A stretch of DNA of 64,000 bases from Pseudomonas azotoformans. Lineage in GTDB: Bacteria > Pseudomonadota > Gammaproteobacteria > Pseudomonadales > Pseudomonadaceae. The notes below the pieces were generated by a model. That model was not told the origin of the DNA. It saw only the letters and a program-made list of their open reading frames with translations, and ran no database searches. Shown here one piece after another: positions 1 to 64,000 of this stretch; the first letter of the stretch is position 1, and the number at the start of each line of letters is the position of its first letter. Where the stretch lies: NCBI RefSeq assembly GCF_001579805.1, contig NZ_CP014546.1:5828001-5892000 (forward strand). Reading direction: 5' to 3'. Made by a program: the position numbers and the translations under genes.

Positions 1-557
1 ATATCGGTGAGCAACACTCCGGGGGCCATATCGGCCTGGGCTTGCAGCGGCGGCAGGGTGTGTCCGCTCAGGGTGACGGGCTGTTGACCTTCATGCAGCC
101 CCAAGGCCTGCAAGGTCTGCGGTGCAATCCACGTACGCCCCGGCGGTTCGAAAAACGCCAGCATTTGTGCCTGGCTCAAACGCTGCCCTGCCACCGCGCC
201 ACTGCCGGGCAACGACACCGGGTCGATGCCCATCAATTGCAGGCGCACCTCCTCGCGCTCCTTGAGCTGCACCCGCCCTTGAACCACCGGCGACACCGGC
301 CAGCCGGCTCGACGCAACTGGGCAAAAACGGCTTGGGGAAAACTGGCGCCGTCCGTCGCGCCGAGGCTGGCCTGGGGTTCGCCGCCGATCAATTGGCTGG
401 CGCGGGCATAGCTGTCGCGTGCCTGGCTGTTGAGGGCCTGCACGCCGATCAGCAGCGCGGTGGCCAGCCACAAACCGGTGAGCACGCTGCAGAACTGCAC
501 CGGATGGCGCCGCCAGTGGCTGAGCAGCGCGCGCAAGGTCCAATAAAAAACTGCCAT
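1..557 (-). CDS. ABC transporter permease, FtsX/MacB-like (partial, 3' end outside window)
   Basis: Reading leftward from an ATG at 557, the frame is open to the window edge (about 185 codons). It begins MAVFYWTLRALLSHWRRHPV, followed by a hydrophobic segment (LTGLWLATALLIGVQALN, about residues 26-43) and then a soluble stretch. This is the N-terminal membrane anchor plus periplasmic domain of LolC/MacB/FtsX-type permeases. The ATG lies one base after the stop of the upstream ATPase gene, so the two form one operon. Such pairs extrude lipids, lipoproteins or other envelope substrates, but the substrate cannot be read here. The remaining transmembrane segments lie outside the window. Confidence 0.75.
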   Translation of the reverse strand, partial: MAVFYWTLRALLSHWRRHPVQFCSVLTGLWLATALLIGVQALNSQARDSYARASQLIGGEPQASLGATDGASFPQAVFAQLRRAGWPVSPVVQGRVQLKEREEVRLQLMGIDPVSLPGSGAVAGQRLSQAQMLAFFEPPGRTWIAPQTLQALGLHEGQQPVTLSGHTLPPLQAQADMAPGVLLTD

Positions 558-558
558 T

Positions 559-1227
559 TCAAACAGCGCTCGCGGGCACGACATGGCCGCGATGCAACAC
601 CACCTGCCGGCCCAGGCGTGCGGCGATGCGTGGGCTATGGGTGACCATCAACAAGCTGGAGGGACTGTCGCGCAACAGGTCCAGCAGCAGTTGTAACACC
701 TCGTCGCTGGTGGCTTCGTCGAGGTTGCCGGTGGGTTCGTCGGCCAATAACAGACGCGGCCTTGACGCCAACGCGCGCCCCACCGCGACCCGTTGCTGCT
801 GACCGCCGGAAAGCTGTTCCGGATAACGCTTGAGCAGATCACCCAGGCCCAGGCGCTCCACCAACTGTGCCTGCCACTGCGGATCAAACCGCCCGGCCAA
901 CCGCGCCTGGAACGCCAAATTGTCCTCGACCCGCAGGCTGCCGATCAGGTTGAACTGCTGGAACACCAGCCCGATCTCCGTGCGCCGCCAGTGGGCCAGC
1001 TGCGCTTCGCTGAGTTGGTCGAGGCGCTGCTCGCCGACCTGGATGCTGCCACCGTCCACCCGGTCCAGGCCGGCCACCAGATGCAGCAAAGTGCTCTTGC
1101 CGCTACCCGACTCGCCCATCAACGCCAGGCTGCTGCGCTCGGCCAGGCGCAGGTCCACACCGGCCAACACCGCCAACGGCCCTTGGGGGGTGGCATAGCT
1201 TTTGAACACACCTTGCACCTGCAGCAT
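559..1227 (-). CDS. ABC transporter ATP-binding protein, LolD/MacB-like
   Basis: A 222-residue nucleotide-binding subunit. Visible motifs are Walker A GESGSGKS, signature LSGGQQQRVAVGRA, Walker B LLLADEPTGNLD and a switch histidine in MVTHSPR. GEPTGNLD-type Walker B and the short length are typical of the LolD/YbbA/MacB group that works with FtsX-like permeases. I chose the ATG at 1227 (MLQVQGVFKSYATP) because the family starts here. The frame extends 39 codons further upstream, but that stretch has no family character. The permease follows immediately. Cytoplasmic, membrane-associated; it powers the adjacent permease. Confidence 0.85.
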   Translation of the reverse strand: MLQVQGVFKSYATPQGPLAVLAGVDLRLAERSSLALMGESGSGKSTLLHLVAGLDRVDGGSIQVGEQRLDQLSEAQLAHWRRTEIGLVFQQFNLIGSLRVEDNLAFQARLAGRFDPQWQAQLVERLGLGDLLKRYPEQLSGGQQQRVAVGRALASRPRLLLADEPTGNLDEATSDEVLQLLLDLLRDSPSSLLMVTHSPRIAARLGRQVVLHRGHVVPASAV

Positions 1228-1401
1228 GAGAACACTCGTTTGAGGGGTGGCAATCGAGAATAACGGCTGCCGCTCCAGGCCATGCAAATTTTTCACATGG
1301 ATTTCACCGGCTAACCACCCCACGCACTCTAGATTACCGGCCATGGGTCATTCGTCGGCAACTTGTTAGTTGCCATGCCTGACAACTTTTTAACCGCAAC
1401 A

Positions 1402-1421
1402 TGTTCAGCGAAAAGACAGCC
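1402..1421 (+). promoter_or_regulatory. 20-bp upstream element, copy 1
   Basis: TGTTCAGCGAAAAGACAGCC lies 82 bp upstream of the histidine phosphatase start. A second copy with one mismatch is at 2195-2214, upstream of the arnT leader. Flanking bases are also partly shared (ACAACTTT before, CTCTGGC after), so the resemblance covers a promoter-sized stretch. A common regulator binding site is inferred; the factor is unknown, and the element does not fit the ColR consensus I remember. Confidence 0.45.
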
Positions 1422-1502
1422 TCCCTGTGACAGCCTCTGGCTTCACTGTGGGCATACGCCAACACGTTGCGCCTAATTAATACAACATTGCCAACACTGC
1501 CC

Positions 1503-2177
1503 ATGGTGAATGAAGTGGTTGACCTTACCCTGACCAAACCGCGCTCGCGATGGGCCTTTATCAAGCGCCTGCGACGCCTGTGGCTGGGGCTCTTGGTGGT
1601 GGGTTTGCTGTTCGCCGCCAGCCTGCTCTGGCACGCGTCACCCAAGGACCTTGGCGTTGGTAACCGCCTGCTCACTTCCCACGTACTGCCCCTCTGGCGC
1701 GACGGTGACCTGATCGTGCTGGTGCGCCACGAAGAGCGTTGCGACCGCTCGACCAACCCTTGCCTGGGTCCCGTGGAGGGCCTGACGATCAACGGCAGCC
1801 AGAACGCCGAAACCCTGGGCAAAGCCTTTAAAACACTGGGCATGGACGGCAGCGACGTGCTGGCCAGCCCGGCCATCCGCACCGCCCAGACCTTGCGCTT
1901 CATGTTTGGTAAAAACGAACTGACTTCTGGCCAGCAAGCCGTCTGCGGTGCGGCGATGGGCGAAGAGTTGCTCAGCCACAAAACCCCCGGACGCAACCTG
2001 GTCTTCGTCACCCACAGCGGCTGCATTGCCGACTTCGAAAGCACCCTGGGCTTTCCCCATGCCGCCTTCCCCAAATACGGCAGCGCCTTGTTCGTGCAGG
2101 TCTTGCCCAACGGCAAATTCAAGACGCTGGGCATCGTCAATGGCCCGGACTGGCCGGCCGCGTTAAAACAACTTTAA
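1503..2177 (+). CDS. Membrane-anchored histidine phosphatase (Ais/PmrG-like)
   Basis: About 224 residues. The N-terminus has a basic stretch, then one hydrophobic anchor (LWLGLLVVGLLFAASLLW), then a histidine-phosphatase domain. The catalytic motif reads LVRHEERCDR and the second catalytic histidine is in FVTHSGC. Ais/PmrG proteins dephosphorylate lipopolysaccharide core heptose in the periplasm. The neighbouring arnT gene, another lipid A modifier, supports that role, although substrate is inference. I chose ATG 1503 (MVNEVVDLTL) over the in-frame TTG at 1467. The shared 20-bp element upstream suggests co-regulation with arnT. Confidence 0.75.
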   Translation: MVNEVVDLTLTKPRSRWAFIKRLRRLWLGLLVVGLLFAASLLWHASPKDLGVGNRLLTSHVLPLWRDGDLIVLVRHEERCDRSTNPCLGPVEGLTINGSQNAETLGKAFKTLGMDGSDVLASPAIRTAQTLRFMFGKNELTSGQQAVCGAAMGEELLSHKTPGRNLVFVTHSGCIADFESTLGFPHAAFPKYGSALFVQVLPNGKFKTLGIVNGPDWPAALKQL

Positions 2178-2194
2178 ACATTTTCCTGTCCATT

Positions 2195-2214
2195 TGTTCA
2201 GCAAAAAGACAGCC
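2195..2214 (+). promoter_or_regulatory. 20-bp upstream element, copy 2
   Basis: TGTTCAGCAAAAAGACAGCC matches 19 of 20 bases of the copy at 1402-1421. It lies in the 80-bp gap between the phosphatase stop and the small leader ORF that precedes arnT. Recurrence before two functionally related genes argues for a shared regulator. Confidence 0.45.
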
Positions 2215-2256
2215 CTGCTCTGGCATGTTTAGTTGCGCCTTTTAACTAAGGACATC

Positions 2257-2358
2257 ATGACTATTTTCCGTAATTCAGTGAACGCTGTGACTTTTTCTTC
2301 TATTACTTCATTACTTGAAACTCCCACAACTAAACGTCAGGGAGCGACGTTTGCATGA
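2257..2358 (+). CDS. Small leader ORF (33 aa) coupled to arnT
   Basis: ATG at 2257 is preceded by AAGGA at a good spacing. The frame encodes [20 protein letters not shown] and 13 more residues, ending ...GATFA. Its TGA overlaps the arnT ATG (ATGA at 2355-2358), the classic arrangement for translational coupling. arnT has only a weak ribosome site of its own inside this ORF (GGGAGCG). No transmembrane segment or attenuator-type codon run is obvious. It may be a regulatory leader peptide or a small protein; I recognise no family. Confidence 0.6.
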
Positions 2359-4010
2359 CTCGATTAAAACCTCTGCCACTGTTATTACTGGCCTTTGTCG
2401 CGTTTTACCTGTTGCCCCTGGGTCTGCACGGCTTGTGGATCCCGGACGAAACCCGCTACGCCCAGATCAGCCAGGAAATGCTCCAGAGCGGCAACTGGGT
2501 AGCGCCGCATTTCATGGGCATCCGCTATTTTGAAAAACCCGCTGGCGGCTATTGGTTGATCGCCTTGGGCCAAGCGGTGTTCGGCCAGAACCTGTTCGGC
2601 GTGCGTATCGCCTCGGCGCTTACGACCGGCTTGAGCGTGCTGCTGGCCTACCTGATCGCCCGTCGCCTGTGGGATGACCCGCGCAAAAGCTTCGCCTGCG
2701 CCCTGCTCTACCTGAGCTTCGGCCTGGTGGCCGGGCAAGCGGGCTACTCCAACCTGGATCCGCAATTCACCCTGTGGGTCAACCTGAGCCTGGTGGCCCT
2801 GTGGTTTGCCCTCGACAGCCACACAGTACGCGGCCGTCTTTGGGCGTGGACCGTCGTGGGCCTGGCCTGCGCCCTGGGTTTCCTGACCAAGGGGTTCCTG
2901 GCCCTGGCGTTGCCGGTGTTGATCGCCGTGCCTTACATGCTCTGGCAACGCCGCCTGGGCGAACTGCTGCGCTATGGCCCGCTGGCCATGCTGGTGTGCT
3001 TGTTGGCGTGCCTGCCTTGGGCGCTGGCGATCCATCTGCAGGAACCGGACTTCTGGCGCTTCTTTTTCTGGAATGAACACATCCGCCGCTTCAGCGCCGA
3101 CAACGCGCAACACGTGCGGCCGTGGTGGTTCTTCCTGCCGATCATCGCGGTAGCGTGTCTGCCTTGGGCAGGGTTGCTGCCGAGCACCCTGCGCAAGACC
3201 TGGCAGGAAAAGCGCCAACCGGCCATCGCCTTCCTGGCCCTGTGGCTGCTGTTGCCACTGGGTTTCTTCAGCCTGAGCAACGGCAAGCTGCCGACCTACA
3301 TCATGCCGTGCCTGCTGCCCCTGGCCTTGTTGATGGGGCATACACTGGTCGACCTGATCAACCGGCATAAAGCCCGCACGATCTGCCTCAATGGCCTGCT
3401 CAACTTCGTGATCGGCATGGCGGCCATGGTCGTGCTGATCTACCTGCAAATCGCCCGACCCTTGTACAGCAACAGCCATGCGGAGATGTTCAGCCTGTCC
3501 CTGGCGTTTATCGTGTTGCTGGGGTGGATCCTCACCAACCTGCTGCAAGCCTTCCGCCCGCTGACGCTGTGGGCGATGCCAGCGCTGGGCATCGGCCTGC
3601 TGGTGATCCTGCTGCCGGCGAGCATGCCGGAGTGGATCGCGGACAACGAAATGCCCGACCAGTTTGTGCTCGAACACCTGGAAGAACTGCAACAGACCCA
3701 AGCCCTGCTGAGCAACGAACTGGGGAATGCCAGTGCCTTGGCCTGGCGCCTGAAACGCCCGGAAGTGGCGCTGTACGACACCGAGGGTGAGCTGCGATAT
3801 GGCTTGCAGTACGCAGGTTCGGTGCATCGCAAAGTGGAATTGGAAGCGGTGCAGGCCTGGCTCAAGGAACAGCGCCGACTCGGCTCGGTCGGCGTACTGA
3901 TGCGCGTCAACAGCACCAGTGAAATGCGCGAAGCCGGGCAACTGCCGCCCGGAGGCAAACGCTACTACAAGGGCTCCCTCGAACTGATCATCTACTCGAA
4001 ATCGCCGTGA
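2355..4010 (+). CDS. arnT: ArnT-like 4-amino-4-deoxy-L-arabinose lipid A transferase
   Basis: 551 residues, the normal ArnT length. It is a GT39/GT-C polytopic enzyme of the inner membrane with about a dozen hydrophobic segments. The first periplasmic loop carries the family motif [16 protein letters not shown], with the acidic DET residues typical of dolichyl/undecaprenyl-phosphate sugar transferases, then [10 protein letters not shown]. ArnT moves L-Ara4N from undecaprenyl phosphate to lipid A phosphates, lowering negative charge and giving polymyxin tolerance. The Ara4N synthesis genes (arnBCAD) are not in the window, so the sugar would come from a distant operon. Its start overlaps the 33-aa leader ORF and its stop overlaps the next GT39 gene. 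Confidence 0.85.
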
Positions 4011-5530
4011 TGGCGGCTTTCTGGAAGACCGAACGCGGCGCCCTGCTGCTGTTGCTGGGCGTCACCGCCCTGCTACTGCTGACCGGCCTGGGCGCACGCG
4101 ACCTATGGGGCCCGGAAACCCGTTGGGCGAACATCGCCTTGCAGATGCTGCAGAGCGGTGACTATTTCGATCCCTACCTCAAGGGCGCGCCCTATTACGA
4201 CAAACCCCTGCCCTCCTACTGGCTGATCACCGCCAGTGCCCACTTGCTGGGTGGCCTCGGTCCCTGGTCACTGCGCTTGCCGTCCGTGATCGGCGCCTGG
4301 CTGAGCGTGTGGCTGGTCTACCTGATCGGCGAACAACTGCTGCGCAAGGGCACCGGGCTGATTGCCGGTTGGATGCTCGCCACCACCTTCTACTTCCTGT
4401 TCTGGGCGCGCGTGGCCACGGCGGACGTGCTGACGGTGTGTGGTGTGCTGGCGGCGGTGTGGTGGTACTGGCGCGGGCCGGAGGACACGCGGCTGGGTCG
4501 CTATAGCGTGTTCTTCCTGCTGCTGGCCGTGACCTCGCTGTTCAAAGGGCTGATCGGCTTTGTGCTGCCCGGCCTGGTGCTGCTGCCACACCTCCTGGCG
4601 GAACATCGCTACAAGCGCCACCTCAACCTGCGCCTGGTGTGTGCCTTGCTGATCGCTGCGGCGGTGTATGCCGTGCCCTTCGTGCTGTCCCATCTCTACG
4701 GTGCCCCTAGCTATGGCAGCAGCGGCCTGGCCCTGGTGTTCCGCGAAAACGTGGTGCGCTTTTTCGACCCGTTCGACCATATGGGCCCGATCTACACCTA
4801 CCTGATCTACCTGCCCGCCTACACCCTGCCCTGGGTACCCTGCTGGCTGCTCGGCCTGTGGCTGGCGCTGCGGCACTGGCGCCACACGCCGCCGAACGTG
4901 CGCTGGCTGGTGTGGGGCCTGGGCCTGTTGTTCGTGTTCTTCACCGCCAGCGGCAGCCGACGCAGCTACTACGTACTGCCATTGGTGCCCTTCGCCCAGC
5001 TGCTCGGCGCCTGGTGGGTCAGCGAACGCCTGCGGGCACGGCCGGCCAGCCAGTCACGCTGGTTCAAAGGCTTCGCCATCGCCGCTGCCCTGATGCTGTT
5101 GATACTCGGCGTGGCCTACCCCTGGAGCAACAGCAACGGCGGCGTGACTCGCTTTGCCGAAGACGTACGAGCCGAAGCGACCCAAATCGCGCCATGGGAG
5201 CAATGGCAATGGGTGCTGGTGGAAGCGGACAACAAAGTGCCGATGTACCTGCAAAACGGCGGCAAGCCGTTCTACTACGTGGCCGAAACCCAGGACTTTC
5301 CCCGCCAGGGCGACAGCGCGGCATTCCTGGCCTGGCTGGAAAAAACCAGCGGCCAGACCTTCGACCCGCAACGCACCATCATTGTCGCGCAGTACGCCAA
5401 GGACGATCCCGCGCCACTGGCTTATCTGGGCAAGGATCATCGGGTGATTGGCACCCAGCCGGATAATGGCGAGCGGTGGTTTCACAAGCGTGAGGATGGG
5501 AGCGTGGCGTTCATTCCCCAGCCCAAATAG
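4010..5530 (+). CDS. Second GT39-family membrane glycosyltransferase
   Basis: 506 residues from the ATG at 4010, which overlaps the arnT stop (TGATG), so the two are translationally coupled. An in-frame GTG at 4007 is possible. The N-terminal loop GARDLWGPETRWANIALQML parallels the ArnT motif (PETR in place of PDETR), followed by YDKPLPSYWL. About ten hydrophobic segments and a C-terminal soluble domain follow. It is a paralogue of ArnT. Acceptor and donor are unknown, but the context suggests another sugar addition to lipid A, LPS core or a carrier lipid. Confidence 0.8.
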   Translation: MAAFWKTERGALLLLLGVTALLLLTGLGARDLWGPETRWANIALQMLQSGDYFDPYLKGAPYYDKPLPSYWLITASAHLLGGLGPWSLRLPSVIGAWLSVWLVYLIGEQLLRKGTGLIAGWMLATTFYFLFWARVATADVLTVCGVLAAVWWYWRGPEDTRLGRYSVFFLLLAVTSLFKGLIGFVLPGLVLLPHLLAEHRYKRHLNLRLVCALLIAAAVYAVPFVLSHLYGAPSYGSSGLALVFRENVVRFFDPFDHMGPIYTYLIYLPAYTLPWVPCWLLGLWLALRHWRHTPPNVRWLVWGLGLLFVFFTASGSRRSYYVLPLVPFAQLLGAWWVSERLRARPASQSRWFKGFAIAAALMLLILGVAYPWSNSNGGVTRFAEDVRAEATQIAPWEQWQWVLVEADNKVPMYLQNGGKPFYYVAETQDFPRQGDSAAFLAWLEKTSGQTFDPQRTIIVAQYAKDDPAPLAYLGKDHRVIGTQPDNGERWFHKREDGSVAFIPQPK

Positions 5531-5539
5531 AAGGCGGTC

Positions 5540-6253
5540 TTATCCTTTTGGCAGACTGGCGGCGTGGATAAATGCCTCATCCAGGCTTTGGGCGTCGTAG
5601 GCGTCCATGAAGCCTTGGGCATCAGTAAAACGGTTGAATCGCCTTTGACTCAGCATGTAAAAATCATCGCAATGGGCGACGATTTCATCGACGTTGTGCG
5701 ATGAAACCAACACCGCGACACCCTCTGCCGCTGCCCCCTCCAAACAACGCCAGATGTGATAACGAAACTCGGGATCCACACCCGCCGTGGGTTCATCCAG
5801 TATCACCAGGTCCGCGTTGGCGCAGAGCAGGGACAACGTAAAAAACCAACGCTTTTCCCCATAACTGCAGAGTGCGGATTTTTTGTTCCAGATCTCGCAG
5901 TAACGCTCTGCGATGCCGGGGCTCCATTTTTCGATTTTATCGAGTGCATGTTGTTGGGTAACCTTAGTGTCGGAGCAAAACAGCATGGCCATTTTGAAGA
6001 TGTCGAACATGCGAAATACAGGCGGCGTACTGATGATCTGCGACAGGTACAGCAGCTTGGAGAAAGAGCTGTTTACCTCACCGCCCTCTATTTTCTTCAG
6101 GCCGCACAGCACATCAAAAAAAGTGGTCTTGCCGGAGCCGTTTGGGCCGAGAAGGCCTGATATGGAGCCGGCTGCGACTGTCAGAGAAGCGTTGCTGAAC
6201 AGTACATGGCCTGGGTAACTGACCCCGAGTGAGCTGACGATAAGTTTCTTCAT
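5540..6253 (-). CDS. ABC-2 exporter ATP-binding protein with atypical signature motif
   Basis: 237 residues. Walker A GLLGPNGSGKTT, Walker B LVILDEPTAGVDP and switch VSSHNVDE are intact. The signature position reads LCSYGEKRWF instead of LSGGQ, a strong departure, although the central G and E are kept. Its start overlaps the stop of the permease gene by one base. GC content is clearly below that of the flanks, suggesting acquisition. The substrate is unknown. The C-terminus (QSLDEAFIHAASLPKG) is typical of the short tail of ABC-2 ATPases. Confidence 0.8.
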   Translation of the reverse strand: MKKLIVSSLGVSYPGHVLFSNASLTVAAGSISGLLGPNGSGKTTFFDVLCGLKKIEGGEVNSSFSKLLYLSQIISTPPVFRMFDIFKMAMLFCSDTKVTQQHALDKIEKWSPGIAERYCEIWNKKSALCSYGEKRWFFTLSLLCANADLVILDEPTAGVDPEFRYHIWRCLEGAAAEGVAVLVSSHNVDEIVAHCDDFYMLSQRRFNRFTDAQGFMDAYDAQSLDEAFIHAASLPKG

Positions 6254-6999
6254 CAGTATCGGCTCCAGATTGGGTTGATGAGCAATAATCGAAAGGTCAC
6301 GCCAAAGGAGATAGAAAAGGCCGCCATGACAACTAGCACGACCTCTATCGACCCCGCGGCCCCCTCCAGCATTATTTGATTAGCCCATCCCATCGGACTT
6401 AACAGTTTGATGACCTGGAGCGCAGCATGAGATGAACTGGCACTGACAATTCCAAGCGCCAACATCAAACACAACAAGACAGAAAAAACGGTGCCGGCAT
6501 TTTGAAAACTTAGCGGAGCCAATGTAAGCAACAGCGAAAATATGGAGAACAAGAGAAAACAGATATAAAACCTCAACACGACATCCAGCACATCCGACAC
6601 TGCCACCCCCGACCCGAAATAAAATTGCGTCAGGCCGTAGAACACCAAGCAATAAACAATCGACAAGAAGGAATAGGCAAAAAACTGCCCAAGTAGAAAG
6701 ATGAGCTTAGTCGGTGTCGTGTAGACAAAAGAGCGCAAGAAGCCACTTTCTCTTCGCCCGACGATATAAAACGCCAGGCCAAAAAAAGCCACGCTACAGG
6801 CGATAAAGGCATAGAACCATGACGTAACGGCGAGATAACTGATCGTTCGATCATCATTGGACGTTCTCGCATAGGCGATTAGATAAAATGTTACCGCCGG
6901 AGAGACCACCATCCAGAACAGTGCAACAGGTTCCTTTAACTGTTCCTTTATAAACAATGCGGCCAGTAAAAAGGATTTGGACAGTGGATAACCGTTCAT
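6253..6999 (-). CDS. ABC-2 type permease
   Basis: 248 residues with six hydrophobic segments separated by short loops, the ABC-2 permease topology. The first loop after TM1 includes YARTSNDDRTISYLAV. The last segment (VVLVVMAAFSISFGVTFRLLL) precedes a short cytoplasmic tail. It precedes and touches the ATPase gene, forming a two-gene exporter. No precursor peptide, immunity or biosynthetic gene lies next to it, so the cargo is unassigned. The region is AT-rich relative to the rest of the window. Confidence 0.75.
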   Translation of the reverse strand: MNGYPLSKSFLLAALFIKEQLKEPVALFWMVVSPAVTFYLIAYARTSNDDRTISYLAVTSWFYAFIACSVAFFGLAFYIVGRRESGFLRSFVYTTPTKLIFLLGQFFAYSFLSIVYCLVFYGLTQFYFGSGVAVSDVLDVVLRFYICFLLFSIFSLLLTLAPLSFQNAGTVFSVLLCLMLALGIVSASSSHAALQVIKLLSPMGWANQIMLEGAAGSIEVVLVVMAAFSISFGVTFRLLLINPIWSRY

Positions 7000-7320
7000 G
7001 GCTTACCTCGCAGGAAGCGTGACCGACTTTCCATCAAAACTTAGCGCATTTGGAAAAACATTCAAGATACTCTATTTTTACCAGGCTCGTGAATATGAGA
7101 AATTTCACTCATAAAAATCAGACATCTAGCAATTGAATACAACGAACTTCTTCTTTCGAGGACGCCACCCGAACATCACATTCTTCAACAGCGTTAGTGA
7201 CTTATTGATCACATTACAAAAACAATCAAATACTTCATTAATTAACAAGTACTGCGCTGCTCGACTGTTTTTTTGCAAAAATACGACGAGCGGCATTGGT
7301 CAAATTTGACCTGAGAGCGC
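7000..7320. other. AT-rich intergenic region upstream of the ABC-2 exporter
   Basis: 321 bp with no convincing gene. It is markedly AT-rich (for example the stretch around 7205-7250) and presumably holds the exporter promoter reading leftward. Its right end contains a perfect 14-bp palindrome (7298-7311) ten bases from the stop of the HD-domain gene. Confidence 0.5.
7298..7311. promoter_or_regulatory. Perfect 14-bp palindrome GGTCAAATTTGACC
   Basis: GGTCAAATTTGACC reads identically on both strands. It has no loop and no T-tract, so it is a poor terminator and fits a dimeric-regulator operator better. It lies about 300 bp upstream of the ABC-2 permease start and ten bases beyond the HD gene stop. 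No factor can be named. Confidence 0.3.
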
Positions 7321-7911
7321 TCAATCAGCCAAAACCGCCGAATCACACGCGGCGATCTTCTCCCGCGCCCCCTCATCAATAAGCCCGCGAAGCCTCTCAA
7401 ACAAAGGATCGGCATCCGTGTAGCCTTTGCCGTAGGTCAGGTTGAATCCATAGTCGAAATCGGGTGGGTTCTTGCCCTGATTGTGCTGGAGAAGGGTCTC
7501 TAGTTTGTCCAGCGCCTTGACGGCCTTGGCCTCGGCAGACTGTGCGGTTTCATAGTCCTCCCAGAGCGCCATTATCTGCGTTTGCAATGGCCCGTCGAGG
7601 GCGCGGGTCAGGTGTAGAAGGTCTTTTCTCTCTTGCTCGCTCTTGTCGGGAAACGACGCTTTGTGGATGGCCGGGATGTCGCCATGGATGGCCTCCCCCA
7701 GGTCATGAATGACGCACATCTTGAGCAGTTTGAGCCTGTCGAGATGGCTGAATTGATCCTCGAAAACCATCGCCATCAGGCACAGGCGCCAGCTATGTTC
7801 CGCGGTGCTTTCGGTGCGCCCTGAGGTGGTGTGGGCGCTGCGGAGTACGTCCTTGAGTTTTTCCGCCTCGCGAATGAAGGCGAGGCGCCCTTTGATCTCT
7901 TCGGTGTCCAT
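7321..7911 (-). CDS. HD-domain hydrolase (YfbR/HDDC2-like)
   Basis: 196 residues. The metal-binding HD signature is visible in order: H in ESTAEHSWRL (about residue 39), HD in CVIHDLGEAIHGDI (about 69-70), and a later D in KALDKLETLLQ. This layout matches the HDDC2/YfbR group, which includes 5'-deoxynucleotidases that dephosphorylate dNMPs. Length and motif spacing fit. The 5'-nucleotidase activity is family inference. It is likely a single-gene unit, since its neighbours belong to different functions. Confidence 0.8.
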   Translation of the reverse strand: MDTEEIKGRLAFIREAEKLKDVLRSAHTTSGRTESTAEHSWRLCLMAMVFEDQFSHLDRLKLLKMCVIHDLGEAIHGDIPAIHKASFPDKSEQERKDLLHLTRALDGPLQTQIMALWEDYETAQSAEAKAVKALDKLETLLQHNQGKNPPDFDYGFNLTYGKGYTDADPLFERLRGLIDEGAREKIAACDSAVLAD

Positions 7912-8016
7912 GGTGTTCTCTGGCTCGGTCGACTGACGTGCTGCGCGACTGCACAGGCGGCCAGACTAGGTCCAGGGCTATCCGGCGTCCACGCATAAGA
8001 TATGCGTGCGCCCGTG

Positions 8017-8574
8017 TCAGAGTGTCTCGACCAGGCGCGCGGCCGTTCCGTCCGAGAGGGGGATGCGGGTCCAGCGGCAAACACCCTGCGTGATGGGCAC
8101 GAGCAGCGAGTCATTGGCGCCCGTGGAAAACTCCACGGCAGGCGGTGCCAGGGTTTCGCGCCATCCGGATGCGTTGAGTGCCAGCTCCTTGCGCATGATC
8201 TCGGGGGTGGCGAAACGCCAAAGAGAGCAGCCCATCAGCTCACTGATCGGGCGCGTGAACTCGGCGGCTCGGCTCGGGGAGCACGCCAGCAGACGGTGGG
8301 TCAGGTCGCAGACAAGGTGCATGGGCCGTGGGCTCTCGCTGACCAGCCGGGCCAGGACGTGATCGGCGGCGGCGTCGAGGCGAGCGGCCAGCAGTTGCTC
8401 AAGCTGTTTGTGCGCCACCGGGTCCATGGCCTGCACGCCGCTTTCCCAGCGGGAAATGGTCGATTGGGTCACACCGAACACCTGCGCGGCATGGGATTGC
8501 TTGACGCGGTGCAACAGGCGCCAGCGCCTCAGCGCAACGCCAGGCAAGGCCAGCGGTAACAATGTGTCAGACAT
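8017..8574 (-). CDS. XRE-family helix-turn-helix regulator
   Basis: 185 residues. The N-terminal Cro/C1-type HTH (about residues 14-65) reads VKQSHAAQVFGVTQSTISRW with the typical Q..A...GV...TISRWE recognition pattern. A C-terminal domain of about 110 residues follows (HLVCDLTHRLLACSPSRAAE), resembling a small ligand-binding or PAS-like fold in related Pseudomonas regulators. Target genes are unknown. The decayed sugar ATPase just upstream may be a remnant of a former target operon, but that is speculation. Confidence 0.75.
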   Translation of the reverse strand: MSDTLLPLALPGVALRRWRLLHRVKQSHAAQVFGVTQSTISRWESGVQAMDPVAHKQLEQLLAARLDAAADHVLARLVSESPRPMHLVCDLTHRLLACSPSRAAEFTRPISELMGCSLWRFATPEIMRKELALNASGWRETLAPPAVEFSTGANDSLLVPITQGVCRWTRIPLSDGTAARLVETL

Positions 8575-8637
8575 GTCGAGACTCTCGAGAGGCGACGGGG
8601 CGGGTCAGTTTGATGGATGTTCGCCCACGCCTGCAAA

Positions 8638-9567
8638 TCAACTCTCGGGATTGATCCCGCTTTTGCGCGGCACACCGGCCTCGTCCGTGCCCACTCGCAA
8701 CCCTGCGACCTGCTCCTGCACCGCCCGTCCCTCTGCCCGATTGCGGATGAACCCAGCGCGGGTAAATCGCTCCAGAAACGGCACCGGCAAGGTCTTGCCC
8801 GGTATCACTGCCGGCTGCTCGTCCACATCACCGAACAGGGTATACGCGGCACTTGGCAAGTGCCGGGTATTGAGGTCACTGGTCAGCCGTCCTTCCTGCA
8901 ACACAATCGCGCGGTTGGTGACCCGTTGCAGGTCGGACAAGCGCTGGGAAATGTAGAGGATCGCCACACCCCGTGCGCGCTGGCTGTCGATCAGGCCAAG
9001 CAGGCGTTCGGCGTCGGTTTCCGACAGGGCGGCAGTGGGTTCGTCGAGGATCAGGAATCGGGGTTGCTGTGCAAAGGCGCGGGCCAGCACCAGCAATTGG
9101 CGGTCCGCCTGGCCGAGGCGTTCGACCGGGTGTTGCAGCGGCAGGTCCAGGCCCAGCCCGGCGGCGATGGCTTCGGCACGTTGCAGCAGGTTTTTGCGGT
9201 TGAGCAAGAAGTCGGCGTCGGGTTGGCCCAGCTCATCGAGCAACAAGTTCTCGGCCACACTCAGGCCGGGGGCGATCCCATCGTCGGGGCGTTGGTGCAC
9301 CGCCACGATGCCAACCCGGCGCGCCGACAACGGCGAGGTGAAACGTTGGCGCTGGCCATCGACCCACAGTTCACCAGTGTCCGGCGCCAGGCTGCCGCTG
9401 AGGATCTTTACCAAGGTCGATTTGCCCGCCCCCGTGGCGCCGAGCAACGCCACGCCCTCGCCCGGATAAATATCCAGGCTGACCTGATCCAGCGCCCGTT
9501 GGGCATCAAAGGTTTTGCACAGGCCAAGCAAGCGAATCAAGGGCGCGGCGGCAACGAGGTTGCTCAT
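8638..9567 (-). pseudogene. Truncated, internally deleted RbsA-type sugar ABC ATPase
   Basis: 309 residues, whereas RbsA/MglA-type ATPases are about 500 with two nucleotide-binding halves. The first half is complete: Walker A GATGAGKST, Walker B FLILDEPTAALSE and ISQRLSD. After about residue 248 the sequence jumps to LPVPFLERFTRAGFIRNRAE, which corresponds to the helical part of the second half. Most of the second Walker A region is therefore missing. The frame then ends in unrelated sequence before the second LSGGNQQK signature. No permease or sugar-binding protein gene is adjacent. It reads as a decaying remnant, although a single-domain product could still be made. Confidence 0.65.
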
Positions 9568-10070
9568 GGCTCATCTCTAAGGCGGAACGGTGACTCATTA
9601 CAACGCTTTACGGCGCTGATTTATTCCGAACAACAATGAGTTAGGTCCCGAATTAAATGCATTACCTCATGAACAATCCAATAGCTGAATCGCATAGCCG
9701 AATTTTTTTGAGTTATAAGGCGATTGTCGGCAGTTTGATGAATGCATTCAGCGTGGCATCCGGCAATGCTCGGCGAAGGTACAAACCGGGGACATCGTTT
9801 ACCTATCTGGCCGCGCTGCCTGGTTTTGGGTCTGCTGCGCAGCCCAACGCGGGCGGTGCGACGATTCGACAAGCCCGCTTGCCACAGGATATCGCGTAAG
9901 CATCTTGAATTTATTAAACGCAGACTGAGGTGGATGGCATTTGGTCATGGTTTGTAAAGGGCCAGCAAGGCGTGTCGCTTTTAATTGAAGGACGTTTCCT
10001 AGACAATCCTCGCCGCCTTGTGCCTGCCGGGATCGGTGGCTAGTCTTCGCTCCGTCGCTGAACTTCAGTG
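9568..10070. other. Intergenic region without convincing genes
   Basis: About 500 bp between the decayed sugar ATPase and the DUF6124 leader. Short open frames are present (for example 9657-9899), but they have no ribosome site, conserved motif or codon bias. This may be the eroded upstream part of the former sugar transport operon. Confidence 0.4.
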
Positions 10071-10251
10071 ATCGGGTTTAGCAGCCTGACTTCAATGGGC
10101 ACACGGTTCACATCTGCGTTTATGGTGGCTGTGCGCGGGGCACCTTCGGGTGCGCTGGTTTTCCTATTGACCGGTCTGCTAACCCGCGTACAGCTGCCAC
10201 CCGCGTTTAGCAGCGTCGGCGGTAGCTCCTTTGCTCAATAGGAGTTGCACC
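10071..10251 (+). ncRNA. Structured 5' leader of the DUF6124 gene (putative cis-regulatory RNA)
   Basis: Pairings are visible by eye. GGGTTTAGCAG (10074-10084) pairs with CTGCTAACCC (10176-10185) with one bulge, closing a domain of about 110 nt. Inside it is a UUCG-capped hairpin, GCACC (10140-10144) with GGTGC (10149-10153). A third helix can form between AGCTGCCACC (about 10191-10200) and GGCGGTAGCT (about 10219-10228). TTTAGCAGC recurs at 10206. The leader ends at the ribosome site TAGGAG before the ATG at 10252. From memory, near-identical leaders precede many small DUF3077/DUF6124 genes in Pseudomonas. Whether it is a switch, thermosensor or mobile leader is unknown. Confidence 0.5.
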
Positions 10252-10560
10252 ATGAACAAAGCCCTACCCGACCCACCCTGTGACCCCGCCAAAGACCGCG
10301 CCGCCTTCAACCGCGCCATCGATCATTACCTGCCTTCACCGGGTGTCCACGCCATCAACGAAGACCTCAGCTTCGAAGACGCCCTGCTCTACACCGCCAG
10401 TTTGCTCGACAGCGCATCAGCGACTGCATTGGATTGCGGCGAGCTGTTGCCCAGCCCAGAGCGGGCTAAGATCCTGGCGGTGTGGCATTTACTGGAAATG
10501 GCCAAAACGACGGTGGATCGCTCCATCGCGTGCCTGAAACCTTCGCCTACCACTGCTTGA
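10252..10560 (+). CDS. DUF6124 family small protein
   Basis: 102 residues starting MNKALPDPPCDPAKDRAAFN, with a strong ribosome site (TAGGAG, 8 bases upstream). The body is acidic and helical, with the family-like stretch EDALLYTASLLDSASATALD and a C-terminal helix (LAVWHLLEMAKTTVDRSIAC). No signal peptide or membrane segment is seen. Members are small Pseudomonas-specific proteins of unknown function, usually multicopy and found behind the same structured leader seen here. Confidence 0.7.
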   Translation: MNKALPDPPCDPAKDRAAFNRAIDHYLPSPGVHAINEDLSFEDALLYTASLLDSASATALDCGELLPSPERAKILAVWHLLEMAKTTVDRSIACLKPSPTTA

Positions 10561-10599
10561 ACACGGCGTCCTCACGTTTTTCGCCGGCAAGCCGGTATC

Positions 10600-10880
10600 T
10601 ACAGAAACCAAAAAGCGTACCCACGATGCGAAGCGAGTCGCTCTTGATCTGAGGCGCCCCGTCAAACACGCTGGCCGAACGCAGGCCTTGAATCCGTGGG
10701 TAACCCGGCAGGACGCCGGGTTAGCCGCGCTGGGCCAAGGATGGCCCATCGCGGCGGCCCACGGATTCAAGCCTTCGTTCGGGCACACCGAGCCTAAGCG
10801 AGGTACCGAGTGTTGGGGCAAGAGCGCTTTGGTTACTTTCGCGCTTTTCGAAAGTGACCCGCCGTAAGGGCGGAACCAAT
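10600..10880. repeat. Dispersed Pseudomonas intergenic repeat with nested inverted repeats
   Basis: The core is a large imperfect palindrome. The outer arms are at 10683-10700 and 10758-10775 (16 of 18 bases pair, centred on CTTGAATCCGTGGG). Inside are two further hairpins: TAACCCGGC/GCCGGGTTA at 10701-10723 and GCCGCG...CGCGGC around 10724-10756. The right side carries an AAGTAACCAAAG-type sequence in reverse. I recognise this from many Pseudomonas genomes as a recurring intergenic repeat often mis-annotated as a hypothetical protein. It could fold as a cruciform or act as a strong transcript end for the NRPS gene. Confidence 0.6.
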
Positions 10881-10992
10881 ACCCGCCATCACCCAAATAA
10901 CGGATATGTACTCCGTCTGATCCAACATCCAGGTCGGCTGTCAGGCCGCCTTCGCAGGCACGCCAGTTCCCACACTATCCGCATTACCAACC

Positions 10993-13900
10993 TTAGATCC
11001 TGCGACGCCGGTTGAGCTGAGGAATGGCCGCCTGAGGAACCTCCACCCGCTCCACCTGCGTCGCCGTCTGCGCCGCCAATTGCGCCAACGTCGGATGACT
11101 GAACAGCGTCCGCGCATCCACCTCCAACCCCGCCTTGCGCATCCGCGCCACCAGGTTCACCGCCAACAACGAATGCCCCCCCAGCTCAAAGAAATGGTCA
11201 TGCCGCCCCACCCGCGCAAGCTTCAACACCTCAGCCCAAATCCCAGCCATCAGCATCTCCACTTCCCCCAGCGGCGCTTCATAAGCCCGACTCACCACCG
11301 ACTCCAATCCCGGCTCCGGCAACGCCTTACGGTCAAGCTTACCGGCAGGATTGAGCGGCAATTCATCCAATTGCACAAACGCCGCCGGCACCATGTACTC
11401 CGGCAACTGCTCCAGAACATGCACGCGCAAGGCTTCCAGGCTTGGAGCCTCATGACGCACAGAGAAATAGGCGACCAACCGCTCATCCCGAATCAACACC
11501 GCCACTTCCCGCAACGCCTGATGCGCCATCAGCCGTGATTCAATTTCCCCCAGCTCCAAGCGCACGCCGCGCAGTTTGACCTGAAAGTCATTGCGCCCCA
11601 GGAACTCAAGGTTACCGTCCGGTAGATAACGCACCAGATCACCCGTGCGATACAGCCGGTCGCCGTCAACAAACGGGCTGTCGATAAACCGTTCGGCGGT
11701 CATCTGCTCCAACCCCAGGTAACCACGGGCCACGCCGACCCCGCCGATATGCAACTGACCACTGACCCCCATCGGCACCGGCGCATCGTGTTCATCCAGT
11801 ACATAAAGGCGTGTGTTGTTGATCGCCCGACCAATCGGCAATTGCAGCGCAGGCACCGGCGCGCCGGGTTCCAGGGTCCAGGCGCTGCTGTCCACCGTAG
11901 CTTCGGTGGGACCATAGACGTTATGCAGGCGCACCTTGGGCAAGCGCGCCTGCACGCCACGGGCCAGGGCTTCGGTGAGTTCGCCGCCGCCACACAGCAC
12001 GTCGGTCAGGCTGGTGCACAAGGCCGACTCTTCCAGTTCAAGAAACTGCTGGAGCATGGCCGGCACGAACTTGATCACACTGATCTGTTGCTCGCGAATC
12101 ACCTGCGCCAGGTAGGCAGGCTCACGATGCCCATCCGGCCGGGCGAGCACCAACCGCATGCCGTTGGTGAGCGGCCAGAACAGCTCCCACACCGAGCCGT
12201 CGAAGCTGAAAGGCGCCCGTTGCAACAGCGCGCCGCCCTCGGCGTTGGGGCACAACTGCGAGCCCCAGTGCATCAGGTTACCGAGGCCACGGTGCTCGAT
12301 CATCACGCCCTTGGGCGTGCCGGTGGAGCCCGAGGTGTACATCACGTAGGCCAGGTTGGCGACGCTCAAGCCCGGCACCAACGGGTTGCCGATGGGGGCC
12401 TGGCTCCACGCGCAGTGGTCGAAGTCGATCACCGGAATCGACACCTCACCCGACAAGTCGCGGGTCGCCGCGTGCACCAGCAGCGCCACCGGTTGGCTGT
12501 CGTGGAGCATGTAGGCCAGACGCTCGCGCGGGTAGCCTGGGTCCAGCGGCACATAGGCGCCGCCAGCCTTGAGGATCGCCAGCAAGCCCACCACCAGGTC
12601 TAGCCCGCGCTCGACGCAAAGCGCCACGCGGGAATCCGGTTGCACCCCGCGTTCGCGCAGGTGGAAGGCCAGTTGATTGGCGCGTTCGTTGAGCTCGCGG
12701 TAGGTGAGTTGCAACTCGCCGGCCTGCACCGCCACCGCATGGGGGATGTGCCGCGCATGGGCTTCGAACAGCGCCTGCACGGTGAGGGTTTCGGGGTATG
12801 CGGTTTCAGTGGCGTTGAAGTCCACCAGCAAGGTGTTCAACTCGCTGGCGGGCAGAACCTGAACTTCACGCAGTGGCGTTTGCGGTGCCTGCTCCAACGC
12901 GTCCGTCAGGTTGACCAGCACGGTTTCAAGGTAATCCAACAAGCGTTCGGCGCCGACCTGACGTGGGGCCTTGGCCTTGATCTGGAAACCACTGGCGGTG
13001 TCATCCACGGTCAACATCAGCGGGTAGCTGAGAATGTCTTCACTGCTGAGTAAGGCGATGCCCGGCACCAACGTAAGGTCGCGTTCGGCGTCGGTGTGGC
13101 GGTAGTTGAGCAGGCTGTTGAAAAGTGGCGATGCACTGCTGCAACGCTGGGCCAACGCCAGCGAGGCCTGCTCATGGGCGAGCAAGGCGCTGAGTCGAGC
13201 GTGGGTATCGCTCAGGGCATCAGCGACGGTTTTCCCGGCCAGGCGCAATCGCAGCGGCAGCGTGTTGATGAACATGCCCAGGGCCCGGTCAGCACCCTCG
13301 CCCGCTTGCAAACGGCCGAGCAACACGGTGCCGAATACCACGTCATCGCGCCCGGCGACGCGGCTAAGCACCTGGGCCCAGGCCAAGTGGAACAGGCTCG
13401 CGGCACTCACGCCCAACCCTCGCGCCTGGGCACGCAGGCGCTGATTGAGGCGGTCGCTCAGCACGCGTTCGGCTTCATCCGTGCGCGCCCGGTCCGCCTG
13501 GCGTTCCTGTAACCCGAAGGCCAGCGTCGGCTCGTCGACATCGCCCAGTTGCTCACGAAAGAACGCCTCATGCCCAGCCTGCCGTGCCGGCGAACGGGCT
13601 TGCGTCACCACATTACGATACGGCACCGGCACCGGCAGTTGCGCCTGCTGGCCGAGCAAATGGGCGCGGAGCTCCTGCATCAGGATCGTGGTGGACGTAG
13701 CGTCGTTGACCAGGTGATGAAAGCGCAGGCGTGCAACCCAGCGCTGGTGCTGCGGTTCTTCGGCATAGTCCAGGGCCATCAGCGGAGCCTGGCGCAAATC
13801 CAGCGGTTCACACTCCTCGCGCAACGGTTCAACGCGTAACAGCGCCTCGCGCCACACCACTTGCATTGGCTGCTCAAGCGCATCCCACACCAGGCTGGTG

Positions 13901-16900
13901 CGCAGGATGTCGTGGCGGTTGATCACCTGTTGCAGGGCCTGGGCAAACGCGTCCACCTGCTCACGCCGGGCAAAACTGAACAGCGCCTGTTGCTGGTACG
14001 GATCGCGCTCGTCGGTGATGTGGTGGTAGAGCAAGCCTTCCTGCAACGGCGCCAGTGGGTAGACGTCCTGCACATTGGCCGCGCCGCCGGGAATGCTCGC
14101 GACGATGCGCGCCAGGCTCTCAGGATCCAGTGCGGCCAGCTCAGGCGCGTCCATCTCGCCGTATTCACTGGCCGCCGCCAAAGCCGCCAGGGTCGGCTGG
14201 CCGAACAGCACCTGCACATCGGCACGCAGCCCGACCTGGCGCATGCGTTGCACCAACTGCACGGCCAGCAACGAATGCCCGCCGAGTTCGAAAAAGTGGT
14301 CATGACGCCCGATCTGTTGCACCTGCAACAGCTCGGCCCAGAGTTGCGCCAACAGGGATTCCACCCCGGCGTGCGGGGCTTCGTACAGGCGTGTGACAAA
14401 GGCGTCCTGGGTCGGCGCGGGCAATGCCTTGCGGTCGAGCTTGCCGTTGGCGGTCAGGGGCAGCGCGTCCAGTTGCGTGTAGGCGGCGGGCAGCATGTAG
14501 TCGGGCAGCGAGGCCTGCAGGTGGGTACGCAAGGCTTCGATCTGCAGCGCTTCGCGGGGGACGAACCAGGCGAGCAATTGCCCATCGCGTGACTGCACCA
14601 CTGCTTCCTGCACCTGCGGATGGGTGGCAAGTGCGGATTCAATTTCGCCCAGTTCGATGCGCATGCCACGGATTTTCACCTGGTCGTCATTGCGCCCCAG
14701 GTATTCCAGGTTGCCCTCCGGCAGCCAGCGCGCGAGGTCGCCGGTGCGGTACATGCGGCCTTCCATAAATGGGTCGTCGAGGAAACGTTCGGCGCTCAGC
14801 TCGGGGCGATTGAGATAACCCCGCGCGACGCCTTTGCCGCCGACGTACAGCTCCCCTGCCACGCCGATGGGCACCGGGCGTTGCTGTTCATCCAGCAAAT
14901 ACACCGTGGCATTGGCGATGGGCGCGCCGATGTGCAAGAGCTGGCCCACTTCCATGCGGCCGGAGGTGGCGACCACCGTGGCTTCGGTGGGGCCGTAGTT
15001 GTTGATCACCGCAAAGGACTGCGCCTGGGTAAAAGACCGCAAACGGTCGCCGCCGATCAGCAGGGTGCGCAGGGTCGGGTGTTGCAGGCCTTGGCTGAAG
15101 GCGTACTCGGCCACGGGCGTTGGCAGGAAGCACACCTGCAGCGGCTGCGCCTGCCACCAACGGAGCAGCGCGTCGATATCTTCGGCGCCGTCATGCGCCG
15201 GCGGCAGGTGCACCGTGGCGCCCACGCACAACGCAGGCCAGATTTCCCAGGCCATCGCGTCAAACCCGAAACCGGCGACGCTGGCGGTGTGGCTGCCGGC
15301 GTGCAGGTCGAAGGCCTGGCAATGCCAGTCCACCAGGTTCGCGACGGTGTGATGCTCGACCATCACGCCCTTGGGCAGGCCAGTGGAGCCAGAGGTGTAG
15401 ATCACATAGGCAAGATTGGAAGGACTGACCGCTACGCGGGGGTTGGTGCCCAGGTGGAAGGTCGGGCGATCCAGCTGGATCACCGGCACCTCCAGCGCAG
15501 GCAAACGCGACAGCAGATCGTGCTGGGTGAGCACCACCACCGGGTCGCTGTCTTGCAGCAAATAGTTCAGGCGCTCGGCCGGATGGGCCGGGTCGACCGG
15601 CACGTAGCAGGCGCCGGATTTGAGGATCGCCAGCAACCCCACCAGCGTCTCCAACCCGCGCCGCGCCAGGATCACCACGCGGTCGTCCGGCTGTACACCA
15701 CGCTCCAGCAGTTGGTGGGCCAGCGCATTGGCCTGCTGGTTGAGTTGGGCGTAACTCAGTTGCCGGCCTTGGTACACCGCCGCCACGGCGTCTGGCGTAC
15801 GGGCGGCCTGGGCTTCGATGCGGCCGTGCAGGGTTTGCAGCGGTGCGTGGGGCTGGGCGGTGGCGTTCCAGTGTTGCAGCTGGGCCTGTTCGGCGGGTGT
15901 CACCAGGGAAAAGTCACTGATCTTCAGCGCCACGTCTTCCAAGCCTTGTTCCAGCAGCCAGGTAAAGCGCTGCGCCAGGGCGAGCACGTCGTCGTGTTGG
16001 AAGTACGCTTCGTTGTAGACGCAATGCAGGCACGCGGTGTCCTGGTAACGGTTGCTGCGCAGGTGGATCGCCAGCGGCAACGGCTCATGGTGGTTGGACA
16101 CCTTGACCGCGCGGGCCTCGGTGGTGCCGTAGCGCAGTTCGTGGTCATCCTGCTCGAAGGACACCGACAGGTCGAACAACTGACCGCGATCGGTGCGGCG
16201 CAAGCCCAGCTCACGGTTCATCTCGCTCAGGGGGAAACGCTGGTGGCGGAAGTCCTGCTTGAGCTGGTCACGAACCCCACGCACCACGGCGCTGAACGGC
16301 AACTGCTCATCGAACTGCAAACGGACCGCGCTGACCTGGGTGAACAGCCCGACAGTGGAACGAAAACGCGCATTCGAGCGGTTGAGAATCGGCAGCCCCA
16401 CCACCCATTCCGGGCGCTGGGCGGTGCGGGTGAAATACACATACATCGCCGCCAGCAGTACATGAAATGCCGAAGCCTGGTAACGGTTGGCCACTTGTTC
16501 CATGCGGTTGAGCAGCGCCACCGGAAACGCTTGGGCCAGGGTATTGCTGGACGCCTTGGCGGTATGCCGGGGCGTCAGTAAGGGCTCCGGCAGCATGCGG
16601 TATTTGCCCAGCCAATACCCACGGTCGCGGGCATAGCGGGCCGAGGCGTGGTAGCGCTCATCCGCGTCGATGAAGTCGACATAGGACGGCGCCAACGGCT
16701 CCGGCTGCCGGCCTTGTTGCAGGTCGGTGTACAGCCGGGCCAGGGATTGCAGCATCTGGCCAAAGCCCCAGCCATCGAGGATCAGGTGGTGGGCCTGGGT
16801 GCCAAGGCGGTAGTGATCGTCGTCGAGCTTGACCAGGAAGAAGCGAAACAGCGGCGCGCCCTGCAGGGAGAATGGCAGGGCCATTTGCGCCTGCATCAAC

Positions 16901-17202
16901 GCCTGGCTGGCGGCCTGTGGATCAGCCTCCCCGGCAACATCATGCAGGGCCAGTTCGACGGGCAACGTGGTGGCGAAGGTCTGCCGAGGCAAACCGTTGG
17001 CGTCGGTGTGCAGTTGCGTGCGCAACGCATCGTGCTTGATCACCAATAATTCGATGGCGCGCAGCATCAGGTCTGGCGCGATGGGACCGGCGAAATCCAC
17101 ATAGCCGCCGATGTTGTACAGCGGCGAATCGCCTACGCGCAGTTGGTCGAGCCAGATGTCCTGTTGGGCGGCAGTAAGGGGGAAGCTGGAGGATTGCTTC
17201 AT
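10993..17202 (-). CDS. Two-module non-ribosomal peptide synthetase (viscosin/massetolide ViscA/MassA-type)
   Basis: 2069 residues, order C-A-T-C-A-T. C1 has HHLILDG at 138-144 and no preceding loading module, as in lipoinitiating condensation domains. A1 core FDAMAWEIW is near residue 646, and the ten-residue code reads DAWFLGNVVK, the known Pseudomonas leucine code. T1 serine is in LGGHSLLAVQ (about 977). C2 has HHLVND (about 1161). A2 core FDGSVWELF is near 1667 with code DGWKLGVVDK; Lys at the third variable position suits an acidic side chain such as Glu. T2 serine is near 2011. The protein ends 59 residues later with no thioesterase, so the chain must pass to another synthetase. ATG 17202 follows AGAAGGATCTT. 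With the divergent luxR-nodT pair this matches the unlinked first gene of viscosin-type lipopeptide systems (fatty acyl-Leu-Glu). Confidence 0.85.
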   Translation of the reverse strand: MKQSSSFPLTAAQQDIWLDQLRVGDSPLYNIGGYVDFAGPIAPDLMLRAIELLVIKHDALRTQLHTDANGLPRQTFATTLPVELALHDVAGEADPQAASQALMQAQMALPFSLQGAPLFRFFLVKLDDDHYRLGTQAHHLILDGWGFGQMLQSLARLYTDLQQGRQPEPLAPSYVDFIDADERYHASARYARDRGYWLGKYRMLPEPLLTPRHTAKASSNTLAQAFPVALLNRMEQVANRYQASAFHVLLAAMYVYFTRTAQRPEWVVGLPILNRSNARFRSTVGLFTQVSAVRLQFDEQLPFSAVVRGVRDQLKQDFRHQRFPLSEMNRELGLRRTDRGQLFDLSVSFEQDDHELRYGTTEARAVKVSNHHEPLPLAIHLRSNRYQDTACLHCVYNEAYFQHDDVLALAQRFTWLLEQGLEDVALKISDFSLVTPAEQAQLQHWNATAQPHAPLQTLHGRIEAQAARTPDAVAAVYQGRQLSYAQLNQQANALAHQLLERGVQPDDRVVILARRGLETLVGLLAILKSGACYVPVDPAHPAERLNYLLQDSDPVVVLTQHDLLSRLPALEVPVIQLDRPTFHLGTNPRVAVSPSNLAYVIYTSGSTGLPKGVMVEHHTVANLVDWHCQAFDLHAGSHTASVAGFGFDAMAWEIWPALCVGATVHLPPAHDGAEDIDALLRWWQAQPLQVCFLPTPVAEYAFSQGLQHPTLRTLLIGGDRLRSFTQAQSFAVINNYGPTEATVVATSGRMEVGQLLHIGAPIANATVYLLDEQQRPVPIGVAGELYVGGKGVARGYLNRPELSAERFLDDPFMEGRMYRTGDLARWLPEGNLEYLGRNDDQVKIRGMRIELGEIESALATHPQVQEAVVQSRDGQLLAWFVPREALQIEALRTHLQASLPDYMLPAAYTQLDALPLTANGKLDRKALPAPTQDAFVTRLYEAPHAGVESLLAQLWAELLQVQQIGRHDHFFELGGHSLLAVQLVQRMRQVGLRADVQVLFGQPTLAALAAASEYGEMDAPELAALDPESLARIVASIPGGAANVQDVYPLAPLQEGLLYHHITDERDPYQQQALFSFARREQVDAFAQALQQVINRHDILRTSLVWDALEQPMQVVWREALLRVEPLREECEPLDLRQAPLMALDYAEEPQHQRWVARLRFHHLVNDATSTTILMQELRAHLLGQQAQLPVPVPYRNVVTQARSPARQAGHEAFFREQLGDVDEPTLAFGLQERQADRARTDEAERVLSDRLNQRLRAQARGLGVSAASLFHLAWAQVLSRVAGRDDVVFGTVLLGRLQAGEGADRALGMFINTLPLRLRLAGKTVADALSDTHARLSALLAHEQASLALAQRCSSASPLFNSLLNYRHTDAERDLTLVPGIALLSSEDILSYPLMLTVDDTASGFQIKAKAPRQVGAERLLDYLETVLVNLTDALEQAPQTPLREVQVLPASELNTLLVDFNATETAYPETLTVQALFEAHARHIPHAVAVQAGELQLTYRELNERANQLAFHLRERGVQPDSRVALCVERGLDLVVGLLAILKAGGAYVPLDPGYPRERLAYMLHDSQPVALLVHAATRDLSGEVSIPVIDFDHCAWSQAPIGNPLVPGLSVANLAYVMYTSGSTGTPKGVMIEHRGLGNLMHWGSQLCPNAEGGALLQRAPFSFDGSVWELFWPLTNGMRLVLARPDGHREPAYLAQVIREQQISVIKFVPAMLQQFLELEESALCTSLTDVLCGGGELTEALARGVQARLPKVRLHNVYGPTEATVDSSAWTLEPGAPVPALQLPIGRAINNTRLYVLDEHDAPVPMGVSGQLHIGGVGVARGYLGLEQMTAERFIDSPFVDGDRLYRTGDLVRYLPDGNLEFLGRNDFQVKLRGVRLELGEIESRLMAHQALREVAVLIRDERLVAYFSVRHEAPSLEALRVHVLEQLPEYMVPAAFVQLDELPLNPAGKLDRKALPEPGLESVVSRAYEAPLGEVEMLMAGIWAEVLKLARVGRHDHFFELGGHSLLAVNLVARMRKAGLEVDARTLFSHPTLAQLAAQTATQVERVEVPQAAIPQLNRRRRI

Positions 17203-17685
17203 AAGATCCTTCTCATGGGGTTCAGGCACTGGCCGCGCAGGGAGGCCCATTACGACGAATAGGCTGGATTGGAGCATGGGCATAGGGGAGTGTCTGTCAC
17301 CCTAAACCCGGACATCCAAATGGATAGATTGAGCTTGGCTGATGGTTCACTGCTGAAACGATTAAAGCTGTGTAGGAAATTGGCTATACCTGCCCGCTGT
17401 CAGTATTCATTGATTGTTTTTAAATATAAAAATTCTTGTTGTTTATCAAATAGTTAACTAACTCTAAAAGCCTCTTCTGATTTTTATCGGCCGGAATTAC
17501 CTCTCAGAAACGTCGAATTAATGACGTGGTTTTTATGGCACGTTGTGTCCCTCGTTTCTGCTACATACGTAGGACAAATCCCCTGGCTAAATACACTCTC
17601 GACTACCGACTCTGGTGTGTGAGCAACGGATCGCCCCCGCAGAGGCCCAGAGAGTCTGTTGACGGTTTTCGACATCAAGGATGAG
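17203..17685. other. Divergent promoter region between NRPS and luxR
   Basis: 483 bp without a supported gene. It is AT-rich around 17400-17475 and must carry the leftward promoter of the synthetase gene and the rightward promoter of luxR. I found no clear lux-box palindrome by eye. Confidence 0.5.
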
Positions 17686-18483
17686 ATGGCTATGAGTTTG
17701 ACCAGCAGTATTGCCAACGCGCAGAGCCCGAATTTCTATGCCGAAATGGGCGAGTTGATTGCCAACAGTGGCCACGCGGATTTCGCCGCACACATGCTGC
17801 ACCTGGTGGACAAGTGGGTGCCGATCCACCTGGTGGACCTCAGCGAATGGACCCTCGACGAGCTGCGCGACCGTGTGCTCGATATCAAGCTGCTCGGCAG
17901 CGCCGGCCAGACCCAGGACCTGCCGCCCCTGGCCCTGAACTCGATGGACGACCACCCGTTGCTGCGGGAAATGCTCGGCATGCAGGACCCGCTGCTGATC
18001 CAGCTAAGGGCCAAGGCCAAGAGCGCGTTCCCGCGGGGCACCTCACACCAGTGCAACCTGGTGTCGCGCCAGGGCAATCGGCGCTGTGTGATTTCGTTTT
18101 ATCGCCCGCCCAACCATCGTGGGTTTTCACTGGCCGAGTTGTCGTTTCTCAAGTGCCTGTCGGACACCCTGCTGCCATTGATCGAATGCCACGCCCAGAG
18201 CCTGCGCCAGGCGCCCCACCCCGAGGCCGAACCGGCCCACACTTTGCTGGAGCAATCCCAATTGCAGCGTGAGTTCTACAAGCGCCTGTCCCTCGGTGAA
18301 ATCACCCTGTCGGCCCGCGAACAAGAGGTGTGCCTGGGTCTGCTGACCGGCGGCACCGTGCCGCAGATGGCGGAAAAACTCAGCGTGAAGAACAGCTCCA
18401 TCGAAACCTACCTCAAGCGCGCCGCCGCCAAGTTGGGCGTGAGCGGTCGGCATGGCCTGGCCAAATGGATGGTTGGCGCCTGA
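17686..18483 (+). CDS. LuxR-family regulator of lipopeptide synthesis (ViscAR/MassAR-like)
   Basis: 265 residues from ATG 17686 (preceded by AAGGATGAG; an alternative ATG is at 17692). A C-terminal LuxR HTH occupies about residues 200-262: [20 protein letters not shown] then [18 protein letters not shown]. The N-terminal domain lacks the autoinducer-binding consensus, as in the lipopeptide-linked LuxR group that flanks viscosin, massetolide and syringomycin genes. It lies divergent to the synthetase and its stop overlaps the nodT start (ATGA), so the pair is co-transcribed. It probably activates the synthetase; direct evidence is absent. Confidence 0.8.
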
Positions 18484-19934
18484 TGAATAAATTGAGCGCA
18501 TTCGCACTGGCAGGGCTGCTCGGCGGCTGTTCGCTGATCCCCGATTACCACCGGCCGGAGGCGCCCGTGCCGGCGCAGTATCCCCAGCAAGGGGTGTACG
18601 CACTGGCGCAGTCCGGCACGTCGGACTGGCAGCAGTTGTTTCATGACCCGGCGTTGCAACGGTTGATTGGCGAAGCCCTGCTCAACAACCGCGACCTGCG
18701 GGTGGCGGCGCTGAACGTCGAGGCGTTCCAGGCGCAGTACCGCATCCAGCGGGCGGATCTGTTCCCGGCCGTCTCTGCCACCGGCGCCGGTCAGCGTCGG
18801 CGTTTGCCGGGGGATGTGACCGGCACGGGCAAGCCTGCCATTACCTCGAGCTATTCCGCGACCTTGGGCATCAGTGCCTATGAACTGGATTTATTCGGCC
18901 GCATCCGCAGCCTCAGCGAACAGGCGATGCTCACCTACCTCGGCACCGAAGAGGCGCGGCGCAGCGCACAGTTGAGCCTGGTGGCCAACGTCGCCAATGC
19001 CTACCTGACCTGGCGTGCCGACCAGGAGCTGCTGGCCCTGGCCCGCCAAACCCTGGTGGCCAACGAACACAGCCTGCGCCTCACCCGCGGCAGCAAAACC
19101 GCCGGCAAGGCCTCGGCACTGGACGTGGTGCAAGCCAGCACCAGCGTCGAAAGCACCCGCGCCAGCGTGGCCCGTTATGAGCGCCAAGTCGCCCAGGACC
19201 TCAACAGCCTCGCCCTGCTGGTGGGTGGTCCGGTGGATGAACACTTGCCGTCGCGCCCACTGGCGGATGACTGGGTAACGCGGGTGCCCGCCGGCCTGCC
19301 TTCGGACCTGCTGCAACGTCGCCCGGACATCCTCCAGGCCGAGTACCAACTGCGCGCCGCCAATGCCAATATCGGCGCCGCACGCGCGGCGTTTTTCCCT
19401 TCCGTGAGCCTCACTGCCAACGCCGGCAGCGCCAGTACGGAACTGTCGGGGCTGTTCAAGGGCGGCTCCGGCAGTTGGACCTTCCAGCCGCAGATCAACC
19501 TGCCGATCTTCAACGCCGGCAGCCTGCGCGCCAGCCTCGACTACGCCAAGCTGCAAAAGGACATCACGGTGGCGCAGTACGAAAAATCCATCCAGACCGC
19601 CTTCCAGGAAGTCGCCGATGGTCTCGCGGCGCGGCAGACCTACACCGATCAACTGGAGGCGCAACGGGATTTCGTCGCGGCCAACCAGCAGTATTACAAC
19701 CTGGCCGAACACCGCTACCGCAGCGGCGTGGACAGCAACCTCACCTTCCTCGATGCGCAACGTGCGCTGTTCAGCTCACAACAGGCGTTGATCATCGACC
19801 GCCTGGCGCAGTTGGTAGCCGAGGTGAAGTTGTACACCGCGCTGGGCGGCGCGTGGCAGGTCAACCCAAGTCCGACTGCCGCAGCCGATACTCCCCCGGC
19901 GTCACCTGCGCATAACGAAGGAAAAACCGGCTGA
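18483..19934 (+). CDS. NodT/OprM-family outer-membrane efflux lipoprotein
   Basis: 483 residues. The N-terminus has a lipoprotein signal with lipobox LLGGC followed by [14 protein letters not shown], the standard NodT/OprM start. Two tandem TolC-type repeats follow. Each has the long coiled-coil helices and conserved turns such as [17 protein letters not shown] ([18 protein letters not shown]) and [20 protein letters not shown]. It would form the outer-membrane tunnel of a tripartite pump. In viscosin-type loci a nodT gene sits beside the first synthetase gene, with MacAB encoded elsewhere. Its 3' end overlaps the convergent hpaA gene by 74 bp. Confidence 0.85.
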
Positions 19935-20721
19935 AATACGCCGGGTCCTTGAAGCCCAGCTGGTAGCAGATTTCGTTGGCGGAGCTGCCGGTGAACAACA
20001 GCAGGCGCTTGGCTTCCTGCATCACCCGTTCCAGGATCAGGCGCTTGGACGGCAGGTCGGCCAGGCGCCGGCACACCTCATTCAGGCGTGCTTCGGTCAC
20101 GCCAATCCCCTCGGCATAACGCGCCAGCGGCCAGTGTTCCCGGTAGTGCGCCTCGATCAACTCGTTGAAGCGATGGAAGATGCGCAGGTCTTCATGGCGG
20201 GTCGGGCGCGCCGGTAAGGAGTGCGCGCACAGCCGCAGCAGGCGAATCATGATCAGCCGCGTCAGGCTGTCCAGGGCCGCCGCACGCCCTGCCCGCTCAG
20301 CGTTGATCTCGTCGTTCAACTCTTCGAACAATCGATCCAGGCCCTGGTCACCCGCCGTCAACGCCACACAGGCGGCGCCGGAGGCCAGGCTGGGGTCGGC
20401 GTCAATCAAGCCCCACACCAACTGCTGGCGCACGGTCAGCACATGCCCGTCGGCATCCGCCTCGGTGACAAAGGCGTGGGGCACCGTGGGCGGCGTGAGG
20501 AAAAACATCGGCCCGGACTCCACATACTGGCGGTCATCCAGGTACACCCGCACCGCGCCACTTTTTACGTAATGCACCTGGAAAAACCGGTCATGTCGGT
20601 GCACGGGCATGTTGCGCCCGAAAAAACCCGCCAGGTTACCGAGCTGGTCGTAATGCACCTCGGCATCGCTGTAACGCTGGTCGTAGACCTGCCCGATATT
20701 GATGTTGGGAATCGGCTGCAC
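19861..20721 (-). CDS. hpaA: HpaA, AraC-family activator of 4-hydroxyphenylacetate catabolism
   Basis: 286 residues. The N-terminal cupin-type sensor has [20 protein letters not shown], and a C-terminal AraC double HTH (about 190-280) ends [20 protein letters not shown]. Its position divergent from hpaG1, with a 128-bp shared promoter region, is the normal site of HpaA. HpaA responds to 4-hydroxyphenylacetate and, in enterobacteria, activates hpaBC. No hpaBC is present here, so its target may be the divergent hpa operon. Its 3' end runs 74 bp into nodT on the other strand. Confidence 0.8.
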
Positions 20722-20775
20722 GCTGCCCCCTTGTTGTTATTTGAATGCCACCGGATTTTGCCACGCTTGACGGTA

Positions 20776-20809
20776 GTTAACATATTAATTATAACGTTAA
20801 CAACTTAAC
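20776..20809. promoter_or_regulatory. Tandem HpaR-type operators upstream of hpaG1
   Basis: GTTAACAACTTAAC (20796-20809) is a GTTAA-N4-TTAAC palindrome and matches the site upstream of hpaR (GTTAATAATTTAAC, 28504-28517). A second, weaker copy GTTAACATATTAAT lies 20 bp upstream (20776-20789). MarR-family HpaR repressors bind such AT-rich palindromes. Identity with the site before hpaR itself supports autoregulated repression of both promoters. Confidence 0.6.
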
Positions 20810-20849
20810 GAACTGCCTATGCAGCAGTCGCCACCGCCAGGAGAAACGC

Positions 20850-21515
20850 ATGAGCCGTACCCTGCATGATGTTGCCAACGGCACCCTGTTTGGCGTTGCG
20901 CTGAACTACCAGGGCCTGCTGGACCAGCATCTCGCCGCCTTCCAGCAGGCGCCCTATCAGAAGCCGCCGACCCAGCCGGTGCTGTTTATCAAGACCCCGA
21001 ACACGCGCAACCAGCACGACGCGGTGGTGCTGCATCCCCAGGGTGAACGCCTGCAACCCGGCCCTGCGTTAGGCGTGGTGATCGGCCAGCGCGCCAGCCG
21101 CGTCAGCCTGGACAATGCCATGGCCCATGTGGCCGGTTATGTGGTGGTCAACGAATTCAGCCTGCCGGAAGACAGCTACTACCGCCCCGCCGTCAAAGCC
21201 AAATGTCGCGATGGGTTCTGCGCGCTGGGGCCGGCGTTGGTGCCACGGGAACAGGTGGACAACCCCAATCAGCTGAGCCTAAAGCTGTGGGTCAATGGTG
21301 AACTGCGCCAGGAAAACTCCACCGCCAGTTGGGTGCGGGACATCCCACAATTAATCGCCGAGATCAGCGAGTTCATGACCCTGCACGCTGGCGACGTGCT
21401 GATCACCGGCACGCCCGAAGGCCGTGTCGATGTGCTGCCCGGCGACAAGGTTGAGGTCGAAATCAGCGGCGTGGGCCGCCTGGTCAGTCATATTCAAGCG
21501 GAGACCCCGGCATGA
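20850..21515 (+). CDS. hpaG1: HpaG1, decarboxylase/isomerase subunit 1
   Basis: 221 residues, FAH-family fold. HpaG1 and HpaG2 correspond to the two halves of the bifunctional HpaG, which decarboxylates 5-oxo-pent-3-ene-1,2,5-tricarboxylate and isomerises the product 2-hydroxyhept-2,4-diene-1,7-dioate. Family hallmarks visible are FGVALNYQG, the metal-site region NEFSLPEDSYYRPAVKAK and LITGTPEGRVDVLPGDKVEV. AGGAG precedes the ATG. It is the first gene of an eight-gene operon and its 3' end overlaps hpaG2 by 4 bp. Confidence 0.85.
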   Translation: MSRTLHDVANGTLFGVALNYQGLLDQHLAAFQQAPYQKPPTQPVLFIKTPNTRNQHDAVVLHPQGERLQPGPALGVVIGQRASRVSLDNAMAHVAGYVVVNEFSLPEDSYYRPAVKAKCRDGFCALGPALVPREQVDNPNQLSLKLWVNGELRQENSTASWVRDIPQLIAEISEFMTLHAGDVLITGTPEGRVDVLPGDKVEVEISGVGRLVSHIQAETPA

Positions 21516-22282
21516 AACGCGCGCGCATTCGTTTTGAAAATGAAATCCACGCGGTGCAGGTCGAAGCCGAAAATGCCGTGCGCCTGAACGACGGTCGCCT
21601 GCTCGCGGAGGATCAGGTTGAGTGGCTGCCCCCAGCCACCGGCAACATGTTCGCCCTCGGCTTGAACTACGCCGATCACGCCGCCGAATTGGCCTTCACG
21701 CCACCGACCGAGCCGCTGGCCTTCATCAAGTCCGTCGGCACCTACACCGGCCACCGCCAGGTCACCTGGCGCCCGGACAACGTCGCCTACATGCACTACG
21801 AGTGCGAACTGGTGGCGGTGATCGGCAAGGCCGCACGCAACGTCAAACGTGCCGATGCGCTCGACTACCTGGCCGGCTACACGGTGTGCAACGACTACGC
21901 GATCCGCGACTACCTGGAAAACTACTACCGCCCCAACCTGCGCGTGAAAAACCGCGACGCCACCACTCCGGTCGGCCCGTGGATCGTCGATGTGACCGAT
22001 GTGCCCGCCCCCGGCAACCTGACCCTGCGCACCTGGATCAACGGCGAACTGCGTCAGGAGGGCAGCACCCGCGACATGATTTTCGACATCCCCTACCTCA
22101 TCGAATACCTGTCCAGCTTCATGACCCTGCAACCCGGCGACATGATCGCCACCGGCACGCCCGAAGGCCTGGCCGACGTGGTACCCGGCGATGAAGTGGT
22201 GGTGGAAGTCGAAGGCGTGGGCCGCCTGGTCAACCGAATTGTCAGCGAGGCGGAGTTCTTCTCTGCCCGGAAAGAGGCGTAA
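21512..22282 (+). CDS. hpaG2: HpaG2, decarboxylase/isomerase subunit 2
   Basis: 256 residues, the second FAH-family half. Motifs include ALGLNYADHAAELAF, MHYECELVAVIGKAARNVKR with the acidic metal ligands, DYAIRDYLENYYRPNLRVKN and MIATGTPEGLADVVPGDEVV. It overlaps hpaG1 (ATGA) and is followed six bases later by hpaE. It acts with HpaG1 in the decarboxylation/isomerisation step of homoprotocatechuate breakdown. Confidence 0.88.
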   Translation: MKRARIRFENEIHAVQVEAENAVRLNDGRLLAEDQVEWLPPATGNMFALGLNYADHAAELAFTPPTEPLAFIKSVGTYTGHRQVTWRPDNVAYMHYECELVAVIGKAARNVKRADALDYLAGYTVCNDYAIRDYLENYYRPNLRVKNRDATTPVGPWIVDVTDVPAPGNLTLRTWINGELRQEGSTRDMIFDIPYLIEYLSSFMTLQPGDMIATGTPEGLADVVPGDEVVVEVEGVGRLVNRIVSEAEFFSARKEA

Positions 22283-22287
22283 GCAGC

Positions 22288-23748
22288 ATGATCAAACACT
22301 GGATCAACGGCCGCGAGGTCGAAAGCAAAGACACCTTCATCAACTACAACCCGGCCACCGGCGAAGCGATGGGTGAGGTTGCCAGCGGCGGTGCGCAAGA
22401 AGTCGCCCAAGCCGTGGCAGCCGCCAAAGAGGCCTTCCCAAAATGGGCCAACACCCCGGCCAAGGAGCGCGCACGCCTGATGCGCAAACTCGGTGAATTG
22501 ATCGAACAGAACGTGCCGCACCTGGCCGAGCTGGAAACCCTCGACACCGGCCTGCCGATCCACCAGACCAAAAATGTGTTGATCCCTCGCGCTTCGCACA
22601 ACTTCGACTTCTTTGCCGAAGTCTGCACGCGCATGGACGGCCACAGCTACCCGGTGGACGACCAGATGCTCAACTACACGCTCTACCAACCGGTGGGCGT
22701 GTGCGGGTTGGTGTCGCCGTGGAACGTGCCGTTCATGACCGCCACCTGGAAGACCGCACCATGCCTGGCCCTGGGCAATACGGCGGTGTTGAAAATGTCG
22801 GAACTGTCGCCGCTGACCGCCAATGAACTGGGGCGCCTGGCGGTGGAAGCCGGGATTCCCAACGGCGTGCTCAACGTGATCCAGGGCTACGGCACCACGG
22901 CCGGTGATGCGCTGGTGCGCCATCCGGACGTGCGGGCAATTTCCTTTACCGGCGGCACCGCCACCGGCAAGAAGATCATGCAGACCGCGGGCCTGAAAAA
23001 GTACTCCATGGAACTGGGCGGCAAGTCGCCGGTGCTGATCTTTGAGGACGCCGATCTGGAGCGCGCCCTCGACGCGGCGCTGTTCACCATCTTCTCCCTG
23101 AACGGTGAACGCTGCACCGCTGGCAGCCGCATCTTTATCCAGGAAAGCGTGTACCCGCAGTTCATCGCCGAATTCGCGGCGCGCGCCAAACGGTTGATCG
23201 TCGGTGACCCGCAGGATCCAAAGACCCAGGTCGGTTCGATGATCACCCAGGCGCATTACGACAAAGTCACCGGCTACATCAGGATTGGTCTCGAGGAAGG
23301 CGCCACCCTGCTTGCCGGCGGCCTGGAACGCCCGGCCAACCTGCCGGCGCATTTGAGCAAAGGCCAGTTCATCCAGCCGACCGTATTTGCCGATGTGAAC
23401 AACAAAATGCGCATCGCCCAGGAAGAAATCTTCGGCCCGGTGGTGTGCCTGATCCCGTTCAAGGACGAAGCCGAGGCCCTGCAATTGGCCAACGACACCG
23501 AGTACGGCCTGGCCTCCTACATCTGGACCCAGGACATCGGCAAGGCCCATCGCCTGGCGCGCGGGATAGAAGCTGGCATGGTATTTATCAACAGCCAGAA
23601 CGTACGCGACCTGCGCCAGCCATTCGGCGGGGTCAAAGGCTCCGGCACCGGGCGTGAAGGTGGCCAGTACAGCTTCGAAGTGTTTGCCGAGATCAAGAAC
23701 GTGTGCATTTCCATGGGCAGTCATCACATCCCGCGTTGGGGTGTGTAA
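22288..23748 (+). CDS. hpaE: HpaE, 5-carboxymethyl-2-hydroxymuconate semialdehyde dehydrogenase
   Basis: 486 residues, NAD-dependent aldehyde dehydrogenase of full length. The catalytic glutamate is in MELGGKSPVL and the nucleophilic cysteine in LNGERCTAGSR. The cofactor region FTGGTATGKKI is intact. It oxidises the ring-cleavage product made by HpaD to the tricarboxylate used by HpaG. It sits six bases after hpaG2. The ribosome site is weak (GTAAGCAGC), suggesting dependence on coupling. Confidence 0.9.
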   Translation: MIKHWINGREVESKDTFINYNPATGEAMGEVASGGAQEVAQAVAAAKEAFPKWANTPAKERARLMRKLGELIEQNVPHLAELETLDTGLPIHQTKNVLIPRASHNFDFFAEVCTRMDGHSYPVDDQMLNYTLYQPVGVCGLVSPWNVPFMTATWKTAPCLALGNTAVLKMSELSPLTANELGRLAVEAGIPNGVLNVIQGYGTTAGDALVRHPDVRAISFTGGTATGKKIMQTAGLKKYSMELGGKSPVLIFEDADLERALDAALFTIFSLNGERCTAGSRIFIQESVYPQFIAEFAARAKRLIVGDPQDPKTQVGSMITQAHYDKVTGYIRIGLEEGATLLAGGLERPANLPAHLSKGQFIQPTVFADVNNKMRIAQEEIFGPVVCLIPFKDEAEALQLANDTEYGLASYIWTQDIGKAHRLARGIEAGMVFINSQNVRDLRQPFGGVKGSGTGREGGQYSFEVFAEIKNVCISMGSHHIPRWGV

Positions 23749-23795
23749 CACCGGGTCATGCGCTCCAACAAAAATAATGAATCTGGAGAATCATC

Positions 23796-24653
23796 ATGGG
23801 CGAAGTGGTCCTGGCGGCGAAGATCTGCCACGTACCGTCGATGTACCTGTCGGAACTGCCCGGCAAGCATCACGGCTGTCGCGAAGCGGCAATTGCCGGG
23901 CACAAGGAAATCGGCCGTCGCGCCCGCGAACTGGGCGCCGATACGGCGGTGGTGTTCGACGTGCACTGGCTGGTGAACAGTGGTTACCACGTCAACTGTG
24001 GCGAGCAGTTCCAGGGCACCTACACCAGTAACGAGCTGCCGCACTTCATCAAGAACATGGACTACGCCTACCCCGGCTGCCCCGAACTGGGCGAGTTGAT
24101 CGCCGCCGAGGCCAACGCGGCCGGCGTGCGCAGCATGGCCCATAACATCCCGAGCCTGGAGCTGGAATACGGCACGCTGGTGCCCATGCGCTACATGCAC
24201 ATGGGGGTGCCGGAGGATGAGAAATTCAAAGTCATTTCCATCGCCGCCTGGTGCGCGTGGCATCGCCTGGAAGACAGCTTTGCGTTTGGCGCCGCCGTGC
24301 GCCGGGCCATCGAGAAGAGTGACCGCAAGGTGCTGGTGTTGGCCTCCGGCTCGCTGTCCCACCGTTTTTCGGATGACCGCCAGGCCGAAGCAAACATCCA
24401 CAACTGGACCCGCGAGTTCGACAAGCAGGTAGACCTGCATGTGGTGGAGATGTGGAAGCAAGGCCGCTTCAAGGAGTTCTGCGCGATGCTGCCGGACTAC
24501 GCCGAACACTGCTTCGGCGAAGGCAAGATGCACGACACCGCCATGCTCCTGGGGCTGCTCGGTGGGCCGGACTACGCCAAGGCGGCGGAGATCATCACGC
24601 CGCCGTTCGGCAGTTCGGGCACCGGACAGATCAACGCGATTTTCCCGCTGTAA
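23796..24653 (+). CDS. hpaD: HpaD, 3,4-dihydroxyphenylacetate 2,3-dioxygenase
   Basis: 285 residues, LigB-type (class III) extradiol dioxygenase. Histidine-rich metal sites are visible early (KICHVPSMY, GKHHGCREA) and in VFDVHWLVNSGYHVNCG, with GSLSHRFSDDR later. It opens the homoprotocatechuate ring meta to give 5-carboxymethyl-2-hydroxymuconate semialdehyde, the HpaE substrate. GGAG precedes the ATG. Confidence 0.9.
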   Translation: MGEVVLAAKICHVPSMYLSELPGKHHGCREAAIAGHKEIGRRARELGADTAVVFDVHWLVNSGYHVNCGEQFQGTYTSNELPHFIKNMDYAYPGCPELGELIAAEANAAGVRSMAHNIPSLELEYGTLVPMRYMHMGVPEDEKFKVISIAAWCAWHRLEDSFAFGAAVRRAIEKSDRKVLVLASGSLSHRFSDDRQAEANIHNWTREFDKQVDLHVVEMWKQGRFKEFCAMLPDYAEHCFGEGKMHDTAMLLGLLGGPDYAKAAEIITPPFGSSGTGQINAIFPL

Positions 24654-24668
24654 ACCTGGGAGAAACCC

Positions 24669-25061
24669 ATGCCGCACTTTATCGCCGAGTACACCGACAA
24701 CATCGAACAACAGGCCGACCTGCCCGGCCTGTTTGAACAGGTCCACCGCGTGCTGGGAGACAGTGGCGTGTTCCCCCTCGGCGGTATCCGCAGCCGTGGC
24801 GTGCGCCTGGACACCTGGCGCATGGCCGATGGCAAACACGACTATGCCTTTGTGCACATGACCCTCAAGGTCGGCCAGGGTCGCGACCTGGCCACGCGCC
24901 AGGCGGTGGCCGAGGCGTTGTTTGCAGTGATCACCACGCACTTCGCCGAGCTGCAGGCGCAACGCTTGTTGGCGCTGTCGTTCGAGATGGTCGAGCTGCA
25001 TCCGCAGCTGAATTTCAAGCAGAACAACGTGCATGCGTTCCTGAACAACCCGACGGGGTAA
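24669..25061 (+). CDS. hpaF: HpaF, 5-carboxymethyl-2-hydroxymuconate delta-isomerase
   Basis: 130 residues with the family start MPHFIAEYTDNIEQQADLPG; the proline after the initiator Met is the catalytic base in this tautomerase-like family. It ends LNFKQNNVHAFLNNPTG, also typical. It isomerises the CHM product for HpaG. GGGAG precedes the start and the gap to hpaD is 15 bp. A hairpin overlaps its stop codon. Confidence 0.9.
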   Translation: MPHFIAEYTDNIEQQADLPGLFEQVHRVLGDSGVFPLGGIRSRGVRLDTWRMADGKHDYAFVHMTLKVGQGRDLATRQAVAEALFAVITTHFAELQAQRLLALSFEMVELHPQLNFKQNNVHAFLNNPTG

Positions 25062-25070
25062 ACCCCGTCG
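25051..25070 (+). promoter_or_regulatory. Intra-operon hairpin at the hpaF stop
   Basis: CGACGGGGTAAACCCCGTCG is a perfect inverted repeat spanning the hpaF stop codon. No T-tract follows, so it is not a standard terminator. It may set mRNA processing or stability between the enzyme genes and the transporter gene hpaX. Confidence 0.4.
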
Positions 25071-25107
25071 CTCCCCTCACGGCCTCTCAGACAAAAAGTA
25101 CAACATC

Positions 25108-26412
25108 ATGAGCACAGCCCAATCGACTGCCAGCCGCGTGCTGGCCGAGCACGACCGCACCCATCGTTCAGTGACCTGGCGCCTGATGCCGCTGTTGCTG
25201 GTGTGTTACCTGTTCGCCCACCTGGACCGCATCAACATCGGCTTCGCCAAGATGCAGATGAGCAGCGACCTGCACTTCAGCGACACGGTGTATGGCTTCG
25301 GCGCCGGGTTGTTCTTTATCGCCTATGCGCTGTTTGGCGTGCCGAGCAACCTGGCGCTGGACCGCGTCGGCCCCCGGCGCTGGATCGCCAGCCTGATGGT
25401 GGTGTGGGGCTTGCTGTCCACCGGCATGCTGTGGGTGGAGAGCGCCCGGGGTTTCTATGTGCTGCGCTTTTTGCTGGGGGTGGCCGAGGCCGGTTTTTTC
25501 CCAGGCATCCTGGTGTTTCTCAACCGCTGGTACCCGGCACGCCGCCGCGCCCAGGTCACCGCGTTGTTTGCCATTGCGGTGCCCATGGCCGGCGTGCTGG
25601 GCGGGCCGTTGTCCGGAGCGATCCTTGAACATTTCCATGATGTAGGCGGCCTGCGCGGCTGGCAGTGGATGTTCCTGATCGAGGGCCTGCCGGTGGTGCT
25701 GCTCGGGCTGGTGGTGCTCAAGTGGTTGCCGGACGATTTCGACTCGGTGCACTGGCTGACGGCTGAGCAAAAACTTCAGCTGCACACCCAACTGCGCAGT
25801 GAAGAACAGCGCAAGACCATCACCTCGTTCGGCGGCATCCTGCGCGACCCCCAGGTGTGGTTGCTGGTGGCGGTGTATTTCGCGGTGATGCTGGCGGTGA
25901 ACACCCTGGCGTTCTGGATGCCCACGCTGATCCACGGCGCCGGTATCGGCCGCGACAGCCAGGTCGGCCTGCTGAGTGCCGTGCCGTACCTGGCCGGGTG
26001 TTTCTTCATGATCGGCTGCGGGCGTTCGTCCGACCGCCACCGCGAACGGCGCTGGCATCTGTGCGTGCCGCTGCTGATGGCGGCCGTCGGCATCGCCGTG
26101 GCGGGCCTGGCGCCGGACAAACCGCTGCTGGTGATGGGCGGGCTGGTGGTCGCCGGCATGGGTGCCAGCGCGGCCTTGCCGATGTTCTGGCAGCTGCCGC
26201 CGGCGTTTCTCTCCAACACCACCCAGGCGGCCGGTATCGCCATGATCAGCTCGTTCGGCAGCGTCGCCGCGTTTCTTGCGCCGTACCTGATCGGCTGGAT
26301 GCGCGACGCGACCCAGAGCGCCAGCCTGGCGCTGTACGTACTCGCTGTATTTATCGCCCTCGGCGGCCTGCTGGTGCTGCGCACCCACGCCGCCATCGTC
26401 AATCCCCGTTAA
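25108..26412 (+). CDS. hpaX: HpaX, 4-hydroxyphenylacetate MFS permease
   Basis: 434 residues with twelve hydrophobic segments in two sets of six and a long central cytoplasmic loop. The first loop motif [17 protein letters not shown] is that of the anion:cation symporter (ACS/phthalate) family, to which HpaX belongs. It imports 4-hydroxyphenylacetate or homoprotocatechuate across the inner membrane. It lies inside the hpa operon between hpaF and hpaH. The ribosome site is weak. Confidence 0.85.
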
Positions 26413-26423
26413 GGACCGTTGCC

Positions 26424-27227
26424 ATGCTCGACTCCCAACAAATTCTTGCGGCCGCTGCCCACCTGGACCGCGCCGAACGCAGCCGCGAACAGGTGCGCCA
26501 GTTTTCCCTCGACTACCCCGGCATCACCCTTGAAGACGCCTACGCCATCCAGCGTGCCTGGGTTGCGCAAAAGATCCAGGACGGCCGCACGCTGAAGGGC
26601 CACAAGATCGGCCTCACCTCGCGGGCCATGCAGGTTTCGTCAAACATCACCGAACCGGACTACGGCGCCCTGCTCGATGACATGTTCTTCGACGAAGGCA
26701 GCGACATTCCCTTCGAACGCTTCATTGTGCCGCGGGTGGAAGTGGAGCTGGCGTTTATCCTCGGCAAACCCCTCAACGGCCCGAACTGCACGGTGTTCGA
26801 TGTGCTCGACGCCACCGAATGGGTGATCCCCGCGCTGGAGATCATCGACGCACGTATCCAGCAGGTCGACCCGCACACCCACGCAACACGCAAGGTGTTT
26901 GACACCATCTCCGACAACGCCGCGAATGCCGGCGTGGTGCTGGGCGGCCGTGCCGTGCGTCCCACCGAGATCGACCTGCGCAAAGTGCCGGCGGTGCTGT
27001 ACCGCAATGGCGTGATCGAGGAATCCGGCGTTTCCGCCGCCGTGCTCAACCACCCGGCCAAGGGCGTGGCCTGGCTGGCAAACAAACTGGCGCCCTATGA
27101 CGTGACCCTGCTGCCGGGACAGATCATCCTCGGCGGCTCGTTTACGCGCCCGGTCGCGGCTCGCCCTGGCGACACCTTCCACGTCGACTACGACCTGCTC
27201 GGCTCGATTGCCTGCCGCTTTGTCTGA
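26424..27227 (+). CDS. hpaH: HpaH, 2-oxo-hept-3-ene-1,7-dioate hydratase
   Basis: 267 residues, FAH-superfamily hydratase related to MhpD. Motifs: [32 protein letters not shown], and the metal ligands in [11 protein letters not shown] followed by ALEIIDARI. It hydrates the HpaG product to 4-hydroxy-2-oxoheptanedioate. ATG 26424 follows AAGGA, 11 bases after the hpaX stop. Confidence 0.9.
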
Positions 27228-27243
27228 ACCCTGGAGGATTGTC

Positions 27244-28044
27244 ATGGACATGCCCATCAACCGCTTCAAACAACGCCTGCGCAACGGCGAGGTACAGATT
27301 GGCCTGTGGCTCGGCCTGGCCGACGCCTATTGCGCGGAATTGGCCGCCAACGCCGGTTTCGACTGGCTGTTGATCGACGGCGAACACGCGCCCAATCACC
27401 TGCACGGCATGCTCGCCCAGTTGCAGGCCGTGGCGCCCTACCCTAGCCAGGCGCTGATCCGCCCGGTGATCGGCGACAGTGCGTTGATCAAGCAACTACT
27501 GGACATCGGCGCCCAGACCCTGCTGGTGCCGATGGTCGAAAGCGCCACCCAGGCCCGCGAACTGGTGCGTGCGATGCGTTATCCGCCCCAAGGGAACCGG
27601 GGTGTGGGCAGTGCACTGGCGCGGGCTTCACGTTGGAACAGCATCCCTGGCTACCTCGATCTGGCGGATGAACAGATGTGCCTGCTGGTGCAGATCGAAA
27701 ACCTTGAAGGCCTGGCGAACCTGGACGAGATTGCCGCCGTCGAAAGCGTGGACGGCGTGTTTATCGGCCCGGCGGATTTGAGTGCGTCGATGGGGCATCG
27801 CGGCAATCCTGGGCATCCCGAGGTCCAAGCGGCGATTGAGCACGCCATCGGGCGCATCGTGCAGTCGGGCAAGGCGGCGGGGATACTCAGTGCGGATGAA
27901 AGCCTGGCGCGGCGCTACATTGAGTTGGGCGCGACGTTTGTCGCGGTCGGCGTGGACACCACGGTGTTGATGCGCGGGTTGCAGGCGCTGGCCGGGACAT
28001 TCAAAGGTGCGCCGGCGCCACCCCATGGCGTCGGCGTGTATTGA
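27244..28044 (+). CDS. hpaI: HpaI, 4-hydroxy-2-oxoheptanedioate aldolase
   Basis: 266 residues, class II pyruvate aldolase of the HpcH/HpaI family. Visible are the start [32 protein letters not shown], the metal ligand region [15 protein letters not shown], and [12 protein letters not shown]. It splits the substrate into pyruvate and succinate semialdehyde, ending the pathway. GGAGG precedes ATG 27244. It is the last gene of the operon and converges with hpaR six bases away. Confidence 0.92.
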
Positions 28045-28050
28045 AGCCGC

Positions 28051-28479
28051 TCAACGCTTGAGGTTGATGTTCTTCAAGTCATCCAGCAGACCCAACAGGG
28101 TCTGCAACTTCTCTTCGCCCAACTGATCCTGCAAACGCTGGTAGTTGGCCTCCATGCATTGGCTCATGGACTCGAAACTCGCCTTGCCCTTGTCGGCCAA
28201 TGTCACCAGCACCCGGCGCTGATCCTGCTCGGCTTTGCGCCGGTGCACCATACCGGCGGTTTCCATGCGTACCAGCACGCCGGTCATGCTCGGCTTGAGG
28301 ATGCAGGCCAGTTCCGCCAACTGGTAGATCTCCAGCTCACCGTACTGTTCAAGGATGCGGATGATCCGCCATTGCTGTTCGGTCAGGCCGTGTTCGTTCA
28401 AGGACGGACGGAAAAAACTCATCGCGGCTTCGCGGGCTTGCAGCAGGGTCAAGGTCAGGGACTGGCGAGGTTTGAGCAT
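28051..28479 (-). CDS. hpaR: HpaR, MarR-family repressor of homoprotocatechuate degradation
   Basis: 142 residues. The winged helix (about 35-105) includes LTEQQWRIIRILEQYGELEI, LAELACILKPSMTGVLVRME and the wing RRKAEQDQRRVLVTLADKG. The start MLKPRQSLTLTLLQAREAAM is typical of HpaR, which represses the meta operon until 4-hydroxyphenylacetate or homoprotocatechuate binds. The palindrome at 28504-28517, 25 bp upstream, matches one before hpaG1 and implies autoregulation. Confidence 0.88.
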   Translation of the reverse strand: MLKPRQSLTLTLLQAREAAMSFFRPSLNEHGLTEQQWRIIRILEQYGELEIYQLAELACILKPSMTGVLVRMETAGMVHRRKAEQDQRRVLVTLADKGKASFESMSQCMEANYQRLQDQLGEEKLQTLLGLLDDLKNINLKR

Positions 28480-28503
28480 AGGATCAGGGTCACGAAGTAT
28501 TTA

Positions 28504-28517
28504 GTTAATAATTTAAC
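28504..28517. promoter_or_regulatory. HpaR-type operator upstream of hpaR
   Basis: GTTAATAATTTAAC, a GTTAA-N4-TTAAC palindrome followed by GAAAC. The hpaG1 site is GTTAACAACTTAAC followed by GAACT, so homology extends beyond the palindrome. It lies in the 206-bp divergent region shared with the amine operon, so HpaR could control both. Confidence 0.6.
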
Positions 28518-28685
28518 GAAACTCTAGCATTCCCGGCCGGCGAGCGCGCTATAACTTGTCTAGCGCACCGCCCATGGCGCGCAGAATCAAAAGCCTGGGC
28601 ACGCAGGATCAAGACTTCCACCCCGCCAGGGCCCCTAATGGAGGCATCCGCTTTAGAGCCTTCCTTCACCTTTTCAGGCTGCGCC

Positions 28686-29984
28686 ATGATCAACATCGAA
28701 ACCCCCACGTATTACACCGCCACCAAGAAATACAACCTCAGCTTCCCGACCCTGGAACAGGACATCGACGCCGATGTGGTGGTGATCGGCGGCGGTTTCT
28801 CCGGCATCAACACGGCCCTGGAACTGGCGGAAAAAGGCATCACCAATATCGTCGTGCTTGAAGCGCGTTACCTGGGCTTCGGTGGCACCGGCCGCAATGG
28901 CGGGCAGATCATGGCGGGCATCGGCCATGACCTGGAGAAGATCAAGAAAGACGTCGGCGAAGACGGCCTGCGCCAGGTGTTCGAGATCAGCGACCTGGGC
29001 GCCGACATCATCAAGAGCCGCATCGCCAAGTACAACATCGACGCGGACTTCTGCCACGGCTACGGCTACATGGGCTTCAACGCCCGCCAGGAAAAAACCC
29101 TGCGCGCCTGGGAAAAGGACTTCAAGTCGATCAACAGCCAGCACGAGATCCGCTTTCTCGGCGGTTCCGACGTGCAGCAGATCATTGGTTCCAAAGCCTA
29201 CAGCAGCGCCCTGCTGCACATGGGCGGCGGGCACGTGCATTCGCTGAACCTGTTGCTGGGCGAAGCCACCGCACTGGCCAGCCATGGCGTGCGGATTTTC
29301 GAGAACAGCCCAGCGCTGGAGGTCAGCTATGGCGAGCGCATCACTGTGCGCACCGGACGCGGTTCAGTGCGCGCCAGCAAGTTGCTGTGGGCCTGCGACA
29401 GTTTCCTCAACAAGCTGGAGCCGGAGCTGCACCGTTCGACCATCAACACCTACGCGTTCCAGATGATGACCGAGCCGTTGTCCGAAGAGCTGATCCAGCG
29501 CATCAGCCCGATTCGCGGGGCCTACAGCGACATCCGCCCGGTGATCGACTACTACCGCGTCACCAACGAGAACCGCCTGCTGTTCGGCGCCGCCACACCG
29601 CTGGTGGAGCACATTCCCGGCGACCTCAAGGCGTGGAACCGCAACCTGATGCTGAAGATCTTCCCCTACCTCAAGGATGTGAAGATCGACCTGGCCTGGG
29701 GCGGCCCGATGGCGTGCAGCCCCAACCTGTTCCCGCAGATCGGCACCTTGCCGGGGCGCAGCAACGCGTTTTTCGTGCAGGGCTATTCCGGCTTCGGCGT
29801 AACCCCCAGCCACATCATCTGCAAGGTCCTGGCTGAAGGCATGAGCGAAGGCTCGGCGCGCTATGACCTGGTCAGCTCGATTCATCGCCCGACCATTCTC
29901 GGCAAGGACGCGATCCGGCCCTTGCTGCTGACGGCGGGCAAATCCTGGCACCAACTTTCCGGTTATTGGAACGGGCGCCGCTAA
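28686..29984 (+). CDS. FAD-dependent amine oxidoreductase (DAO/PuuB family)
   Basis: 432 residues from ATG 28686 (MINIETPTYY); an in-frame ATG at 28638 is less likely. The Rossmann FAD motif is VVVIGGGFSGINTALELAEK and the second glycine-rich motif is GFGGTGRNGGQIMAGIGHDL. The C-terminal half has YRVTNENRLLFGAATP and the terminal FAD-contact block FFVQGYSGFGVTPSHI. It belongs to the group with gamma-glutamylputrescine oxidase and other amine oxidases. With FeaR, an amine permease and a FeaB-like dehydrogenase nearby, oxidative deamination of a phenolic amine such as tyramine is inferred. First gene of a five-gene operon. Confidence 0.8.
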   Translation: MINIETPTYYTATKKYNLSFPTLEQDIDADVVVIGGGFSGINTALELAEKGITNIVVLEARYLGFGGTGRNGGQIMAGIGHDLEKIKKDVGEDGLRQVFEISDLGADIIKSRIAKYNIDADFCHGYGYMGFNARQEKTLRAWEKDFKSINSQHEIRFLGGSDVQQIIGSKAYSSALLHMGGGHVHSLNLLLGEATALASHGVRIFENSPALEVSYGERITVRTGRGSVRASKLLWACDSFLNKLEPELHRSTINTYAFQMMTEPLSEELIQRISPIRGAYSDIRPVIDYYRVTNENRLLFGAATPLVEHIPGDLKAWNRNLMLKIFPYLKDVKIDLAWGGPMACSPNLFPQIGTLPGRSNAFFVQGYSGFGVTPSHIICKVLAEGMSEGSARYDLVSSIHRPTILGKDAIRPLLLTAGKSWHQLSGYWNGRR

Positions 29985-30015
29985 CCCCCTTTTTTCCTCA
30001 TCAGGAGCAACTGCC

Positions 30016-30381
30016 ATGACCCTCACTACGCTCAAACACAACATCCAGCTGTCGGAACTCGACCCCTGGGGCACCGTGGCCGACCTCGGTTCGCAGATTC
30101 TCGAAGGTGAAGTGCGAGCCTTCGGCAAGATGACCTTCGGCGCGCCCACCGACCCGGTCAGCAGCGCTTATTTCGGCACCACCCAGGGCAAATTCCGCAT
30201 GGTCTACCCGTTCACCGAACAAGCCACAGTGGTGACCGGCGAAGTACTGCTCACCGACGAGTCCACTGGCCAAACCACGCGCTACAAAAGCGGTGATAGC
30301 TGGTTCGTGACCAAGGGCACGCCGGTGTTGTGGGAAGTGCTCAGCGAAAGCTTCGTCAAACACTACTTTGCCGTCGTGTAA
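30016..30381 (+). CDS. Cupin-domain protein
   Basis: 121 residues, a single small cupin of the DUF861 type: YFGTTQGKFRMVYPFTEQAT, VVTGEVLLTDESTG, GDSWFVTKGTPVLWEVLSES. The central YPF..Q..V..GEV...D pattern is that of (S)-ureidoglycine-like and ethanolamine-linked cupins. Histidine metal ligands are few, so catalysis is uncertain. It follows the FAD oxidoreductase by 31 bp and precedes the MoaF-like gene by 13 bp. This fixed partnership suggests handling of the imine or aldehyde product, but the function is unknown. Confidence 0.7.
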   Translation: MTLTTLKHNIQLSELDPWGTVADLGSQILEGEVRAFGKMTFGAPTDPVSSAYFGTTQGKFRMVYPFTEQATVVTGEVLLTDESTGQTTRYKSGDSWFVTKGTPVLWEVLSESFVKHYFAVV

Positions 30382-30394
30382 GGGAGACGTGGCC

Positions 30395-31216
30395 ATGACG
30401 AGTTCTTCTGACTGGATCACCGTAGGGGCGCTGGCCGACGGTTTCGCCCCGGACGCGTTCATCCTGCCTAATCTTGCCGAATTGGCGGGCCAGACCTTCA
30501 CCCTGCACTTCGCCAACGGCTGGCAGATCGAGCACCGCTTCGAGCAGGACCGCCTGGCCTGGCATGCTGCCGACGGCCACTCCAGCGGCAGTGCGGCTTA
30601 CCGCGCCACTTCGATCCGCCCAGGCCTGTACCTGGTCGATTTCATCAAGCATGAGGCTGGGCACAGCTGGTCGATCAGCCTGGTGCTGGACACGCCGAAC
30701 GCCTCATTCACTGCAGTGATCGGACGCCTGCCGGACCCGGCCGAGACCCACGAAGGTCTTTATCACCGCGCCCTCGCCGGTAAACCGCTGACCTCGGTCG
30801 AAGTGGACTTCCTCCACGGCAGCCTCGACCGCCCATGGCAGGCCGGCCTCTGCCTGCACGCGCCCACCGACGAACTGGTGGGCCTGCGCAACCGATACCG
30901 CTACAGCCCCAGCGAAGTCTACGAACACATTTACCTCAACGAGCGCTTCTACGCCTGGCAGTGCCTCAAGGGCGTGGAGCAAGGCCTGTGCGACACCGAC
31001 CGCTGCCATTACTACAAGATCGCCGAGCAGCTGTACCTGTTCGTGTGGCAGGAGAAGATCGTACCCACCCTCGGCCTGGTGCTGATCGACCTGCAGCAGC
31101 ACCGCAGTGACGGCAAGATCTTCGGTTATGCGGGCGCGTCCTTCGATGCGCTGTCGAACTTCCCGATCAGCTCGTATTGCCAGGTGCTCAACCGTACGGA
31201 GTATCCCGATGACTGA
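30395..31216 (+). CDS. MoaF-like protein of amine catabolism
   Basis: 273 residues with two lipocalin-like halves. The first is around LAELAGQTFTLHFANGWQIE; the second is the MoaF C-terminal type with ELVGLRNRYRYSPSEVYEHI and YYKIAEQLYLFVWQEKI. MoaF genes belong to the monoamine (mao/tyn) regulon of enterobacteria near tynP/tynA. They have no role in molybdopterin synthesis despite the older name 'molybdenum cofactor biosynthesis protein F'. The biochemical role is unknown. The stop overlaps the next gene by 8 bp. Confidence 0.75.
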   Translation: MTSSSDWITVGALADGFAPDAFILPNLAELAGQTFTLHFANGWQIEHRFEQDRLAWHAADGHSSGSAAYRATSIRPGLYLVDFIKHEAGHSWSISLVLDTPNASFTAVIGRLPDPAETHEGLYHRALAGKPLTSVEVDFLHGSLDRPWQAGLCLHAPTDELVGLRNRYRYSPSEVYEHIYLNERFYAWQCLKGVEQGLCDTDRCHYYKIAEQLYLFVWQEKIVPTLGLVLIDLQQHRSDGKIFGYAGASFDALSNFPISSYCQVLNRTEYPDD

Positions 31217-32009
31217 GCCGCGTACGGTGGTGATCACCGGGGCCGGTACGGGCATCGGCGCCGCGTGTGCCCGCCTGTATGCCCAGGAAGGCGCACGCCT
31301 GGTGTTGATCGGGCGGCGCCGTGAGCCATTGGAACAGGTGGCACAGGACACTGGCGGCCTGATCCTGGTGGGCGATGCCGCCTGCCCGCAGACCTGGGAC
31401 GGGTTTATCCAACAGATCCGCGAGCGTTATGGACGCCTCGATGTGCTGCTGGCCTGTGCCGGCGGGCATGGCCTGGGCAGCGCGACCCTGACCAGCCCCG
31501 CCACCTGGGAAAGCGCCCTGCGCAGCAACCTGGACAGCGCGTTCTACAGCGCCCGCGCGTGCTTGCCACTGTTGCAGGAAAGCGCGGGGAGTATCGTGTT
31601 GATCGGCTCCATCGCCTCCCTGGCGGCGGGGCCCGAGGTGTGCGGCTACACCACGGCCAAACATGCGTTGCTCGGGCTCAATCGCTCGCTGGCGCGGGAC
31701 TATGGGCCGCACGGTGTGCGAGTGAACGCGGTGTGCCCCGGCTGGGTGCGAACGCCCATGGCCGATGCGGAGATGCAGCCGTTGATGGACGCCTATGGCG
31801 TCACGTTGCAGCAGGCCTATGACCGGGTCTGCGCCGACGTGCCGTTGCGCCGCGCCGCCAGTGCCGAAGAGATCGCCAAGGTGTGTCGCTTCCTGGCGTC
31901 CAGTGATGCGTCGATCATCACCGGAGCAACGCTGGTGGCCGATGGCGGTTCCAGCATTGTCGATGTACCAACGCTGGCGTTCGCTCACATGGAGAATGCC
32001 CATGCATGA
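31209..32009 (+). CDS. Short-chain dehydrogenase/reductase (SDR) 1
   Basis: 266 residues. Cofactor motif VVITGAGTGIGAACARLYAQ, structural NAG-equivalent LLACAGG, catalytic Ser in IVLIGSIASLAAGPEV, YTTAK as the Tyr-x-x-x-Lys pair, and C-terminal ITGATLVADGGSSIVD. It is a complete classical SDR. It lies between MoaF and a second SDR with 8-bp overlaps on both sides, so all three are tightly coupled. The substrate is probably a hydroxylated intermediate of the amine pathway (inference). Confidence 0.82.
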   Translation: MTEPRTVVITGAGTGIGAACARLYAQEGARLVLIGRRREPLEQVAQDTGGLILVGDAACPQTWDGFIQQIRERYGRLDVLLACAGGHGLGSATLTSPATWESALRSNLDSAFYSARACLPLLQESAGSIVLIGSIASLAAGPEVCGYTTAKHALLGLNRSLARDYGPHGVRVNAVCPGWVRTPMADAEMQPLMDAYGVTLQQAYDRVCADVPLRRAASAEEIAKVCRFLASSDASIITGATLVADGGSSIVDVPTLAFAHMENAHA

Positions 32010-32754
32010 CCTGGATTTCAGCGGGCAAGGGGTGTTGGTCACGGGCGGTGCCCAGGGCATTGGCCGAGGTATCGTCGAGGCATTTGCCAGGCGTGGCGCG
32101 CAGGTGGTGATTGCCGACCGACAGCGGGAACAGGCTGAGGCGGTCGCGACTGAGTTGTCCGCGCAGGGCTATCGGGTTGACGCGGTCGGCGTCGACCTGG
32201 CCGAATCAGCAGCGGTGTTTGAGTGCGTTCAACGGCTGCCACGCCTGGATATCCTGGTACACAACGCCGGGTATTTTCCGCTGACGGCCTTTGAAGACAT
32301 CACCCCGGACATCCTGCATCGCACGTTGGCGGTCAACCTGTCGGCGCTGTTCTGGCTGACCCAGGCTGCGTTGCCGGCGTTTCGCGAACAAGGCCGAGGC
32401 TGCGTGCTGGTGACCTCTTCGGTGACCGGCAACCGTGTCGGTTATCCGGGCCTCAGTCACTACGCGGCGTCCAAGGCCGGGGTCAACGGTTTTATCCGCA
32501 ACGCGGCGCTGGAACTGGCACCGTTGAAGGTGCGGGTCAATGGCGTGGAACCGGGCATGATCGCCACACCGGCGATGGGTAACCTGGGCGACGCCGCATT
32601 GAATGACAGCATCGCCCGCCGCGTGCCACTTGGGCGCCTGGGCGAGGCGGCGGATATCGCCGGGGCCATGCTGTTCCTCGCCTCCGACCTCGCCAGCTAC
32701 ATCACCGGGCAGACCCTGGTGGTGGACGGTGGGTCCACCCTGCCAGAAGTCTGA
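32002..32754 (+). CDS. Short-chain dehydrogenase/reductase (SDR) 2
   Basis: 250 residues. VLVTGGAQGIGRGIVEAFAR, NAG in LVHNAGYFPL, catalytic Ser in VLVTSSVTGNRVG, YAASK as Tyr-x-x-x-Lys, and ITGQTLVVDGGSTLPEV at the C-terminus. GGAGA precedes ATG 32002. Last gene of the amine operon; it converges with feaR, five bases apart. Two consecutive SDRs suggest a two-step oxidation or an epimerisation of a secondary alcohol. The substrate is not known. Confidence 0.82.
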   Translation: MHDLDFSGQGVLVTGGAQGIGRGIVEAFARRGAQVVIADRQREQAEAVATELSAQGYRVDAVGVDLAESAAVFECVQRLPRLDILVHNAGYFPLTAFEDITPDILHRTLAVNLSALFWLTQAALPAFREQGRGCVLVTSSVTGNRVGYPGLSHYAASKAGVNGFIRNAALELAPLKVRVNGVEPGMIATPAMGNLGDAALNDSIARRVPLGRLGEAADIAGAMLFLASDLASYITGQTLVVDGGSTLPEV

Positions 32755-32759
32755 CCCGC

Positions 32760-33701
32760 CTACGCCCCCACCGCCTGCATCCGGCTCGAACGGAAATCCT
32801 TGGGCGACACCTCGAACTGCTTCTTGAACGACCGGCTGAAATGCGCCGAATCGGTAAAGCCCCACTTGTAGGCAATCGAGGTGATCGACTCGCTGCGCAG
32901 GAACGGGTTGGTCAAGTCATCCGCACTGCGTTTGAGTCGCGCGCGCTGAATGTAGCGGCAGACGCTGTCGTCCTGCTCTTCAAACAGACGGTACAAGTGG
33001 CGCACTGAAATGTTCAGCCGATTGGCCAGGCCGATCGGGCTGAGGCCTGGCTGGCTCAGGGATTCATCGATGACCTTCTGCACATAGCTGCGCAGGTTGT
33101 TGCCCTGCAACAGTGCCAAGCCTTCGCGGCATTCGTCGCCCTGCTCCAGCGCCGAGCCGAGCAGCGACACGAAAGCGCTTTGCAGCGCCTCCACTTCACC
33201 TGCGCCGTCTTCGGTGTCGTCCTTGCAGAGTTGGTCCATCAGTACATGCAACATGCGTCCGCAGGCCTTGGTCGAGGAGATCTTGCCGAAGGCGCGCGCG
33301 TCGCCGCCCAGGTGCTTGCACACTTGCGGGCGTGACAGGGACAGCGAGGCGTGTTCGATGAGGCCGAAGGGTGTGATTTCGATGGAGCCTACCGAGTCCA
33401 TCAGCAGCATTTCGCCAGGGGCCAGTTGCAGGGTCTGGCCGTTCTGTACGATCTGCGAGTAGCCGCTGCGCTGGCTGACCAGGAAGCAATCCTGGTCGTT
33501 GTCGTGGTCGGCATGGTGCGCCGGGCGTTTGATCAGCCCGGCATTGGTGCGCAGGATCGCGACGCCGCGTGGCAGGTCTTTGATCTCGCCGATGAACAGT
33601 GAGCGGTTGAATGCCAGTTCGGTGTCGAAGTAACCGCACGCGGCGCGTAGGTCGCGGTTCCAGGTGTCCAGCCCGTCGTGTGCATGCTGTGGGATGCTCA
33701 T
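32760..33701 (-). CDS. feaR: FeaR-like AraC-family regulator of amine catabolism
   Basis: 313 residues from ATG 33701 (GGAG seven bases upstream). The N-terminal AraC-binding-like domain contains FLVSQRSGYSQIVQNGQTLQ and GEMLLMDSVGSIEI. The C-terminal double HTH contains ANRLNISVRHLYRLFEEQ and ITSIAYKWGFTDSAHFSRSF. This arrangement matches FeaR, the activator of tyramine/phenylethylamine oxidase (tynA) and phenylacetaldehyde dehydrogenase (feaB). Neighbouring amine oxidase, permease and aldehyde dehydrogenase genes fit. Confidence 0.78.
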   Translation of the reverse strand: MSIPQHAHDGLDTWNRDLRAACGYFDTELAFNRSLFIGEIKDLPRGVAILRTNAGLIKRPAHHADHDNDQDCFLVSQRSGYSQIVQNGQTLQLAPGEMLLMDSVGSIEITPFGLIEHASLSLSRPQVCKHLGGDARAFGKISSTKACGRMLHVLMDQLCKDDTEDGAGEVEALQSAFVSLLGSALEQGDECREGLALLQGNNLRSYVQKVIDESLSQPGLSPIGLANRLNISVRHLYRLFEEQDDSVCRYIQRARLKRSADDLTNPFLRSESITSIAYKWGFTDSAHFSRSFKKQFEVSPKDFRSSRMQAVGA

Positions 33702-33745
33702 GGGGTGTCTCCGCAAAGGATTCTTTTTGTTGTTCTGGCGCAATA

Positions 33746-33759
33746 GTTAACATGTTATC
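33746..33759. promoter_or_regulatory. HpaR-like half-conserved site upstream of feaR
   Basis: GTTAACATGTTATC resembles the upstream copy before hpaG1 (GTTAACATATTAAT), with 11 of 14 bases identical. It lies 45 bp upstream of the feaR start. Possible HpaR control of feaR is inferred; the match is weaker than the two main operators. Confidence 0.3.
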
Positions 33760-33814
33760 TATATACGCGCAACAACAACCTGTTTGCCCTTTGCAGAAGC
33801 ACTAATGATGCCAA

Positions 33815-34381
33815 TCAGAGGTTCGACAACACTCGATTCAATCCGGCCAGCGCCGCGAGTAAATGACTGCGTTGCGCAGGGCTTAATGCGATGTAGCGTC
33901 GAAAGGCGGGTAAACGATTGACCACCTCACTGCCGCCCATGTGCTCCAGGCGCACGCACCATTGCTGACCCAGCAGCTCGATGCGCAAGCGCTTGAAATC
34001 CAGCGGCATCAGCGCCTGGAACACTCCGTCGTCCGCGATCAGACGCGCCTGCAACTCACGCCCCAATGCCTGATTGCCGGAGCGGCGCCGTACACGAATG
34101 CCAGTGCGTCGAATCGCGCCGCCATGGTGCACCTCGAAGCTCGCGGTGCCCTCTGTCGCAGTGGGTACACGCAGGACGAACTCTGTCAGCACCAGGTGCA
34201 TCAACAACTGCGACTCGGTGCGCTCGACTATCTCGAACGCTACGCCGTCCACTTCAAGTGTCGCCAACCCGAGGTTGCGCCGCAGGTGCGCCAGGGTCAC
34301 TCCCGGTCGATAGCCTGCCGGCGCGCGATCGGCGCGAAACAGTTCAAACAGTCTTTGCCGCAAAGTCGCCATAACGCTCAT
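33815..34381 (-). CDS. DUF3156 family protein
   Basis: 188 residues (ATG 34381; ATG 34372 also possible). No signal peptide or membrane segment. A compact alpha/beta protein with VDGVAFEIVERTESQLLMHL and FKRLRIELLGQQWCVRLEHM. I recall it as DUF3156, found in Pseudomonas beside amine or amino-acid permeases. Its start lies inside the 3' end of the permease gene (38-bp overlap), so it is translationally coupled. Function unknown. Confidence 0.6.
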   Translation of the reverse strand: MSVMATLRQRLFELFRADRAPAGYRPGVTLAHLRRNLGLATLEVDGVAFEIVERTESQLLMHLVLTEFVLRVPTATEGTASFEVHHGGAIRRTGIRVRRRSGNQALGRELQARLIADDGVFQALMPLDFKRLRIELLGQQWCVRLEHMGGSEVVNRLPAFRRYIALSPAQRSHLLAALAGLNRVLSNL

Positions 34382-35843
34382 CGGCCAGCTCCGGTTGATG
34401 ACTGAATTCCTTTGCCAACACGTCCTCCACGGAGGCCGGTTTGAAGGGGTTGACCTTTTGCACCACCAAGGTCCAGAACAGCGCGTACGCGGCGGTGCCG
34501 CCCAGCATCACGCCAAAGGGTACGTAGATGTCCGCCGGGTTCATGCCCGGTGGCGTGATGAACCACATGCCGAGCAGGATGCCGATGCTCGATACGATCT
34601 GTGGCAGTGGGAACCACGGCGAGCGATACGCCCGTGGCAGGTCCGGCCGACGGATGCGCAGGCTCACCACCGAGATCGTCACCAGCAGGTAGGCAAAGCT
34701 CCACGCACACACCGCCGCCAGCACCAGGTGCATGATGTTGTCAGTGTTGCCGCCCAGGTACAGCGCGTGCAGGCAAGGAATCAGCATCGCCACCAGGATG
34801 CACAGCAACGGCGTCTTGAAACGTGGGTGCAGGTAGGTGAAGACCTTGGGCAACGCGCCGTCCACCGCCATGCCGTAGAGAATGCGTGGCACGCCGGCCA
34901 TCAAGGTGTTGATGGTGGCTGCGCCGGCAAACAGGAAGCCGATGCCCAGCCACAGCGGGCCGATTTGGCCCATCACTTGTTCGGCGAATTTGGGGATGGC
35001 CATGGGCGTGTCCAGCAGGTGCACGCCGGAGGCGGCATCGAGTACCACGTTTTCGACTTGGCGTTTCATCGCTGCGCCGTAGATGAACATGCACGTGGCC
35101 ACGCCCATCAGCCCCAGCATCATCGCGCGTGGCATGACCTTGGCCGATTGGCGCAGGTCTGGCGCCAGCGGTGTGACGAATTCGCAGCCGACGAACATGA
35201 ACATCGCCATGCCCACCAACGACAGCACGGTGATCAGGTCGGTGCCCACCAGCGACTCACCGAACCAGCCGTCCAACTGCACGGCGGGCGCGGCGATCAG
35301 GCCCAGCACGCCGAACACCATCAAGGTGGTCCACATGCCGAAGGTGAGGATGATTTCCGCTCGGCCAAATGCGCTGACGCCAAACGCGTTCAGCACACCA
35401 AAAACGATCACGAAGCCGACGCCCAGCAACCACGAGCCACCGGCCGATTCCGCCAAGGTGTTGAGGTGCTCGAAGTTCACTAGGGCCATGACCCCGGACA
35501 GGATGGTTTCGGCAGTGCCGGCGAACACATGCACGATCAGGTACGCCGACAAGGTGCCGGTGATCGCGAAAAACCGCCCCATGCCGCAGTTGATGTAGTC
35601 GTACACCGAGCCGGTGGTGGGCAGGATCGAGGCGGCCTCGGCGAAGGTGGTGGCCTGGGCGAGCATCATCACCACGGCGATCAGCATCGCCAGGGCGAAC
35701 GCACTGCCGCCGATGCCAAAACCCATGGTGGCGGTGAGAATCACCGGGCTGGCCATGATCAGGCCAATGGTGCTGGCCAAGGCGGTGGGGAAACCTACCG
35801 TGCCCCGGTTGAGGTGCGCGGTGAGTCGCTCATTGATCGACAT
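34344..35843 (-). CDS. APC-family amine/amino-acid permease
   Basis: 499 residues from ATG 35843 (GAGGA upstream) with about twelve hydrophobic segments. The first reads ALASTIGLIMASPVILTATM, where the glycine-rich TM1 break of APC transporters is retained. The cytoplasmic TM8 region LFAGAATINTLMAGVPRILYGMAVDGALP is typical. Within a FeaR-linked amine cluster it most likely imports the aromatic amine substrate, like TynP in enterobacteria. It diverges from the outer-membrane channel gene. Confidence 0.82.
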   Translation of the reverse strand: MSINERLTAHLNRGTVGFPTALASTIGLIMASPVILTATMGFGIGGSAFALAMLIAVVMMLAQATTFAEAASILPTTGSVYDYINCGMGRFFAITGTLSAYLIVHVFAGTAETILSGVMALVNFEHLNTLAESAGGSWLLGVGFVIVFGVLNAFGVSAFGRAEIILTFGMWTTLMVFGVLGLIAAPAVQLDGWFGESLVGTDLITVLSLVGMAMFMFVGCEFVTPLAPDLRQSAKVMPRAMMLGLMGVATCMFIYGAAMKRQVENVVLDAASGVHLLDTPMAIPKFAEQVMGQIGPLWLGIGFLFAGAATINTLMAGVPRILYGMAVDGALPKVFTYLHPRFKTPLLCILVAMLIPCLHALYLGGNTDNIMHLVLAAVCAWSFAYLLVTISVVSLRIRRPDLPRAYRSPWFPLPQIVSSIGILLGMWFITPPGMNPADIYVPFGVMLGGTAAYALFWTLVVQKVNPFKPASVEDVLAKEFSHQPELADERYGDFAAKTV

Positions 35844-36060
35844 GATGGGGTCCTCGAAAGCGGTTTTTTTTAATGTGTCAGCACTCTGCGCCCCACTCAC
35901 GTTGATCGTCTTGCCCCTGTCTGCCGCCGGTTTTGTTGCTCCCTGCCACAGCGTAGGGCGTGGCGGCCTGGGTCAATTCCCTGGCACGCAGAGAAAAGAC
36001 ATCGCCCCCCGCGCTCGCCCTAATGCGCCCTCACTCTTAACCAAGATGGGGACAATAACA

Positions 36061-39123
<3,063 letters not shown>

Positions 39124-39359
39124 GGACGGCCCTGCTTATTATTGGAAGTCCGGCGGGCGCTCCGGGTTGAGGAACGGCGCCTGATGCAGGGCCAGTATCG
39201 ATGGGCGCGCGCAGGTGGAAAATGCACGTTCCGCAGGCAAGGTTGTACTTTTCATAGGCACGGCAACCATAGGCATAAAGCCTGGCAGGCAGAGTCAAGC
39301 CATGGTCCGGTGGCTTGGTTACCCTCGGGCTTTCCTTTGTGAACTGCCAGGAACCTGCC

Positions 39360-40847
39360 ATGAGTGATATCCCGCTGCTGCCCCAAGTCGAAGCCTTTCT
39401 GCGTCGGTCCCATGGGCTGTTCATCGACGGCGTCAACGTGCGCAGCCATTCCAGCCAGACCCTGGCCGTGACCAACCCGGCCACCGGCGAGGTGATCGCC
39501 CAGGTGGCCGATGCGGACCTGACGGATATCGACGCAGCGGTGGACTCCGCCAACCGTGGCTTCCAGTTGTGGTCCCAGGCCTTACCCGCGACACGCGGCA
39601 ACGTACTGCTCAAGCTCGCGGACTTGCTGGACCGCAACCGCGAAGAACTGGCGCAGATCGAGACCTGCCAGTCCGGCAAGATCATCCAGATTGCTCGCGC
39701 GTTCGAAGTCGACCAGGCCGCGCATTTCCTGCGTTACTACGCGGGCTGGGCGACCAAGCTCAGCGGCCAGACCCTCACCCCGTCACTGCCCTCGTTCAAC
39801 GGCGAACGCTACACCGCGTTCACCTTGCGTGAACCGGTGGGCGTGGTGGTGGGCATCGTGCCGTGGAATTTCTCCACCATGATCGCCATCTGGAAACTCG
39901 CCTCGGCGCTGGTGACCGGCTGCAGCATCATCATCAAGCCCAGCGAATTCACGCCGCTGACCCTTCTGCGCATCGCTGAACTGGCTGTCGAGGCCGGGTT
40001 GCCAGCCGGTGTGCTTAACGTACTCACCGGCGGCGGACATGTCGGCAAAGGCCTGGTGGAACACCCTGGCACCCACAAAGTGTCCTTTACCGGCTCCGTG
40101 CCGACGGGCATTGCCGTCGGCCGCAGCGCCATGGGCGCCGGCCTCACCCGTGCGACGTTGGAACTGGGCGGCAAGAATGCCGCTGGCTTCCTGCGCGATG
40201 TGGACGTGGACAAGGCGGTGGACGGCATCATCGAGGCGGGCTTTTTGCACTCCGGGCAAATCTGCGCGGCGGCCGAGCGCTTCTTTGTGCACCGCTCGCA
40301 AATGGACGCTGTACTGGACACACTCAGCCAGCGCCTCGGCCGCCTCAACATTGGCTCGCCACTCGATGAACGCACCGAATTCGGCCCGGTCACCCACCGC
40401 CAGCACCAACTCAAATTGCTCGGTTACTTCAGCCAGGCCCGCGCCGAAAACAATACGATCATCCACGGCGGCACCCTGATTGACCGTCCCGGCTGCTACG
40501 TCGAACCCACGGTGATCCTCGCCAACAGCATCAACGACACCCTGCTCAACGAAGAAACCTTCGGCCCCATCGCCACCTTCCTGCCCTACGACAGCGAAGA
40601 CGAACTGCTCGCCCTGATGAACAACGGCCCCTACGGCCTCAGCGCCAGCCTGTGGACCAACGACCTGGGCAAGGCCCTGCGCATGGTGCCGGCGATCCAG
40701 GCCGGCACCGTCTGGGTGAACATGCACACACTGCTCGACCCGGCGGTGCCGTTTGGCGGGAATCGCTCTTCGGGGGTAGGCAGGGAGTTTGGCAGTGCAT
40801 TCATCGAGGATTACACCGAGCTCAAGTCGGTGATGATTCGGTACTGA
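39360..40847 (+). CDS. Phenylacetaldehyde dehydrogenase-like enzyme (FeaB/PadA family)
   Basis: 495 residues, full-length aldehyde dehydrogenase. Active-site glutamate in LELGGKNAAGF, nucleophilic cysteine in SGQICAAAERFFVH, cofactor segment FTGSVPTGIAVG. Start ATG 39360 has AGGAA upstream. In this setting it most likely oxidises 4-hydroxyphenylacetaldehyde, made by the amine oxidase, to 4-hydroxyphenylacetate. It diverges from the oxygenase gene, and its 3' end overlaps the convergent RidA gene by 26 bp. Confidence 0.83.
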   Translation: MSDIPLLPQVEAFLRRSHGLFIDGVNVRSHSSQTLAVTNPATGEVIAQVADADLTDIDAAVDSANRGFQLWSQALPATRGNVLLKLADLLDRNREELAQIETCQSGKIIQIARAFEVDQAAHFLRYYAGWATKLSGQTLTPSLPSFNGERYTAFTLREPVGVVVGIVPWNFSTMIAIWKLASALVTGCSIIIKPSEFTPLTLLRIAELAVEAGLPAGVLNVLTGGGHVGKGLVEHPGTHKVSFTGSVPTGIAVGRSAMGAGLTRATLELGGKNAAGFLRDVDVDKAVDGIIEAGFLHSGQICAAAERFFVHRSQMDAVLDTLSQRLGRLNIGSPLDERTEFGPVTHRQHQLKLLGYFSQARAENNTIIHGGTLIDRPGCYVEPTVILANSINDTLLNEETFGPIATFLPYDSEDELLALMNNGPYGLSASLWTNDLGKALRMVPAIQAGTVWVNMHTLLDPAVPFGGNRSSGVGREFGSAFIEDYTELKSVMIRY

Positions 40848-41244
40848 ACGAAACAACCGCTTCCGCCTCGATCTCGATCAACCACTCCGGCAACGACAAC
40901 CCGCTGACGATAATCCACGAAGACGGCGGCGGGTTGTGCGGGAAGCGCTGGCGCAGCGCCTGTGCGATAGGCTCCTGCTGGTCGCGGGCGGACTCGGCGA
41001 TGTACAGCCGCAGCATGATCACATGGGACAGATCCCCGCCGACTTCGGCCAGCACCTTGTGGATATTGTCCAGCGCAGTGGCAGTCTGCTCGGCCATGCC
41101 TGGGCCGACCGTGCGCTCGTTCGCATCCACCCCCACCTGGCCGGACAGCATGATGCGCCGACCCTGTGGCACCTCAAGGGCCTGGCTGAAGCCGTATTGC
41201 AGGGAGTTGAATACCGTCGTGGGATTGATGACCTGTCGTTGCAT
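40822..41244 (-). CDS. RidA-family protein
   Basis: 140 residues from ATG 41244 (AAGGA upstream). RidA/YjgF hallmarks are present: RRIMLSGQVGVDANERTVGP, the trimer-face stretch MAEQTATALDNIHKVLAEVG, VIMLRLYI and LIEIEAEAVV. The usual catalytic arginine region before the C-terminal strand is replaced by PPPSSWIIVSGLSLPEW, so enamine/imine deaminase activity is doubtful. Next to an amine-oxidising pathway it could still clear reactive imines. Confidence 0.72.
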   Translation of the reverse strand: MQRQVINPTTVFNSLQYGFSQALEVPQGRRIMLSGQVGVDANERTVGPGMAEQTATALDNIHKVLAEVGGDLSHVIMLRLYIAESARDQQEPIAQALRQRFPHNPPPSSWIIVSGLSLPEWLIEIEAEAVVSFSTESSPT

Positions 41245-41331
41245 GACGCTTCCTTGTTGTCGGTAGGAAAACAAGGCTAACCCAACGGCATCATTCAATC
41301 TGGCGGTTCAACATCCCGCAACATATCGAGG

Positions 41332-42672
41332 TCAGGGTTTGCTCTGTGTCACCCGCCACACCGTGTTCCCCACATCATCCGCCACCAGCAACGCGCCCTG
41401 CTCGTCCAAGGTCACACCCACCGGCCGACCTTGCGCTTCGCCTTCTGCATTGAGAAAACCGGTGAGAAAGTCGACCGGTGTACCCGACGGTTTGCCCTCC
41501 TTGAACGGGATAAACACTACCTTGTAGCCCGCTTGCGGGTTGCGGTTCCAAGAGCCGTGTTCACCGACAAACACCCCATCGGCAAAGGCGGCCGGCATGC
41601 CGCGTGCATCGGAAAAGGTCAGGCCCAGCGGCGCGACGTGAGTACCCAGGGCGTAGTCCGGCGCGATAGCCTGGGCCACCTTGTCCGGGCGTGGCGGTTG
41701 GACGCGCACATCGACATGGCTGCCGTAGTAGCTCCATGGCCAGCCGTAGAACGCGCCGTCCTGCACCGAGGTGAGGTAATCGGGCACCAGGTCGCTGCCG
41801 ATTTCGTCGCGTTCGTTGACCACCGTCCACAGCTGGGTAGAACCCGGCTTCCACGCCAGGCCGTTGGGGTTGCGCAAGCCGCTGGCGAACAGGCGCTTCT
41901 CACCGCTGGCCACGTCCAGTTCCCAGATCGCCGCACGCCCCTCCTCTGCGTCGAGACCGTTTTCGCCGACGTTGCTGTTGGACCCCACCGTCACATACAG
42001 CCGGGTGCCTTCGGGGTTGGCCAGCAGGTTTTTGGTCCAGTGGTGGTTGATGCCGGCCGGCAGGTCGGTGACCTTGACCGGAGTAGCGTCGATGTGGCTC
42101 TGGCCTGGGGTGTAAGGCACCTTGACCACCGCGTCGGCATTGGCGATATACAAATCATTGCCCACCAGCGCCATGCCGAACGGCGACATCAAGCCGCTCA
42201 GGAACTCGGTCCGCACTTCGGCATGCCCATCGTGATCGGCATCGCGCAGCAAGGTGATGCGATTGGCGCTCGGTGTATCCGCGCCGACACGCCCCATCAC
42301 CACACCCATCGCCGTGCGCTTTGCCCAGGCGATCACACCCGTGCCGCCGTCGGTGGCGCCTTCGGGCATGGGTGGGTGATTACTTTCAGCGACCAACACA
42401 TCACCGTTGGGCAAGGTGTAGACCCAGCGCGGGTGATCGAGATTTTCGGCCAGGGCTGTGACGGTGAAACCCTGCGGCGCAGTGGGTTGCACGCCATCGG
42501 GCCAGCCCACGGCCTTGGAGACCTTGAGCGTGGGGATCAAGGAAGTACTGGGTTCGGGAAGTTGCGGCGCAGGCCCGACTCCGGCTTGGAACGGTAATTT
42601 GGACGCTTCGCCACAGGCGCTGAGAACAGTCGCGGTGGCAATCAGGAGCGCAAGGCGGCTCGGTACATTCAT
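41332..42672 (-). CDS. Sorbosone dehydrogenase-like PQQ-type lipoprotein
   Basis: 446 residues. Lipoprotein signal [20 protein letters not shown], then a six-bladed beta-propeller of the soluble glucose/sorbosone dehydrogenase family. Blades are recognisable from repeated patterns such as [52 protein letters not shown] and [16 protein letters not shown]. Likely periplasmic and membrane-tethered. Cofactor and sugar substrate are inferred from the family only. Single-gene unit. Confidence 0.78.
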
Positions 42673-42779
42673 GTTTGGAACCTCAGGGCAAAAACCTGAG
42701 GGAGTATTGCCTCATATAGCGTGGGTCACCACCGGGCATGGCGCAATTGAGTGTTAACCAAGGGGCACGAATACCCCCG

Positions 42780-43712
42780 CTACCAACTCGCCATCGCCAG
42801 ACTGAACGGCGAAAACTCCGCGAACTGCCACCGCAACGCCAAGGCCGCCGGGCGGCGCACCACCTGTTCCACCGTCACCGTCCACAGTCGCTGGGCGCCC
42901 TCGAACAGCGCCACTTGCGGGCCGTCCAGAATCAACGTGGTGCGCCCCGTCACTTGCAGCACGTCCCCCGATTCAAAGTCGATGAACAACAACCCCGCCA
43001 CCGGGTTGACTTGCAGGTTGCCCAGGGTGGCGAAAAACAGGTTGCCGGCAAAGTCGGGGATGGTCAGTACATTGCCTTCGACCCGCACAAAACCCGTGTT
43101 GCCGCCTCGATGAGAAACATCCACCGAACGTTGGCCGTCCAGCTCGACGTAACTGGCGACGAACAACGTGTCGGCGTTGCGGATCAGGGTTTGGGCGGCT
43201 GCGTCCAGGTCGTTGAAGCGTTCGACCACCGTGCCGGGTTTACGCGCGATGCCGTCGACCGGGCGCAGTTGGATGTACTTGGGGCAATTGCCGAAGGTGT
43301 GCACCACATCAACCGAAAAGCCGTCGTGATCGAGTGCGCCGACACGGCCGTTCATGCGATTGCGGCGCCGGGTGTTGAGGTCGATGCCCAGCAGGCCGAC
43401 GGCGGCCCCTTCACGCAGGGCGTTGCGGGCCGGGTCGGTCGCGGACGGCAGGCTGTCGATCTGCAGGGTCTGTGGGTCCGGCGAGTGGGCAAAGCCTGGC
43501 GCGCCTTCGATCATCGTCGCCCAAGGGAGGCCCTGCTCGTCCACCGCACCCAGTATCAGGTAAGGCAACAAGGGGTAGAAATCCCGGTGCTGTTCCGGCA
43601 GGTGATCACGGATCACCTTCGGCCCGACCACCGCCATGCGGTCGGCCACGCCCACCGCCTCTTGTATCTGCCGTTCGCCGGCATGCCAGGGAGATTGTTC
43701 GATCAGGTTCAT
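42780..43712 (-). CDS. Pyridoxamine 5'-phosphate oxidase-like flavoprotein
   Basis: 310 residues from ATG 43712 (GAGG upstream). Split-barrel FMN-binding fold: LILGAVDEQGLPWATMIEGA in the N-terminal half, and ADTLFVASYVELDGQRSVDV with SHRGGNTGFVRVEGNVLTIP in the second. The second half is the PNPOx domain proper. Related Pseudomonas proteins are often fused to ferredoxin-reductase modules, absent here. Substrate unknown. A LysR gene lies just upstream on the same strand. Confidence 0.72.
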   Translation of the reverse strand: MNLIEQSPWHAGERQIQEAVGVADRMAVVGPKVIRDHLPEQHRDFYPLLPYLILGAVDEQGLPWATMIEGAPGFAHSPDPQTLQIDSLPSATDPARNALREGAAVGLLGIDLNTRRRNRMNGRVGALDHDGFSVDVVHTFGNCPKYIQLRPVDGIARKPGTVVERFNDLDAAAQTLIRNADTLFVASYVELDGQRSVDVSHRGGNTGFVRVEGNVLTIPDFAGNLFFATLGNLQVNPVAGLLFIDFESGDVLQVTGRTTLILDGPQVALFEGAQRLWTVTVEQVVRRPAALALRWQFAEFSPFSLAMASW

Positions 43713-43791
43713 GGCGAGCACCTCAGGTTGGATGTGTCGATGCTGCGCCCTGCCAGCCGGCGTGAGAATTACCACGCCAGGCAATCCACCA

Positions 43792-44676
43792 TTACGCCAG
43801 CTGAAATGCCGGGTGTTCGCGCAGCGCCATGACGCAGTGGTCGACAAAACTGCGCACGCGCATTGGCGCATTGCGGCCTTCGCGGTACACCACCTGCACA
43901 GGCAGTGGCGGCAGTTCAAAATCCGGCAAGACGCGACGCAGTTGCCCACTCTGCAGGTGTTCGTGCACCGGATAACTCAGGCAGCGGATCAACCCCGCAC
44001 CCTGCACCGCCGCATTGATCGCGCCCTGTACTGTGGCGCAGCCGAGTCGGGCGCGGGCCTTGAGTGGGTAGCCCTGGAAATCCCAATGCACCTGATGGGC
44101 GCTGGCGATCAGCCGGTGCTGCTTGAGGTCGTCCGGGTGTCGGGGCTCGCCGTGAGCTGCGAGATAGTCGGGGCTGGCGCAGAGAATAGGGCGCACCTGC
44201 CCCAGCGGTCGGGCAATCAATGACGAATCGGGTAGTTCACCGACGAGGATGGCGACGTCGAGCCCTTCTTCATGCAGGTTCGGATAATAGTCGTGGTAGC
44301 TGACGACCAGGTTCACCTCGGGATAGCGGTCCAAATAGTCAGCCAGGACCGGCGCCATCACATAACGACTGAACAGGAAGGGCAAAAACACCCGCAAGTT
44401 GCCCTGGGCCTGCACGTGCAGCCCCTTGGCCGAGGCTTCGGCGGCGTCCACCGCAGCGAGCAGGCGTACGCAGTCCGCCAGGTAGGCGTTGCCGGCGCCG
44501 GTGAGGCTCACGCCGCGCGTGCTGCGCGCCAGCAACGGCACGCGCAAACGCGCTTCCAGGCGGGCAATCGCGCGTACCAGGGTCGGGCCCGAGACCTGAG
44601 CGTCACGCGCCGCCGAGGCCAGGCTCGGCTGCCCAGCCAGCGCGGCGAACAACTGCATATCGCGATAACGCTCCAT
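43792..44676 (-). CDS. LysR-family regulator 1
   Basis: 294 residues. N-terminal winged HTH (DMQLFAALAGQPSLASAARD...SGPTLVRAIARLEARL) and a LysR effector domain with YPEVNLVVSYHDYYPNLHEE and GLDVAILVGEL. The start overlaps the stop of the next LysR gene by one base, so the two are co-transcribed. The possible target is the downstream PNPOx gene or the GST gene. Confidence 0.8.
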   Translation of the reverse strand: MERYRDMQLFAALAGQPSLASAARDAQVSGPTLVRAIARLEARLRVPLLARSTRGVSLTGAGNAYLADCVRLLAAVDAAEASAKGLHVQAQGNLRVFLPFLFSRYVMAPVLADYLDRYPEVNLVVSYHDYYPNLHEEGLDVAILVGELPDSSLIARPLGQVRPILCASPDYLAAHGEPRHPDDLKQHRLIASAHQVHWDFQGYPLKARARLGCATVQGAINAAVQGAGLIRCLSYPVHEHLQSGQLRRVLPDFELPPLPVQVVYREGRNAPMRVRSFVDHCVMALREHPAFQLA

Positions 44677-45596
44677 CAGCTGCGCCGTTTCATCGCCGGG
44701 TTCAGGGCAGCGTCCTGGCCCAGGCGATGGGTGAGGAAGTCGACAAAGGTGTTGATCTTGGCCGGCACCCGGCCATTTTTCTGGAACACCACCTGGATCG
44801 GCAGCGGCGCCGCCTCATAGGCTTGGAGGACAATCTCCAGTTCACCCGCCGCCACCGCCGCTGCGATTTGATAGGACAACACCCGCGTCATGCCCCAGCC
44901 TTGGCGCGCCAGGTTGATCGCGGCATTGTTCGCCGTGACCACCAGACGCGGTTCGATGGACACGCTCAAGGGTTGGCCGCCGTCGACGAATTCCCAGCCA
45001 CTCACCAGTGAGCTGGACGACGACGTGGCGATCTTGGCCTCACGCAACTGCGACGGATGCGTAGGCCGCCCGTGTTGTTCGAGATAGGCCGGCGCTGCGC
45101 AGACCACCCGGCGCACTTCGCCGACCTTGATCGCCTGCTGCCCCGGTTCATGCAAGTGACCGATACGCACCGCCACGTCCACCCCTTCGTCGGTCATGTT
45201 GACCACACGATCGACCAGCAAGGCGTTGATATTTACCAAGGGGAACCGATCCAGATACTCCCCCAGCACCGGCGCCACATACAGCTCGCCAAACAGCACC
45301 GGCGCGGTCACCGTCAAATGGCCGCAGGGGATGGAATAACTGCCCGCCGCCGCTTCCTCGGCTTCATCGAGCTCGGCCAGGATGCGCCGGCAATCTTCCA
45401 GGTAACGCTGGCCGGCTTCGGTGAGATGCAAGCTGCGGGTGGTGCGCGCCAGCAATTGAGTGCCGATGCGTTCCTCCATGGCGGCGATGGCGCGGGTCAC
45501 GCTGGGAGGCGAGGTTTTCAGGCGGCGCGCGGCAGCGGCGAAGCCCTCCTCCTCGGCCACCGCCAGGAACACCTGCATTTCATGAAATCGGTCCAT
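44676..45596 (-). CDS. LysR-family regulator 2
   Basis: 306 residues from ATG 45596 (an ATG two codons earlier at 45602 is equally possible). HTH: MQVFLAVAEEEGFAAAARRL then SPPSVTRAIAAMEERIGTQL. The effector domain has FPLVNINALLVDRVVNMTDE and VDVAVRIGHL. It is a paralogue of the following LysR; both align along their length. It lies 12 bp after the GST gene, so GST, LysR2 and LysR1 may form one unit. Confidence 0.82.
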   Translation of the reverse strand: MDRFHEMQVFLAVAEEEGFAAAARRLKTSPPSVTRAIAAMEERIGTQLLARTTRSLHLTEAGQRYLEDCRRILAELDEAEEAAAGSYSIPCGHLTVTAPVLFGELYVAPVLGEYLDRFPLVNINALLVDRVVNMTDEGVDVAVRIGHLHEPGQQAIKVGEVRRVVCAAPAYLEQHGRPTHPSQLREAKIATSSSSSLVSGWEFVDGGQPLSVSIEPRLVVTANNAAINLARQGWGMTRVLSYQIAAAVAAGELEIVLQAYEAAPLPIQVVFQKNGRVPAKINTFVDFLTHRLGQDAALNPAMKRRS

Positions 45597-45614
45597 CGGC
45601 ACGCCTCTAGAAAG

Positions 45615-46247
45615 TTATTGCGACTGCAACCCCACCGCCGTGCGCGGCATGCCCACGAACCCCGGCAGCGCCTCGATACTGGCGAGCCAGGCGCGTACAT
45701 GAGGGTAGTCGGCCAGCGAAACATTGCCTTCCGGCGCGTGAGCGCTATAGGTGTAGAACGCCACATCGGCAATGGTGGGTTGCTCGCCGGCCAGGAAACG
45801 GCTCTGGCTCAGTTGCGCTTCCACCAGTTTCAGCAACGCATGGGAACGGGTAATGGCGTTGACGGTGTCGACTTCGGCACCAAACACCGTGGCCAGTCGT
45901 GCAGAGGCAGGCCCCGCATGCAACTGGCCGGCAGCAGTCGACAGCCAGCGCTGCACACGGGCTTGGCCCACCGGGTCGCTCGGCAGCCATTGGCCTTTGC
46001 CGTAGGTGTTCGCCAGGTAAATCAGGATCGCGTTGGAGTCCGCCAGCACGACACCATTGTCATCGATGGCTGGCACCTGGCCGAACGGGTTGATGGCCGC
46101 AATGAATTCGGGCGTTTTGTGGGCGGCTTGCTTGAGGTCCACCAGCACAAAGTCCGTGGGCAGGCCGAGCAGGGACAGCATCAGCTCGACCCGGTGGGAG
46201 TGGCCGGACAAGGGGAAACCGTAGAGTTTGATCGCAGGCTGGGACAT
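45615..46247 (-). CDS. Glutathione S-transferase family protein
   Basis: 210 residues from ATG 46247. Thioredoxin-like N-terminal domain begins IKLYGFPLSGHSHRVELML (Ser in the active-site loop, as in theta/beta-like GSTs) with the glutathione-contact PFGQVPAIDDNGVVLADSNA. The helical C-terminal domain includes FLAGEQPTIADVAFYTYSAH. Likely detoxification. It is followed on the same strand by two LysR genes. Confidence 0.83.
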   Translation of the reverse strand: MSQPAIKLYGFPLSGHSHRVELMLSLLGLPTDFVLVDLKQAAHKTPEFIAAINPFGQVPAIDDNGVVLADSNAILIYLANTYGKGQWLPSDPVGQARVQRWLSTAAGQLHAGPASARLATVFGAEVDTVNAITRSHALLKLVEAQLSQSRFLAGEQPTIADVAFYTYSAHAPEGNVSLADYPHVRAWLASIEALPGFVGMPRTAVGLQSQ

Positions 46248-46358
46248 GAAAGGCTCCAAAAGATTGGGTATCGACGCCAGGCATGTTCCACTGCGGTCCT
46301 GATCGAAGGAATCACCAGGATTTACAATCCAGCATTTCACTCAATGAAACAATAGGCC

Positions 46359-46700
46359 TCAGCAGGCCCCCACTTTCAACACGCCGTTGCAGTTCGACAG
46401 TTTGCCTGCGTCGTCCAGGGAAACGCTGAGGTCATTGTGGTTTCGGTCCTTTGTCACACGGTCTTTTGAGGGCGTGTGAGGCGCATCTTTTATGACTTCG
46501 CCGGTCCCTATACACATTTGGTGGAAGTTGCACGTTCCCGGCGGCGCTTGAGTGGTCCAATCACTGCCGGTGCAGTGCGCACTGGCCGATGACCGGTACC
46601 ATTGCGCCTGGCATTGCGCGTCGTGGCTGCCCACCGCCTGGGCGTTGACGTTGAACAGCATGGTAAGAAACAGCAGCGCTGAAACACTGACAACCTTCAT
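46359..46700 (-). CDS. Small secreted cysteine-rich protein
   Basis: 113 residues with a clear Sec signal (MKVVSVSALLFLTMLFNVNAQA). The mature part of about 90 residues has six cysteines (CQAQW, CTGSDW, CNFHQMC, CNGVLKVGAC), enough for three disulphides. It carries a basic hydrophilic middle section. I recognise no family. ATG is preceded by GGTGAAC. The gene is transcribed alone. Confidence 0.6.
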   Translation of the reverse strand: MKVVSVSALLFLTMLFNVNAQAVGSHDAQCQAQWYRSSASAHCTGSDWTTQAPPGTCNFHQMCIGTGEVIKDAPHTPSKDRVTKDRNHNDLSVSLDDAGKLSNCNGVLKVGAC

Positions 46701-46785
46701 TGTTCACCTTCATGGGTCTTGGCTGAATGAGCCTGTATTGATAAATCAACGACCCCATGGCGATAAATACAACTTTTACGAACCT

Positions 46786-47577
46786 TCAACGCTCCTGCAG
46801 GCGCTCGCGCAAAAACCGATGACTCACCGAAAACAGTCGCCGATAGGTGAGCAGCACCGCCCCCACCGTGCCCAACGCCGAAGACGCGGCAATCAGAAAC
46901 ATGATCACGATCTGATACCGCACCGCGTCAACTGGGCTCTCCCCCGCCAACACCTGCCCGGTCATCATGCCGGGCAGGCTGACGATGCCCACCACGGTCA
47001 TCTGGTTCAGCGTCGGGATCATCCCGGCGCGCACAGCCTGGCGGATGGCTTCCTGCGCGGCTTCCCAGCGCGAGCCGCCGAGAGCGAGGATCATTTCGAT
47101 GGTGTTGCGTCCCGACGTCAGTTCCTGGGTCATGCGTTCGATGCCCAGGGACACGCCGGTCAGGGTATTGCCCAGGATCATGCCAAGGATCGGGATCGCA
47201 TACTGCGGTTCGTACCACGGATGGATGCGGATCACCGCAAACAAACCCACCGCCGTCACCAGCCACGAACTGCCCCACACCGAGAGGATGCTGTCGACGC
47301 GCTGCCCCCGGTACGTCCGCCGCCCACGCCCCGCTGCCGAAATACCGGCGATCAGGGTCATGGCGCACATCAACGGCAGTACCACGTACCAGTAAGCGAA
47401 CTCGAACACCCAGCCCAGCAGGTAACCGATGGCCAGCAGCTGCACCACCGTGCGCACCGCCGCCCACAACAACTGGCGCTCCAGGCCCAGGCGCAGCAGC
47501 AGCGAGAGCGCGCCGTTGACCAGGATCAGCGAGGCGGCGATGCCCATGTCCAGTGCGGTCAGGTTCTGATAGTTCAT
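46786..47577 (-). CDS. fetB: FetB-like ABC permease
   Basis: 263 residues from ATG 47577 with about seven hydrophobic segments. The YbbM/FetB family pattern is clear: LLLRLGLERQLLWAAVRTVV, QYAIPILGMILGNTLTGVSL, TIEMILALGGSRWEAAQEAI and TVVGIVSLPGMMTGQVLAG. FetAB exports iron and protects against oxidative stress in E. coli. The ATG overlaps the ATPase stop (ATGA), giving a two-gene operon. Confidence 0.85.
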   Translation of the reverse strand: MNYQNLTALDMGIAASLILVNGALSLLLRLGLERQLLWAAVRTVVQLLAIGYLLGWVFEFAYWYVVLPLMCAMTLIAGISAAGRGRRTYRGQRVDSILSVWGSSWLVTAVGLFAVIRIHPWYEPQYAIPILGMILGNTLTGVSLGIERMTQELTSGRNTIEMILALGGSRWEAAQEAIRQAVRAGMIPTLNQMTVVGIVSLPGMMTGQVLAGESPVDAVRYQIVIMFLIAASSALGTVGAVLLTYRRLFSVSHRFLRERLQER

Positions 47578-48251
47578 GGCTGGGTCGCTCCACTCAATAC
47601 ACCGGCGCTCATCTGCCAATGGATGTTGCTCATGCGCCGGGCCTGGTCCAGGTCGTGAGAGACCCAGATACAGGCTCGGGCGCGATCAGCCGCAAACCAG
47701 GCGTCGATCAGCGCTTCCACTTCGCGGGATGAGGTGGGATCGAGGGCGGCGGTGGGTTCGTCGAGCAACAGCACTTCGGGACTGAGTTGCAGGGTGCGGA
47801 TCAACGAAACCACTTGGGATTCACCGCCCGACAGGTCGGCGGCGCGCTTGGCCAGAAAGTCCGGGGTCTTGCCGGCGTGACCCAGCAGCGTGGTCACCGT
47901 GGCCAGGTCGAAGCGGCGTTTGCGCGAGGTCTTGAGGCTGAAAGGGAAACGCAGGTTGTCTTCCACCGTGCCGTCGAGCAGTGCCGGGCGTTGCGACAGG
48001 TAGCTGATGTGGCAGCGGTAGTGGGGAATCTGCGCGTTGCCGATCGGCTGGCCATTCCACAGGATCTGCCCGGAACTGGGCGCGTCCAAAAGCGCCAGTG
48101 CACGCAGGAACACACTTTTGCCGGAGCCGGACGCGCCGGTGATCGACACGCGGTCGGCGGCATTCAAGGTGAAATCGGTGGGCTGGAGCAAGGCCACGTG
48201 GCGGCGCTCGTCCATGCGCGTGAGGGCGCGGGTTTCGATCAGTGCGCTCAT
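47574..48251 (-). CDS. fetA: FetA-like ABC ATP-binding protein
   Basis: 225 residues from ATG 48251. Walker A GASGSGKSVFLRAL, signature LSGGESQVVSLIR, Walker B VLLLDEPTAALDP, switch WVSHDLDQA. The Ser-Val after the Walker A lysine and the LSGGE signature match YbbL/FetA. It energises the adjacent FetB permease. Divergent from the aldo/keto reductase gene. Confidence 0.85.
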   Translation of the reverse strand: MSALIETRALTRMDERRHVALLQPTDFTLNAADRVSITGASGSGKSVFLRALALLDAPSSGQILWNGQPIGNAQIPHYRCHISYLSQRPALLDGTVEDNLRFPFSLKTSRKRRFDLATVTTLLGHAGKTPDFLAKRAADLSGGESQVVSLIRTLQLSPEVLLLDEPTAALDPTSSREVEALIDAWFAADRARACIWVSHDLDQARRMSNIHWQMSAGVLSGATQP

Positions 48252-48382
48252 GGACGCGGTGTTCCTCTCAATCTGGATGAGGCAATGGTGAGGCACACTC
48301 GCCGGGATTTCATTCAAAAAATTCAAACTATCGCAGCCGGTGTGGCTCAGAACTCTAGGTTCAGCATTACCGAGGAGGCAAC

Positions 48383-49459
48383 ATGCAATACCGACAACTG
48401 GGCCATTCCGGCCTGCTGGTATCCGAAATCATCCTGGGCACCGTGCCCTTTGGCGGTCGCGCCGAGTTTGAGAAATGCGGATCGGTGGATGTGCCCCTGG
48501 CCAAACGCATGTTCGATATCGCGTTCGACGCGGGGGTGAACATGGTCGACACCGCCGACCTCTACTCCCACGGCCTGGCCGAAGAAGTGGTCGGCAAAGC
48601 CTTGGGTGACAAACGCAACGATATCCTGCTGGCCACCAAGGGCCGCAGCCCGGTGGACGACAACCCCAACAACTCAGGTTCTTCACGCTACCATCTGATT
48701 CGCGCGTGCGAAGCCAGTTTGAAACGCTTGGGTACCGACCATATCGACCTCTACCAACTGCACAACTGGGACGGCATGACCCCCATTGAGGAAACCCTTG
48801 AAGCGCTGCGGCTGCTGGTGGGTTCGGGGAAAATCCGCTACTTCGGCACCAGCAACTTCACCGCCTGGCAAATGATGAAGACCCTGGGCAAGGCCGAACT
48901 GCACGGCATGCTCAAACCCATCACCCAACAGATCTACTACACACCAGAATCCCGCGAAGCCGAGTACGAACTGCTGCCGCTGGCACTGGACCAGTCGGTG
49001 GGCACACTGGTGTGGGGCCCAATGGGCGAAGGCCTGTTGACCGGGTCCACCCGTCGTGGCCACAAGCCGCCCGCCAACACCCGCCAGGGTAGCGGTTGGC
49101 CAGAACCTTACGTGCATGACCAAGAGCGTGCGCTCGACATCATCGAAACCCTTGCCGCCGTCGGTGATGAGCACGGCGTCTCGGTCGCCCGCACGTGCCT
49201 GGCATGGCTCAAGGATCGACCGGGGATCACTTCGCTGATCGTCGGCGCCCGCACCGAAGCGCACTTGCGCGACAACTTGGCTGCCACTGAATTGAAGCTC
49301 ACCCAGGAACAGTCCTCACGCATCGAAGCCGTGACGCGTCGCCAGCCGTTGTACCCCTACTGGCATCGCTTTACCGCCGGGATCGACCGCTTTGATCCGG
49401 CGGAGCAGCCGTTTCTGGCAGAGCATCAGAAGACACTGGATGCGCGCAAGGACAAATAA
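48383..49459 (+). CDS. Aldo/keto reductase
   Basis: 358 residues, (beta/alpha)8 NADPH-dependent oxidoreductase. Catalytic tetrad visible: Asp/Tyr in NMVDTADLYSHGLAEEVVG, Lys in ILLATKGR, His in IDLYQLHNWDG. The start MQYRQLGHSGLLVSEIILGT is typical of the YajO/YghZ-like subgroup. C-terminal cofactor site LIVGARTEAHLRDNL. GAGG precedes the ATG. Substrate unknown; single gene with its own terminator. Confidence 0.85.
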   Translation: MQYRQLGHSGLLVSEIILGTVPFGGRAEFEKCGSVDVPLAKRMFDIAFDAGVNMVDTADLYSHGLAEEVVGKALGDKRNDILLATKGRSPVDDNPNNSGSSRYHLIRACEASLKRLGTDHIDLYQLHNWDGMTPIEETLEALRLLVGSGKIRYFGTSNFTAWQMMKTLGKAELHGMLKPITQQIYYTPESREAEYELLPLALDQSVGTLVWGPMGEGLLTGSTRRGHKPPANTRQGSGWPEPYVHDQERALDIIETLAAVGDEHGVSVARTCLAWLKDRPGITSLIVGARTEAHLRDNLAATELKLTQEQSSRIEAVTRRQPLYPYWHRFTAGIDRFDPAEQPFLAEHQKTLDARKDK

Positions 49460-49465
49460 CGCCCC

Positions 49466-49489
49466 GGTAGCCTTGTGCGCAAGGCTGCC
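49466..49489 (+). terminator. Rho-independent terminator after the aldo/keto reductase
   Basis: GGTAGCCTTG-TGCG-CAAGGCTGCC: a ten-pair stem with one G-U pair and a four-base loop, followed by TCTTTCT. It begins seven bases after the stop codon. Confidence 0.75.
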
Positions 49490-49572
49490 TCTTTCTATGC
49501 ATCGTGTCGGCAGGCGGCCTGGGCAAAGCACAGCCTGCTCGCTAGACTCGCGCTCCTATAAAAGGAGCCCTC

Positions 49573-50286
49573 ATGGACGAACCGAAAGCATCCAATGCCC
49601 CCGCCTCCCGCTTGAGCGCAGCGTGGCTGTGGCGACTGATAAAGCGCCAAAGCCTGCCGATCATGCTGCTGTTGTTTGCGCTGTTTTACTCAAATGGCTA
49701 CGCCTATCTGGAGGCGTATAACAACGCGCTCGGCGTGCCCGTCAACCGTCTCGGCTACGACACTTATCACTACGTGGTGTACGGCGGAAATGACATTCTG
49801 GTCAAACTGGCTGCCTTGCTTATCGTCTGCGCAGCGGTCCTGGTGTTCGCTTGCCTGATGTACTTCACCGAAAACCCTGACCGTGTTTTACCCACTCGGG
49901 AACTGAGCACCCACACACGTCGCTATCGAATGCTGCGCAGGCTGGAGAAGAGCTACAGAAAAGCCCCAACGCCGATATCCGGCACACTGCTGATCAGCCT
50001 TCTGGCATTTTTTGCCTGGATCATCTGGTCGCTGGCGTACGCGCAGTCGATGGCCCATGGCAAGCTGAGGGCCTACGAAGAGATTCGTGATTGCAAGCCT
50101 TCAATCCTCCAACTCAACAACCTCGATGTGGTCACTGCCTGTATCGTCGGCGAAAGCGACGACCTGTTGTACCTGGTGGAAAAACACAGTGAGGGCGGCG
50201 AAGTCCGGTTCCAGAAACGCCGAGTTCCCAAAGACAGTATCCGTTCGACCACGGGGCCCGAAACGCTGCTGAAAAAGCCCGGCTGA
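49573..50286 (+). CDS. Uncharacterised inner-membrane protein
   Basis: 237 residues with three hydrophobic segments: SLPIMLLLFALFYSNGYAYL (about 28-47), VKLAALLIVCAAVLVFACLM (about 77-96) and GTLLISLLAFFAWIIWSLAY (about 137-156). A soluble C-terminal domain of about 80 residues (SILQLNNLDVVTACIVGESD, LLYLVEKHSEGGEVRFQKRR) follows. AGGAG precedes the ATG. I do not recognise a family. No operon partner is evident. Confidence 0.7.
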   Translation: MDEPKASNAPASRLSAAWLWRLIKRQSLPIMLLLFALFYSNGYAYLEAYNNALGVPVNRLGYDTYHYVVYGGNDILVKLAALLIVCAAVLVFACLMYFTENPDRVLPTRELSTHTRRYRMLRRLEKSYRKAPTPISGTLLISLLAFFAWIIWSLAYAQSMAHGKLRAYEEIRDCKPSILQLNNLDVVTACIVGESDDLLYLVEKHSEGGEVRFQKRRVPKDSIRSTTGPETLLKKPG

Positions 50287-50444
50287 CCCGTATATTTGCA
50301 ATCGGGCGCAGCACTGCCTATATTTCCCGCCTGGCGCTCTCTACGCCACCTTCCGCGGAAAGGGCTGCGCCCAAGACACTGCAACATCCTCTTTTTCTAC
50401 GACTCCCCACCTTGAAGCGGAAAAGGTTTGTGCAAGGAGATCGT

Positions 50445-51641
50445 ATGTACCGCCACTTCAATACCGATGGCCGCCTCAACCTTGAGCAACAGCGCAAGCT
50501 CGCCAAGGAACTGCTGCCACGCCTCAAAGCCGCAGACCCGAACGCGACCTTGTCCCAGGCTCAGTGGGAAATCGCCAAGCAGCTGGGTTTCAGCAGTTGG
50601 CCCAAGCTCAAGGCGCATGTCGACGCCATCGACTTCGCCGCCCGCCACCCCGACTTTGCCGCCAGCGACGAAGCCCGTACCACCCATTGGCGCTGCGGCA
50701 ATGACATCGCCCACAGCCTCCAACTGGCGGGGTTCAAAGGGCAGTTCCGGATGCTCACCGACCCGCTGTGCATGGGCCCGGTCCGCGATTTGCCCAGCCA
50801 AGCCTTCCGTGCGATGCGCAGCGCTTTTATCAGCCAGGCCTTTGCCATCGATGAAGCAGACGCCGCACGCCGTGTCGACGCCGAATACGACCATCTCGAA
50901 GCCTTGGCCAGCGCCGAACACAGTGTGCTGTGGTGCGAAGCGGATGCCTATGACCAACTGTTCCTGATCCGCGCGCTCGCCAGCCTTGAGCAGGCGCCGC
51001 GCAAGCTGGAACTGATCGAGGTAGACCGCATTCCCGGCGTGCAACGCTTTATCGGCATCGGCCAATTGGCGCCGGATGTATTGGCGTGGCTGTGGCCGCA
51101 ACGGCGCTTGATCGATGATGACGCCGTGGAACTCGCCAAAGAGGCCTGGTCGGCGTATTGCGACAGTTCGCCAGTCAAGTGGGCGGAAATGGCCCACCAC
51201 AAGCATCCTGCCCTGCCCTTGTTGGCCCCGGCGCTGTTACGCCAGTTGCAGGAACTGCCAGGCGCGCGCGATGGCTTATCCCTGACCGAACGCCTGGCCC
51301 TGACGTACCTGGCCGACGTCGGGCCAACACCCTTCGGTCGGGTATTTGCCGAATTGATGGCCAAGCGCGAACCACTGCCGTTTCTGGGGGACATGATGTT
51401 TCATGCGCTGATGCGGCCGTTGATTGACGGTGACGCCCCCTTGCTCACAGAGTCCGATACGCACAAGGACTGGCCGCAACGCGAGTTGAGGCTGACGCCC
51501 CTGGCGCATCAGGTGCTGAGCGGTGACGCGTATTGGCTCGACCATGCCAGCCATGAGCGTTGGGTCGGCGGCGTGTCCTTGAGACCCGGCCAGCCCCATT
51601 GGACGATAGACCAAGACGCCCTCCCCCACTGGCGTGGCTGA
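50445..51641 (+). CDS. DUF1835 domain-containing protein
   Basis: 398 residues from ATG 50445, preceded by AAGGAG. The N-terminal 60 residues are a helical region (ELLPRLKAADPNATLSQAQW) of the kind often fused to DUF1835. The DUF1835 domain follows: WRCGNDIAHSLQLAGFKGQF, LTDPLCMGPVRDLP. The C-terminal part (LALTYLADVGPTPFGRVFAE) is DUF3658-like. No catalytic assignment exists that I know of. Cytoplasmic. Confidence 0.72.
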   Translation: MYRHFNTDGRLNLEQQRKLAKELLPRLKAADPNATLSQAQWEIAKQLGFSSWPKLKAHVDAIDFAARHPDFAASDEARTTHWRCGNDIAHSLQLAGFKGQFRMLTDPLCMGPVRDLPSQAFRAMRSAFISQAFAIDEADAARRVDAEYDHLEALASAEHSVLWCEADAYDQLFLIRALASLEQAPRKLELIEVDRIPGVQRFIGIGQLAPDVLAWLWPQRRLIDDDAVELAKEAWSAYCDSSPVKWAEMAHHKHPALPLLAPALLRQLQELPGARDGLSLTERLALTYLADVGPTPFGRVFAELMAKREPLPFLGDMMFHALMRPLIDGDAPLLTESDTHKDWPQRELRLTPLAHQVLSGDAYWLDHASHERWVGGVSLRPGQPHWTIDQDALPHWRG

Positions 51642-51645
51642 CGCC

Positions 51646-52182
51646 TCACCGCTTGGGTGACAAGCCGATGGCACACGCAACCACCGCCGGGTCTCCCAGG
51701 TAGGTGGTTCGCGTGGCAATCGACAGCCTGCTCGTACGCGGCGCCGCACCGTCCGTATCCACGGCTCGCAACGTCGGCCGCTCCACCGATGGCACGGCGT
51801 GCGCCGGGTCGACGATTTCCATGCAGCGGCGCAACGAGTTGAAGTCCGGTGACTGTGACAGCGCCAAATGCAGGGTCTGGCTCACGGACACGGAGACCAG
51901 CGAACTCTGCGCGCATTGCCCGTCATAGATCAGCGTATGGCGAATCAGTCGGTTGTCGTGGCAGTACTTCAGCAGGTTCACCTGTCGCGAGCGCACCAGC
52001 GCAGTGTCGATGATCAACAGGTCGAATGCCACGCCTTCCGAGCGCGTCAACGCTTGCAGCTCATCGAAGGAACTCAGCGGGGCGATGCGGTAATAGCCCA
52101 GCTGGTTGAGCATTTTCTCGATCTTGATTCGCTGCAGTAGGTCCGCATCGGCAATCAGCAGGCGTAACGCTTTATTGGGCAT
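51646..52182 (-). CDS. Receiver-only response regulator beside the fimbrial locus
   Basis: 178 residues from ATG 52182. The N-terminal 120 residues form a CheY-like receiver: LRLLIADADLLQRIKIEKML for the acidic pocket and FDLLIIDTALV for the phosphoacceptor Asp. The conserved Lys near the end is not obvious, and no DNA-binding or enzymatic output domain follows. The last 60 residues look disordered (PSVERPTLRAVDTDGAAPRT). Divergent from the fimbrial chaperone and so probably part of the same phosphorelay, perhaps as a sink or modulator. Confidence 0.6.
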   Translation of the reverse strand: MPNKALRLLIADADLLQRIKIEKMLNQLGYYRIAPLSSFDELQALTRSEGVAFDLLIIDTALVRSRQVNLLKYCHDNRLIRHTLIYDGQCAQSSLVSVSVSQTLHLALSQSPDFNSLRRCMEIVDPAHAVPSVERPTLRAVDTDGAAPRTSRLSIATRTTYLGDPAVVACAIGLSPKR

Positions 52183-52261
52183 AGGGTAAACCTGACAGTT
52201 GGGCATCAGCGTCGATCATTCAACGGTGATCACGGTAACCGTCCGGAACGAGGCCTGACTT

Positions 52262-52275
52262 TAAGGCGAATCTGA
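52262..52275. promoter_or_regulatory. Degenerate RcsB-box-like site
   Basis: TAAGGCGAATCTGA keeps the TAAG(A/G)-N4-TCT(T/G)A spacing of the other sites. It lies 43 bp upstream of the better site at 52305. A 9-bp inverted repeat (GGTAACCGT at 52234-52242 and ACGGTTACC at 52277-52285) brackets it. Confidence 0.35.
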
Positions 52276-52304
52276 AACGGTTACCCTGGGCATGCCGGTT
52301 CTTT

Positions 52305-52318
52305 TAAGAATCGCCTCA
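52305..52318. promoter_or_regulatory. RcsB-box-like motif upstream of the chaperone-adhesin operon
   Basis: TAAGAATCGCCTCA, matching the 14-bp motif found also at 54082 and 62101. The 5' part TAAGAATCG is identical to the site before the major pilin. It lies 71 bp upstream of the chaperone ATG. Confidence 0.55.
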
Positions 52319-52388
52319 AAGCCTTTCCCTCCAAGCCTCCCTACCATGGCCCGCGTCTCGAACGCCGCCATGGAATTTCTCTGTGTTC

Positions 52389-53069
52389 ATGTTTCTACTG
52401 CGCCTACTGCTGCTGACCGGCGTACTGCTGACCCTCGCACCGCCGGCCCGGGCGGCACTGAAAATCGAAGGCACGCGCCTGATCTACCTGGGCCAGGACA
52501 GGGGCGCCACCATCGGTGTGGTCAACCAGGCCGCCCGCGAAGTGGTGGTGCAAACCTGGATCAGTGGCGAAGACACACCGCCCAATGGCGACGTCCCTTT
52601 TGTCGCCACCGAACCCCTGGTTCGGCTAGGGCCCGGCGAGCATCACCAACTGCGCATCCTGTACGCCGGCGAGGGGTTGCCCACACACCGTGAATCGCTG
52701 TTCTGGCTCAACATCCTGGAAATCCCGCTCAAGCCCGACAGCCCCAACAGCGTGCAGTTCGCGATCCGCCAACGCCTCAAGCTGTTCTATCGCCCGCCGA
52801 CGCTGGCCGGCGGTTCGGCGCAAGCGGTGCAGCAGTTGGTCTGGAGCACGGACGGGCGCCGTGTCACGGTCAGCAATCCCAGTGCGTTTCACGTGTCGCT
52901 GGTCAACCTGCACGCCGACACCTGGGCCCTCAGTGATTACCTGCTGCTCAAGCCCAACGAGCGCAAAACCCTGGACGCACCGGGCGCGATCATCAAAGGC
53001 ACCCCCCTCCACTTCACCGAAATCACCGATATCGGCTTGCAGGCCCGCCACAGCGCGGTGCTCAAGTGA
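52389..53069 (+). CDS. Periplasmic fimbrial chaperone (PapD-like) 1
   Basis: 226 residues from ATG 52389. Sec signal ending PPARA, then two immunoglobulin-like domains. PapD hallmarks: IEGTRLIYLGQDRGATIGVV, ILYAGEGLPTHRESLFWLNI (the L-Y-G...P..RES.FWLN core) and IRQRLKLFYRPP with the donor-strand Arg and Lys. It chaperones fimbrial subunits to the usher. Here it is paired with the tip-adhesin gene that follows. Confidence 0.88.
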   Translation: MFLLRLLLLTGVLLTLAPPARAALKIEGTRLIYLGQDRGATIGVVNQAAREVVVQTWISGEDTPPNGDVPFVATEPLVRLGPGEHHQLRILYAGEGLPTHRESLFWLNILEIPLKPDSPNSVQFAIRQRLKLFYRPPTLAGGSAQAVQQLVWSTDGRRVTVSNPSAFHVSLVNLHADTWALSDYLLLKPNERKTLDAPGAIIKGTPLHFTEITDIGLQARHSAVLK

Positions 53070-53092
53070 TAGACCGCGAGGTATTTGCACCT

Positions 53093-54073
53093 ATGTCACT
53101 CACCCGACGACTTCTGCCGATGCTGCTCTGGGCCTGCGCGGCCCTACCGGCCACCAGTCACGCGCTGGCCTGTCGAGAAGACGGCAGCGGCTCGATCATC
53201 ACCCAGGAAGCGCTGGGGACCGCGCTGGCGGTGGCCGCCGATGCGCCCAACGGCACCATCATCTGGGAGTCCGGCCCGCGCACGACAAATGTGATCTGCA
53301 AGGACGACTACAACCATGGCCGTGAAGAGGTGTATTTCTACGTCAACCCGGCCAACGTGAGTATCGGCACCGGTATCCGCGTGGGCATCCGCTACAACAA
53401 CCAGCCGATCACCCAGAGCACCGGCAAGGTCGGCACCGGGTTCTTTTCCGACCGGGGCTGCACCGCCAACTGTGTGGGCTGGGACAAGGCGCGCTTTACC
53501 CTCAACTTCAGTGTCTTCATCGAGAAATACGACCCTACGCCACCCAGTGGCCAGGCCAGTACGCTGACCTCCTATCGCGTGTTCCAGCTGGACGGCGTGC
53601 GTGGCCTCAACTCACGGCCCAACAGCAATTTCAACTACGTGGTGACGGGCATGAACGGCATCCGATTCGTGCCCTGTACGCCGGAGCTGACCATCACCCC
53701 CAGCGTGGTCAACTTCCCGACGCCTTCGCGCAAAGCGGCGATCGGTGAAGTCGCCAGCACCGCGAACTTCAGCCTGAACCTGCGCAAGGGTTGCGACACG
53801 CCCTACACCGTCAGTGCGCGCTTCGCGACCACGCCGGGCGGTGGCGCAGTGGTCAATGGCCTGCTGGTACCGGACAACAACAACTCCGTGGGCATCGCAT
53901 TATCCCGCGCGGAGAGCCAGCAACAGCTGCCTTTCAACAACTGGTTTACGTTGCAGGAACTGATGGGGCTGGGCCAGAGCCACGATGAATTCCGTGCCGA
54001 CCTGAAATGGCGCACCCTGCCGATCCCCGGCGCGTTTGACGCCGCCGTGGTGGTCGATATGTATTACAAATAG
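53093..54073 (+). CDS. Two-domain fimbrial tip adhesin
   Basis: 326 residues from ATG 53093 (GAGG about ten bases upstream). Signal peptide ends ATSHA. The N-terminal half has paired cysteines (ACREDG, NVICKDD, DRGCTANCVG), as in receptor-binding lectin domains. The C-terminal half (from LTITPSVVNFPTPSRKAAIG) is a pilin domain with C...C and terminal donor strand FDAAVVVDMYYK. This two-domain layout and the low copy position fit a tip adhesin. Confidence 0.78.
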   Translation: MSLTRRLLPMLLWACAALPATSHALACREDGSGSIITQEALGTALAVAADAPNGTIIWESGPRTTNVICKDDYNHGREEVYFYVNPANVSIGTGIRVGIRYNNQPITQSTGKVGTGFFSDRGCTANCVGWDKARFTLNFSVFIEKYDPTPPSGQASTLTSYRVFQLDGVRGLNSRPNSNFNYVVTGMNGIRFVPCTPELTITPSVVNFPTPSRKAAIGEVASTANFSLNLRKGCDTPYTVSARFATTPGGGAVVNGLLVPDNNNSVGIALSRAESQQQLPFNNWFTLQELMGLGQSHDEFRADLKWRTLPIPGAFDAAVVVDMYYK

Positions 54074-54081
54074 CTGACTTT

Positions 54082-54095
54082 TAAGGATCGTCTTA
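54082..54095. promoter_or_regulatory. RcsB-box-like motif upstream of the first hybrid kinase
   Basis: TAAGGATCGTCTTA: arms TAAGG/TCTTA around ATCG. It lies nine bases after the adhesin stop and 36 bp before the kinase ATG, the only non-coding stretch available as a regulatory site there. Confidence 0.55.
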
Positions 54096-54130
54096 TGCCA
54101 TCGGTGTCGGCCGGCACTTAAAGTCTGCCG

Positions 54131-56921
<2,791 letters not shown>

Positions 56922-56935
<14 letters not shown>

Positions 56936-58115
56936 TATTTTGATCGTCGAGGACCATCCTCTGCAGCACATCTACTTGCAGCACCTGCTCAGTGAGTTGG
57001 GGGATTTCATGCTCGAAGCCGCCCAGGATGGCAAAGAAGCGCTGGAACGTCTTCGCCAACGGGACTTCGACCTGGTGCTCACCGACCTGCTGATGCCCGG
57101 CATGGACGGTGTGCAATTCATTCAAAGCCTGGCCAGCCTGCGCTGCAAGCCGGCACTGGCAATCATGAGCGTGGCGTCGCGGCGTATGTTGATGGCCGCC
57201 AGCCTGGTGGCCAAGAACCTGGACGTGGAAGTGATCGGGCTGATCTCCAAACCGGTGGCTGCCGACGCCCTGCGTAGCCTGGTCGAGCAACTCAGGCACA
57301 AGATGCGCACGCCCTCTCCTCTGCCGACCAAACACCTCGACATCGACCGTCACACGCTGATCCAGGCCATGGGCAACGGCCAGTTGCAAGCCTGGTTCCA
57401 ACCCAAGAAGTCCCTGGCCAACGGTCGCATCGTCGCCGCCGAAGCACTGGTGCGCTGGATGCACCCCGAGCAAGGCGTGATGTTGCCCGGCGCCTTTCTG
57501 GAGGCGATCAAAGCCTTCGAACTGGAAGAGCGCCTGTTGTGGCTGGTACTCAAGCAAGCAATCTACGCGCAAAAACAATGGTGCCTGCGCGGCTATGACA
57601 TCCCGGTGTCGATCAACCTGCCGACCCATTTACTCAACAGCCATGATCTGGCCGACCGTTTGCTGGAGTTCGTGCTGCTGCACGACGGCATCCCCGGCAT
57701 GATCTGTTTCGAGCTGATGGAGTGCTCGGTGCCCCAGGACATCAGCAACTTCTACGCCGGTGCCTGCCGCCTGCGGATCAAGGGATTTGGCTTGTCCCAG
57801 GATGATTTCGGCAAAGGCTACAGCTCGTACCTCAACCTGGTCTCCACGCCGTTTACCGAACTCAAGATCGACCAGGCGCTGGTCCAGGGCTGCCACGACA
57901 ACGAAGGCATGGCATCGGCCCTGGCGAGCATCATCAGCCTGGGCCGCAAGCTGGGCCTGACCGTGGTCGCCGAAGGGGTGGAAACCCCACAACAACTGGC
58001 CCTGCTGCGCAAGATCGACTGCAACCAGGTGCAGGGGTTCTTGATCTCCCACGCGGTATCTTCCGAACAATTTCAACAACTTCTGAACAATGATGGCCCC
58101 GCGACATCTCATTAG
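56922..58115 (+). CDS. RocR-like response regulator with EAL phosphodiesterase domain
   Basis: 397 residues (RocR is about 392). Receiver with Asp55 in LVLTDLLMPGMDG, then an EAL domain. E174 is in AAEALVRW, N in VSINLPTHLL, E in CFELMECSV, the two Asp in DDFGKGYSS (Lys replaces the usual Thr/Ala of loop 6), K in LKIDQALV, and VVAEGVET then QVQGFLISH. The metal and catalytic residues are present, so cyclic-di-GMP hydrolysis is likely. In P. aeruginosa RocR antagonises RocA1 control of cupC fimbriae. It starts inside the kinase gene. Confidence 0.87.
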
Positions 58116-58197
58116 GCGCCAGGCACGGATCTTTTGTTGCAGAGAGGGGCTAAGCTCCATCCAGTGCCGATTTTTTCTCCGCCTGCGGACGTCCTTG

Positions 58198-61100
58198 ATG
58201 AAGCACAACAACGCGATCCTCGAAGCCTTCACCCGAAGCTCATTGCGCTTGAACAAAGGCCTGATGCTGATGTTCGGGGTCGCGTTGCTGCTGGCCCTCA
58301 CCAACTACTGGTCGCTGCAACGCGGCGTCGATATCCGCTATGGCGCCATGCGGTTTCACTTCGCCCGACTGATGGAAAACCTGGCGCAGCAGGAAGCGTT
58401 CCTCAAGAACTTGGCGCATCCCGGCATCCAGGCCGAATTGTTGCGCGCCACCAACGTCCAAGTCAGCCTCAAAAGCCGTATGGTCGACACTCGTCGCACC
58501 TTGTACGAGGGCCAGAAGTACTCATTCTCAGTGCCATTCAGCGTGGCGTTCGATGAGCAGCGCGTGGGTGTCAGCGCCCGGCCGCGGATATTCGCGTTGG
58601 GCGCTCATCTCACCAGTTACTACAGTGCCTTTTGGTCCTCCTCGCCGTACGGGGCGCCACAGACGTTCGTGTTCAACCGCCAGGCGAATTACGCCATTGA
58701 TATCCCCGCCGTGGACTCGCCGCCGGGGCGGGTCAACGCGGTGCAGGAAGCCCTGGCGCAGACGCCGCCGGGCCTGGAACCCGAGCGCGTGTACTGGCAG
58801 GCCGGGCCCGCGCCTGAGCATTTGCTGGCCTATATGGGTATTGCGCTCGACGGCCCGGACTCGGCTGTGGTCGGCACGCTGCTGGACCTGGCCCAGGCCG
58901 ACGACGTACAGCGCGCGCTGGAGCGCTCTGCGTTTGATCGCATCACGTTGATTGCCCCTGACGGTCATCGGCTGATCGGACCGGAAGTCGTTGGAGCGCC
59001 GCTCAGCGACGGCGTGCACTTCACCTCGAACGGTTTCGAATTCAAGATTTCCCAAACCGGTGACCAGCCCTGGAGCGCGATCTATGGCTTGAGTTACGCA
59101 CGTTATTTCCACTACGCCGTGTGGCCGCTGAGCAGCCTGGCCTTGTTCCTGGGCAGCCTGCTGGCGCTGGGATGGGCTGGCAGCCGCTGGTATCGGCGCC
59201 AAGTGATTGCACCGGCACGCCTGGCCCACGAGCACATTGCCGAAAGCGTGGCGTTCAGCCGCGTGATCATCGACACCGCCCCCACCGGGCTATGCGTGGT
59301 GCGCCGCAGCGACGGCGAAGTGTTGATCGAGAACCAGCGCGCCCAGCAATGGCCGGGCACCGCACGCCTGGTCGCGGCCATGGCCGGCGCCCACGACAGT
59401 GCCGAGAGCGGCGAGACACACCTGGAGATCGAAGGCCGTCACCTGCAGATCGGTTTCGTGTCCACACGTTATCAGGCGCAGGACGTGCGCCTGTATGCGT
59501 TCAATGACATCACCCGGCACATCGAGGATGCTTCGGCGCTGGAAGACGCACGCCGCGTCGCCGACGCAGCCAACGAAGCCAAGACCCTGTTCCTGGCGAC
59601 CATGAGCCATGAAATCCGCACGCCTCTGTATGGCGTGCTTGGCACCTTGGAGTTGTTGGGCCTGACCGACCTGGACCCGCATCAGAAAACCTACCTGCAC
59701 ACCATCCAGCGCTCGTCCGCCACGCTGTTCCAGCTGATCAGCGATGTGTTGGATGTGTCGAAAATCGAGTCCGGGCAAATGGCGATCGAGGCCGTGGAAT
59801 TCTGCCCGCTGGACATGCTCGAAGACACCCTGCACACCTACGCCGCCTTCGCCCAGCGCAAGGGCCTGCAACTCTACAGTTGCATCGACCCGCAGCTGCC
59901 GGACAGCGTCATGGGCGACCCGCTGCGTATCCGCCAGATCTTGAACAACCTGGTGAGCAATGCGATCAAGTTCACCGACATCGGCCGCGTGGTGATCCGT
60001 GCCAGGGTGCGCGCGCACGACGCTGAGCAGGTGGAGCTGGAATGGCAGGTGACCGACTCCGGCGTGGGCATCGCGCAGGCACAGCAGGCCAAACTGTTCG
60101 ATCTCTTTTACCAGGCTCCGGACACCGCAGGTGAAGGCGGTGCGGGCTTGGGGCTGCCCATCTGCCGGTGGCTGGCGCAGATGATGGACGGCCAGATCAA
60201 GGTCGTCAGCGAGCCCGGACTGGGCAGCAGCTTTACCTTGAAAATCCGCTTGCCGGTGTGTGCCGCTGCGCTGACGAATCTGCCCCTGGTGGAACCCAGC
60301 ACGACGCCGGTGTATGTGCAGGCGCCGGTGCGTGAATTGGCGCAATCGATGTGCGACTGGCTCAACCGCTTGGGCATTGCAGCCGCCGTGGCTGCGCCGA
60401 CCCAGGAACCGGTGGCCCATTGCGCCGTGCTGGTGGATATGTTGCCCGATCAACCTGCGCGACCCTGGATCGGCCAACGCGTCATCTGCCTGCCGGGCGC
60501 CCACAGCCCACCCTTGCCGACTGAGCAGGGATGGGTGGTCGACATGCACGATGTGCGGGCCATTGCCGCCACCGTATCCCTGGCGCAGCACGGCAAGCAC
60601 GAACCACCACCGGCGGCCCAGCCACAGAGCGCCGGACGCTTGGGGCTGCGCATCCTTGTGGCCGAAGACAACCCGATCAACCAGGCCATCATCAAGGAGC
60701 AACTGGAAGCACTCGGCTGCTCGGTGAGCCTGGCCTCGAACGGCGAACAGGCCTTGCATCTGTGGCAACCGCAGGCCTTCGACCTGGTGCTGACCGACGT
60801 GAACATGCCCTTGATGAACGGCTACGAACTCGCCAGGACCCTGCGCGAACACGCGCCCCGCTTGCCGATCATCGGCGTCACGGCCAATGCCATGCGCGAA
60901 GAAGGCGTGCGCTGCCTGGCTGTCGGCATGAATGCCTGGCTGGTCAAGCCCCTGAGCCTGCAAACCCTGCGCGCGCAGTTGATCAAGCTGTGCAAGGTAG
61001 CACCGCCCACCGAAACCTTTGACGACACCGTGCACCTCTCGGACAAGATGCGCCCGCTGTTTATCAGCAGTGTGCAACAGGACCTGCTGCATATTGGCGA

Positions 61101-61329
61101 AGCGCTGGAACAGCGCGATGCCCACCGCCTCGGCCAACGCCTGCATTCAGTCGCCGGTGCCCTGGGCGCGGTGCAGGCCAACAGCCTGGCCCAGGCCTGT
61201 ATCGAACTGGAAAGCGCACTTAACCGTGGCAGCCTCGACACTGCGCTGACGCTCAAGGTGAAGACGGTCATGCAACGCCTCTCGGCCGTCCTGGATACGC
61301 TCCAGCCCGGGCCCACTCCCCTCACTTGA
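58198..61329 (+). CDS. Hybrid sensor histidine kinase with Hpt (RocS1-like)
   Basis: 1043 residues from ATG 58198; the ribosome site is poor and an upstream start cannot be excluded. Two TM segments flank a periplasmic sensor. HisKA His471 in SHEIRTPLYG, HATPase motifs (NNLVSNAIKFTD, VTDSGVGI, GGAGLGLPIC), receiver Asp867 in LVLTDVNMPLMNGYEL, and a C-terminal Hpt with His983 in RLHSVAGALGAVQANSL. This is a full unorthodox kinase. It is a clear paralogue of the kinase at 54131 but is the only one with Hpt. The RcsB-like regulator follows 23 bp later. Confidence 0.87.
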   Translation: MKHNNAILEAFTRSSLRLNKGLMLMFGVALLLALTNYWSLQRGVDIRYGAMRFHFARLMENLAQQEAFLKNLAHPGIQAELLRATNVQVSLKSRMVDTRRTLYEGQKYSFSVPFSVAFDEQRVGVSARPRIFALGAHLTSYYSAFWSSSPYGAPQTFVFNRQANYAIDIPAVDSPPGRVNAVQEALAQTPPGLEPERVYWQAGPAPEHLLAYMGIALDGPDSAVVGTLLDLAQADDVQRALERSAFDRITLIAPDGHRLIGPEVVGAPLSDGVHFTSNGFEFKISQTGDQPWSAIYGLSYARYFHYAVWPLSSLALFLGSLLALGWAGSRWYRRQVIAPARLAHEHIAESVAFSRVIIDTAPTGLCVVRRSDGEVLIENQRAQQWPGTARLVAAMAGAHDSAESGETHLEIEGRHLQIGFVSTRYQAQDVRLYAFNDITRHIEDASALEDARRVADAANEAKTLFLATMSHEIRTPLYGVLGTLELLGLTDLDPHQKTYLHTIQRSSATLFQLISDVLDVSKIESGQMAIEAVEFCPLDMLEDTLHTYAAFAQRKGLQLYSCIDPQLPDSVMGDPLRIRQILNNLVSNAIKFTDIGRVVIRARVRAHDAEQVELEWQVTDSGVGIAQAQQAKLFDLFYQAPDTAGEGGAGLGLPICRWLAQMMDGQIKVVSEPGLGSSFTLKIRLPVCAAALTNLPLVEPSTTPVYVQAPVRELAQSMCDWLNRLGIAAAVAAPTQEPVAHCAVLVDMLPDQPARPWIGQRVICLPGAHSPPLPTEQGWVVDMHDVRAIAATVSLAQHGKHEPPPAAQPQSAGRLGLRILVAEDNPINQAIIKEQLEALGCSVSLASNGEQALHLWQPQAFDLVLTDVNMPLMNGYELARTLREHAPRLPIIGVTANAMREEGVRCLAVGMNAWLVKPLSLQTLRAQLIKLCKVAPPTETFDDTVHLSDKMRPLFISSVQQDLLHIGEALEQRDAHRLGQRLHSVAGALGAVQANSLAQACIELESALNRGSLDTALTLKVKTVMQRLSAVLDTLQPGPTPLT

Positions 61330-61352
61330 ACTGGCACTACGGACGGCCCCTT

Positions 61353-62001
61353 ATGAAAACATTCAACGTGGTTATCGCGGACGATCACCCGATCGTGCTG
61401 CTCGGGGTGCGCGAACTGGTAGAGCGCGACACGCGCTTCCAGGTCGTGGGCGAAGCCGTCTGTTCGGCCGGCCCTGATCGAGTTGCTGCAGCGCCAGGGT
61501 GCCGACATCGTGATCACCGACTACAACATGCCGGGCGACTCGCCCTACGGCGATGGCCTGAAGCTGGTGGAGTACCTGAAACGGCATTTCCCACAGGTGC
61601 AGATCCTGATCCTGACGATGATCTCCAACCACCTGATCCTCACCCGTCTGCAGGAACTGGGGGTGGTCGGCATCATCCAGAAAAGCCAGCTGCACACCGA
61701 GATCCAGCTGGCACTCAAGGCCATCGCCCAGCAAAGCGCCTATCGCAGCCTGGAACCGCCCAAGACGTCGGTGATCGAGACCCTCACCGCCATCGACGAA
61801 CGCTTCTCGACGTTGTCACCCAAGGAGTTCGAAATCCTGCGTTTGTTTATCTCGGGCATGAGTGTCAGTGATATTGCGCGCAGCCAGAACCGAAGTTCCA
61901 AGACCATCAGCGCACAAAAAATATCGGCCATGCGCAAACTTGAAGTCAGCAGCGATCAAGACCTTCTGGCGTATTGCCTGGCGCGCAACATCTTCAACTA
62001 A
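61353..62001 (+). pseudogene. RcsB/RocA-like response regulator, frameshifted
   Basis: Two adjoining frames together give a complete NarL/RcsB-type regulator. Frame one: MKTFNVVIADDHPIVLLGVR to VVGEAVCSAG. Frame two, from about 61474: ALIELLQRQGADIVITDYNM, then GDGLKLVEYLKRHFPQVQIL, and HTH STLSPKEFEILRLFISG with RSSKTISAQKISAMRKLEV, very close to RcsB. Removing one G from the GGCCGGCC at 61466-61473 restores SAALIELL with exact RcsB spacing. As written, translation leaves the frame and stops at 61871 without the HTH. A sequencing error or a real inactivating mutation are both possible. The run is not a homopolymer and no slippery site is visible. Confidence 0.8.
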
Positions 62002-62100
62002 GCAATCACTTTAAAGCCATTCAAGGACAATGGCTTCCCCCTTTATCTACTGGCCTTGACCTTTCCATAAGTGCAACTAACCCTGCCTCTTCGGCGCTTA

Positions 62101-62114
62101 TAAGAATCGTCTTA
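62101..62114. promoter_or_regulatory. RcsB-box-like motif upstream of the major pilin
   Basis: TAAGAATCGTCTTA: perfect inverted arms TAAGA and TCTTA around ATCG, 81 bp upstream of the pilin start. The E. coli RcsB box is TAAGAATATTCCTA-like, with the same arm and spacer lengths. The regulator encoded immediately upstream has an RcsB-like HTH. Confidence 0.6.
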
Positions 62115-62195
62115 TTTGCCCGCCCGCCCTCGCCTCTTACTATTTCCCGGCAGTTCAGAAACCGCACTTTCCAACTCACACTTATGGACATCATC

Positions 62196-62801
62196 ATGAA
62201 GAAGTTCTCCCTGGCTGTTATCACTTCGGCCATTCTTTGCGCCTCCGGCAGCGCATTCGCCGAAGAGCCGGTTGTACCGAAGCCAACCCTCGGCGGCAGC
62301 GGCAAAATCACCTTCACCGGCGTGATCAACAACGACGCTTGCTCGGTGGACGGCGCCAACTCCGACCGCACCATTTCGGTAGACATGGGCAACGTCTCGA
62401 TCAAGGACATGGGCACTGCCGAGAACCCAACTGCCGGCCGTGTGACCGCCAAAGACTTCAACCTGAACGTCAACTGCAACCAGGGCACCAAAGTCGCGAT
62501 GATTTTTGACGCCAACAACGGTGGTTCGGGCCTGGTGACGGGCAAGAACGTGCTGGCACTGAACCCAGGTTCGGCCACCGCGCAAAACGTCGGCATCGCC
62601 CTGCTCGACAGCAAGGGCACGTTGATCGACCTCAGCTCCCCGGCCACCGCACGTATCGAAAGCACCATGCATGGCCAGGGCACCGAAGGCGGCGACGCCA
62701 CCCTGAGCTTTGCCGCCGCCTACGTCACCACCGGTGCCGCCGGCGCATCGACGGCCGGTCGCGGTGACGCCACCCTGCCGTTCATCCTGCAATACGAATA
62801 A
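62196..62801 (+). CDS. Major fimbrial subunit (type 1/CupC1-like pilin)
   Basis: 201 residues from ATG 62196 (ATG 62184 in frame is an alternative). Signal peptide ends GSAFA. Mature pilin fold: GKITFTGVINNDACSVDG with the first Cys, KDFNLNVNCNQGTKVAMIFD with the second, and C-terminal ATLPFILQYE with the penultimate tyrosine used in donor-strand exchange. Followed by a hairpin terminator before the chaperone gene, as expected for an abundant subunit. Confidence 0.87.
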   Translation: MKKFSLAVITSAILCASGSAFAEEPVVPKPTLGGSGKITFTGVINNDACSVDGANSDRTISVDMGNVSIKDMGTAENPTAGRVTAKDFNLNVNCNQGTKVAMIFDANNGGSGLVTGKNVLALNPGSATAQNVGIALLDSKGTLIDLSSPATARIESTMHGQGTEGGDATLSFAAAYVTTGAAGASTAGRGDATLPFILQYE

Positions 62802-62825
62802 CCCCGGCGCCCGAGCACCGAACGC

Positions 62826-62855
62826 GCGAGGCCCTGCGGCCTCGCCATTCTTTTT
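62826..62855 (+). terminator. Intra-operon terminator/attenuator after the major pilin
   Basis: GCGAGGCC-CTGC-GGCCTCGC is a perfect eight-pair stem followed by CATTCTTTTT. It lies 24 bp after the pilin stop and 22 bp before the chaperone start. Partial read-through would keep pilin mRNA in excess over chaperone and usher. Confidence 0.7.
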
Positions 62856-62877
62856 CTGATGACACCGGATAACCCTC

Positions 62878-63609
62878 ATGCTGCCTCGTTCTCTCGCCGT
62901 GGGCCTCGGGCTGCTGGGCATGCTCATGGCTGCCCAGGCCGCCGCCAGCATTTCATTGAATGCCACCCGTATTGTGTTCGATGGCGACCACAAAGAAGCC
63001 AACATCACCGTGCGTAACGGTAACCAGGATGTGTTGATCCAGTCCTGGGTCGACCGCAACGATGCCAGCGGCAGCCGCGCGCCGTTCGCCGTTACCCCGC
63101 CGTTGGCACGGGTGTTTGCCAAGGAACAGCAACTGCTGCGCATCTTGTATGAAGGCGCCGGCATGCCCACCGACCGCGAGTCGGTGGTCTGGCTCAACGT
63201 GCAGGAAATCCCCAAGGCCAGCGCCGCCGAAAACACCTTGCAGTTGGCCATCCGCCAACGCATCAAGATTTTTTTCCGCCCTGCCGGCTTGCCTGGCAGT
63301 GCGTTGCAAGCCCCTGCCCAGCTGGAGTGGGCGCTGACCAAACGCGGCGCGCAAACCCTGCTGAACGTGAAAAACCCGACGCTGTATCACGTGTCCATGG
63401 CCGACATAAAGGTGCAGGCGCAACTGGCCAGTGACTCCACCATGGTCGCCCCAGGCGAGGAAAAACAGTTCCCGCTGAACGCTCCGGTGGCCGCTGGCAC
63501 GGTGCAGTTGTCGTTCTCCAGCATCAATGACTACGGCGCGCAGAACCATTACACCGCCGCCCTGGCGAGTGGCACTGCACACGCCACTGAGTCACGCCTC
63601 AAACCCTGA
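62878..63609 (+). CDS. Periplasmic fimbrial chaperone (PapD-like) 2
   Basis: 243 residues. Signal peptide ends AAQAAA; then SISLNATRIVFDGDHKEANI, ILYEGAGMPTDRESVVWLNV, LQLAIRQRIKIFFRPAGLPG and LLNVKNPTLYHVSMADIKVQ. All PapD core residues, including the Arg and Lys of the donor cleft, are present. It serves the pilin and usher of this operon. It is clearly related to but distinct from the chaperone at 52389. Confidence 0.9.
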   Translation: MLPRSLAVGLGLLGMLMAAQAAASISLNATRIVFDGDHKEANITVRNGNQDVLIQSWVDRNDASGSRAPFAVTPPLARVFAKEQQLLRILYEGAGMPTDRESVVWLNVQEIPKASAAENTLQLAIRQRIKIFFRPAGLPGSALQAPAQLEWALTKRGAQTLLNVKNPTLYHVSMADIKVQAQLASDSTMVAPGEEKQFPLNAPVAAGTVQLSFSSINDYGAQNHYTAALASGTAHATESRLKP

Positions 63610-63659
63610 GCACTTCGCCTCACGCTTGCTCGCCCACCCGGGATGCCACAGGTCTTCGC

Positions 63660-64000
63660 ATGTCTTTTCTTTCCAGCAACAGGTCCGCATGTGACGCACT
63701 GAAGTTGAAGACGCTGTGGCTGGCGATTGCCGCCTGCCTGCCCGCCTGGGCCATGGCCGACGAGGCTGCGCAGACTTTCAACACCACCTTCCTGCAGGGC
63801 TCGCAGTCACCCGTCGACCTGCAACAGTTGCTGTCGGCCAACAGCGTGTTGCCGGGCACTTACCGTGTCGACCTGTACAGCAACGAAGTGCTGGTGGGCC
63901 GCCGTGATATCGACTTCAAGCGCAACCCGCAAAACGACCAGGTGCAAGCCTGCCTGACCCTCGACCTGCTCAAGCAACTGGGGATCGACATGGCCCGCTT
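63660..64000 (+). CDS. Outer-membrane fimbrial usher (partial, runs off the right edge)
   Basis: About 113 residues are visible from ATG 63660. A signal peptide ends AWAMA, then the usher N-terminal chaperone-binding domain: TFNTTFLQGSQSPVDLQQLL (F.N..FL), LPGTYRVDLYSNEVLVGRRD and ACLTLDLLKQLGIDM. This matches PapC/FimD/CupC3 N-termini. The barrel and C-terminal domains lie outside the window. Confidence 0.88.
   Translation, partial: MSFLSSNRSACDALKLKTLWLAIAACLPAWAMADEAAQTFNTTFLQGSQSPVDLQQLLSANSVLPGTYRVDLYSNEVLVGRRDIDFKRNPQNDQVQACLTLDLLKQLGIDMAR

What the first reader, a model, noticed from the sequence alone, without database searches (positions are those of the whole stretch)
52262..62114. 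RcsB-box-like 14-bp motif repeated before all three transcription units of the fimbrial/Roc locus
TAAGAATCGCCTCA (52305), TAAGGATCGTCTTA (54082) and TAAGAATCGTCTTA (62101), plus a degenerate copy at 52262, share TAAG(A/G)-N4-(T/C)CT(T/C)A. They lie upstream of chaperone-adhesin, the kinase operon and the pilin operon. The locus encodes a regulator whose HTH (SPKEFEILRLF, KTISAQKISAM) is almost RcsB, and the E. coli RcsB box has the same form. A Pseudomonas Rcs-like regulon with conserved DNA code is implied.
Basis: partly seen in the sequence, partly recalled or inferred. Interest (0 to 1): 0.72.

Follow-up and report, generated by a model that had tools for sequence, protein, structure and literature searches.

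The report
RcsB-type switch of Pseudomonas fimbriae
A short DNA sequence that looks like the landing site of the regulator RcsB sits at one fixed distance from the start signal of every gene group in a Pseudomonas fimbria cluster; sites of this kind are already known in P. aeruginosa, but the rigid spacing and a possible leaderless sensor-kinase message appear to be new.

Summary
The "degenerate" copy at 52262 is a fourth site; it reads best on the minus strand and faces a divergent CheY-like gene. Each site is followed, 23 bp on (24 for the divergent one), by a TAnnnT -10 element. In relatives this geometry is almost invariant: kinase operon 96 of 105 boxes at N23/N24, pilin 64 of 64, chaperone 26 of 26, divergent gene 18 of 18. 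The box tracks the regulator across 298 genomes. RcsB is the regulator's closest kin among solved structures. E. coli rprA shows the same box-N23-TACTAT layout. Best reading: class II-type RcsB activator operators.

Largely known for PA14 cupD: an RcsB site tested by mutation, and autoregulation (PMC3842833). In this genome it is a locus-specific switch, not a regulon, and the regulator's frame is broken; 59 of 60 relatives are intact. New here: the fixed spacing at all four units, and a -10 ending 6 nt before the kinase ATG, predicting a leaderless kinase mRNA (untested).

The parts
52262..52275 (-). RcsB-type box of the divergent receiver-like gene, TCAGATTCGCCTTA
   Evidence: 2 mismatches to the pattern. 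18 of 18 distinct sequences, this window included, have a box of at least 12/14 here with TAnnnT at N23 (5) or N24 (13).
52232..52237 (-). predicted -10 TACCGT of the divergent gene, N24 from the box; predicted +1 at 52225
   Evidence: sequence, coordinates
51646..52206 (-). divergent CheY-like protein (186 aa, or 178 aa from 52182)
   Evidence: no Pfam hit; 147 homologues, 120 listed, most of the named ones CheY or response regulator, one with PF00072
52305..52318 (+). RcsB-type box of the chaperone-adhesin unit, TAAGAATCGCCTCA
   Evidence: exact. 26 of 26 distinct sequences, window included, have a box of at least 12/14 with TAnnnT at N23.
52342..52347 (+). predicted -10 TACCAT, N23; predicted +1 at 52354
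52383..53069 (+). periplasmic fimbrial chaperone
   Evidence: PapD_N, PapD_C
53066..54073 (+). fimbrial adhesin-like protein, no Pfam hit
   Evidence: named by its place in the operon
54082..54095 (+). RcsB-type box of the kinase operon, TAAGGATCGTCTTA, with 8 nt between the adhesin stop and the box
   Evidence: exact. 105 of 110 distinct sequences, window included, have a box of at least 11/14; 104 of these lie 34-36 nt before the kinase start codon.
54119..54124 (+). predicted -10 TAAAGT, N23, ending 6 nt before the kinase ATG
   Evidence: TAnnnT at N23 in 88 and N24 in 8 of 105; the other 9 have CAnnnT at N23
54131..56935 (+). hybrid histidine kinase (PvrS-type); predicted +1 coincides with the A of its ATG (leaderless mRNA, inferred)
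   Evidence: HisKA, HATPase_c, receiver
56907..58115 (+). receiver-EAL phosphodiesterase-type regulator (PvrR/RocR-type)
   Evidence: Response_reg, EAL
58090..61329 (+). unorthodox histidine kinase with Hpt domain (RcsC/RocS1-type)
   Evidence: HisKA, HATPase_c, receiver, Hpt
61353..62001 (+). RcsB-type response regulator, reading frame broken in the receiver domain near 61465; the rest is open from 61483
   Evidence: ORFs; C-terminal piece matches relatives over 172 of 172 residues; 59 of 60 relatives intact, one (L104) also frame-broken
62101..62114 (+). RcsB-type box of the pilin operon, TAAGAATCGTCTTA
   Evidence: exact. 64 of 64 distinct sequences, window included, have a box of at least 12/14; TAnnnT at N23 in 63 and N24 in 1.
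62138..62143 (+). predicted -10 TACTAT, N23; predicted +1 at 62150
62196..62801 (+). major pilin (an alternative start lies at 62184)
   Evidence: Fimbrial domain; start codons
62878..63609 (+). second fimbrial chaperone; an usher-like ORF seems to follow and leave the window
   Evidence: PapD_N, PapD_C; usher by position and by eye only

Best explanation
The motifs are operators for the RcsB-type response regulator of the locus (the PvrS/PvrR/RcsC/RcsB kind). A dimer of the phosphorylated regulator binds the near-palindrome TAAGRATYGYCTKA and touches RNA polymerase at promoters that have a -10 (TAnnnT) but a poor -35. The box abuts the -35 position, which fixes its distance to the -10 at 23 bp (24 at the divergent gene). 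One signal would thus switch on pilin, chaperone and adhesin, the kinase-phosphodiesterase-regulator operon itself (positive feedback, with the EAL protein as a delayed brake), and a receiver-like protein. Shown by computation: the boxes, the fixed geometry, their conservation, and the link to the regulator's presence. Inferred: binding, activation, the feedback and the brake (by analogy with PA14). In the genome of the window the regulator is frame-broken, so the circuit may be off.
For: Box columns carry 1.70 bits on average against 0.43 in the 23-bp spacer and 0.21 upstream, over the 75 distinct loci with a 35-nt box-to-start distance. TAnnnT offsets from 10 to 31 were tallied: kinase 88 of 105 at N23 and 8 at N24, with 1 or 0 at any other offset, and the remaining 9 have CAnnnT at N23; pilin 63 of 64 at N23 and 1 at N24, chaperone 26 of 26 at N23, divergent gene 18 of 18 at N23/N24. 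Exact boxes: 109 in 49 genomes with a regulator at least 65% identical (48 of the 49 have one), 15 in 28 genomes at 50-64%, 23 in 221 genomes without; backwards control 19 in all 298, 6 of them in the 49 (counts). Regulator closest to RcsB among solved structures; K180 equivalent invariant in 15 of 15 orthologs, and K180 and S184 contact a G and two A in the RcsB-DNA structure (PMC5829831, passages). E. coli rprA, which needs RcsB (PMC6298664, passage), has TGAGACGAATCTGA-N23-TACTAT, with the annotated RNA start after 6 more nt. PA14: the RcsB site before cupD1 is needed for promoter function, and RcsB overproduction induces pvrS, pvrR, rcsC and rcsB (PMC3842833).
Against: No binding or expression data for this locus. 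The regulator is broken in this genome, and in one of 60 relatives. The -35 region is slightly better than shuffled (mean 2.91 against 2.44 of 6), so basal, activator-free transcription is possible. E. coli geometry: of four promoters looked at, only rprA is clear, and there the box only ties for the best score; osmC and bdm offer only lower-scoring candidates with TAGTCT or CATGCT at N23, and ftsA offers none. Boxes drift in more distant orthologs: 5 of 110 kinase regions have no box of at least 11/14. Looser patterns show no excess in this genome.
Confidence: 0.87

Rival explanations
1. The operators are real but are used in this strain by another NarL/FixJ-type regulator (a RocA-like paralog), because the local regulator is broken.
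For: RocA1, RocA2 and RocA3 have highly similar DAP-seq motifs and overlapping targets in P. aeruginosa (PMC12051241, passages). The genome has two further relatives at 37-39% identity.
Against: Both paralogs have serine where RcsB and the window's regulator have the base-reading lysine. The box tracks the local regulator across genomes.
Confidence: 0.08
2. The boxes are repressor sites, or the regulator acts by another route, for example by blocking polymerase or relieving a silencer.
For: Enterobacterial RcsB can repress from boxes overlapping promoters (gadA: PMC5651002, passage; csgD: PMC12388358, passages).
Against: Here the box ends upstream of the -10 at one fixed distance and abuts a weak -35, the place of a class II activator site; the PA14 counterpart is an activator site (PMC3842833).
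Confidence: 0.04
3. Chance repeats or translation signals (TAAGGA resembles a Shine-Dalgarno sequence and the box at 54082 runs into an ATG).
For: TAAGGATCGTCTTATG reads like a ribosome-binding site and start. An ATG overlaps the box end in 43 of 105 kinase boxes, and 33 of 105 have both that ATG and GG at positions 4-5. Loose matches are common.
Against: 62 of 105 kinase boxes have no ATG there yet keep the box and the -10. Conservation sits in the box and -10, not in the spacer. Pilin and chaperone boxes lie far from their start codons.
Confidence: 0.01

Closest known systems
PvrSR/RcsCB-CupD locus of P. aeruginosa PA14
   Same: Hybrid kinase, receiver-EAL protein, unorthodox kinase with Hpt and RcsB-type regulator beside a chaperone-usher fimbria cluster; an RcsAB-box-like site about 75 bp before the pilin gene, tested by mutation; RcsB overproduction induces its own four genes (PMC3842833: passages and part 1 of its discussion; PMC2696094: passages).
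   Different: In PA14 the fimbria genes and the four regulatory genes lie in opposite orientations; here all point one way, with the chaperone-adhesin unit upstream and the pilin unit downstream. Here there are boxes at the kinase operon and at a divergent receiver-like gene; whether PA14 has such sites I could not check. The window's regulator is broken.
Roc system (RocS1/RocR/RocA1, RocA2, RocA3) of P. aeruginosa
   Same: Same module types and output (cup fimbriae, c-di-GMP phosphodiesterase); RocA regulators also bind the roc1 locus and the cupB and cupC operons in vitro (PMC12051241, abstract and passages).
   Different: I could not read the RocA motif itself (it is in a supplementary figure) and made no sequence comparison with RocA1-3. 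The regulator here is closer to RcsB in the recognition helix than are the two nearest paralogs of this genome.
Enterobacterial RcsB homodimer and RcsAB box (rprA)
   Same: Consensus TaAGaatatTCcta (PMC4325325, figure legend) agrees with TAAGAATCGTCTTA at 11 of 14 positions; lysine 180 kept; rprA has the same N23 to TACTAT.
   Different: Centre of the box differs; S184 is replaced; RcsA, RcsD and RcsF were not looked for; tied mainly to one fimbria locus instead of an envelope-stress regulon.

Membership tests
RcsB (NarL/FixJ response regulators) | Receiver plus GerE/LuxR HTH with RcsB as nearest solved relative | tested here: met
   Searches (Response_reg, GerE; RcsB E 2e-33, next EvgA 6e-11) on the window's C-terminal piece; intact relative L075 44.7% identical to an E. 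coli RcsB over 97%
RcsB (NarL/FixJ response regulators) | Base-contacting residues K180 and S184 | tested here: inconclusive
   K kept in 15 of 15 orthologs; S184 replaced by A (12) or T (3); contacts from PMC5829831
RcsB (NarL/FixJ response regulators) | Intact receiver in the window's own protein | tested here: not met
   Frame broken near 61465; the first part of the receiver is out of frame with the rest. Relatives: 59 of 60 intact.
RcsB/RcsAB box | 14-bp near-palindrome TaAGaatatTCcta | tested here: met
   11 of 14 for the pilin box, by comparing the sequence with the consensus; arms kept, centre different
RcsB homodimer-type activated promoter | Box immediately upstream of the -35, fixed distance to the -10 | tested here: met
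   rprA comparison; review PMC5651002 places sites upstream of the -35 (passage)
RcsB homodimer-type activated promoter | Binding and activation by the regulator | not testable with these tools
   needs bench work
PvrSR/RcsCB-type cup locus | Hybrid kinase, receiver-EAL, kinase with Hpt and RcsB beside chaperone-usher genes | tested here: met
   the usher itself only by eye
PvrSR/RcsCB-type cup locus | cupD gene order with regulatory genes in the opposite orientation | tested here: not met
   All co-directional here; PA14 order from PMC2696094
Roc system (RocA-type regulator) | Sequence and motif of RocA1-3 | not tested
   No named P. aeruginosa sequence was obtained; motif only in a supplementary figure
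Leaderless mRNA | 5' end at the start codon | not testable with these tools
   Predicted only: -10 ends 6 nt before the start codon in 83 of 105 boxes, 7 nt in 12, 5 nt in 1, no TAnnnT in 9; Shine-Dalgarno-like 4-mer in 5 of 110 against 10% in shuffles

The most novel reading that the evidence does not exclude
The hybrid sensor kinase at the head of the feedback operon is made from a leaderless mRNA whose first base is the A of the start codon, a layout held across the genus because the RcsB box, the -10 and the ATG are locked in register (box, 23 bp, -10, 6 bp, ATG). Feedback strength would then depend on leaderless translation, which differs from normal initiation under stress or 70S-favouring conditions. 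The box-N23-(-10)-N6-(+1) layout would be an RcsB activation geometry older than the split of Pseudomonas and enterobacteria.
Probability: 0.5. Interest if true: 0.6.

Novelty: new member of a known kind. Interest (0 to 1): 0.45.

Why it matters
It turns a site known at one P. aeruginosa promoter into a genus-wide, position-fixed code: box, 23 bp, -10. That allows a strict search for RcsB targets; in relatives it picks out unlinked fimbrial adhesin-like genes and a YadA-like adhesin gene. It also suggests that the kinase gene of a feedback loop is translated without a leader, a directly testable and unusual control point.

Tried and rejected
Chance or Shine-Dalgarno origin of the motif: rejected by conservation and spacing. 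Genome-wide regulon in this strain: 90 of the 91 sites with up to 2 mismatches were read with their flanks (the 91st is the 52262 copy, read). Only the three locus sites and one other (1019351, minus strand, TAGGAATAGTCTTA with TAGGCT at N23) have TAnnnT at N22-24; the background rate is 1.4%, so about 1.2 are expected among the other 87. That one lies 126 bp before a minus-strand ORF of 183 aa that looks to me, by eye, like a cytochrome b561; I treat it as chance, but it was not tested further. Plasmid records for a P. aeruginosa cupD copy: none among the best 15 of 815 records listed; the top hits are enterobacterial rcsB. E. coli ftsA for the same geometry: none. The HT-SELEX atlas PMC8041468 names RcsB in its main text only in the reference list. 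Literature on leaderless messages in this setting: 5 papers, judged from the listing; 0 papers; Nicastro 2009 is known to me only through citations. The Shine-Dalgarno comparison with other genes of the locus is weak, because EAL and adhesin, whose start codons are uncertain, also lack such motifs (0 of 8 and 0 of 11; regulator 37 of 81; first chaperone 8 of 26).

Corrected on checking: I had written that all 60 relatives have an intact regulator (also in notebook entry 2); one, L104, changes frame inside the receiver domain and is open over only 204 codons, so the count is 59 of 60. I had also said that 8 of 9 kinase boxes without TAnnnT carry CAnnnT; it is 9 of 9.

Counting limits: the 60 unnamed and 80 named loci overlap in strains. 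Rows were merged only if the compared upstream sequence was identical, so near-identical relatives still count apart and the counts are not independent events. For the kinase, 131 of 141 loci (60 + 80 + window) had a usable start and gave 110 distinct rows; for 2 of the 110 the assumed start codon is ATT, and where the match did not begin at residue 1 the start was guessed. For pilin (79 loci, 64 distinct), chaperone and divergent gene only loci with a recognisable homologue in place were counted.
Full report
What was checked. The three 14-mers are at 52305, 54082 and 62101 exactly as written. In the window the loose pattern (up to 3 mismatches) is no rarer than chance, 12 hits against 9.06 expected, but in the whole 6,859,618-base genome the three exact matches are the only ones and all lie in this locus; sites with up to 2 mismatches number 91 against 67 for the pattern read backwards, and a looser form shows no excess, 39 against 48. 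The fourth, 'degenerate' copy reads TAAGGCGAATCTGA on the plus strand and TCAGATTCGCCTTA on the minus strand. Of the 17 other distinct sequences at that place, 15 have TCAGAATCGCCTTA, 1 TCAGAATTGCCTTA and 1 TGAGAATTGTCTTA, so it is a conserved site that faces the divergent gene at 51646-52206.

What the surroundings are. Pfam gives: chaperone (52383-53069), an adhesin-like protein without a hit (53066-54073), a hybrid histidine kinase (54131-56935), a receiver-EAL protein (56907-58115), a kinase with an Hpt domain (58090-61329), a response regulator with GerE HTH (C-terminal piece 61483-62001), a fimbrial subunit (62196-62801) and a second chaperone (62878-63609). The divergent protein has no Pfam hit, but 147 homologues (120 listed), most of the named ones called CheY or response regulator. 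This is the module set of PvrS, PvrR, RcsC and RcsB beside CupD in P. aeruginosa PA14 (PMC2696094 and PMC3842833; passages and part 1 of one section read).

The promoter geometry. By eye, and then by script, each plus-strand box is followed after exactly 23 bp by TACCAT, TAAAGT or TACTAT; the minus-strand box is followed after 24 bp by TACCGT. Kinase operon: 141 loci including the window, 131 with a usable start, 110 distinct upstream sequences. 105 have a box of at least 11 of 14, 104 of them 34-36 nt before the start codon (75 at exactly 35). TAnnnT lies at N23 in 88 and N24 in 8, and at any other tested offset in 0 or 1; the remaining 9 have CAnnnT at N23. The reversed pattern never exceeds 11 of 14 there (4 of 110 reach 11). 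Information per column is 1.70 bits in the box, 1.31 in the -10, 0.43 in the spacer and 0.21 upstream, for the 75 loci with a 35-nt distance. Pilin: 64 of 64 distinct sequences (79 loci) have a box of at least 12, with TAnnnT at N23 in 63 and N24 in 1. Chaperone unit: 26 of 26, all N23. Divergent gene: 18 of 18, 5 at N23 and 13 at N24 (window included each time; its reversed controls reach 13 once for pilin and 12 twice for the chaperone unit). In more distant orthologs the box itself drifts, but distances mostly stay.

Link to the regulator. Exact TAAGRATYGYCTKA occurs 147 times in 80 of 298 genomes: 109 times in 49 genomes whose regulator is at least 65% identical (48 of 49 have one), 15 times in 28 genomes at 50-64%, 23 times in 221 genomes without one; the backwards control totals 19, 6 of them in the 49. 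Ninety-four of the 147 lie within 14 kb of the regulator. I fetched 20 of the 53 others: 18 in genomes with the 65% regulator, and 2 elsewhere. Five have TAnnnT at N23 or N24. Of these, two precede fimbrial adhesin-like genes (L312, Pfam Fimbrial; L321 by similar sequence only), one precedes a YadA-like adhesin (L328), one is the kinase gene itself on a fragmented contig (L329), and one is unclear (L326). The other 15 lack the -10. So geometry separates plausible targets from noise. In the window's own genome one further site with the geometry turned up where about 1.2 are expected by chance.

The regulator. Against solved structures the window's piece matches RcsB best (E 2e-33), far ahead of EvgA (6e-11). 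In the E. coli RcsB-DNA structure K180 and S184 make the base contacts (PMC5829831, passages). K180 is kept in 15 of 15 orthologs aligned; S184 is A in 12 and T in 3. The two nearest paralogs in this genome have serine at the K180 place. The regulator's frame is broken in the receiver domain near 61465 in this assembly. Of 60 relatives, 59 read through at 212-215 codons; the sixtieth, L104, also changes frame inside the receiver domain. The other ORFs of the locus are open. Whether the breaks are real or assembly errors cannot be told here.

Comparison with E. coli. The published RcsAB consensus TaAGaatatTCcta (PMC4325325, figure legend) agrees with TAAGAATCGTCTTA at 11 of 14 positions. In E. 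coli MG1655 the rprA promoter has TGAGACGAATCTGA, then 23 bp, TACTAT, then 6 bp and the annotated RNA start. That box ties for the best score in the region; that it is the functional rprA box is recalled, not tested. osmC and bdm give only lower-scoring candidates with TAGTCT or CATGCT at N23, and ftsA gives none. The rprA match therefore supports the geometry but is one clear case in four.

Leaderless kinase message (inferred). Applying the rprA rule (+1 is the seventh base after the -10) to the kinase promoter puts +1 at 54131, the A of the ATG. The -10 ends 6 nt before the start in 83 of 105, 7 nt in 12, 5 nt in 1, with no TAnnnT in 9. The start codon is ATG in 108 of 110. Shine-Dalgarno-like 4-mers occur in 5 of 110 kinase upstreams, against 10% in shuffles, but two other genes of the locus, whose starts are uncertain, lack them too. 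In 84 of 110 there is no in-frame upstream ATG or GTG (26 do have one). No experiment supports this yet, and the -35 region is slightly better than random (2.91 against 2.44 of 6).

What is known and what is new. Known: the RcsB site before cupD1, its mutation, its likeness to the RcsAB box, induction of the regulator's own four genes, and predicted RcsB sites before three receiver genes in PA14 (PMC3842833); similar in vitro motifs for RocA1-3 with targets roc1, cupB and cupC (PMC12051241, passages). New as far as my searches go (PMC open-licence papers only, mostly seen as listings): the one-distance geometry at all four units, its near invariance in the genus, the kinase-operon and divergent sites, and the leaderless prediction.

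Noticed in passing
61353-62001: The RcsB-type regulator is frame-broken in this genome while the promoters it should serve look intact, apart from one extra difference in the box of the divergent gene. One of 60 relatives (L104) shows a separate frame change in the same domain.
   Followed up: partly
62826-62845: Terminator-like stem-loop with a T run between the pilin gene and its chaperone gene; it could set the pilin-to-chaperone ratio. Such hits are not rarer in shuffles.
   Followed up: no
L032 (own genome, 2668619-2672101): A second RocA-like regulator beside a receiver-containing protein and a secreted fimbria-like protein (by eye), with a different recognition helix.
   Followed up: partly
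L312 1501-2539 and L321: Unlinked fimbrial adhesin-like genes in two relatives carry the same box-N23-TAGGGT promoter.
   Followed up: partly
L328: A YadA-like trimeric autotransporter adhesin gene, about 14.6 kb from the regulator, carries box-N23-TATTCT.
   Followed up: partly
L326 around 1501: Exact box with TAnnnT at N24 in front of an unidentified, possibly secreted protein 364 bp downstream.
   Followed up: no
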